From Cyanobacteria bacterium FACHB-502 (lineage in GTDB: Bacteria; Cyanobacteriota; Cyanobacteriia; Elainellales; Elainellaceae), in assembly GCA_014695325.1 (NCBI GenBank), contig JACJNZ010000095.1:1-32748 (forward strand): DNA of 32,748 nt, read 5' to 3'. Both the position numbers and the translations under genes were made by a program. The notes beneath the pieces were generated by a model. It ran no database searches. It was given only the letters and a program-made list of their open reading frames with translations, and had not been told where the DNA came from. The stretch's first letter is position 1. Each line of letters starts with the position of its first letter. Shown here in pieces: positions 1 through 32,748 of the stretch.

Positions 1-113
1 CGGTTCAATGCAGGAATTTAGTTGTACAGACCTCTTGCCCGATACTCAGGGCACAGAAGCGAAGCGGTTTCCCTTGCTGATTCAAGCCAGCCACGATTAA
101 TGTACCTGTCACC
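1..113. repeat. Terminal direct repeat, left copy (circular overlap)
   Basis: The first 113 bases are identical to the last 113 bases of the window (32636-32748). An exact head-to-tail overlap of this size is what an assembler leaves on a circular contig, so the unique length is about 32,635 bp. A true terminal redundancy of a linear molecule is possible but less likely, given the plasmid replication and partition genes. Confidence 0.9.
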
Positions 114-317
114 AGGTACTCTCCCTGCTAAATACTGTACTGCTGCTGAACTTGCAGCATCGGAAGCTTGCCTAAGTGTGCCTCCTCTTGCCCTAGACTC
201 ACGCCATGTATCCGCGTAGAGAGTTGCTCCATCATCTAGAAGCCGCGCAGGAATCGGGAATTTTGTATAGTTGCGGCTTGAACCTTTTAGATGGTTATAC
301 CGAGTTTGGCGGCACAA
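18..317 (-). CDS. Doubtful small hypothetical protein
   Basis: An open frame of 99 codons with a TTG start lies just downstream of the acyltransferase gene on the same strand. AGAGG touches the TTG, which is too close for a normal ribosome binding site. No family is recognised. The translation is charged and Ala/Arg-rich, with no signal peptide or membrane segment. It uses AGG and AGA codons more than its neighbours. A 65-codon plus-strand frame (22-219) competes for the same DNA. It may be non-coding; it is listed because nothing else explains this stretch. Confidence 0.22.
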   Translation of the reverse strand: MCRQTRYNHLKGSSRNYTKFPIPARLLDDGATLYADTWRESRARGGTLRQASDAASSAAVQYLAGRVPGDRYINRGWLESARETASLLCPEYRARGLYN

Positions 318-381
318 CCTCTACAATCGCCATATCTACTGCATCACAATAAACTCAAAAGAAAGTGTAAAGATTCAGAAC

Positions 382-2412
382 TTATGGGGAAGTTAGAACC
401 TTGCGAATAATTGGGGAAGCCAGACGAACGCTTTCGACTGACGGGTGAGAGTATTCATCTCTGTAAAGAACCTGACCGTTCTTTGCATTGTAGGTGCATT
501 GCTCTTCAGGACAAAAAACGTTAAATAAGTCTATTATGCGTAGTTTTTCTTCTGCCTCCAGCCTGACAAGAACTTCATTCAGATTGTTACGACGTAGAAG
601 TGACTCGCTTCTACTGGGCAACCGGCAAGGACTACCAAAGGGATGGAACCACTGCTTTGTTGCAACTACAGGTTGACAGTTTGCCTCACGTGCGAAAGGG
701 TTACCGTGTAAAATTGCCAATCGGATACCTCTTGCCGAGAGTTTGCTTGAGAGTGTTTCCAAACCACTCTCCAATTGCTTCAAACTCTCATCTGTTTCGG
801 ATGTCCTATGTTTTGGCGAAAACTCTGCCATATCGTTGATTAGAAATACCCAGTCGCCAGGGCTTAAGCGGTCGATGAGAGGAGGAACAACGCTGTCCCA
901 GTAGTAATTGTTCACTTTGTCCAAAGCGCTGTTGTTAGGTATTTCATTTACAACAGATGCCCCCCAAGAGGATGTAATCGTGACCGAATACTCATCTGAC
1001 ACTACAAGGTCATCAAACGCTTGAATGAATGCTGATGAAAAGGAGTTCCCAATAACCAAGATTCTTTTCTTGGCGTTAGAGAAGTTACCCAGAGTGCAGT
1101 CTTCAACAGAAATCTTCTTGCCAACCTGTGAATTGTCAGAGAGGACGCACTTTTCGCCTTCCCACATTGAATTGACTTGTTCTAGTGAATATGTGTCTGT
1201 AAGCGAGGGAACTCCTACTGCAATTAAGGATGGATAGCGACCGGTATATAGAGACAGATTGGGTATCTTGGTGAGAGAAAGGAGCAGAACTCCAGTAGTG
1301 GCAGAGGTACCCATTCCATATCCGATGGACTTCCAACGAACAGCAGACCAATCCGAACGGCGAAGAGGCTTCTCTACATACCGATAGGAAGCGATGGATA
1401 GCAGTAGCATAAGGGCAATCTGGAATGGTACCGACCACCAGTGAATTCCAATTGTCCAACGACTGAGAGACAAAACACCCCAATGCCAGAGATATAGAGA
1501 ATAGGAAATCAAACCAATATAAACTACTCGCGGGTGAGTGAATAGGTTGTAAGCAGTAGTTCCTGAGCGAAGACAGGTAATTAAGACTGCTGTGAGTACT
1601 ACAATGGCAATGGTCGCATTTACAGCGAACTGGAGGGAGACAAACAAAAACCCAACAATAGCGCCGGTAACTATCAAAGGTGGGATTGTTTTAAGGGTAT
1701 GCAAAAATCTGTTGGAATGCTTTAGACTAAGAAACAACAAGCACCCAGTACCCAGCTCCCATAGGCGAGTGGGCATCAAAAAGTAAGCAGCAGGTTGGTT
1801 GGTCTTGTAGCTGTAGACAAAAGCAATTAAGGAAGCAACACATAGTGCCCCCATCACCCAGAACAGATTTCTTGATCCTTTGGTAGCCAGACGACTAAAT
1901 CCAGTGAACCAAACCAAAAATGGGAATAGGAAGTAGAACTGTTCTTCGACTCCCAGGGACCAAGTGTGGGTGAAAACATTTAATTCTGTGGAGTCAGCAA
2001 AGTAATCTATAGACTGCCGCAGAAGGTAGAGATTAGAAAGACCAAATAGAGATGTAATCCCAGTCCTTAGCGAAGCCGTTGGAGCGGGATTAAAGAAACA
2101 TATCAGAATACTAGTAATGAGCACAAACAGCACCAACGCTGGAATCAAGCGTTTGACCCGCCTAGTATAGAACCCAACCAGAAAGTCGTGGAAGTTCTTG
2201 CTGGGACGACCTGCTAACGAAGAAGTGATAACAAATCCAGAGATAACGAAAAAGATGTCTACGCCTAAATACCCGCTTGGCAGAAGATCTTTGTTAAAGT
2301 GATTAATAATGACTGCAGTCACCGCAAAAGCCCTGATTCCATCGATCTCTGGTCTATAGGAATACTGCTTTGCCTGAGGCATGGGTTGCATTTGATCTTG
2401 CGGATCTTCCAT
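382..2412 (-). CDS. OafA/YrhL-type membrane O-acyltransferase with C-terminal SGNH domain
   Basis: About 676 residues. The N-terminal half is an acyltransferase-3 integral membrane domain: it opens with YRPEIDGIRAF, and R27 and H38 form the family's R-x10-H signature, followed by GVDIFFVISGFVI and roughly ten hydrophobic helices. The C-terminal part is an SGNH-hydrolase-like domain, with a GNS block at about residue 450 and a D-x-x-x-H element (DEYSH) near the end. Such proteins move acyl groups across the membrane onto surface polysaccharide or peptidoglycan; the substrate here is unknown. The frame stays open to an ATG at 2613, but homologues start just before YRPEIDG and no ribosome site precedes 2613, so 2412 is used (2391 is an alternative). 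It is monocistronic. Confidence 0.85.
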   Translation of the reverse strand: MEDPQDQMQPMPQAKQYSYRPEIDGIRAFAVTAVIINHFNKDLLPSGYLGVDIFFVISGFVITSSLAGRPSKNFHDFLVGFYTRRVKRLIPALVLFVLITSILICFFNPAPTASLRTGITSLFGLSNLYLLRQSIDYFADSTELNVFTHTWSLGVEEQFYFLFPFLVWFTGFSRLATKGSRNLFWVMGALCVASLIAFVYSYKTNQPAAYFLMPTRLWELGTGCLLFLSLKHSNRFLHTLKTIPPLIVTGAIVGFLFVSLQFAVNATIAIVVLTAVLITCLRSGTTAYNLFTHPRVVYIGLISYSLYLWHWGVLSLSRWTIGIHWWSVPFQIALMLLLSIASYRYVEKPLRRSDWSAVRWKSIGYGMGTSATTGVLLLSLTKIPNLSLYTGRYPSLIAVGVPSLTDTYSLEQVNSMWEGEKCVLSDNSQVGKKISVEDCTLGNFSNAKKRILVIGNSFSSAFIQAFDDLVVSDEYSVTITSSWGASVVNEIPNNSALDKVNNYYWDSVVPPLIDRLSPGDWVFLINDMAEFSPKHRTSETDESLKQLESGLETLSSKLSARGIRLAILHGNPFAREANCQPVVATKQWFHPFGSPCRLPSRSESLLRRNNLNEVLVRLEAEEKLRIIDLFNVFCPEEQCTYNAKNGQVLYRDEYSHPSVESVRLASPIIRKVLTSP

Positions 2413-2744
2413 GTATTTCGTCTCAAACCATACGAATACATACACAGACGACTTACACCTGACAGTGATTCGAAGCTGAAATTTACGAAAAATAAATATT
2501 TTAGACACAGCTTCAACCTGCTTCAAGACCAAATACTGACGAGGGTTCTTAATCTTGAAGTGGAAGTCTTCCACCTTCAACTCAGCCTCTATAGATTGAT
2601 AGCCTCTCTGCATTGATACAACGGGAATAGCAAGCAGATACTAAATTCACCCACAGCCCTCGATCGCCTGATTGGGGGTTGTGTTTCTGGCGATGGGTCG
2701 ATCGCGGCCCTCACTCCTCAAAAATCGATCGCCCCTACCGCACC
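2413..2744. other. Intergenic region upstream of the acyltransferase
   Basis: About 330 bp between the chosen acyltransferase start and the RHH gene. It holds the possible N-terminal extension frame of the acyltransferase (2413-2613) and, at 2650-2740, several GATCGC/CGATCGC elements of the HIP1 type. No clear promoter or terminator was found. Confidence 0.4.
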
Positions 2745-2984
2745 TTACTTGCCCAGCAGCAGCGTTAGTCCTGCCAGTTTGCGCTCCACTTCAGAGAGCC
2801 GTGATTCCAGCGAGGCAACTTGACCGCCTACGGTGTTAGCGTCATTGCATCCCAAGTAAGCCCCAATCGCTTCATGAATCACTTGGCTGGAATTTCGACC
2901 GCTGGCAGAGGCGATCGATTCGATCTTTGCCTTCCACTCTGAACTGACTCGACATCCGATCATCGGGTTTGATTGCTTGCCCAT
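2745..2984 (-). CDS. Ribbon-helix-helix DNA-binding protein with C-terminal coiled coil
   Basis: 79 residues starting MGKQSNPMIGCRVSSEWK. A short beta segment (MIGCRVSSEW) followed by two helices (KAKIESIASASGRNSSQVIHEAI) is the CopG/Arc fold. The last 25 residues form a heptad-like helix (VASLESRLSEVERKLAGL), probably for oligomerisation. The frame extends upstream to 3125, but that part does not resemble the family; ATG 2984 has GAG about 12 bases upstream. It is divergent from the tyrosine recombinase, and a 34-bp palindrome lies between them, so it may repress the recombinase promoter. That regulatory role is inferred from position only. Confidence 0.7.
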   Translation of the reverse strand: MGKQSNPMIGCRVSSEWKAKIESIASASGRNSSQVIHEAIGAYLGCNDANTVGGQVASLESRLSEVERKLAGLTLLLGK

Positions 2985-3140
2985 TTTGATTACTCTGTCA
3001 GCTTTGTTAACTCTTACACTGAGTATGCCCAGTCTCAAGCTGATAACAGGGCTAGCCTTGTTCGCAACAAATGGGGGGTCATTCTCAATAAGCCGATAGA
3101 TTTTTTCACCTATGAGCTTAAACAACGGAGTATCAGGGCT

Positions 3141-3169
3141 TTGACCCCTCTACATGAACAAACTATAAT
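3141..3169 (+). promoter_or_regulatory. Sigma70-type promoter of the tyrosine recombinase
   Basis: TTGACC at 3141-3146 and TATAAT at 3164-3169 are separated by exactly 17 bp, a near-consensus promoter. Transcription would start near 3176, about 30 bases before the GTG at 3205. The -10 box sits in the centre of the 34-bp palindrome. Confidence 0.75.
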
Positions 3170-3182
3170 TTGTTCATGTAGA
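3149..3182. promoter_or_regulatory. 34-bp perfect palindrome, 14-6-14 (operator or dif-like core site)
   Basis: The arms 3149-3162 (TCTACATGAACAAA) and 3169-3182 (TTTGTTCATGTAGA) are perfectly complementary around a 6-bp centre, CTATAA. A 6-bp spacer between inverted arms is the geometry of XerCD/dif-type sites, and a tyrosine recombinase gene starts 22 bases away. The overlap with the -35/-10 region equally suits an operator. It may be both. Confidence 0.7.
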
Positions 3183-3204
3183 AGATAGAGGGGAGGAGGA
3201 GACG

Positions 3205-3774
3205 GTGAAAGTCGATCGCCACGGACAAGCCAAAGTTTTGACGGTGGATGAAGCGAAGCTGCTGTTTGATGCGTTCCCGTCCGATCGCGATCGGGCTTTG
3301 TTCGGAATCTGTCTGTTCACAGGTTGCCGTGTGAATGAAGCCTGCACGATGTTGAGTGCCGGTGTATTCGATGGCTCCGGAAATGTGCGAGCCAAAGTGA
3401 CCATCCGAAAGGCAAACACAAAGGGCAAAGCGGAGACGCGACAGGTTGTCACCCATCCCACACTGCGCGGGTATCTGGAAGCCTACAGCTCCGATCGCGG
3501 CAAGACTCACCTGTTCCCAGGTCGGCACGGTCGCGGGCACATCAACCCACGCTCAGCCGATGCGATTTTGCGGGAGACGTGCGATCGGCTCAGTCTGGAG
3601 GGCATCTCGACGCACAGCTTCAGACGGACGGCATTAACTCAGATGAGCAGTGCTGGTGTGCCGCTGCGCGTGATTCAGGAGATATCCGGGCATCGTAGCC
3701 TGCAAGCTTTGCAGCGGTATCTGGAGGTGTCGGAGAAGCAGGTTGAGGCAGCGGTAGGAGCGATCGGATTCTGA
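3205..3774 (+). CDS. Short tyrosine recombinase (catalytic domain only)
   Basis: 189 residues with the tyrosine recombinase active site intact: R42 in TGCRVNEA, H137-x-x-R140 in THSFRRTA, H163 in GHRS and the nucleophile Y172 in QRYLEVS. Integrases and Xer proteins are usually about 300 residues; this one lacks the N-terminal SAM-like core-binding domain and is a stand-alone catalytic domain. The start is GTG at 3205, with an excellent GGAGGAGG ribosome site five bases upstream. Likely roles are resolving plasmid multimers or inverting and integrating DNA at the palindrome in its own promoter. The lack of an arm or core-binding domain suggests a partner, possibly the divergent RHH protein. 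Confidence 0.85.
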   Translation: MKVDRHGQAKVLTVDEAKLLFDAFPSDRDRALFGICLFTGCRVNEACTMLSAGVFDGSGNVRAKVTIRKANTKGKAETRQVVTHPTLRGYLEAYSSDRGKTHLFPGRHGRGHINPRSADAILRETCDRLSLEGISTHSFRRTALTQMSSAGVPLRVIQEISGHRSLQALQRYLEVSEKQVEAAVGAIGF

Positions 3775-3783
3775 GTTGGGAAG

Positions 3784-4014
3784 CTAGCTCGGGTGGTACG
3801 CAGTAATCACAACTGCCTTGTCAGGACTGTAAATTGCTTCTACTCTGCGATAAGTTGAGTGCTGCCACCAAACTTTTATTCGCTCTAATTGTCCCTGACT
3901 TGATCCAGCTCTCACATAGCCTGCATCCGTCATCAGAGTCTCAAACTCCAAAGCTGGAACTGTTCTCCTCTTAAAAGCTGGAATTCCGTCAATCTGATGT
4001 TTGTCTAGGGTCAT
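3784..4014 (-). CDS. Unknown small protein, second gene of a two-gene operon
   Basis: 76 residues, no family recognised. The ATG at 4014 has AAGGG six bases upstream. It overlaps the end of the preceding gene by 26 bases, so translation is probably coupled. The C-terminus (RRVEAIYSPDKAVVITAYHP) resembles the last two beta strands of small RNase-type toxin folds, but the match is too short to assign. It is convergent with the recombinase, leaving only nine bases between stop codons. No signal peptide or membrane segment. Confidence 0.6.
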   Translation of the reverse strand: MTLDKHQIDGIPAFKRRTVPALEFETLMTDAGYVRAGSSQGQLERIKVWWQHSTYRRVEAIYSPDKAVVITAYHPS

Positions 4015-4279
4015 ACGTACCCTTGTAAGTCGTAAAAATCCTGTAGCCAGGAAGAACGACTGCTATTCCAGTCCTACTATGAATCGTGCCGGGATAGCGA
4101 TAGGGTTGGTCGTCAGGCACACATCCCCCAACTCTCCAGGAGAACTCTCCAGCCCAGATGTAAATTCCTGGAATAAGGGTGTCCATACTGAAAGCGATTG
4201 CTCTCAACCTTTCAGAGTGCGAGATTGATCCCGAATTTGAGGTGTTCTGACGAAATGTGCGCTCGCTGAAAGTTTGCAT
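3989..4279 (-). CDS. Unknown small protein, first gene of a two-gene operon
   Basis: 96 residues from the ATG at 4279, chosen because GGAGAG lies four bases before it; an ATG at 4291 is also in frame but lacks such a site. No family recognised. It is rich in Gly, Tyr and Ser, with a probable beta-rich C-terminal half (RTGIAVVLPGYRIFTTYKG). It shares a promoter region holding a 19-bp palindrome (4322-4340) with its partner at 3784-4014. Two small overlapping genes behind a palindrome is a layout typical of toxin-antitoxin pairs; function is not established. Confidence 0.6.
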   Translation of the reverse strand: MQTFSERTFRQNTSNSGSISHSERLRAIAFSMDTLIPGIYIWAGEFSWRVGGCVPDDQPYRYPGTIHSRTGIAVVLPGYRIFTTYKGTYDPRQTSD

Positions 4280-4321
4280 GGCACTCTCCATTAAAATCGT
4301 GACCCTACTGCGAAGCAGATC

Positions 4322-4340
4322 TAACAGATCATATCTGTTA
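4322..4340. promoter_or_regulatory. 19-bp palindrome upstream of the two-gene operon
   Basis: TAACAGAT at 4322-4329 and ATCTGTTA at 4333-4340 are perfect inverted arms around CAT. It lies 43 bp before the start at 4279, so it is a candidate operator. Confidence 0.5.
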
Positions 4341-4448
4341 AAACTACAGCCTGCCTAGAGTAAATCTCAGAAGATTACGATAACTTCTGTTTCCCCTGCT
4401 TGTTATCTGGCAAAAGAGAGGCGATCGCACTAGCACTAAAACAAACAT

Positions 4449-4467
4449 TCAAATGTTTGGATGTTTA
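4449..4467. repeat. Partition-locus repeat, left copy
   Basis: TCAAATGTTTGGATGTTTA matches 5399-5417 at 18 of 19 positions. It holds two ATGTTT hexamers 8 bp apart. The two copies bracket parA and its RHH partner, as centromere (parS/parC) or operator repeats do in type Ib partition loci. Confidence 0.6.
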
Positions 4468-4541
4468 ACTGTTTGAGCGTTCAGGAATCTAAACGCCTCA
4501 TTGCGGTAGAATGCCGCCATCGCACAATAAAGCTAATTCAA

Positions 4542-5135
4542 ATGATCATTACGATTGCCTCGTTTAAGGGCGGCGTTGGCAAGTCCACTACTGCCTTACA
4601 TCTCGCCGCATACTTCCAATCAAAAGCTCCTACCCTGCTGGTAGATGGCGACCTCAATCGATCGGCGTTGCAATGGGCAAGCGCTGGGAGGCTACCGTTT
4701 AAGGTAGTGGATGAGAAGCAAGCCGTTAGGTTTGCGCGGCAATTCGACCACATTGTTTTAGATACGCCAGCAAGACCCGCAACGGATGAATTAAAGACGA
4801 TCGCTGAAGGATGCGATTTGCTCATCCTTCCTACGTCTCCTGATGCTTTAGCAATGGGAGCAACGCTGCAAATGGTTGATTCTCTTCAAGCACTTAACAC
4901 CGCTTACAAGGTGCTGTTGACCCTCATTCCTCCTAAGCCAAATACGCAGGGTAGTGAGGCAAGAATCAGTCTAGAAAAGGCAGGCTTGCCACTGTTCAAG
5001 GCAGGAATCAGACGGCTCTCTGTGTTCCAAAAAGCAGCCCTTGAAGGCGTGCCTGTTAATCAAGTTAAAGGCGACTCCTACGCTCGTATCGCTTGGGACT
5101 GCTACAGCAAAGTAGGCAAGGAGATTTTGCCGTGA
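4542..5135 (+). CDS. parA: ParA-family partition ATPase
   Basis: 197 residues starting MIITIASFKGGVGKST, the deviant Walker A motif of ParA/MinD ATPases (K9 and K14). VDGDLNRSALQW and IVLDTPA are the A' and Walker B regions. The length and absence of an N-terminal HTH place it with small type Ib ParA proteins. These act on the nucleoid to separate plasmid copies together with a small centromere-binding protein. The ATG at 4542 is chosen because the motif always sits at the N-terminus; no clear ribosome site precedes it. Its stop overlaps the next start (GTGA), so the two genes are coupled. ATGTTT repeats lie on both sides. Confidence 0.9.
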   Translation: MIITIASFKGGVGKSTTALHLAAYFQSKAPTLLVDGDLNRSALQWASAGRLPFKVVDEKQAVRFARQFDHIVLDTPARPATDELKTIAEGCDLLILPTSPDALAMGATLQMVDSLQALNTAYKVLLTLIPPKPNTQGSEARISLEKAGLPLFKAGIRRLSVFQKAALEGVPVNQVKGDSYARIAWDCYSKVGKEILP

Positions 5136-5410
5136 GCAAGAAGGAGAAGGAACAGCAGACCCGTTTTGATGCTCTTTTTGGAGCAGCACGGCAGCCGCAA
5201 GAACCAGAAACAGAGACACAACCAACAATCGATAATGACAGCCCAGCGGAGCCGATCGCCAAAGGGAAGGACCCGAACTACCAGCGAACTACCGTCTACC
5301 TACCAAAGGCACTGCATCGCAAGCTCAAGACCGCTGCGATCGCCCAAGAACGCGAAATGTCCGACATTATTGAGAAGTTAATCGAGAAGTGGCTAGACTC
5401 AAATGTTTAG
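5132..5410 (+). CDS. RHH-type partition partner (ParB/ParG-like)
   Basis: 92 residues from a GTG at 5132 that overlaps the parA stop; AAGGAG lies eight bases upstream. The N-terminal half is polar and disordered (Glu/Gln/Pro-rich), with FDALFGAARQP near its start. The C-terminal half is a ribbon-helix-helix domain: strand RTTVYLPKALHRK, then helices around LKTAAIAQEREMSDIIEKLIEKW. This disordered tail plus RHH layout is that of ParG-like centromere-binding proteins. It probably binds the ATGTTT repeats; the downstream copy begins inside its own last codons. Confidence 0.8.
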   Translation: MSKKEKEQQTRFDALFGAARQPQEPETETQPTIDNDSPAEPIAKGKDPNYQRTTVYLPKALHRKLKTAAIAQEREMSDIIEKLIEKWLDSNV

Positions 5411-5477
5411 ATGTTTAGACATTCGCCCGAACAGCAAGCATTCATATGCCTGAATGTTTAAAAGCTTGAATGTTAAG
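5399..5477. repeat. Partition-locus repeats, right cluster
   Basis: TCAAATGTTTAGATGTTTA at 5399-5417 is a near copy of 4449-4467. It is followed by ATTC/GAATG elements, including the inverted pair CATTCA (5439-5444) and TGAATG (5451-5456), and GAATGTT at 5469-5475. Likely centromere or operator sites. Confidence 0.55.
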
Positions 5478-5499
5478 CTAAATCAGCTTTATTGTGCTG

Positions 5500-5524
5500 G
5501 CAGCCTGAATCCAGGCTGCTTTTG
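5500..5524 (+). terminator. Rho-independent terminator after the par genes
   Basis: GCAGCCTG (5500-5507) and CAGGCTGC (5512-5519) form a perfect 8-bp stem with loop AATC, followed by TTTTG. Confidence 0.75.
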
Positions 5525-5598
5525 TTTAGGTGAATCTTGTTCGCTTCATTTCCAACAGAGATGAGGCTTTTCATTAGCTGCGTTCCATAAAACAATTA

Positions 5599-5627
5599 GC
5601 CCTAACCAAATCGGTCAGGGCTTTTTT
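5599..5627 (+). terminator. Second rho-independent terminator
   Basis: GCCCTAACC (5599-5607) pairs with GGTCAGGGC (5613-5621) with one mismatch, followed by six T. A further hairpin, GCCAGCC/GGCTGGC, at 5634-5659 may add to termination. Confidence 0.75.
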
Positions 5628-5850
5628 CTATATGCCAGCCTAAATATCGTGCGGCTGGCGGTTTTCGTATGAACTAATCATCCTGCCTTCTGGGTTGTAG
5701 GGCTAGTCGGAAAGCTCCCCATTTTTTTGGGTACAGTCCCGCAGGAATAAATACTTAGCACGTTGAGCTTCAGGCTGCGATCGCCTTCCCAGCAAGCATC
5801 TGCGTCAGCAGATAATGATTGCCCAGGCATACTCCAGGGATGCTCACCTA

Positions 5851-5908
5851 ACGCCCCCTTTTCTCTGCGCTTTTTTCTGCTTTCTTGCACTTTCTGCGGT
5901 GTAAAACT
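5851..5908. repeat. 58-bp direct repeat, copy 1
   Basis: Aligns without gaps to 6987-7044. The last 24 bases (from TTGCACTTTCTGCGG to AAAACT) are identical and the rest differs at scattered positions. The pair flanks the cupin gene at a spacing of 1136 bp. Confidence 0.7.
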
Positions 5909-6042
5909 TCTGAACCTTCTCCTGCTTTTGTGCACCTTAATTTGTTAACTAAAAACAAATTGCTTGATCACATCATGCTAAGGTCAGTCCTTAGTATTTT
6001 TGCGATCAACTTCGGTGATATTAAAAGAAGGGGTGAACGATA

Positions 6043-6858
6043 ATGAAGCTTGTTAAAACTGCATCTATGGTTGCATTGGGGTTTGTTTCGTTTATAGGTT
6101 TCGATTTTAATACAAGCGTTTCAATGGCGATGGATGTGACTGGCTCAGCGATCGCACTCGAGGAAAGCGATTCTGGTTTGAGCAACTCGACCGTTGTTGA
6201 TCTGAACGATCTAACAGCGAATCCTAGCAATTACGACTTTTTCACGTTTAGACCAAACCTGGAAAAGCTGATTCTTTCCGGGGCTCCAGAGACTCAGCAC
6301 ATCAGTATTTTGTGGTACACCATTCCAAATGGGAGTGTAGGGCAACATTATCATGCTATGACCGAATCCGTGTATGCGATTGAAGGCACACAGACCGATG
6401 CAAAAGGGGTTTACCCAACAGGTTCTCTTTACTTCAATCCACCTGGGAGCGGGCACCAGGTTTCAGACAGCACGGGCTTCTTCATCCTTGCCTATGCTGC
6501 GCCTCCTGACTTTGCAAATACAAACTTGATTCGAGAGTATACCCCCGTTCAAATCAACACAGCTGCTCCCGATCTCGAAGCGCTATATCCGTTTGAGACT
6601 ATGCAAGATGGTGTCTCGACTTACAATATCCCGTTAGATCCGCAAGGTGGGATTAGTTCTATGTTCATCCAAAGCACGTCATCCCAGAGTTATGAGTACA
6701 CCGGAAATTATCTGCTCGTGCTTAAGGGAAGTTGCAGCATTGATGGAACGACGTTTGGCGAAAGAATGTTGATTGTCGCCAAAACAATTGAAACGGAGGC
6801 TTATGAAGTCAGTGCGGCTAGTGGAAATGCTTGTTTAGCACTAGGTCTTTCTTTCTAG
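6043..6858 (+). CDS. Exported cupin-domain protein
   Basis: 271 residues with AAGGGGTG upstream of the ATG. The N-terminus (MKLVKTASMVALGFVSFIGF) is a signal peptide or signal anchor. Residues about 85-150 form a cupin: H102, H104 and E108 in GQHYHAMTESVYAIEG and H138 in PPGSGHQV are the usual metal ligands. Residues about 195-265 look like a second beta-barrel (NYLLVLKGSCSIDG) without the histidines, so it is probably a bicupin with one active barrel. Enzymes, sugar binders and storage proteins share this fold, so the substrate is unknown. It is monocistronic and lies between two 58-bp direct repeats, which suggests it came as a cassette. Confidence 0.75.
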   Translation: MKLVKTASMVALGFVSFIGFDFNTSVSMAMDVTGSAIALEESDSGLSNSTVVDLNDLTANPSNYDFFTFRPNLEKLILSGAPETQHISILWYTIPNGSVGQHYHAMTESVYAIEGTQTDAKGVYPTGSLYFNPPGSGHQVSDSTGFFILAYAAPPDFANTNLIREYTPVQINTAAPDLEALYPFETMQDGVSTYNIPLDPQGGISSMFIQSTSSQSYEYTGNYLLVLKGSCSIDGTTFGERMLIVAKTIETEAYEVSAASGNACLALGLSF

Positions 6859-7257
6859 TTGCATCGAACATCACAGCGTGCATTATTCCGACAGCAGCCC
6901 AGCGACTACCAGGTGTTACCTCCACGCGCGTCCTGGCGATGGTTCAGGGCGGTATCTAGATTGGGCGGTGATACAAAATAACGCATACGCCCCGTTGAAT
7001 CTGCGCGTTTTTACACTTTTTTGCACTTTCTGCGGTGTAAAACTGCGATCGCAATATGCCAAGGGTGCAAAACGCAAACCTTTGTAGAGTCGGGATTCTG
7101 GCGATCGGACTGATACCAAACGATTGCCTTTTGTTCAGTTCGTTTTGCGATGTGACACTTTACATGTAACAACCATTAGATCACCAAAGCGAAAACCGAA
7201 AAGGCTCGTAGGATGGGCACTCCAGCGATCGTTAAGGTACTTGTGTGGTACTTTCAT
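6859..7257. other. Intergenic region after the cupin gene
   Basis: About 400 bp holding the second 58-bp repeat and otherwise no supported gene, promoter or clear terminator. It separates the plus-strand cupin from the minus-strand replication block. Confidence 0.4.
6987..7044. repeat. 58-bp direct repeat, copy 2
   Basis: Second copy of the repeat at 5851-5908. Only this copy also carries TTTTACAC inverted to the terminal GTGTAAAA. Confidence 0.7.
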
Positions 7258-7548
7258 CTAGTTCGTTTCTTCCTCAAAATCGGCAGTGCGGAAAAAATCT
7301 GCCCATGCTGAATCGATCGCTGCGTAGTCTATCTCTGGCACTCGCAAGCCATGCAGGCTGATGCCTAGCGATCGGGCAAGACTGCGCTCTAGTTTTGCTA
7401 ACTGGGTATGCTCGCCAGTTTTCAGCGAATTCTGACTCGATCGCCGCTTGCCCTGGCGAGTCCTCGGACCCGTCGATCGTTTCCAGGGTCTAACCTGCTG
7501 AATCAGTTCGGATTGCTTCTGACGGGCTTCTGCTGTCCAGCGTGGCAT
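7258..7548 (-). CDS. Small basic protein with a W-K-x-S-T-G-P motif
   Basis: 96 residues. GGAG lies eight bases before the ATG. The N-terminal half is very basic and holds the pattern PWKRSTGPRTRQGKRRSSQN, which I recognise as recurring in small uncharacterised proteins of cyanobacteria and their mobile elements; a nucleic acid-binding role is plausible but unproven. The C-terminal half is acidic (IDYAAIDSAWADFFRTADFEEE). It lies 23 bases after the 59-residue gene at 7572-7751 and downstream of the replication gene on the same strand. Confidence 0.65.
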   Translation of the reverse strand: MPRWTAEARQKQSELIQQVRPWKRSTGPRTRQGKRRSSQNSLKTGEHTQLAKLERSLARSLGISLHGLRVPEIDYAAIDSAWADFFRTADFEEETN

Positions 7549-7571
7549 CGGCTATTCTCCACAACCATCAA

Positions 7572-7751
7572 TCATCTACCAAATTTAGCTTGCATCCGCT
7601 GGCGCATTTGCTGCGATCGATGTGCTTTGTACCCGGCGACGATCTGTAGCCCTGCCCGTGCCGATAACAAAAGCTTGAGGTTGTAGGGCGATCGGGCGAT
7701 TCGGTTGATTAGGCTGATGCACTCCAGTCGGAGTGCTTCTGATTCATCCAT
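7572..7751 (-). CDS. 59-residue helical small protein
   Basis: A short frame from ATG 7751 to TGA, starting MDESEALRLECISLINRIAR and ending QQMRQRMQAKFGR. It looks fully helical, with an acidic start and a strongly basic end. GGA lies about eight bases before the ATG, a weak site. It precedes the 96-residue gene by 23 bases on the same strand, and base usage matches the neighbours. Function unknown; the position after the replication protein suggests an accessory role. Confidence 0.55.
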   Translation of the reverse strand: MDESEALRLECISLINRIARSPYNLKLLLSARAGLQIVAGYKAHRSQQMRQRMQAKFGR

Positions 7752-8078
7752 GCAGTTGTTCCAGGTTGAGGACTCGTTAAGGCGTGTAAGCCGCGCTATA
7801 TAAAGGTCTTGAATCTATATAAGGGCTGTTACACACTGGGCAATCGATCCCTTTTACAATGAGTAGTACGAGATCTAGTACATCTATTTTGGACAATAAT
7901 TTGCTGTTCGCGTTAATTCTGCCGCCCTAAATCTGGTGAAAGCCTGAAACCGCTACCACAATCTGTAGAGAAATCATGTGTAATGCCCTTTGTGGAACAG
8001 TCTCAGCATTTCCAAGCAGCAGAAAACCGCCCCTATTTCTGGGGGGTAAACAGTTCTAATCTAATTCGGACGATCGCC
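7752..8078. other. Gap between the replication gene and the small-protein pair
   Basis: Two near-identical CTATATAA(A/G)GG elements lie about 22 bp apart near 7795-7827. On the minus strand at about 8028-8046 a CCCC/GGGG hairpin followed by CGGTTTTC may be a weak terminator for the replication gene. No gene seen. Confidence 0.4.
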
Positions 8079-11000
8079 CTATGCCGCTATCAGTTCTTCT
8101 GGTGGCGATGTAGCGTGTTCTGCCCGTCTCGATCGTTCCAGAGATAGTCGATTACGAATCGCTGGGATAATGTCAGCCCAGAAAATCTGCTGAAACAGCT
8201 TGTTACCGCTACATTCCATATCGAGCCATCCATTCATGTAGACAACTTTCGATTTGCTGTAGCGTCTTCTGCCGTCCTTGTGATAACCGTTTGTGTGCAG
8301 TTCCTCTGTTGCCACCCTGACCGCTTTGCCGCAGCCCTGATAGCCCATAAACCGCATACACTGACGCACGATCGCCCAAAAGCTGAACAGATCTTCGACC
8401 TGTGGGAAGAACTGCCGCAGTTGATCCGCTTTCTGGAATTCCGCATACAGTTCTTGCACCTTCTCACATCCCGCGTGGAAATGCGTTCTATCTGCCACGG
8501 CATCATCGGTTGTGCTGCTGCATTGGGCGAGCTGTCCCAAGTTGAGCGATCGGAATAACCGGATATTGCGGAACGCTCGCAGCTTGGCGCTCTTGGCGCA
8601 AGTGAACTTGTCGCGCAGCAGCGCCAGAATTGCCCCGTCATCCTGTTCATTTGGCTCTGTTGCCATGACCCAAAACTTGATTCGATCGAGCCGCGACGAC
8701 TTGAAGATCCGCACCAAGTTAATTAGCTGCTCCTGGTCTGTCGCCTCATCGTTTGCCAGCGCAATCAAGTCATTGATCACCTCTGGGTATTTGTCGTGCA
8801 ATTGCGCCAGCCGCACATCCCAGACCTCGCTATTAAAGACAGGAGCTTTCTGGGCTTTCAGCAGATCTAATCCCCGCCCCAGGTTGCCATTGATGAGCTG
8901 CCTTGCATCTTCCTGCTTAACTGCTTCGATCGCGTCCCGCCATTCCTGCACTGGTGCGTCTTTGATCTCCAGCGTTTCAACCCGTTCAAAGAAATGCTCC
9001 AGCAGCATTTGCAGGTACTCGCTGTTAAATGAGTGGGCAATTTCATCGACTGCGCTCTGCCACAGTCCCCAGCCATGCGTCCGATCGCTATGTTGGATTC
9101 CGCCGCCTACAAAAGCATCCTTGAGCCGATCGCCCCAGGCTTTCACTCGATCGCCGTCTAGCGCCCGAATTGAAATAGGCGAGTCCTGAACAAAACGCGG
9201 ACACGAGACATACCATTCCTGGCACTGCCGCGCCCGCCCCATCTTTTGCAACATTTGCAGCGGTGGCAGCACACCGCTGCAGAGTAACAACCCTTTATCG
9301 AAGTGTGTTTGAACGTCAAGTCCGCTCTGAGCTGTTGGGCTGAAGGCGATCGAGCTGATGCCACTCGCCTGCAAATAGCCGTCAGGGTCGGGCATGAACA
9401 AAGCATTTTCTTCTGGCGTTTCGCTGGAGCAGACGTGAACATCCATTCCATGTCGCTTCATCCGAGCCACAACCGCTTTTAATGCGGTTAGGCTGTCTGA
9501 TGCCACGGCGATCGACTTCACTCCCTCTGCCGCCCATTGGTCGATGAGTGCGAAGGCGATCCCATCATGCCGCAGGCTAACCATGCCTTTTTTGTTGAGT
9601 TGCTCCAACCAGAACACTGGCTTAGGGGATTGCTGAAATTTCTGGTCCAGAATCAGCCGTTGCCCCTTGCGATATCGGCTGAGAATTCGAGCGTCAGCAT
9701 CACTCAGGAAGGCATCGACGGCGATCAGTCGCCAGCACTCAGACAGCAGCCGTTCAAATTCTGGCATGACGGCAGACTTGCTCAGGATTTCCGATCGCAT
9801 CCCGGCAAACTCGTCTAGAACGACGATCGTATCCGCCCAGCAGACCTCGCCCACGGCATAGTCTTTGAGCGAATCAGGGCAGAGGACGTATAGCCCTGGC
9901 TCACCCCGACGCAGCTTGTCCCGGTTCTCGCTGTTGTCGTCCTGAACGTGCCGAATTTCAGGGAATCCTAGCCTTGCCGCTCGTGCTGCTGTCTGCCGTC
10001 CCAGTCCATTTCGAGGAACAATCAGGAGAATCTGTTTGCTCAGATACTCCCGCCGCGCCAGCAACGATCGCAAAGTTGCCTCTGTTTTGCCAGATCCCAG
10101 CCAGCCGCGCAACAGGACGGTGGGAACGTGCAGGCTGAACTGCTTACAGAACCCCTCGTAATATTCGATCGATCGCCCATCAGTCGTAGTCAGCAGGAAA
10201 TCTCGTTTCAGCATTTCCCAGTACCGCATCTGAAAGGTAATCCGCCGTTTCTGAATCAGCCGCAGGCGTTCTTGCTGCTCACTGTTTGCCGGTTGCTCTG
10301 CCAGTTGCCCAAATCCGCCTGATGGCTTCTTAGGCTCATGCTGTTGGGCGATCGCCTCAAATTCTTCGATCGTCAGAAGTTGGGCATTGTTAAAGGTTTC
10401 TGCGTCGATCTCATCGGCATCACCGGCGGTCTTCTCGACTTGCCCCCACCAGCGCACCCGGAACTCATAGCCCAAACGGACCACCAGATTATGAGTTTGT
10501 CGGTATTGCTCCAGGACGTGAGCGTTTTTGACAGAGCCAGCATCAACATTCAGAACCACAACATTTGAGCCAGTCGCCTGACTTGCGGCTTCCAGATAGG
10601 AAGCTAATTGCTGCGAGCTGGATGGGAAGTTGCCGCCAGATGCACCCAGGCAGAGAACTCCAAACTTCTGAGCAATGACGTGTGGCTTTAGGAATCCCTC
10701 AGCCAGGTTGATTTCATCCCGGATGGCTGTTTCCTGCACAGGCAGGTAATAGCCGATCGGAATTTCACCGGACGGCAGTTCAATCCCGTTGCCGCCGATG
10801 CTGCTGCTGCTAATCCAGAAATAGCGGTTGCCACCTGACGAAACTTTATCAGCCCTGATCTGTGCCCCTAAAATCTGTCCCAGTTGATTCGGAACACCGA
10901 TCGCTAAACCAGAGCCGAATTTTCGCAGCCGACCATTGGCATCAGCTCCGGGCAACTCAGATGTTACTCCCGGAATGTCTGAGTTGCCTTGCCACGTCCA

Positions 11001-11414
11001 CAGAAGCGACTGGGAATAAGCCGCCTCAATTTGCTCCGTCAGCAGCCCCCGATCTGCGAGCTTACGCCGATGCTCCAGACTCAGCCCTGAATGTCGCGCA
11101 ACCGCTTTATACTGCCGATTGCGATCGGGAATTGAGAGCAAGGCTTTTGCCTGTTCCTGGCGCTGCTGTTTCTCCGGACGCTGATTCTTCTGCTGTTGCT
11201 TTTCAGCTTCCTCAGTCCGCACCCACATCCCAAAGCCCCACCGGTCTATGCGGGTGAGAACGTAGCCGATCGGATTTGCGTCCTCGCTGCGACAGTGGAT
11301 GACTTCCGAGCTTATGCCGCCGTTCAGATAGGTAATCTTTCGGCAATCACGCCGCGCACCCTCGCAGATCGGGCACTCCCGCTTAAGCCGAACAGCTTTA
11401 GAGAGACTAGCCAT
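8079..11414 (-). CDS. CyRepA1-like plasmid replication protein (primase-helicase)
   Basis: About 1111 residues. A zinc-finger-like N-terminus (CPIC, then CRK and HC within residues 14-41) is followed by a TOPRIM-like primase region (INLAEGFLKPHV and VVVLNVDAGSV, about residues 235-295). A helicase core follows, with Walker A GWLGSGKT near 437-444 and Walker B IVVLDEF about 95 residues later. A conserved region (ARQCQEWYVSCPRF) follows at around 760. Zinc finger, primase and SF2-like helicase in one chain is the layout of the cyanobacterial CyRepA1 plasmid initiators. The ATG at 11414 has GGAGGGG nine bases upstream and overlaps the preceding stop (ATGGCTAG); an upstream TTG at 11438 is rejected. 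It is the last gene of an overlapping operon. The origin is probably nearby. Confidence 0.8.
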   Translation of the reverse strand: MASLSKAVRLKRECPICEGARRDCRKITYLNGGISSEVIHCRSEDANPIGYVLTRIDRWGFGMWVRTEEAEKQQQKNQRPEKQQRQEQAKALLSIPDRNRQYKAVARHSGLSLEHRRKLADRGLLTEQIEAAYSQSLLWTWQGNSDIPGVTSELPGADANGRLRKFGSGLAIGVPNQLGQILGAQIRADKVSSGGNRYFWISSSSIGGNGIELPSGEIPIGYYLPVQETAIRDEINLAEGFLKPHVIAQKFGVLCLGASGGNFPSSSQQLASYLEAASQATGSNVVVLNVDAGSVKNAHVLEQYRQTHNLVVRLGYEFRVRWWGQVEKTAGDADEIDAETFNNAQLLTIEEFEAIAQQHEPKKPSGGFGQLAEQPANSEQQERLRLIQKRRITFQMRYWEMLKRDFLLTTTDGRSIEYYEGFCKQFSLHVPTVLLRGWLGSGKTEATLRSLLARREYLSKQILLIVPRNGLGRQTAARAARLGFPEIRHVQDDNSENRDKLRRGEPGLYVLCPDSLKDYAVGEVCWADTIVVLDEFAGMRSEILSKSAVMPEFERLLSECWRLIAVDAFLSDADARILSRYRKGQRLILDQKFQQSPKPVFWLEQLNKKGMVSLRHDGIAFALIDQWAAEGVKSIAVASDSLTALKAVVARMKRHGMDVHVCSSETPEENALFMPDPDGYLQASGISSIAFSPTAQSGLDVQTHFDKGLLLCSGVLPPLQMLQKMGRARQCQEWYVSCPRFVQDSPISIRALDGDRVKAWGDRLKDAFVGGGIQHSDRTHGWGLWQSAVDEIAHSFNSEYLQMLLEHFFERVETLEIKDAPVQEWRDAIEAVKQEDARQLINGNLGRGLDLLKAQKAPVFNSEVWDVRLAQLHDKYPEVINDLIALANDEATDQEQLINLVRIFKSSRLDRIKFWVMATEPNEQDDGAILALLRDKFTCAKSAKLRAFRNIRLFRSLNLGQLAQCSSTTDDAVADRTHFHAGCEKVQELYAEFQKADQLRQFFPQVEDLFSFWAIVRQCMRFMGYQGCGKAVRVATEELHTNGYHKDGRRRYSKSKVVYMNGWLDMECSGNKLFQQIFWADIIPAIRNRLSLERSRRAEHATSPPEELIAA

Positions 11415-11601
11415 TGTGCTGCCCCTCCAACGTTTCAAGCAGCCAGAGAGAGAAAAGTCTTCTCATCTCAGCCCGTGTCAGCCCGTGAAATGCAGCCGTC
11501 CGGCTAAGCCAGTACTGCCGCTCCAGTTCGGTCTTGAGTTCGCCAATTGCCTTGAATGCAGAGAGTAGGCGATCGAAATCTGCTTTTAGGTGAGTGCTCA
11601 T
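11407..11601 (-). CDS. Small protein coupled to the replication gene
   Basis: 64 residues, helical (DRLLSAFKAIGELKTELERQYW ... LTRAEMRRLFSLWLLETLEG in outline). Its stop overlaps the start of the replication gene and its own start overlaps the preceding gene by ATGA, so it is in a tightly coupled operon. GGTGG lies just upstream of the ATG. Family not recognised. The position directly before the initiator suggests a role in controlling or assisting replication. Confidence 0.6.
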   Translation of the reverse strand: MSTHLKADFDRLLSAFKAIGELKTELERQYWLSRTAAFHGLTRAEMRRLFSLWLLETLEGQHNG

Positions 11602-11795
11602 TTTGCCACCGCCCGCACCGATTGCAAGCCTTCGCGATCGCAGTAGTCCAGCCAGTTATCGACCTGCATTGACGCCGCGCTGCTGTACGGCTCGCTTAAA
11701 AGGCGATCGAAATGGGAGGGAAGGAATACTACAATTTGTTTTCTGTTTTTGTTACGATTGGGGCAGTATTTTTCTGAAAGGGGGTCGCGGCTCAT
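11598..11795 (-). CDS. Small protein in the replication operon
   Basis: 65 residues with no recognised family. The start is embedded in an A5G6 tract (AAAAAGGGGGG then ACGC and ATG) that also serves as its ribosome site, and it overlaps the previous gene by ATGA. The end overlaps the next gene in the same way. The sequence is mixed, with a basic N-terminal third (NRNKNRKQIVVFLP) and a helical C-terminus (VDNWLDYCDREGLQSVRAVA). Confidence 0.6.
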   Translation of the reverse strand: MSRDPLSEKYCPNRNKNRKQIVVFLPSHFDRLLSEPYSSAASMQVDNWLDYCDREGLQSVRAVAK

Positions 11796-12106
11796 GCGTC
11801 CCCCCTTTTTGTTTGGAGAAGGTTCATCTTGCCTGCTTGGTTAGCTTTCACAAACAGGGTGCCCCGCCGTGAAGATGCGCCAGGTTGAGGTGTAAATCTT
11901 GAATTAGCAGAACCGCCAAATCGTTCTGTCTCTAAAGCTTGCCAAGCGATGAACTTCTGCGTCATCTGACGCTCGCGGCGATCGAGATGTTTGCCCTCAG
12001 CCTGCTGTGCTAGCAGTTTCTGGGCTTTTGCGCGCCAGCGCGATCTGTAACTTGATGGTTCGGGGGATACCGGAGTTGCGGAAATTTTTGCTACATTTGT
12101 TTTCAT
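11792..12106 (-). CDS. Small basic protein, first gene of the replication operon
   Basis: 104 residues, very basic, with a helical core (RSRWRAKAQKLLAQQAEGKH and RRERQMTQKFIAWQALE) suggesting nucleic acid binding. No family recognised. Its stop overlaps the next start (ATGA). GGGGG lies about 12 bases before the ATG. The last codons contain A5G6, a tract prone to slippage that could fuse it to a downstream frame; this is only a possibility. The leader upstream holds the paired hairpins at 12176-12260. Confidence 0.6.
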   Translation of the reverse strand: MKTNVAKISATPVSPEPSSYRSRWRAKAQKLLAQQAEGKHLDRRERQMTQKFIAWQALETERFGGSANSRFTPQPGASSRRGTLFVKANQAGKMNLLQTKRGDA

Positions 12107-12175
12107 GATCGAGATCTGCCCCCAGTTACCTGGGAAGCAGGATTGATTTGCGAAAGACCGTTCTGTTTTTTGAAG

Positions 12176-12221
12176 GCGATAGTTCAGCCCAGATGTGGTA
12201 GTCGGGGAGTTGAACTATCGC
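12176..12221. promoter_or_regulatory. Hairpin 1 with conserved loop, replication operon leader
   Basis: GCGATAGTTCA (12176-12186) and TGAACTATCGC (12211-12221) form a perfect 11-bp stem. The 24-base loop contains AGATGTGGTAGTCGGGGAGT (12191-12210), which recurs exactly in hairpin 2 although the stems have different sequences. Confidence 0.7.
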
Positions 12222-12223
12222 TT

Positions 12224-12260
12224 TTGATTTACTAGATGTGGTAGTCGGGGAGTAAATCAA
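12224..12260. promoter_or_regulatory. Hairpin 2 with the same loop and a different stem
   Basis: TTGATTTACT (12224-12233) and AGTAAATCAA (12251-12260) form a perfect 10-bp stem around AGATGTGGTAGTCGGGG. The shared 20-mer occupies 12234-12253, 43 bases from the first copy; its last three bases lie in the stem here. Confidence 0.7.
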
Positions 12261-12337
12261 CTATTAATTTGATATCACGTCAACCACTGGAATTTACTTT
12301 TTTGTGGCAAACGCCTGAAAACCTTGCTGGGCGAGGG

Positions 12338-13048
12338 TTACAAAATCCGTTTTTTTTGCCTTCCTCCTGAATGAACGTAAACATTGTCTCCATCCGCCTC
12401 GTGCCGCTTGAAGCTGGGGCTTTGAAGCATCTTAATTCTTCCGTCCCAAGCCTTCAGAAACGGCTTCCAGAACTGAAGCTCAAATTCTCTGTCATTCTCA
12501 GCCAGCCCGATCGCTACGTTGAGCAGTAGCGAAAAATGACGGAACTTAAACTGATTCCCTGGAACGTTGGGATCGAAAGGGTTTTCTCCGTTTCGCACTT
12601 GCCTTAGTTGCAATTGCAGAAGCCTAATGAACTTATCCTTGTGATTCCCCTTCTTGCTCCAAAAATCTGTATCCGAAAACTTCTGGTTAACGACTTCCTG
12701 CCGGAATTCCTTAATGATGCAGAGAAACCACTCTGCCCAATCTTTGTAGGATAGTTCAACTTCAGGAACTAGCATTCTGCGAGCATGGCACACAATGCAC
12801 AGCAAATCGAGGCGAGATAAATACTCAACTTCAGGTTCCAAAAGCTTTATCAATTTTCGCTTTGCCGGTACAACGTGATGCTTGTTCCGCTTTTTTAGCC
12901 AGCAATGCAGAGCAATGTTTCTCTCAGTCAAAGTTAGAGTAATTGCCAATTGCTCCCCTTTTGATGGAAGGCGAGGGACTAGCAACCTGCTGTTCATCAA
13001 TTCCAAAACTTCTGACTCGTCTACATCTGATTCACTTATTTTTCTCAT
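12338..13048 (-). CDS. Hypothetical protein of 236 residues
   Basis: No family recognised. GAGG lies about nine bases before the ATG, 12 bases after the stop of the preceding gene, so it belongs to the Uma2 operon. The protein is charged and mostly helical (WAEWFLCIIKEFRQEVV, FIRLLQLQLRQVR), with two Cys in LLCIVCHARRM and a basic C-terminus (GRQKKRIL) encoded by an A8 run. No signal peptide or membrane helix. It is the last gene before the hairpin-bearing leader of the replication operon. Confidence 0.6.
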   Translation of the reverse strand: MRKISESDVDESEVLELMNSRLLVPRLPSKGEQLAITLTLTERNIALHCWLKKRNKHHVVPAKRKLIKLLEPEVEYLSRLDLLCIVCHARRMLVPEVELSYKDWAEWFLCIIKEFRQEVVNQKFSDTDFWSKKGNHKDKFIRLLQLQLRQVRNGENPFDPNVPGNQFKFRHFSLLLNVAIGLAENDREFELQFWKPFLKAWDGRIKMLQSPSFKRHEADGDNVYVHSGGRQKKRIL

Positions 13049-13060
13049 TGCCGATCGCCC

Positions 13061-13378
13061 TCACGCTACTTTGATATGCCTACCCCAGCAGTGCCGGATG
13101 CCGTCAGGATTGACCCGATCGGCTAACTGGTCGATCGTTTCATCCCAGTTTGCAGGAGTTTCCTCAATGGCTCCCTCCCAGAACAGCGCGTGAATCTCAC
13201 TGATGCCGCTGCGATAATTTACCAGAACTAGTTGAGGAGTAAATCCTAAGTCTTTTGCAATCTCTAGCGCGTCCTTTAGGGAGACGATCGCTAGGTTCAC
13301 GGACAGATGCCGCTGACCTGCTGGTGGAATGCCAGAAACTGTTCTGATGCTTTGAAGGTCAATCGTCGCTGTCGTCAT
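13061..13378 (-). CDS. Hypothetical protein of 105 residues, coupled to Uma2
   Basis: Starts at the ATGA overlap with the Uma2 stop. The sequence suggests a compact alpha/beta domain (AIVSLKDALEIAKDLGFTP, QLVLVNYRSGISEIHALFW) and ends GIRHCWGRHIKVA. Family not recognised. Tight coupling with a Uma2 endonuclease suggests a shared role. No signal peptide. Confidence 0.65.
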   Translation of the reverse strand: MTTATIDLQSIRTVSGIPPAGQRHLSVNLAIVSLKDALEIAKDLGFTPQLVLVNYRSGISEIHALFWEGAIEETPANWDETIDQLADRVNPDGIRHCWGRHIKVA

Positions 13379-13992
13379 TGGTTTTTCCCAAGCTGAACGA
13401 TCTGGTTAGTTGTGAGCTGAAGTGTCTCAAAGGTTTTGCAGGGAATAACCTCGTTGCCGATAAACTCCTGTTTGTCATATCCGAAGGCGGGAGCTGTGCG
13501 AAGGGTATGAACGATCGTTTTGATGCCCTTGCCCCGCCCACAATATTCTTCTGGAATTTGTCCCCGATAATCAATCACCCAATATTCAGGCACTTTCAGT
13601 AGTGCATAGTCCTGAGTTTTCTGCCGCAAATCATCGCTCCAATTGCTCGAAGCGATTTCGATAATCATGTGAGGCACGTGATAGATTGCTCGATCGCCGT
13701 CGCGTTCTGGATCTAAGTCGATTACAGCGAGGTCTGGTCTTCTGCCGCGCTTGAATCCCCCAACTGGAATTTCGATCGGACGACGACTCGGAAGCCAGTT
13801 GAGCTTTAGCCGCTCAATTTCTGTGCTAAGGGTGCGATCGAGGTAATTGACAATCAATTCGTGTCTCTGGTCTGGAGCAGGCATCGGTATCAGCCACCCA
13901 TCCGCAGACAACTCGAAAGGATTGCCGTAAGCATCCTCATATTCCAAAAACTCCTCAAACGTGAATCTAGGGGCTTGTTGCGCTGCTGTCAT
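13375..13992 (-). CDS. Uma2 family (DUF820) putative PD-(D/E)xK endonuclease
   Basis: 205 residues, normal for the family. FTFEEFLEYED at the start, RRPDLAVIDLD and PHMIIEIASSNWSDDLRQKTQDYA in the middle, and VPEYWVID are Uma2 hallmarks; the Asp of RPDLAV, the Glu of IIEI and the Lys of RQK fit the PD-(D/E)xK site. Uma2 proteins are abundant in cyanobacteria and of uncertain role, often near mobile DNA. It follows a 57-residue RHH gene by 55 bases and overlaps the next gene by four. Confidence 0.85.
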   Translation of the reverse strand: MTAAQQAPRFTFEEFLEYEDAYGNPFELSADGWLIPMPAPDQRHELIVNYLDRTLSTEIERLKLNWLPSRRPIEIPVGGFKRGRRPDLAVIDLDPERDGDRAIYHVPHMIIEIASSNWSDDLRQKTQDYALLKVPEYWVIDYRGQIPEEYCGRGKGIKTIVHTLRTAPAFGYDKQEFIGNEVIPCKTFETLQLTTNQIVQLGKNQ

Positions 13993-14047
13993 AGCGATCG
14001 AGTCCTTACTGAAATTCCTGAATTACGCGGCATGGTTCGATCGTGCC

Positions 14048-14221
14048 TTACTTGCCTTGTTCCAAGGGAAGTTCCCCCCGTTCTTTCGCCTGCTCTACTG
14101 CCCTTTCTACCAGGTAGTTAGCCAAGTTTGCGATCGGGCGACCTTGCAGATCCGCCCATCGCTCCAAATCCTTGTAAAGGGCATCTGGCAGGGTTAGATA
14201 AACTCGCTTTGGCATATCCAT
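14048..14221 (-). CDS. 57-residue ribbon-helix-helix protein
   Basis: A short frame starting MDMPKRVYLTLPDALYKDLE. The strand KRVYLTLPDAL, the helix LYKDLERWADLQGRP and the second helix IANLANYLVERAVEQAKER form a complete RHH fold of the type common in cyanobacterial antitoxins and regulators. GGGGAG lies about 12 bases before the first ATG (about 18 before the second, at 14215). It heads the minus-strand group with Uma2 and faces the MerR-like gene across a region of direct and inverted repeats (14251-14406), which are candidate operators. Confidence 0.7.
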   Translation of the reverse strand: MDMPKRVYLTLPDALYKDLERWADLQGRPIANLANYLVERAVEQAKERGELPLEQGK

Positions 14222-14438
14222 AAAATCGCTAATCTCCCCAGAATTCTACACTTGAGCCACTCAAAGCGGCTTGTTTGTGGCGCTTAATTAACCTTAAGCC
14301 TCTAAAATTTTGCTAAAAGCAACTTGTAAGCCACTCAAAAGATGCTAACATACCTGTGAGCAACAAGGTAAGCAAGCTCTAGCGCATTGCGTAGCCGTTG
14401 CTTACCACATCAAGAAATCAGGAACGTTACTTAGATCA
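14222..14438. promoter_or_regulatory. Divergent control region with direct repeats and a cruciform
   Basis: CTTGAGCCACTCAAAG (from 14251) and CTTGTAAGCCACTCAAAAG (from 14323) share GCCACTCAAA, with a weaker CTTAAGCCTCTAAAA between them at 14293. An inverted repeat, GGTAAGCAA (14367-14375) / TTGCTTACC (14398-14406), lies 33 bases before the plus-strand start. Likely operators for the RHH and MerR-like proteins. Confidence 0.5.
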
Positions 14439-14768
14439 ATGCACCTGTACACCGCACGGGAACTGAAATCCAGCCTTGCCCGTTGCAGGCAACGACCAGT
14501 GCCACAGAGGACCTTCCAGTATTGGAAATCGATGTTAGGCATCCGTCCTGACGAGCAAGGTTTCTATCACCAAGCTGACTTCGATACGCTACGGGATTTA
14601 ATTCGCGCCCTAAGTCGGGGTTTTTCAATCAAGCAATTTCTGATTTACCAACAGGAGAAACAAAATGCCTCAAGATCTCAGCAAAGCATTGGCACTCAAG
14701 ACCTCTACGGCTCAGCCCACCCAATCGATGTCACAGCAATCCCAGTCACAGCCAATTGCCGTAACTGA
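14439..14768 (+). CDS. MerR-like winged-helix DNA-binding protein
   Basis: 109 residues. The N-terminal 75 residues resemble a MerR/excisionase winged helix: YTARELKSSL, then PQRTFQYWKSMLGI, YHQADFDTLRDLIRAL and GFSIKQFL, with the aromatic YW in the recognition region. The rest has no effector domain. It heads the plus-strand membrane-system operon and lies next to a repeat-rich control region, so it probably regulates it. Only a poor ribosome site precedes the ATG. Its last 104 bases overlap the next gene in another frame, unusually long for a bacterial pair; one of the two ends may differ from what is given here. Confidence 0.6.
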   Translation: MHLYTARELKSSLARCRQRPVPQRTFQYWKSMLGIRPDEQGFYHQADFDTLRDLIRALSRGFSIKQFLIYQQEKQNASRSQQSIGTQDLYGSAHPIDVTAIPVTANCRN

Positions 14769-15186
14769 AGAGACTGCTGCGATCTCGACCCTGGCGCAAA
14801 CCACAGCAGGCACAATTCGGCGATCGGCTGGCGTAATTGGCAAACTTGCAGACGCAGCCCAACAGCAGCGCGAACTCGTCACTGACCACGAAGCCGAACG
14901 GCTGGCTCAAATCCTTGACCCCGTTTCGATTCAGGCAGAAATCGCTGCTAAAACCTTGCAAAAGCTGGAGGGAAAAGACTTTATCCCTTTCGAGCTGGAG
15001 GCGATCGAGCTGTCCGAAATTCGGCGATATGTACCGCAGTTGCCTCAATCCTATGCCTCGCAATCGTTGCCCTCGTTGCCTTCCAGCAGCACTCTCAACG
15101 ATGCGATCGAGAGCGAAACGATCTCACCTGGGAAGTCGCAAACGGTAGCGGGGACGGGATTCGGAACGCCGCGCAACGATTCTTAG
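14665..15186 (+). CDS. Hypothetical soluble protein of 173 residues
   Basis: GGAG lies seven bases before the ATG. The N-terminus is Gln/Ser/Thr-rich and probably disordered. The middle is helical (AGVIGKLADAAQQQRELVTDHEAERLAQIL in part, then IQAEIAAKTLQKLEG), and the C-terminus is again low in complexity (Pro/Ser). No signal peptide, membrane helix or family recognised. Second gene of the membrane-system operon; it overlaps the MerR-like gene by 104 bases. Confidence 0.55.
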   Translation: MPQDLSKALALKTSTAQPTQSMSQQSQSQPIAVTEETAAISTLAQTTAGTIRRSAGVIGKLADAAQQQRELVTDHEAERLAQILDPVSIQAEIAAKTLQKLEGKDFIPFELEAIELSEIRRYVPQLPQSYASQSLPSLPSSSTLNDAIESETISPGKSQTVAGTGFGTPRNDS

Positions 15187-15204
15187 GTTGTGCCAAAAAT
15201 TAAC

Positions 15205-15236
15205 GCCCTACCAGAGATTGCAGCCAACGGCAGGGC
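15205..15236 (+). promoter_or_regulatory. Intergenic hairpin A in the membrane-system operon
   Basis: GCCCTACC (15205-15212) pairs with GGCAGGGC (15229-15236) with one mismatch. GCAGGGCA and then ACTCC follow, as in hairpin B at 15591-15624. Each lies between a stop codon and the next ribosome site. Confidence 0.45.
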
Positions 15237-15276
15237 ATCACTCCCAAACTCACCAAAAGCTAGGAGCTACCTAATT

Positions 15277-15579
15277 ATGAACTTCATTCCTCAAATTCTG
15301 CTGTCTGCCTCTCTGTTCGGAATGGCTGCCCCATTCGTTGAGAGTACGCCGATTCAACAATTTCCGATCGATTCGTCGCCCACCTTCCCAGCGCAGAATT
15401 CAATCCCAACTGTTCGCTTAAAGCCCGATCAGTTGCTTGCCGATGCAGGCAGTACCTTTGTTAGTCCGCCTCGCACGATCACCATTACCCCTGGCGGCAA
15501 TCCCCAGCCCTGGCGCGATTCATCAGGTAGGTTCGCAGGTAGCAATCCCTTTGGCTCTGCCCCTCGCAATTTGTACTAA
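15277..15579 (+). CDS. Small exported protein, function unknown
   Basis: 100 residues from ATG 15277, with AGGAG about ten bases upstream; an earlier GTG at 15190 would add 29 residues before the hydrophobic segment and is less likely. MNFIPQILLSASLFGMAAP is a signal peptide or single membrane anchor. The remainder is Pro/Ser/Thr/Asn-rich and low in predicted structure. It lies between two similar intergenic hairpins in the membrane-system operon. Confidence 0.5.
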   Translation: MNFIPQILLSASLFGMAAPFVESTPIQQFPIDSSPTFPAQNSIPTVRLKPDQLLADAGSTFVSPPRTITITPGGNPQPWRDSSGRFAGSNPFGSAPRNLY

Positions 15580-15590
15580 ATCCGAAACTA

Positions 15591-15624
15591 TGCCCTGCTA
15601 GGGACTCAATTCACAAGCAGGGCA
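15591..15624 (+). promoter_or_regulatory. Intergenic hairpin B in the membrane-system operon
   Basis: TGCCCTGCT (15591-15599) and AGCAGGGCA (15616-15624) form a perfect 9-bp stem with a 16-base loop. It is similar to hairpin A in sequence and placement. No U-run follows, so it is not a classical terminator. Confidence 0.55.
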
Positions 15625-15651
15625 CTACTCCAGCAGAGGAGCAATTTAATC

Positions 15652-15834
15652 ATGGAATGGCAAATCGGAACGCAAGTCAGAAACCAGCAAACCGGGGATA
15701 CGGGGAAGGTCGTAGCCGCAAGACAACTTGAGTATGACCCAAGCATTTACTACGACATCCTTGAAAGCTCCGGCATTCTGAGCCGATCGACTCAGGCAAG
15801 CCACGAATACTACGGCTGGAGGGCGATCGGATGA
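15652..15834 (+). CDS. Small beta-rich protein of 60 residues
   Basis: GAGGAG lies upstream of the ATG at good spacing, and the end overlaps the next gene (ATGA). The start MEWQIGTQVRNQQTGDTGKVV resembles small SH3-like barrels; the family is not recognised. No signal peptide. Part of the membrane-system operon. Confidence 0.6.
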   Translation: MEWQIGTQVRNQQTGDTGKVVAARQLEYDPSIYYDILESSGILSRSTQASHEYYGWRAIG

Positions 15835-16667
15835 CTGAGCCAATCAGAAATCAAACCTTTACCGCGATCGCTCTCCAGCAGCGTGGCGGTCCAGTTTCCC
15901 GGTTAAACTTCGGCGCAATCTCTCGCCAGATTCAGCGCGTCAGCATGAAGACCTGGTGCATTGCTGGAGCTGGTGCGATTGGCGTGGGATGTGTCGGAAT
16001 GCTAATGGTGCAAGTCTTCAGGCAGCAGGAAACATCGATCGCCCCAGCCGTAACGACTCCCGGCATTCTGGCGCAGGCTTTCAACCCTCAAACTCTGGCA
16101 GGCATCACGCCAAACACGCCACCGGATGAGGCAGTAGGCAAGCTGTATCAACTCATCCCCAATTATGAGCGAATTCTCTCTGATACGGCATCGACCCACA
16201 TGGACGAAATGCTGAAATATGAAGCAATCCGGTTGAATAATGAGGCACTGAAAGAGGTTCAAGAGTCGCGCTATCAACCAAATGATCCAGCCTTAGATAT
16301 CGACCTGAACAAGTGCCCTGATCAGGTTTCACAGCAGAAATGCGTCCTGCTCAGATTTGCGGGCGATGGCTTGAAGATGGTTCAAGAGGGCACGATCGCC
16401 CGTGATGCTCAAACGGTCACGCTGGGCTACACCCGGTACAGAGCAGCATTGCTTGCACTCTATCCTAGCGAGCCAGTACCTCCTGATAGCTCTATGGTTC
16501 TTCAAGGGCTGCTGAACTATCGCCTGATGGCTTACAGCATCATTCAGCGTTTGCCATCTGCTGACCCGTTCGCAACCAGGCTTGACCCGAAGCTGACGCA
16601 GCAGGACGGAGCCAGCGCGATCGAATCAGCTAACCCTGTCCCTCTCCCTGGATCAGGAGGTCAGTAA
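15831..16667 (+). CDS. Single-pass membrane protein with extracytoplasmic domain
   Basis: 278 residues. An N-terminal cytoplasmic segment of about 38 residues, one membrane helix (WCIAGAGAIGVGCVGMLMVQVF, about 43-64), then an extracytoplasmic domain of about 210 residues, mostly helical, with a Cys pair (CPDQVSQQKC) that could form a disulfide, and a Pro/Ser tail. No family recognised. It overlaps the gene before it by four bases and the ATPase gene after it by one (TAATG), so it is probably made with the ATPase and may be a bitopic partner of it, as VirB10-like or TraB-type scaffolds are in transfer systems. That role is inference. Confidence 0.6.
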   Translation: MTEPIRNQTFTAIALQQRGGPVSRLNFGAISRQIQRVSMKTWCIAGAGAIGVGCVGMLMVQVFRQQETSIAPAVTTPGILAQAFNPQTLAGITPNTPPDEAVGKLYQLIPNYERILSDTASTHMDEMLKYEAIRLNNEALKEVQESRYQPNDPALDIDLNKCPDQVSQQKCVLLRFAGDGLKMVQEGTIARDAQTVTLGYTRYRAALLALYPSEPVPPDSSMVLQGLLNYRLMAYSIIQRLPSADPFATRLDPKLTQQDGASAIESANPVPLPGSGGQ

Positions 16668-18139
16668 TGTATCTCAGCAAAGGGCAGAAGCGCACCATTC
16701 AAGCGGGTTTGATGGGATTGTCAGCAGTGCTGCTGATTCAAGGGGGTTGGAAGGCGATCGCCAACCCTCAAACCTACAGTGCTAGCGACCTGCAAGCCAT
16801 CCATGAACAGGGCATTGAGGGGAAAGCAGTTCGTCTTGCAGGGCAGAAAACTGCTGCTGTGCTGGGTATTGTGCAGATGACTTTTGCTGCTGGATGTCTT
16901 GCCCTTGCTGGGATTGTGGCTGAATCAACTCCTTCCCGTATCCTGCCTAAGCAGCTTGATCCAGCGGACACGCCGCCGGAGCAAATCATCGATCGCAATC
17001 AGACCTTAACCGCGCTACGGCATCGCCTGGTTGAACTGCTGCAAGACCATCCGTGGTTGATGCAGACGATTGCCGCCGAATCGCTGATTATCATTGCGCC
17101 TGCTGGTGCTGGCAAAAGCTCGATCGCCTCTGTGATTGCTTTCCTGCGATCAATCCTGCGGAACCATTCAGTTCATCTGCTAGACCCTCACGCCGCCATC
17201 AATGTTGAGCGGGGAATTTGGTTGATTGGCGATATTTACCAGTCAGAGCAGGAGATTCTAGGGGCAGGCGAAGAAATCACTGCACGGCATAGCCGATCGA
17301 ATCCCTGTACTGCTGTGCTGGATGAATTTGGCTCGCTGGGTGCAGACAAAAACTCCAGAACGGCAAAGTTTGCCTCTGATATCGTGGGCAGTGCGATTCG
17401 AGATAATCGCAAGTTTCACAATCACTTTGTTTTTCTGTGCCACGGTCGATCGAAAGGGCAGATGGGGGGTGAAGCAATGCCCTCCGGTTATCTGGATAGC
17501 TGGACTCACAAAAGCATGGTGCTGGAACTTGAATCCGATTACTCGATGTGGGGTGAAGCTGAGTTTGCCGGACGCGCCCGATTTAAGCCAGCGGGGAAGG
17601 CATTCGATGACGATTCAGCTTACACCTCGATCCAAATTCCCGACTTCCTCAACCCGATCGCCATCCGTCGAGAGTTTCACCAGTTGTTTGCTGTGCTGGG
17701 ACTGACGCAAGCCCAGCATCAGGAGCAGAAGCCGCAGTACAACCCCACTGTGATGAAGCTGATTGATGAGGCGTTGTCTGAGGAGCATCTGAGCGGAGTT
17801 AAGACTTTACTCGATCGGCTTTATCAAGCGTCGGCAGAGGAGACACAATGCACATCGATCGACCCAGCACAGGCAGTTTCTAGCCTGTCTAATAGTGCGG
17901 TTCAGATGTTTCGCTATTACTTCGACAAAGGACAGAAATACATCGATTCGGATGGATGGCTCGAAGTAAAAATTCTTCGGGAAAATTGGGCGAAACATAA
18001 GGGGATTTTGGCGGAGCAGTTCAAGGAAATTCTGGCAGAAACTATATCAACCGAACTTGCACTGATGCAGGAAAATCGCTGGAAGCCAAGAATCGCCAAA
18101 ACTGACCTTCCTCCCGAAGATTCGACAGGCGTGGAGTAA
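16667..18139 (+). CDS. VirD4/FtsK-like membrane P-loop ATPase
   Basis: 490 residues. Two N-terminal membrane helices (about 12-30 and 63-85), then a P-loop domain with Walker A APAGAGKSS (145-153, K150) and Walker B TAVLDEF (215-221). Two membrane helices followed by a RecA-like motor is the layout of coupling proteins (VirD4/TraG/TrwB) and of FtsK/TraB DNA translocases. Residues about 411-475 (MFRYYFDKGQKYI..GWLEVKILRENWAKHKG) look like a winged helix and could bind DNA, as FtsK-gamma does. Directly after its stop lies a cluster of ACGCCT repeats. No relaxase, VirB4 or pilin gene accompanies it. Probably a DNA-pumping ATPase; other AAA-type roles are possible. Confidence 0.65.
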   Translation: MYLSKGQKRTIQAGLMGLSAVLLIQGGWKAIANPQTYSASDLQAIHEQGIEGKAVRLAGQKTAAVLGIVQMTFAAGCLALAGIVAESTPSRILPKQLDPADTPPEQIIDRNQTLTALRHRLVELLQDHPWLMQTIAAESLIIIAPAGAGKSSIASVIAFLRSILRNHSVHLLDPHAAINVERGIWLIGDIYQSEQEILGAGEEITARHSRSNPCTAVLDEFGSLGADKNSRTAKFASDIVGSAIRDNRKFHNHFVFLCHGRSKGQMGGEAMPSGYLDSWTHKSMVLELESDYSMWGEAEFAGRARFKPAGKAFDDDSAYTSIQIPDFLNPIAIRREFHQLFAVLGLTQAQHQEQKPQYNPTVMKLIDEALSEEHLSGVKTLLDRLYQASAEETQCTSIDPAQAVSSLSNSAVQMFRYYFDKGQKYIDSDGWLEVKILRENWAKHKGILAEQFKEILAETISTELALMQENRWKPRIAKTDLPPEDSTGVE

Positions 18140-18262
18140 GGCAGGCGTACAGGCGTTGCTTGCTCTGTCTAGGTTTGAGTACGCCTGACCCTCGATTGTT
18201 ACGCCTGTCACGCCTGACTCCACGCCTGACCCTTACGCCTGTCACGCCTGACCCTCACGCCT
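18127..18262. repeat. ACGCCT repeat cluster downstream of the ATPase gene
   Basis: Seven direct copies of ACGCCT start at 18181, 18201, 18210, 18222, 18235, 18244 and 18257; six extend to ACGCCTG. Three inverted copies (AGGCGT) lie at 18127, 18143 and 18151, the first inside the last codons of the ATPase gene. Candidates are TraB-like recognition sites (clt), replication iterons or an operator array. Confidence 0.75.
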
Positions 18263-18389
18263 AAAGGCGATCGGCTCATAGCAGCCTGAACAAACAAGCT
18301 TTCCAACTATTTCCAAATAAGGGGGTGATAGTGCCCTAGAAACATTGATCGATTTGTCCCTTCAAAACACATTCAGGAGTTAACCAATC

Positions 18390-18782
18390 ATGTCTCAAGA
18401 GACTCATACGACTAATCACAATAGCCCCCGCGATAGTGCTTACAGAGCAGGGCAAGCGACACGCGGAATGGTAGGCGAAATTGCACAGGGAATGCAGGGA
18501 TTCCTCTGGACCATCACTCACCCCGGCAAGTCCTTCCTTCGCACCGTTGGCGTGATCGGAATGTGGTCGGGCACAGCCGCGATCATCGGCGGAGTAGCCT
18601 ATCTCCTGGCAGGACAACCCGGCACAACCAGTTTTGACCTATGGCGACCTGCAACTTGGGGAGCGTCAGCAGTGGATGCAGTGCGCCCTGGCATTAACAC
18701 CGGGCAGCAGCTCATCCGAATGCAGTTGAACGAGACACAGGGACAGCCCGAAGCCCCTGCCAACCCTCAGCCTCGGATGTAA
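18390..18782 (+). CDS. Small membrane protein
   Basis: 130 residues. AGGAG lies about ten bases before the ATG. A polar N-terminus of about 50 residues is followed by a hydrophobic stretch (TVGVIGMWSGTAAIIGGVAYLLAG) that makes one helix or a tight hairpin, then a Pro/Gln-rich tail. No family recognised. The next gene begins four bases later. It restarts the operon after the repeat cluster and is probably a membrane component of the same system. Confidence 0.6.
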   Translation: MSQETHTTNHNSPRDSAYRAGQATRGMVGEIAQGMQGFLWTITHPGKSFLRTVGVIGMWSGTAAIIGGVAYLLAGQPGTTSFDLWRPATWGASAVDAVRPGINTGQQLIRMQLNETQGQPEAPANPQPRM

Positions 18783-18786
18783 GCCA

Positions 18787-19212
18787 ATGTCACGCCTCAT
18801 CGATCGCCTTGACGTAGCTTTGAACCGATGGGGCAGACGCGCTCTCCAGATTGGCTGTATTGCTGCTGTCTGGGGAGTTGCCTACCTTGACCTGAAGGAG
18901 CCAGGCTATCTCAAGCTTTATGACCCGATCCCTTGGAGCCAGATCGATCGCCTCATTGGGAACTGGGGGAGCTGCCCAAGTGCAAACGCGCTGAAAGTCC
19001 CTGGCATTCCTTCGATCGTTCAGTTCTTGCAGATGCCCTCGACGTTAGAAGATTGGCGCAGACGACTCGGCAAGCCAATCTGCCACACCAGCGAGAACGG
19101 CAAAGAGATTTACGTTTGGAAGCTGCAACCCCTCTTCAATCAGCAGCTATTCCTCCGCATTGAGTTTGTGAATAACGTCGCAGTTGGTTACGACTTCCTC
19201 AAACAGAAATGA
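18787..19212 (+). CDS. Membrane-anchored protein of 141 residues
   Basis: One N-terminal membrane helix (LQIGCIAAVWGVAYLDL, about 20-36) followed by an extracytoplasmic domain with two Cys (SCPSAN and ICHTSE) that may pair, and a beta-rich end (EIYVWKLQPLFNQQLFLRIE). The end overlaps the start of the muramidase-protease gene by ATGA, implying coupled synthesis. Family not recognised. A partner of the muramidase fusion is the simplest guess from context. Confidence 0.6.
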   Translation: MSRLIDRLDVALNRWGRRALQIGCIAAVWGVAYLDLKEPGYLKLYDPIPWSQIDRLIGNWGSCPSANALKVPGIPSIVQFLQMPSTLEDWRRRLGKPICHTSENGKEIYVWKLQPLFNQQLFLRIEFVNNVAVGYDFLKQK

Positions 19213-21068
19213 TGCTCGCACCATCCACGCCACCACCAATCGAGGCACTATCGCCCGATCTTCAATTCAAGCTCTGGGAACGGGAACGCAACCGCCTCAA
19301 GCGAAGCTGGATCTTCGCACTGCTGCTGTGCAGTCCTGCGCTCGGGTTCATCGCTGTTAAGCCAGTGAATGACACGGTTTCAGCTATCTACCAGGGAGCG
19401 CAGTTCTTGCACTGGCTCACTGGATTGGTTGCGCCCTCAGACGCAAAAGACCCCAATGCAGTCGATCGCCCTGAAGTGATGGCGTTTCTCGATACGATCG
19501 CCTATGCCGAGGGCACAGAGGGCGATGCAGGCTACAAAACGATCTTTACCCACGCTAAGTTTTCAGGCTTTGATGACCATCCCAGAGAGGTGAAGTGCAG
19601 CGGCAATCTATGCAGCGATGCCAGCGGTCGCTATCAGTTCCTTTCAACAACTTGGGACAGCCAAGTGAAAGCATTGGGATTGAAAGACTTTTCACCCAAA
19701 TCGCAGGACTTAGCCGCGATTCAGCTTTTGAAGGCGAATGGAGCCTACGACAAAATTCTTGCAGGCGATATCGAAGGAGCAATTCAATCAGTTCGATCGG
19801 TTTGGGCAAGCTTTCCCGGCGCAGGCTATGACCAGCCAGAAAAGCCAATGAGCAAGCTGCTGGAGGTCTATCGAGACAGGCTAAGCAATCGGCAGTCGGA
19901 AGCGTCAACAGCTACCAGCAGCACGGCAGCAGGAAAAGCCACCCCATTCAAAGGAATTCAGGTCACATCGGCTAAAGATGCCAGCGGTGAACCGGGATTG
20001 GATTATGTGGTTTCTGGCGGTCAGCGCGGGGCTGAATTTGGGGCACTGGTTGCCGGAAGTGTGGTTGAAGTTGTCGATACGGAAGACTGGGAAACTCACC
20101 TTGAAAAAGGCAGCGGACGCAGAGGTTACGGGAATCTGGTAGTGGTTCGAGCGAAAGACGAGGTATCAGGCGAAGAGATTGATATGCTCTATGCCCACAT
20201 GGACACTGTTGCAGTCCAGAAGGGGCAGCAGGTTTCGATCGGTACGGTGATCGGAACGCAGGGACGGAAAGGCAGTACAACCGCGCCTCACGTTTCTGTG
20301 GACTTTTTTGCACCCGGAACACGGACTGCAAACGCCGCTTCTCTGGCAATGCGCGATCGAATTGCAGGCATCCTACAAACCAATCCTGATTCACTGAATC
20401 AACACCTTCAACCAGAGCAGCCCCCACTCCCGCAGATCTCCCCAGTCACCCAGATTGCCTCTCTAGCAAAGCTGGAGCTGCCACAAGATCTAAAACTGCC
20501 ATCGCTGCCCATACCCAACACCGACCCCGATCGCTTCACCGTCGAAGTGTGGATTCAGACCGATGCAGGAGCAGCCCCAGCAAGCGGAATCATCATCAGA
20601 CAGGATGGCTTGGTGCTGACGAATCACCACGTCATCGCCAATGGGCTGCTGCACGTCAAAACCAAAGACGGGAAGCAATTTACTGGAAAGACGATCGCCA
20701 GTGACAGCAGTTTAGACCTAGCACTCGTTCAACTGGATGGAGTCGCTAACCTGCCTACAGCACCACTGGCGCAATCAGCCAATGTTCAAGCAGGGGATAT
20801 GGTGAAGGCGATCGGGCATCCGATGGGCGCACAGTGGAAGCACACCACAGCCCAGGTAATTGCAACTGATAGCCTATGCGGGGTGAAGGCACTCGATCGA
20901 AAGTGCATCAGAACCCCGTCAGCCTTCCTCTATCCCGGCAACAGTGGCGGACCATTGCTGAACGATCGGGGTGAGGTCATTGGCATCAATCGAGCAATTC
21001 AGGAAAGCACGGGTGAAGGGGTGAGCATTCCAATCGAAGTCTTTCACCAGCAGTTCAGGATGCCATGA
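19209..21068 (+). CDS. GH104 muramidase - degenerate M23 - HtrA-like protease fusion, membrane anchored
   Basis: 619 residues. A membrane helix at about 33-50 is followed by three domains. Residues about 88-225 match lambda endolysin R (GH104 transglycosylase): AYAEGT holds the catalytic Glu (E101), GRYQFLSTTWD and GLKDFSPKSQD are nearly lambda-identical, and WASFPGAGY follows. Residues about 262-370 resemble peptidase M23: YAHM and APHVSVDF survive, but the first zinc ligand pair and the second His of HxH are missing, so it is probably a binding domain. Residues about 445-619 are a trypsin-like HtrA domain with H474 (TNHHV), D503 (SLDLALVQL) and S579 (GNSGGP). It probably cuts murein and proteins outside the membrane for the system encoded upstream; it is the last gene of the operon. 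Confidence 0.85.
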   Translation: MMLAPSTPPPIEALSPDLQFKLWERERNRLKRSWIFALLLCSPALGFIAVKPVNDTVSAIYQGAQFLHWLTGLVAPSDAKDPNAVDRPEVMAFLDTIAYAEGTEGDAGYKTIFTHAKFSGFDDHPREVKCSGNLCSDASGRYQFLSTTWDSQVKALGLKDFSPKSQDLAAIQLLKANGAYDKILAGDIEGAIQSVRSVWASFPGAGYDQPEKPMSKLLEVYRDRLSNRQSEASTATSSTAAGKATPFKGIQVTSAKDASGEPGLDYVVSGGQRGAEFGALVAGSVVEVVDTEDWETHLEKGSGRRGYGNLVVVRAKDEVSGEEIDMLYAHMDTVAVQKGQQVSIGTVIGTQGRKGSTTAPHVSVDFFAPGTRTANAASLAMRDRIAGILQTNPDSLNQHLQPEQPPLPQISPVTQIASLAKLELPQDLKLPSLPIPNTDPDRFTVEVWIQTDAGAAPASGIIIRQDGLVLTNHHVIANGLLHVKTKDGKQFTGKTIASDSSLDLALVQLDGVANLPTAPLAQSANVQAGDMVKAIGHPMGAQWKHTTAQVIATDSLCGVKALDRKCIRTPSAFLYPGNSGGPLLNDRGEVIGINRAIQESTGEGVSIPIEVFHQQFRMP

Positions 21069-21182
21069 GTAAAGCAAAGAGTTCAACCTTGAAGAAAGCG
21101 TGAAGGGTCTTGTTGTCTCTGTATAATCCGAGGTTTACTATTGCAATAACTACCTTGCATCTACCGAGTATTCATTCATCTA

Positions 21183-21647
21183 ATGCAAGGAGATTGTGCT
21201 GGGAATATCAAGACAATTGGTGCTGCTGTCGCTGGGGCAGTGGCGATCGGCTTCGCAAGCCCGGCTTCGGCTCTTACTTTTACTGAAACAACTGATGTAA
21301 GTAATACTGTCGGACTCGAAACCGTATTGGCAGGTGGAACAACTGAAATTCTTGGAACTAATTTTGGGGTGGAAGATGGCGACTTGTTCCGGTTTGCCTA
21401 TGACACTCTAACAACAGCCACTATTGATCTAGATTTTATCTTTGGAGATGCCAATCTACTCCTATTTAAAGGAGCAGGAAATCCACTAGCTGGGGATGAT
21501 GACAACGGTCTAGATTTTGATTCTCAAATTACTTTTACCTTTACCCCTGGTGAATATTTGATTGGTATTGGTCGTAATAATTTTGCTGGTTTTGATGCTA
21601 ATGGCTTTGACATTATTAATGATGACAGCTGTCGCGTACCGCGCTAA
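21183..21647 (+). CDS. Exported beta-rich protein, C-terminus apparently lost
   Basis: 154 residues. A signal peptide (TIGAAVAGAVAIGFASPASA) precedes a beta-sandwich-like, Asp/Gly-rich region (GVEDGDLFRFAYDT, ITFTFTPGEYLIGIGRN) like the pre-peptidase or DVUA0089-type domains of surface proteins in this phylum. These normally end with a PEP- or PTPA-CTERM sorting tail. Here the domain runs into DDSCRVPR and a stop, so the end looks replaced or frameshifted. A TATAAT lies at 21122-21127, without a good -35 box. It may be a decaying gene. Confidence 0.5.
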   Translation: MQGDCAGNIKTIGAAVAGAVAIGFASPASALTFTETTDVSNTVGLETVLAGGTTEILGTNFGVEDGDLFRFAYDTLTTATIDLDFIFGDANLLLFKGAGNPLAGDDDNGLDFDSQITFTFTPGEYLIGIGRNNFAGFDANGFDIINDDSCRVPR

Positions 21648-21774
21648 CTGACACCGATCCTGTGTTATTTGTCCTCAGAATCTAGAACCTTGATTGGTCA
21701 AGGATTAGGAGGAAAGGGCTATCGGCAAAAGGATTGCATCTGCCTTTGTAAACTAGACGATTTCTGGGCAGGAA

Positions 21775-23223
21775 ATGAACACAATGACTAAGAATTATTT
21801 AACTGTTTGTGTGGTTTCGATGTGCGCCCTTGTGACTCAAGCATTGTTACCAAGTAAGTCAGTAGCTTTAACTTTTAATTTGCCAGAAGAGAGTTTTAAT
21901 GTATCTTATGTATTTGGACCAAATGGTGTTACCACGAATAATCGTTACATAGGTGACGTACGAGTTACCGTTGCAGGAGGGGGATTAGCAGCAGGTTCAC
22001 AGTATAGTGATGCATTTTGGCTCTATGAGTCTGATGGCAACATTGTGCCAGCAAGGGAATTTGGTCTAGTTATCAATAGATATTCATCACCCCCCTTGCA
22101 GCCCAGAAATCCAACTGGTTACTATCAGTTTACTTACTCACTCCCACCTGTAATTATTAATCCAGGGTCATCTCCAAATTCACCGTTAACGTTCGGCGTT
22201 GGAGATACTTTCGTCAGTGACAATAGTGGAGGTTACAGCGTAAAAGTCCAAGCAATTACGCCAACCCAAAGATTTTCCAACGAACAAAAAGCTGCATTCA
22301 AACAAAGTGCTGAAAAAGATAAATTCAATGCAGCATTGCTGGCAGTCCTAGGCTCCGCAGGTTGTATTGCATTAGGTGTGCCAATTCCAAATTTAGGTAT
22401 AGCTTGCGAGATATCTGTTGCAGGGTATGCAGCATTCTACAACCTGAGAGCACAGTATAAGGAAAGGTTAGCTCTTGATCCTATAGACCCGAATTTTACA
22501 ACAGTAGTTCAACCTACATCTGTCACAATACCAGACTCTTTTTGGGCTAAAGAAACGTTCTTCCCAACAGAAGTCGCAACAGCATTTAATAAGAGCCTGC
22601 AAGATATTGCGAACGAATTGAGCATATTCGATGCGCTGATAGTCTCGTTGGATAGACTGGACGGAGCTGAAGCAGCAGGGGATCTAGCGTCCAGAGACAA
22701 ACAAATAGTGGCTGCAACAAGCTATGCTTCTGAGTTGGGTATGCTTCAAATTGCAAGTGCTAACTCTTTTTCTGATCTCCTCTCAAAAATAAAAGCGGCT
22801 GACCAGTTAACTGATCCTTTTCTGACAAGTAATGATTTACTAGTAACTCAAACAGATCTGCTTAATAATGGATTATCAAAATTTCAGTTTGATGCCATAG
22901 AAGCATTTATAAAATTGAATCAACCTAAATCCGATGGTACTGGTATTGGATCGAGGTTGACAACCGTGCAAGAAGAAGCAGAAATCTTCCGAACAAACCT
23001 CCTGCTTGTTAATTCTTTAGAGTTTTCTACTGGTAGTTATACAGATAAGGCACTTTCTACTATAGATGGCTATATTGAATCAGGAAATGAACTAAAGAAA
23101 GGTATCTTAGCATCTTCCGCGCAGCCAGTTCCTACCCCCGCTCTTCTCCCTGGACTCATCGGCATGGGTATTGCAGCCCTTCGCAAGCGAAAGCAGGAGC
23201 AAAAGGAAACTGTTGAAGTGTAG
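21775..23223 (+). CDS. Secreted PTPA-CTERM sorting-domain protein
   Basis: 482 residues (479 if ATG 21784 is used, which has better spacing to AGGAA). The N-terminal signal peptide ends near SKSVA. Residues about 30-160 are beta-rich. Hydrophobic helices at about 185-225 (ALLAVLGSAGCIALGVPIPN) are followed by long amphipathic helices. The end, PVPTPALLPGLIGMGIAALRKRK, is the PTPA-CTERM tripartite tail: motif, membrane helix, basic cluster. Such proteins are exported, anchored and processed by an exosortase; none is encoded here, so the host enzyme must act. The body is not a recognised family. A good terminator follows. Confidence 0.8.
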   Translation: MNTMTKNYLTVCVVSMCALVTQALLPSKSVALTFNLPEESFNVSYVFGPNGVTTNNRYIGDVRVTVAGGGLAAGSQYSDAFWLYESDGNIVPAREFGLVINRYSSPPLQPRNPTGYYQFTYSLPPVIINPGSSPNSPLTFGVGDTFVSDNSGGYSVKVQAITPTQRFSNEQKAAFKQSAEKDKFNAALLAVLGSAGCIALGVPIPNLGIACEISVAGYAAFYNLRAQYKERLALDPIDPNFTTVVQPTSVTIPDSFWAKETFFPTEVATAFNKSLQDIANELSIFDALIVSLDRLDGAEAAGDLASRDKQIVAATSYASELGMLQIASANSFSDLLSKIKAADQLTDPFLTSNDLLVTQTDLLNNGLSKFQFDAIEAFIKLNQPKSDGTGIGSRLTTVQEEAEIFRTNLLLVNSLEFSTGSYTDKALSTIDGYIESGNELKKGILASSAQPVPTPALLPGLIGMGIAALRKRKQEQKETVEV

Positions 23224-23260
23224 GAAGGCTTAATCAATTCAATTTGAAAACTCCGCTCAC

Positions 23261-23290
23261 GCTCTCGATCGCACTGGTCGAGGGCTTTTT
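23261..23290 (+). terminator. Rho-independent terminator after the PTPA-CTERM gene
   Basis: GCTCTCGA (23261-23268) pairs with TCGAGGGC (23278-23285) with one T-G wobble, followed by five T. Confidence 0.7.
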
Positions 23291-23426
23291 ACTGCCCTAG
23301 CAGCAGATTGGTGATCTGGCTGCTGAAGCGAGCCGACACCCAAGCATTGATGATTAGCCCAATATCGACCGCGACTTGCAGCAGGACTAAAACGACGATC
23401 GCACGACGAGAGAGACGGATTTTCAC
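23289..23426 (-). CDS. Tiny single-pass membrane protein (45 residues)
   Basis: A short frame from GTG 23426 to TAA, with AGG about eleven bases upstream (a GTG at 23435 is an alternative). It starts with basic residues (KIRLSRR), then a hydrophobic helix (AIVVLVLLQVAVDIGLIINA) and a short polar end (FSSQITNLLLGQ). This positive-inside single helix looks real. It follows the tape-measure gene on the same strand after about 350 bp. Function unknown; small phage-type or assembly peptides look like this, but so do chance frames. Confidence 0.35.
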   Translation of the reverse strand: MKIRLSRRAIVVLVLLQVAVDIGLIINAWVSARFSSQITNLLLGQ

Positions 23427-23773
23427 AGGACGCACCTAACGCAACCCGATCAGAGTGCCCTACTGAAGAGAGTTTTTCTATTGATAAAGCTTCAATCCGT
23501 CAAAAATGGCTGAAATTCTTGCTAGGCAGAGGGAAAGCCAATAGCAAATAATAACGATTATCTGCCATAACGCAAAGATAACGCCAAGGCAATCGGTTAT
23601 CCGCTGGTGAATGGGTCGGAGCTGACCGTTACACCCTCAACGGTGCAAGCGATCGAGCAGTTCTGTGGCATCCAGAAGCGATACCTCACTGTGCCTGCTG
23701 GTGCGTTGTCTGGAGGATTCAGCAGTGGTGCAATGGTCAACGATCGGATCTCTGACTGTGACTTGCCATCGGC

Positions 23774-26700
23774 TCATAGCCCTTGCCTCCTGAGTCGCTG
23801 CCTCATCATTTGTTCGCTAATTTCAAGCATTTTTCGGGTAGGGTCCTGTTCGTTGATAAACGTAAAGTTGGTGTTCTGCGAACTGCTCTGCGAATTGCTC
23901 TGTGAGCTGACTTGCTTTTGCAAGTCCAATCGTAGTCCCCGGACTTCCTTGAGTAAGGAGCTGGAATTGTCTCCACTAGGCAACTTTGGAGCCTTCATCC
24001 CAATCCCCCCGATCGATTGTCCGAGGATTCGAGCGGTCTCCTTTGCCGTAAGAATATAGCCCGACTGCTTGGGTACAAACATTTCTTGCCCATCTTCACC
24101 CACTATGTAAGGCTGTCCTGCCCGCACGGGGCCACCGTTACGCCGTGCCTGAATCGCGGGCAAATTGAAGCCCTCAAACGCTTTTTTAAGAATTTCGGCA
24201 ACCTCAGCCAGCCCGCCGAATGATTCAGAAACGCGATCGGTCTCTTCGGTCAACTGCTCCTGGCTTTTAATTTGTGGCTGTTCGCGATCGGTTTGCTGTC
24301 TCTTGGCTTCGGATTCCAACTGGCTGCCTAGCTGTTCTGCTCTGGGGTTTAACGCCTCATTTAGTCGCCGCTGATCGCGAGCAGCTTCACGCTGAATTTG
24401 CTGCTGCTTCAGCTTTTCGCGGGTAATCTCCTGAGTGTTTTCCAGGCTTTCGTTCTCTGCCACCTCGATCGCTTCCAACCCGGCAAACGTTTTATTTAGC
24501 TGGCCTAGCTGCTGACTTCGGATTGCAAGGATTCGCTCAAGCTTGGCAATCTTCCGATCCTCCAAGTCGTTAGCGCGTCCTTCTTCTAATTCGACCTCAG
24601 CGTCCAGTTTTGCCTGCTCTGCGGCAAGAGCCTGAAGTTCAAGGTCAATTCTTCGTTGCTCTTGCTTAATTTCGAGTTGCAGTCGTTGCGCCTCAAACTG
24701 AGCCTCAAGTTGAGTGGTTTGTGCCTCTAGGGATTCTTCTCGCAAACGATCGGCTTCAGTCAATCTTCCGGCAGCTTCTGCCTGCGCGATCTGGGTGTTC
24801 AGGCGTTCTTGCTGGAGCGTACTCAGCGAGGTTTGTAAATCAATTTGAGCAGATAGCAAATCTGACTCGTTCTGAAGCGCAGCACCACGAGCTTGTAGAT
24901 TCGCCTGTTGCATCTCGATCGCAGCCCTGGCACCTTCCTGCCTGATCTGAATCTGCTCCTCTGCTGCCTTGCGGGCGGCTGCCGTCTCCGACTCAATCTG
25001 TTGAATGGTGAGCTGACCCACTTCGATTGCCAACTGTTGCTCACGGTTGGCAGCGGTTTCAGCGTCCAGAACACCTTGCTGCCTGAGTGCGCGAACCTGA
25101 TCGATCTCTCGCTGTTTGGCAGCGATCGTTTCTGTGGCGCGGTCCCGCTCGATCGCGTCAATCTGATTTTGTGCCGTCTGCGCGTCAATTACGCCTTGCT
25201 GCTCGGCTTGGCGCACGGCAATAATACGCTGTTGCTGTGATTGGGCGATCGCGGCTTCGGCTCGTTGCTGGTCTTGCTCGAACTTCTGCAACAGTTGCTG
25301 ACGGCGAGCGATCTCCTGTTCTGAGATCTGGATCGAGAGTGTTGCCACTTCCCGCCGTGCCGCCAGTATCCGATCGTTCGCCTCTTCCTCGCCAATCCTT
25401 CCCGCCGCCCTTAGTTCGTTCAGGCTTGCAATTTCAGCCCGCTTCTGGGCGATCGTGGCTTCAGTAGTCGATCGCTGAAGTGCGAGAATTTGCTCTTGCG
25501 CCTCCTGTTCCTCAATTACGCCTGCTGCCTGGGATTGTCGGATTGCTGCGGTTCGTTCTGCCGCTCCCGTTTGCAGTTGAGCGATCGCGTCCTGTGTTCT
25601 CTCTTCTAAGTCTGCGATCGCGGCTCGTTCGATCTCCTGCCGTTGCTGAGCAGCGTTCTGAGCAATTTGCAATCGTGCTGAGGCGAGTTCTTGCTCAGTG
25701 GACAGGATTTCAGCGTTGATCTTTTGCTGCTCTTTCGGGTCACTTGCCTTGATTGCGCTCAGCTTCTCAAGCTGTTCGGTAGCTAAATCAATTCGCTGCT
25801 GTAGAGACTCCTGCTCGATCTGGAAAATCTCGCGGGCAGCGTCTTCCTCGGTTTTGGTTCCAGCCGCCACCGCCTGCGCGATCGCCACCTGTCGCCGCGT
25901 CATGGCAAGCTCAATCTTATTAGTTTCCTCCCCATAAATTCGCCCCACTCGTTCGATCGCGGATTCTTCATCCTTTACCGCCTGAGTCTTTTCCTTGGCG
26001 GTGTCAGTGGCGATGCCTGCCGATTTCTTGAGGGCGTTGTTTTCTCGTTCCAGTTCCCCGATCGCACTCTGGATTGAATTCTTAAAAGCTTCCCTGGTTC
26101 TGATCTGCTCCTGTGTGCGAGCAGGAAGCTGCTCTGAAAGCTTTAGATCTTCCTGGAGTTGCTTAATGCGGAGTTCGTTCGCAGCGACTAGCCCCTTTGC
26201 CCCATCAATCTCTTTTTTGGTCAGGGCGGTACCATCGGCGCGGGACTTGTTCAGTTGCTCACTTGCGAATCTAGTTTTCTGAGCCGCTTGGATTGCCGCC
26301 CCCGCATTAGCCTCAACACTCACCCGGAATTCTTCTAACGCATCATTTGAACTTGCCATGTCAAGCGCAAATTTGGCGAACTTCACTCCCTCGATCGCGA
26401 GTGCTAGGGCAGCGAGTTGAGCCAGCAAAGGAGCGAGCGACAACAGCGCAGCCTTCCCAGCGGTGGCTGCCGCCGTAAGAGACACTGCTAACTTTCCATT
26501 TGCAACAGTTAAAACTCCCGCACTAATTGCCGCTTGCTGAAGTGATGCCGCAAGCGCGATCGACTTCAAGACCAACATTCGACTAATCAATACCCCGATC
26601 ACGTTTGCAAGAAGTTCGCCATTCTCGACCGTGAGCTTAAACGTATTAACCAAAAGCTGCAAAACCGGATCAAGCCCCTGACCAACCGATCGGGCGAACT

Positions 26701-28333
26701 CCTGGATCTCTTCCCCGTTTTCGTTCAGGTAGCGCACCAGATCCAACAGGGTAGGCGTGAGTTCTTCGCCGAGACCAAACGCTGCGCCCTTAACGTTGTC
26801 GGTCAGGGTCGAGAGCGTTCCGCCCAGCGTGCGCCCTAATGCTTCCATGCCGCCCCGGACGCGCTCAAGCTCCGAGAACGAAAGTACAGCTTTTGTGACT
26901 TCGGTTCCCGTGTTCTGGACTTCTTTTGCAATGCCCTGGAACGATAGCCGCACTTTGTCGCCGACCACATTGACCCCGATCCCTAGTTCCTCTAGTCGCC
27001 GGAACTGACCCTGTGAAGCGTCCAGAACTGCCTCAGTGATCTGCTGTAAAGACTTGCCCTGCGAGGCGGCAATGTCGCCCAACTGTCGCAGCATATCGAT
27101 CGAGGGATTGAGCGCACGGTTTTGCAGTTTGACGTAAGCGTCAGTTACTTCCGATAGCTCAAACGGTGTCCGCTCAGCAAAGTTCTTCAAAGAGTCGAAC
27201 ACAGGAGCAGCCTCGTCCGCACCTCCAAGTGACTGACGAAGGGTTTGCTGTAGTTTCTCGAACTCCAGGGTGACTTGCCCGATCTGCTGGGGAACCGCGA
27301 TCGCCGCGCTAATGATTGCATCAAAAAACCGCTCTCCTGCCTGATTTGCCACACCCCGCTTGAACTGTTCAACCAGTCCATTCAGGAACTTAAAGCGATT
27401 GCTCGCGTTCTTGGCAAGGCGATCGAACTCCCCATTAAGTCGATCGACGTTGATCCGGTTGAGTTCTTCTGCGAGGTCTCTAGCGTTAGCAGCGTCTTCG
27501 GGGGAAAAGCCCGCTCCATCAATTCGGGCTAATTCCCTTTTGTGGTTCTCCGCTTGCTGTAACAGGACAACCTGCCTTTTTAGTTCAACTGATTCCCTCC
27601 CATCGGCAAGCGCAGCTTTGGCTCTTAAAATCTCAACATTCAATCGATTGAGCTGATCAGTTGCAGGCTTGAAAGCATCAAACTGCTGAGTAATCCGATC
27701 GAGATTAATCCGGTTCAGCTCATCCGCGAGTTTCTTGGCGTTTGCCGCATCTTCGGGCGATATCCCTGCTCGATCGATCCGCGCTAATTCCTGTTTGTAG
27801 CGAGAAGCTTCTTGCAGGAGTGCTACCTGCTTTCGCAGTTCGTTCGATTCATCGCCACTGGCAAGCGCGGCTTTTGTCCTCAGGAGTTCTGCATTGAGCC
27901 GATCGAGTTGAACGCTTGCGTCCTTAAATACGTCGATTTTTTGCCCAAGAGCATCGAACTGTTGATTGAGCCGATCGAGATTAACTCGATTAAGTTCGGT
28001 TGCCAGTGTGCGAAGGGTTTCTGCTTGATCGTTACCCAATCCCGATCGTTCAATCCGGGCTAACTCCTGCGCGTATCGCAGGTTTTCCTGTAAGAGTGCC
28101 GCCTGCTTTTTGAGCTCGTTTGACCTTGCCCCAGTTTCAAGTGCAGCTTTGGCTTTCAAAACCTCAGTGGTCAACTTCCCGACCTGACTGCTGGCATCGC
28201 TCAGGTCTACCAATTTTGTGCCGATTCTGATGCCGCCCAGAGACTTACGAAGTTCGGCGGCAAGTTCATTAGCAGACTGTTTTGCTGGTTCAGTATCAAG
28301 TTTGAGGCGGATGACTGCGTTATCTTGTGCCAT
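23774..28333 (-). CDS. Phage-type tail tape-measure protein, 1519 residues
   Basis: CAGGAAA precedes the ATG at good spacing. Three tandem units of 85-92 residues (about 53-305) each carry A/RLN.E.L+.KAAL, LLQ....+.LARI and EL.RIN.D. Residues about 355-540 match the tape-measure N-terminal domain: FEKLQQTLRQSLGG, FAERTPFELSEVTDAYVKL, DIAASQGKSLQQITEAVLDA. A hydrophobic Ala/Leu-rich zone follows, then some 600 residues of Gln/Glu/Arg coiled coil with internal repeats. Near the end, GGPVRAGQPYIVGEDGQEMFVP is the usual C-terminal element. In tailed phages this protein sets tail length and helps DNA entry. No capsid, tube, sheath, baseplate or terminase gene is present, so its role here is unclear. 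Confidence 0.85.
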   Translation of the reverse strand: MAQDNAVIRLKLDTEPAKQSANELAAELRKSLGGIRIGTKLVDLSDASSQVGKLTTEVLKAKAALETGARSNELKKQAALLQENLRYAQELARIERSGLGNDQAETLRTLATELNRVNLDRLNQQFDALGQKIDVFKDASVQLDRLNAELLRTKAALASGDESNELRKQVALLQEASRYKQELARIDRAGISPEDAANAKKLADELNRINLDRITQQFDAFKPATDQLNRLNVEILRAKAALADGRESVELKRQVVLLQQAENHKRELARIDGAGFSPEDAANARDLAEELNRINVDRLNGEFDRLAKNASNRFKFLNGLVEQFKRGVANQAGERFFDAIISAAIAVPQQIGQVTLEFEKLQQTLRQSLGGADEAAPVFDSLKNFAERTPFELSEVTDAYVKLQNRALNPSIDMLRQLGDIAASQGKSLQQITEAVLDASQGQFRRLEELGIGVNVVGDKVRLSFQGIAKEVQNTGTEVTKAVLSFSELERVRGGMEALGRTLGGTLSTLTDNVKGAAFGLGEELTPTLLDLVRYLNENGEEIQEFARSVGQGLDPVLQLLVNTFKLTVENGELLANVIGVLISRMLVLKSIALAASLQQAAISAGVLTVANGKLAVSLTAAATAGKAALLSLAPLLAQLAALALAIEGVKFAKFALDMASSNDALEEFRVSVEANAGAAIQAAQKTRFASEQLNKSRADGTALTKKEIDGAKGLVAANELRIKQLQEDLKLSEQLPARTQEQIRTREAFKNSIQSAIGELERENNALKKSAGIATDTAKEKTQAVKDEESAIERVGRIYGEETNKIELAMTRRQVAIAQAVAAGTKTEEDAAREIFQIEQESLQQRIDLATEQLEKLSAIKASDPKEQQKINAEILSTEQELASARLQIAQNAAQQRQEIERAAIADLEERTQDAIAQLQTGAAERTAAIRQSQAAGVIEEQEAQEQILALQRSTTEATIAQKRAEIASLNELRAAGRIGEEEANDRILAARREVATLSIQISEQEIARRQQLLQKFEQDQQRAEAAIAQSQQQRIIAVRQAEQQGVIDAQTAQNQIDAIERDRATETIAAKQREIDQVRALRQQGVLDAETAANREQQLAIEVGQLTIQQIESETAAARKAAEEQIQIRQEGARAAIEMQQANLQARGAALQNESDLLSAQIDLQTSLSTLQQERLNTQIAQAEAAGRLTEADRLREESLEAQTTQLEAQFEAQRLQLEIKQEQRRIDLELQALAAEQAKLDAEVELEEGRANDLEDRKIAKLERILAIRSQQLGQLNKTFAGLEAIEVAENESLENTQEITREKLKQQQIQREAARDQRRLNEALNPRAEQLGSQLESEAKRQQTDREQPQIKSQEQLTEETDRVSESFGGLAEVAEILKKAFEGFNLPAIQARRNGGPVRAGQPYIVGEDGQEMFVPKQSGYILTAKETARILGQSIGGIGMKAPKLPSGDNSSSLLKEVRGLRLDLQKQVSSQSNSQSSSQNTNFTFINEQDPTRKMLEISEQMMRQRLRRQGL

Positions 28334-28400
28334 TAGATTTCCTGCAATTGCTCAAGGGGCGATCGGGCGAATTCGCATTCATCTTCAGGATGCCCAATGC

Positions 28401-28427
28401 AAAAAACCCCACCGTTTCAGGTGAAGG
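28401..28427 (-). terminator. Terminator between the regulator and tape-measure genes
   Basis: On the minus strand TTCACC, the loop TGAAAC and GGTGGGG (CACC/GGTG plus wobble pairs) are followed by six T. It separates the tape-measure gene from the regulator at 28527, so the tape-measure gene needs its own promoter or readthrough. Confidence 0.6.
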
Positions 28428-28526
28428 CTTGAGAAATCTTGCAGTTTAGAGTTACGGCTCCCAGCAGTTAGGCGTTCGGCTTGTGAACTGGAGCCAACGT
28501 AGCCACTGATGTTAGGCAGAACCTTG

Positions 28527-28934
28527 TCAGTCTTCTTTGCCTTTCATGGAACGATCGAACTCCTCCACCATCTCTTTGGCTTTTGCGTAATCACCCTGTC
28601 TTACCGCTTCTGAAAGTCGCTTGAGCCAATTAGAGTCCTCTCTGAGACGCTCAACATAGTTTTCAATCGTTCGAGTCAAAACAGGTTTATCTGTGTTCAC
28701 AAACGGAAACTTGAGCCAATCATTAGGAGTGCTACGGGGAAATGCTTTTGCTAAATCCTGCAACACCTTGCCAGTGGGGATGATTGATGGATCATTACAC
28801 AGCTTCCGGACTGTGGTTTCAGACAAAGTTGAACCCGATCGGTTAACCGCCTTCCAGAGTCCGTAGGGGGTTAGATTGCGGCGATCGGCGAATTCTTTGA
28901 CCCGGTTCCTTATTTTTGTTAAATCTTCCTGCAT
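28527..28934 (-). CDS. XRE-like HTH regulator of 135 residues
   Basis: GAGG lies eight bases before the ATG. Residues about 1-70 form a Cro/C1-type helix-turn-helix (IRNRVKEFADRRNLTPYGLWKAV, LSETTVRKLCND, VLQDLAKAF). The C-terminal 60 residues are charged and helical (NYVERLREDSNWLKRLSEAV) and probably dimerise. The same orientation and spacing as the XRE gene at 29073 suggest a pair of phage-like repressors upstream of the tape-measure gene. Target unknown. Confidence 0.7.
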   Translation of the reverse strand: MQEDLTKIRNRVKEFADRRNLTPYGLWKAVNRSGSTLSETTVRKLCNDPSIIPTGKVLQDLAKAFPRSTPNDWLKFPFVNTDKPVLTRTIENYVERLREDSNWLKRLSEAVRQGDYAKAKEMVEEFDRSMKGKED

Positions 28935-29072
28935 TAAGGCATCCTCGATAGTTTTCGATTTAACGACAAACTTCTGATTGCATCCAGTCGGGGTTTACCT
29001 GTGTGGGAATGGAGGGCGATCGTCTATTCAGACAGATTCGGAGCCAGCACAGTAAACGCCGATAATTACACC

Positions 29073-29318
29073 TCACTCAGCATCAGGAAGGTAGCGCAGT
29101 AAATCTCCAGGCTGACAGCCTAAAACCCGGCACAGCTTTTCTAATGTCTCCCTGTCTAACCTGGGTGGCATTTCATAAGTGTTTTTCAGCTTGTTAACAG
29201 TAACAGGGTGCAGCCCTGCCTTCTCTGCTACTTGCTTGTAGTCGAGTTCCCGATCAGCCATCACTGCGGCTAATCGCCATTTAATCGGCATCACGCTGTC
29301 TTGTATCTTCGTTGCCAT
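29073..29318 (-). CDS. XRE family HTH repressor of 81 residues
   Basis: A single Cro/C1-type domain: WRLAAVMADRELDYKQVAEKAGLHPVTVNKLKN, then LDRETLEKLCRVLGCQPGDLL. AAGG lies four bases before the ATG at 29318; an internal ATG (MPIKWRL) is also possible. Upstream, four GGCTAA-type half-sites (29335, 29355, 29386, 29407) lie over its own start region and over a divergent plus-strand promoter, so autorepression and repression of the plus-strand operon are likely. Typical of phage or conjugative-element switches. Confidence 0.8.
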   Translation of the reverse strand: MATKIQDSVMPIKWRLAAVMADRELDYKQVAEKAGLHPVTVNKLKNTYEMPPRLDRETLEKLCRVLGCQPGDLLRYLPDAE

Positions 29319-29334
29319 ATTACCTTAACCCTTT

Positions 29335-29414
29335 CGGCTAACATAAACCCTTACTGCTAACAGGTTAACTATAACAAATATTTCCTTAGCCGATACGCTT
29401 GACGTTGTTAGCCG
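29335..29414. promoter_or_regulatory. Operator array of GGCTAA half-sites
   Basis: CGGCTAAC at 29335-29342, TGCTAACA at 29355-29362, TTAGCCGA at 29386-29393 and GTTAGCCG at 29407-29414: two sites in each direction, arranged about a centre near 29375, between the XRE gene and the divergent operon. The last sits inside the -35/-10 spacer of the plus-strand promoter. Confidence 0.6.
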
Positions 29415-29427
29415 TTTCGACTAATAT
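29399..29427 (+). promoter_or_regulatory. Sigma70-type promoter of the small-protein operon
   Basis: TTGACG (29399-29404), 17 bp, then TAATAT (29422-29427). The spacer holds the operator-like GTTAGCCG. It would yield a leader of about 300 bases before the first gene at 29734. Confidence 0.65.
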
Positions 29428-29733
29428 ATTAATCAAGCGGGTAACGCTGCCTCCTCGGAGGTGATGCCCCGTCCCCTTCCTCCCCCCACTGGGGGTAGCG
29501 GCGCACAGGATGCAACCGCCGGAGAGGGCAAGCCGAAGCTGGATTGTCTGATCCAGCACTTTATTGAGCAGGGTTGCAAGTCCCTCGTCTCACCGTTACG
29601 CGGTATCCGAAGCCGTAGGGGAGCGTAAAACTCGCTGTTGGCAGGCACAGCGTTAACAAACTGCCAAATCAAAAGGCAGTGCCGCCGTCCAAAGCAATGC
29701 ACTGCCCCTATCCCAAACAAGGATTCTCTAATT
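29428..29733 (+). promoter_or_regulatory. Long structured leader of the small-protein operon
   Basis: No gene is supported here. Several hairpins are visible: CCTC/GAGG around 29450, CCCCC/GGGGG around 29485-29497, and a 7-bp stem GCTGGAT (29538-29544) / ATCCAGC (29551-29557). The stretch is GC-rich relative to its surroundings. It may be a regulatory 5' leader. Confidence 0.4.
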
Positions 29734-30186
29734 ATGCAACTCACAATCAAATTTCAATCCGCTCGCTCATACCTCGCCTCCTGGCAGTCCAGAATCATCG
29801 CTCGCTACGAACTGCTCAAAACCAAGTCTGAAGCCCGCTTGAAGTCGGTTTACTTGGGAGCAAAGTCGATGCCTGAGGCGCAGACGATCGCCAAGACTAT
29901 CAGCAATCTGTTTCAGGTTCGCGTCGAAATTCGTCCTGCCCAGCGTTGCGCTACTGCCTTTGAAGTGGTGGTGAGAAATATCAAGGTTGCAGTGATGGCA
30001 GCGATCGAAAAGTTTGTACTGGCACTCATTACCGCTGCTGAGATGCCCACAGCACCAGCACCGAAGCCGATCGCACCGATCAAGCCAGTCGCGCCGATGA
30101 ATGTGGTTCCTCTGGTTCACCGTCCTGATCTGCCTGGTCGCAGCTTCCGCCGAACCTCTGACGGGAAATTGCTGAATCTCGCTTAG
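29734..30186 (+). CDS. Hypothetical protein of 150 residues
   Basis: Starts MQLTIKFQSARSYLASWQ, with AAGG about eleven bases upstream; the frame is open further upstream, but that part lies in the leader. It has a helical region (ARYELLKTKSEARLK), an alpha/beta part (AKTISNLFQVRVEIRPAQ), a hydrophobic helix (VAVMAAIEKFVLALITAA) and a Pro/Ala-rich tail with a basic end. Family not recognised. First gene of the operon behind the XRE-controlled promoter. Confidence 0.55.
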   Translation: MQLTIKFQSARSYLASWQSRIIARYELLKTKSEARLKSVYLGAKSMPEAQTIAKTISNLFQVRVEIRPAQRCATAFEVVVRNIKVAVMAAIEKFVLALITAAEMPTAPAPKPIAPIKPVAPMNVVPLVHRPDLPGRSFRRTSDGKLLNLA

Positions 30187-30278
30187 ACGCTCGTTAGCTT
30201 CGCTCTTGCCAAAGGCAAACCGCCCTCTCCCCCACTTCACCGGAGAGGGCAACTGCAAACCTTACAGGACCTTTCACA

Positions 30279-30461
30279 ATGCAATCCCAAACATCGGTTC
30301 CGGCTCAAGTTGCGATCGCTCAAGTCCTGCTGTGCAAGCCTGACGGTTCACGATCCCAGACCGCGATCGTCTGTGACCATTTCGACTGCTGCGAGTTGGC
30401 GCAACGGGTCGCGAACCAATACCCACAGCACACAATTCTGGCTACTCGCTGGCTCCACTAA
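30279..30461 (+). CDS. Hypothetical protein of 60 residues
   Basis: AGGA lies upstream of the ATG. The core (AIAQVLLCKPDGSRSQTAIVCDHFDCCELAQRVANQY) has a strand-turn-strand-helix pattern and four Cys. The family is not recognised. It ends 34 bases before the next gene, with a ribosome site between them, so it belongs to the same operon. Confidence 0.5.
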   Translation: MQSQTSVPAQVAIAQVLLCKPDGSRSQTAIVCDHFDCCELAQRVANQYPQHTILATRWLH

Positions 30462-30495
30462 TTACTACGCACGTCGCTACAGGAGACACCCAATC

Positions 30496-30921
30496 ATGAC
30501 GGCACAAGGTTTTCTCACCCTTATCGCTGAATTGCTCATTCTTGGCTCGATCGCCCTCTACGGCTCACTTTTTCTGAATGGACTTATGAAGCGTCATCGC
30601 ACCGTGCCGGGACAGCTATCGATCGATTTCTCTGCTATCGAGCAGCCGGAGCCACCGGAGCCACAGTCTGAACCGGAACCGATCGCACCCGCGCCTGTAC
30701 TCGATCATCGGATTTTGCCCTTCAAGCGGCGCACACTGAAAACGGAGCAACCCCAGTCAATCGACTTGTCGTGCTTCAGTATCAGACAACTGAAGGCGAT
30801 CGCCTCTCGCGTGAAGCTTCCCCGGTACAACGCCAACACCAAAGCGGAACTGCAAGCCCGACTGCTGGCAGAAGTGGAGCGCGATTTGCTTGTATCAAGT
30901 ATGACTGACATTGCTGCGTGA
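30496..30921 (+). CDS. Membrane protein with a C-terminal SAP/Rho-N-like domain
   Basis: 141 residues from ATG 30496, with AGGAG ten bases upstream; the longer open frame from 30310 overlaps the previous gene and is rejected. An N-terminal membrane helix (FLTLIAELLILGSIALYGSLFL), a Pro/Glu-rich linker, and a helical end (LSCFSIRQLKAIASRVKLPR, NTKAELQARLL) that resembles a SAP or Rho-N-like nucleic acid-binding hairpin. It may tether DNA to the membrane; this is inference. Confidence 0.6.
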   Translation: MTAQGFLTLIAELLILGSIALYGSLFLNGLMKRHRTVPGQLSIDFSAIEQPEPPEPQSEPEPIAPAPVLDHRILPFKRRTLKTEQPQSIDLSCFSIRQLKAIASRVKLPRYNANTKAELQARLLAEVERDLLVSSMTDIAA

Positions 30922-30973
30922 AATACAGAGGGAATCAACGCCCCAAAGCAAGCCTAGTTAATTAAAGGAACCA

Positions 30974-31183
30974 ATGATGAACGAGATCCAGAACATCTTT
31001 GCAAAGTATCGCTTGAAAATGAGACAGATTGACGGAATTGCAACCGACCCCGATGGACTGACCTTGATCAACTGTCACACCGCAGACCAAGCAGACGCGA
31101 TCAATCGAGAGCGAAAACAGTTACCCACCGGACACTATTTGATTGCTGTTCAAGGGATGAGATACGTGTTAGTTGCAGTTTGA
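30974..31183 (+). CDS. Hypothetical protein of 69 residues
   Basis: AAAGGA lies five bases before a tandem ATGATG start. It has a short helix (IQNIFAKYRLKMRQIDG) and a beta-rich remainder ending MRYVLVAV. The family is not recognised. It is the last gene of the operon; a strong terminator follows 25 bases later. Confidence 0.6.
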   Translation: MMNEIQNIFAKYRLKMRQIDGIATDPDGLTLINCHTADQADAINRERKQLPTGHYLIAVQGMRYVLVAV

Positions 31184-31208
31184 TATTGGCGGAGCCGCCT
31201 AAATGGTT

Positions 31209-31236
31209 AACCCCCTCGATTTGAGGGGGTTTCGAT
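31209..31236 (+). terminator. Strong rho-independent terminator of the small-protein operon
   Basis: AACCCCCTC (31209-31217) and GAGGGGGTT (31223-31231) form a perfect 9-bp stem with loop GATTT; a T-rich tail follows (TCGATTTTT). Confidence 0.85.
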
Positions 31237-31358
31237 TTTTGCGATCGCACTGACGCAGAGCAGCCCCCTCTTCCAACTTCTGTAAGAAGCAATCCGGGAT
31301 GCCTTTCGCTTCTCAGGAAATATAAGCAAAGTCCTGTTCTACAGGGGGGAAGCGAATT

Positions 31359-32360
31359 ATGAACCAGTTGCTGCAGCTTGCTAAGCAGGGTGATCCAAGG
31401 GCGATCGCTACATTAATGAATCAATCTCTAAATCCTAAAGGACTATCGGTTCGAGCTGCTGTAAAAGGAAATTGCTTGCAGCTTCTCGTCCAGTCTCCCA
31501 CTCCGCCGGAACAGCAGAAGATTGTTAGCTTCATTGCGCGAGGTTTGAATAAGCTAGCACCCCAGGGCATTACAACCGTTAAGGTTTGCGGTCAACAAAT
31601 CGGTGAGGACATACCTGCTTGGATTGAAGAGATTCAATTAGGCTTCGCTCCTCCAGTACCACCAATTTCACCACCAGCATCCGCATCGGCTGCACCCCCT
31701 TTTGAATCAAGCAGCCAACCTCAGCAGATTAATCGCGACATGCCGCATTCCCAGAAGTCGGAGGACGATCCTGTGCGCTGTCCTCGCTGCACGTCTACTC
31801 AGATCGGGGCGAACAAGAAAGGCTTTAGTGGCGGCAAAGCGATTGCAGGAGCAGTCTTACTGGGACCACTGGGTTTAGCCACTGGCTTGTGGGGCGCTCG
31901 CAAGGTGCAGCTAACCTGCCTCAAGTGTGGCTTTCAATGGAAGGCGGGCAAGACCACGCCTAAGCAAAATCATGCACCAATTCATAAGCCAATTTACAAG
32001 CCAAATCAAAAGCCTAAGCCTGTTAAAGCCAAGGTTGAAAGGGCAAACTTGGTTGTTAAAGTTTTGATAGGAATCGGCGTTGGCGTTGTAGTTGCTTGGG
32101 TTATTACCATCCTGAGTGGTGCGCTGACTCATGGTGGAGTTGGGCCTATCTTTTTGGTCTCTATCTCGATATCGGGATTACTTGCTGCCTTCCTTAAAGA
32201 ATTTGTTTTATTCCTAGCAGGCAATTGCCCTTACTGTGGCAACGATGTTCATATTCCGCACATTGGCATACCTATTGATTGCCCACACTGCAACAACCAA
32301 ATCAGAACTGAATACGATAGTGCCAAGAATACAGCTTGGTTTCACCCAATCATTAAGTGA
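31359..32360 (+). CDS. Zinc-ribbon membrane protein with cyanobacterial N-terminal domain
   Basis: 333 residues; GGGGGAAG precedes the ATG. Residues 1-95 (LLQLAKQGDPRAIATLMNQSL, GQQIGEDIPAWIEE) form a domain I recognise from many cyanobacterial multidomain proteins but cannot name. A Pro/Ser linker follows. A first zinc ribbon (CPRC ... CLKC, about 139-191) encloses a Gly-rich hydrophobic hairpin (AIAGAVLLGPLGLATGLW). Two membrane helices lie at about 233-285. A second ribbon, CPYC ... CPHC, is near the C-terminus. Probably a membrane sensor or scaffold; function unknown. A hairpin terminator follows at 32441. Confidence 0.65.
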   Translation: MNQLLQLAKQGDPRAIATLMNQSLNPKGLSVRAAVKGNCLQLLVQSPTPPEQQKIVSFIARGLNKLAPQGITTVKVCGQQIGEDIPAWIEEIQLGFAPPVPPISPPASASAAPPFESSSQPQQINRDMPHSQKSEDDPVRCPRCTSTQIGANKKGFSGGKAIAGAVLLGPLGLATGLWGARKVQLTCLKCGFQWKAGKTTPKQNHAPIHKPIYKPNQKPKPVKAKVERANLVVKVLIGIGVGVVVAWVITILSGALTHGGVGPIFLVSISISGLLAAFLKEFVLFLAGNCPYCGNDVHIPHIGIPIDCPHCNNQIRTEYDSAKNTAWFHPIIK

Positions 32361-32635
32361 GATTGATAGGGATAGTCGGCTCAGACCGTCACACCAGAGC
32401 CAGTCAGCAGGATCGATCGCGGATTCGGGCATATCAAAAAGCCCGATGTGTAGGAATCGGGCATAGGATGTTTTGATTTTTGCAGTGTGCCCAGTGAGAG
32501 CAGCAGGGTAACTGGGAGGACGATCGCATTAAGGGGACCACGCAGGGCGAATCCCTGCTCAGGCAAAAGTGCGAGAACTGGGGAATTTTGTAAGGTATTA
32601 GCTTGAATCTTACAAAAAAACTAGACTAATTGTGC
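32361..32635. other. Gap at the contig junction
   Basis: Apart from the terminator, an inverted repeat TTTTGTAAG (32586-32594) / CTTACAAAA (32609-32617) with a 14-base loop lies 19 bp before the terminal repeat. It lacks a following T-run on the plus strand. No gene is supported; the closed circle continues into bases 114-381. Confidence 0.4.
32441..32482 (+). terminator. Probable terminator after the zinc-ribbon gene
   Basis: GCCCGAT (32441-32447) pairs with ATCGGGC (32456-32462); T-rich sequence (TTTTGATTTTT) follows after nine bases. Confidence 0.5.
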
Positions 32636-32748
32636 CGGTTCAATGCAGGAATTTAGTTGTACAGACCTCTTGCCCGATACTCAGGGCACAGAAGCGAAGC
32701 GGTTTCCCTTGCTGATTCAAGCCAGCCACGATTAATGTACCTGTCACC
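32636..32748. repeat. Terminal direct repeat, right copy (circular overlap)
   Basis: Exact second copy of bases 1-113. Features in it, such as the end of the doubtful minus-strand ORF at 18-317, are the same locus counted twice and should be merged when the replicon is closed. Confidence 0.9.

Follow-up and report, generated by a model that had tools for sequence, protein, structure and literature searches.

Tandem hairpins with matched loops ahead of a CyRepA1-like rep gene: a probable antisense-RNA copy-control locus in cyanobacterial plasmids

We analyzed a 32,748-nt stretch of DNA from Cyanobacteria bacterium FACHB-502 (contig JACJNZ010000095.1), referred to here as the window. The ends of this one contig overlap by 113 bp, so the window represents an entire circular plasmid, 32,635 bp in length; its GC skew revealed no clear origin. 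On the minus strand lie o236 (12338..13048), encoding a protein without assigned function, o104 (11792..12106), encoding a small basic protein with a pI of 11.4, and, downstream, a rep gene (8079..11438) whose CyRepA1-like product scored 91 bits against NF042913, under the 200-bit cutoff. A pair of hairpins occupies the 231-nt gap between o236 and o104. The initial annotation had located this pair in the leader of the replication operon, which is accurate, the leader being that of o104, the gene before rep. The structure model of o104 is a two-helix (helical hairpin) fold of low confidence (pLDDT 64), and its comparison with the PDB gave no match at E ≤ 0.001, Rop being absent among the 17 matches listed. 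Over the o104 stop codon, the plus strand carries a U-tailed hairpin at 11777-11815 (AAAGGGGG...CCCCCTTTTTG) with a fold z of only -1.7, and a promoter-like pair lies near it at 11707-11735 on the same strand; the two could possibly mark another short antisense RNA, located between o104 and rep. Farther away, 16667-18139 looks by eye like a transfer-type ATPase, with no Pfam or NCBIfam match, and the protein encoded by 19209-21068 is large, with portions resembling HtrA and an M23 peptidase.

The hairpins are built around a 20-mer, AGATGTGGTAGTCGGGGAGT, that occurs exactly at 12191..12210 and 12234..12253 on the plus strand, with starts 43 nt apart, as had been annotated; the repeat did not arise in any of 100 dinucleotide-shuffled versions of the window, and allowing as many as 3 mismatches revealed no third copy across the 6.6-Mb assembly. 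The first copy belongs to HP-B (12176..12221; HP2 in comparisons among plasmids), in which the stem GCGATAGTTCA/TGAACTATCGC forms 11 perfect pairs (12176-12186 with 12211-12221) around a 24-nt loop holding the common sequence; extended to 14 positions, the stem is 93% complementary. The second copy belongs to HP-A (12224..12260; HP1), in which the stem TTGATTTACT/AGTAAATCAA forms 10 perfect pairs (12224-12233 with 12251-12260) around a 17-nt loop. Both pair counts were therefore as first described, although three of the HP-A pairs (ACT/AGT) come from the final 3 bases of the repeated 20-mer, leaving only 7 pairs between private flanks. The description of the flanks as unrelated between copies holds for the stems but not fully for the right-hand flanks, since TGAACTAT and AAATCAACTAT have AACTAT in common. 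On either strand, the hairpin region folds far better than shuffled sequence, and the DNA fold of 12172-12262 gave z = -5.5 and -6.3 for the two strands. A detector of identical loops on different stems returned this site, whereas 5 block-shuffled versions of 390 kb gave none.

The initial annotation had named a lack of further instances as the outcome that would count against selection on structure, and further instances were found on four more contigs. The cassette, in the order o236-like gene, two tandem hairpins, o104-like small basic gene and CyRepA1-type Rep, is present in five plasmids or plasmid-like contigs from four genomes: the window, C47 and C27 (both from genome G035), G576 and G524. 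We infer from their Rep genes that the four further contigs are plasmids; C47 and C27 are related and come from the same genome, which makes the five plasmids less than fully independent. A search with o104 through 36 genomes of the order yielded relatives on two contigs, C47 and C27, of a single further genome, G035. A three-sequence o104 profile run against 388 genomes of the class reached E ≤ 0.01 in six of them, with the cassette in G000, G035 and G576, the last being the one new member, and a four-sequence profile run against 63 genomes of another order yielded the fifth member, G524 (E = 2e-4). Searches of 42 and of 63 genomes returned only G576 itself and only G524, respectively; the order of G430 consists of a single genome. 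No hairpin of at least 8 bp was present in 480 nt at G014, G620, G591 or the weak match C34 of the own genome. Two tandem hairpins precede the o104-like gene at all four further loci, and in 5/5 plasmids a relative of o104 adjoins the hairpins, lying as a small ORF between the leader and rep, with a CyRepA1 match downstream (NF042913 scores of 91, 180, 334, 160 and 131 bits for the window, C47, C27, G576 and G524, only C27 exceeding the 200-bit cutoff). A helicase gene separates the o104-like gene from Rep in G576 and G524; in addition, DUF3854 was detected in the C47 Rep and a helicase domain in that of the window. A gene similar in size to o236 occupies the same position in 5/5 plasmids, these proteins being 14-29% identical to that of G576 (24% for the window's o236). 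Searches of the plasmid collection gave no matches for the window's o236, the o236-like protein of C27 or the o104-like proteins of L070 and G524, and the hairpin region gave only short, chance-level matches to plasmid and phage records. The claim of selection on structure with a common loop is thus supported, and strengthened by the four further contigs. Several details of the G035 contigs were noted by eye: C47 has genes resembling the window's 16667-18139 and 19209-21068, and the C27 leader (L069:1797-1880, minus strand) has an AAGGAG ribosome-site-like motif and a 23-codon ORF (MKDPPLQIKKRLDTSSHPGSNRF) crossing HP2. Moreover, TTAGCCGACAGCGAATCAACTAA is kept between both contigs (L070:1380-1420 and L069:1765-1800), where the antisense stem contains several G-U pairs.

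Read on the mRNA strand, the loop is CCCCGACTACCACATCT in both hairpins of the window, CCGGATTCCGACCCCCT and CCGGATCCGACCCCCT in C47, ACCTGCTCTCACAACCCGG and ACCAGCTCTCACCCCGG in C27, CCAGGGCTACCAACTCTAACTCC and CCAGGGCTACCAACTCC in G576, and TCAGATTTTCTCACCCCGT and TCAGATCTCACCCCGT in G524. Matching of HP1 and HP2 loops within their own plasmids ranked first of 120 possible pairings, and each own-plasmid loop pair exceeded all 2000 shuffles, whereas stem likeness within plasmids ranked only 95th of 120. Loops are therefore alike inside a plasmid and different between plasmids, over unrelated stems, and the fixed loop first proposed is fixed inside one plasmid but changes from plasmid to plasmid. 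Likeness is not always identity, as indels of 1-6 nt separate the two loop copies in 4/5 plasmids, and the distance at which HP-A is positioned also differs from plasmid to plasmid. The predicted energy between the antisense HP2 loop and the HP1 loop was -26.4 to -35.7 kcal/mol for own pairs and -8.8 to -23.1 kcal/mol for cross pairs (rank 1/120), values that follow from loop likeness and add no independent evidence. The loops of C27 and G524 have CTCACCCC in common, and their cross energy of -23.1 kcal/mol compares with own energies of -26.4 and -27.5, suggesting that specificity between those two would be weaker.

HP2, the hairpin nearer rep, is followed on the antisense strand by a T-rich tail in 5/5 plasmids. 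In the window this tail is TTTTGATTT (12222..12230, plus strand), and its complement, AAATCAAAA(A)GCGA, is kept in 4/5 plasmids, where it opens HP2 and places TCGC(T)TTTTGATTT on the opposite strand directly after the stem; the tail reads TTTT(T)GATTT in these four and TTTTGG after the stem in G524. Together, hairpin and tail look like an intrinsic terminator on the strand opposite rep. In the window, the predicted antisense RNA would span 12117..12230 on the plus strand, with an approximate start and an end at the terminator-like HP-B. Folding of the interval between the o104 start and HP2 points to the same strand, with z of -5.3, -4.1, -4.0, -2.0 and -4.2 in antisense (window, C47, C27, G576 and G524) vs. 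-3.8, -2.3, -1.4, -0.5 and -4.0 in sense, hence lower on the antisense strand in 5/5 cases, if barely so in G524. The antisense folds contain 9, 9, 9, 6 and 6 G-U pairs against 2, 1, 0, 1 and 1 in the sense folds (same order), and since a G-U pair becomes A-C when the opposite strand is read, the folded molecule is more likely to be the antisense RNA. For HP2 alone, z was again lower on the antisense strand in 5/5 plasmids. For HP1, z was lower on the sense strand in only 3/5 (the opposite in G576 and G524), and raw folding energy was lower on the antisense strand for all ten hairpins. A sense-strand role of HP1 is accordingly weakly supported and would draw chiefly on the position of this hairpin beyond the predicted antisense RNA. 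In C27, HP1 contains one pair that is G-U in the sense strand only.

Promoter-like pairs on the antisense strand were less decisive. The best of them precedes the end of the stretch examined by 119, 129, 131, 101 and 132 nt in the window, C47, C27, G576 and G524, with scores reached by 96, 10, 57, 13 and 12% of shuffles, respectively; the window's pair overlaps the o104 start codon and its 7/12 matches are no better than chance. The first four positions fall within 30 nt of one another, as in ~0.5% of shuffles, a figure to be read with the facts that the span was chosen after seeing the positions and that C47 and C27 are related. Promoter position thus lends weak support to the antisense RNA. 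G524, which was read after the model was set, agrees in its loops, T-tail and promoter position but not in HP1 strand preference.

Searches for the core sequence and for the layout elsewhere gave mostly negative results. Core sites with up to 3 mismatches occurred in 45/386 genomes of the phylum and 6/36 of the order, the own genome being counted in both, but a second copy was present at none of 30 phylum loci (L038-L067) and 6 order loci (L199-L204), where the longest stem was 8 bp with G-U allowed; an exact 18-mer of the core matched no IMG/VR contig. A tandem-pattern search returned 35 genome and 10 viral stretches, mostly tandem repeats with like stems by eye, and none was comparable. Clustered GGTAGTCGGGG and ACTACCC stretches in an inverted arrangement were noted by eye in viral contigs L108-L113 and L116. 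Among 75 stretches around Rep-like matches, the detector reported only the window and L194, a silence that says little because this detector misses all four relatives. L194 (10180-10270, on a G503 contig) contains two adjacent long perfect palindromes with arms of 22 and 24 bp, the same TGCTACGCA center and different stems, with a third copy at 5170; these form a palindrome family. A terminator-aware detector applied to 903 kb, a set outside which G524 lies, recovered the window and G576 but neither C27 nor C47. The tail pattern occurred at 22 places in 17/388 genomes, three of them known and two within a tandem repeat (G507); at the others, the longest repeated run downstream was at most 8 nt, although C27 itself scores 8, so a few may qualify. 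The different tail of G524 is beyond the reach of this pattern. Since the early exact-match detectors miss most of the relatives, our count may understate how many plasmids have this layout.

The hairpins, their matched loops and the T-rich tail are directly observed and conserved, and we consider them probably to be the working end of an antisense-RNA copy-control locus in a CyRepA1-type plasmid. Among the roles offered in the initial annotation, control of copy number by RNA loop contacts has the best support, albeit with altered parts, in that HP-B is terminator-like on the opposite strand and the partner HP-A lies outside that RNA. An antisense RNA of ~100-130 nt would start near the o104 start codon on the plus strand, run away from rep and end at HP-B, its predicted intrinsic terminator, exposing a G-rich terminator loop. 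The minus-strand mRNA would start upstream of HP-A, so that HP-A is displayed first. By sequence, the HP-A loop is complementary to the antisense terminator loop even though HP-A lies beyond the end of the antisense RNA, and it may function as a second antisense target on the rep-mRNA strand. If the RNA is transcribed and pairs in the cell, a loop-loop contact at HP-A, together with complete pairing across HP-B and the start of o104, would reduce translation of o104 or the function of the leader, which in turn would lower rep expression or priming and thereby affect copy number. The loop pair would then act as a plasmid-specific incompatibility tag, and loops that are alike within and different between plasmids are what would be expected if they must match each other and nothing outside the plasmid. 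The antisense RNA would pair with HP-B in any case, so that HP-A might not be needed; the ordinary promoter scores, the unduplicated loop of pSYSA and the Fischerella plasmid described below also speak against this reading. More tentatively, and with somewhat less confidence than doubt, we suggest that the terminator-loop "address" is held twice, the second time outside the antisense RNA in the sense leader, that the two drift in concert and provide both copy control and compatibility, and that the adjoining basic two-helix protein may assist pairing as Rop does for ColE1. Another suggestion, that the CTCCCC displayed by each loop masks or mimics ribosome sites, was assessed in four plasmids as pairing of each loop with the o104 start region of its own plasmid, which ranked 2/24. 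Loop pairing elsewhere in the operon gave no run beyond the shuffles' maximum in four plasmids.

Antisense RNAs that recognize a leader through their loops are familiar from other plasmids. In R1, CopA contacts the leader CopT in this manner, and in both R1 and ColE1 the loop sequence sets incompatibility. The loops of CopA/CopT, like those of ColE1 RNAI/RNAII, are complementary because they come from the same DNA, whereas in the present locus the loop recurs in another hairpin that the predicted antisense RNA does not include. In ColE1, RNAI exerts antisense control of copy number through loop-loop contacts with the RNAII leader (PMC9978351). No gathering-score match to Rfam, including ColE1 RNAI (RF00106), was obtained for the window, L069, L070, L210 or the pSYSA stretch. 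Another parallel is pSYSA, where asRNA1 is located at the small gene ssr7036 before cyRepA1, and a second copy of ssr7036 raises the plasmid's copy number even when it carries a stop codon (PMC9978351). As in pSYSA, a small basic ORF directly precedes a CyRepA1 rep and has an opposite-strand RNA, here a predicted one, and asRNA1 occupies the matching place and ends in a hairpin with a 20-nt loop; asRNA1, however, covers the ssr7036 coding sequence from its stop codon, whereas the RNA predicted here would cover the start and leader (PMC9978351). Furthermore, the asRNA1 loop has no second copy in its leader, and BLASTP gave no alignment of the window's o104 with Ssr7036 at E ≤ 100. Because our RNA is a prediction and the small proteins differ, we regard the locus as working like the pSYSA type and claim no membership. 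In pSYSX, antisense RNAs start ~25 nt inside slr6031/slr6090 and, similar to the predicted RNA, lie over the translation start of a replication-operon gene, but the covered gene is rep itself rather than a small gene before it, and no duplicated loop is mentioned in the passages on these RNAs (PMC10899382). A duplicated antisense terminator loop was likewise not found in the open-access literature. The plasmid AP018303 of Fischerella sp. NIES-4106 offers a partial comparison, with an o236-like gene (25.9% identity, E = 1e-3) followed by a gap of ~380 nt in which no 8-mer is repeated and no duplicated loop occurs. Its small gene is unlike o104 (hhalign probability 0.1) and its large downstream gene has no NCBIfam match. 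By eye, the antisense strand of AP018303 has U-tailed hairpins, and the small gene (L251:6076-6402) resembles the window's ORF at ~11407-11601 (minus strand) rather than o104.

Of the explanations that compete with antisense copy control, binding of the loops, on the mRNA or on an antisense RNA, by a plasmid RNA-binding protein such as o104, which is encoded just downstream and would bind both hairpins and regulate its own synthesis, is one we regard as unlikely, though worth weighing. A basic protein with a two-helix model and a relative beside the hairpins in 5/5 plasmids would suit this role, protein and loop could change together, and the Fischerella plasmid, which lacks both an o104-like gene and a repeated loop, suggests that paired loops may go with o104, as protein binding would also predict. 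Protein binding nevertheless leaves the T-rich tail after HP-B and the antisense G-U pairs unexplained, and the o104 model has a pLDDT of only 64, no PDB match at E ≤ 0.001 and no Rop among the 17 matches listed.

Two further readings are less probable still. Iterons are direct repeats near rep, repeated within a plasmid and differing between plasmids, and the repeats here could similarly be DNA sites for Rep, as iterons or in single-stranded initiation, with hairpins extruded or single-stranded at the origin. The 43-bp spacing is about four helical turns, good DNA hairpin folds are obtained for either strand, and a DUF3854 in the C47 Rep and a helicase domain in that of the window would be in keeping with such a role. 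In contrast to iterons, however, these repeats sit inside hairpin loops on unrelated stems, there are just two copies, and these differ by indels of 1-6 nt in 4/5 plasmids; repeat reading by Rep requires neither different perfect stems nor a T-rich tail. We consider this reading improbable, and we give equally little credence to the proposal that HP-B terminates an ordinary antisense or read-through transcript while HP-A is a duplication relic kept alike by gene conversion. Slight drift in the loop pairs of C27, C47, G576 and G524 would be consistent with a relic, but no likeness is seen between the stems of the two hairpins and the distance of HP-A varies between plasmids, such that repeated origin or retention of a copied segment comprising only the loop would be required. 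Both the iteron and the relic readings fit less of the evidence than antisense copy control.

Relatives of the Rep occur in 68 of the 388 class genomes sampled (E ≤ 1e-20), and copy control of CyRepA1 plasmids was found worked out only for pSYSA in the open-access literature. If antisense copy control is the correct reading, the present locus would add a second layout, one whose repeated loop is specific to the plasmid. Incompatibility between cyanobacterial plasmids would then be readable in the sequence and open to testing with loop swaps, and the layout could supply orthogonal vectors. It would also mean that selection holds two loops alike while their surroundings change.
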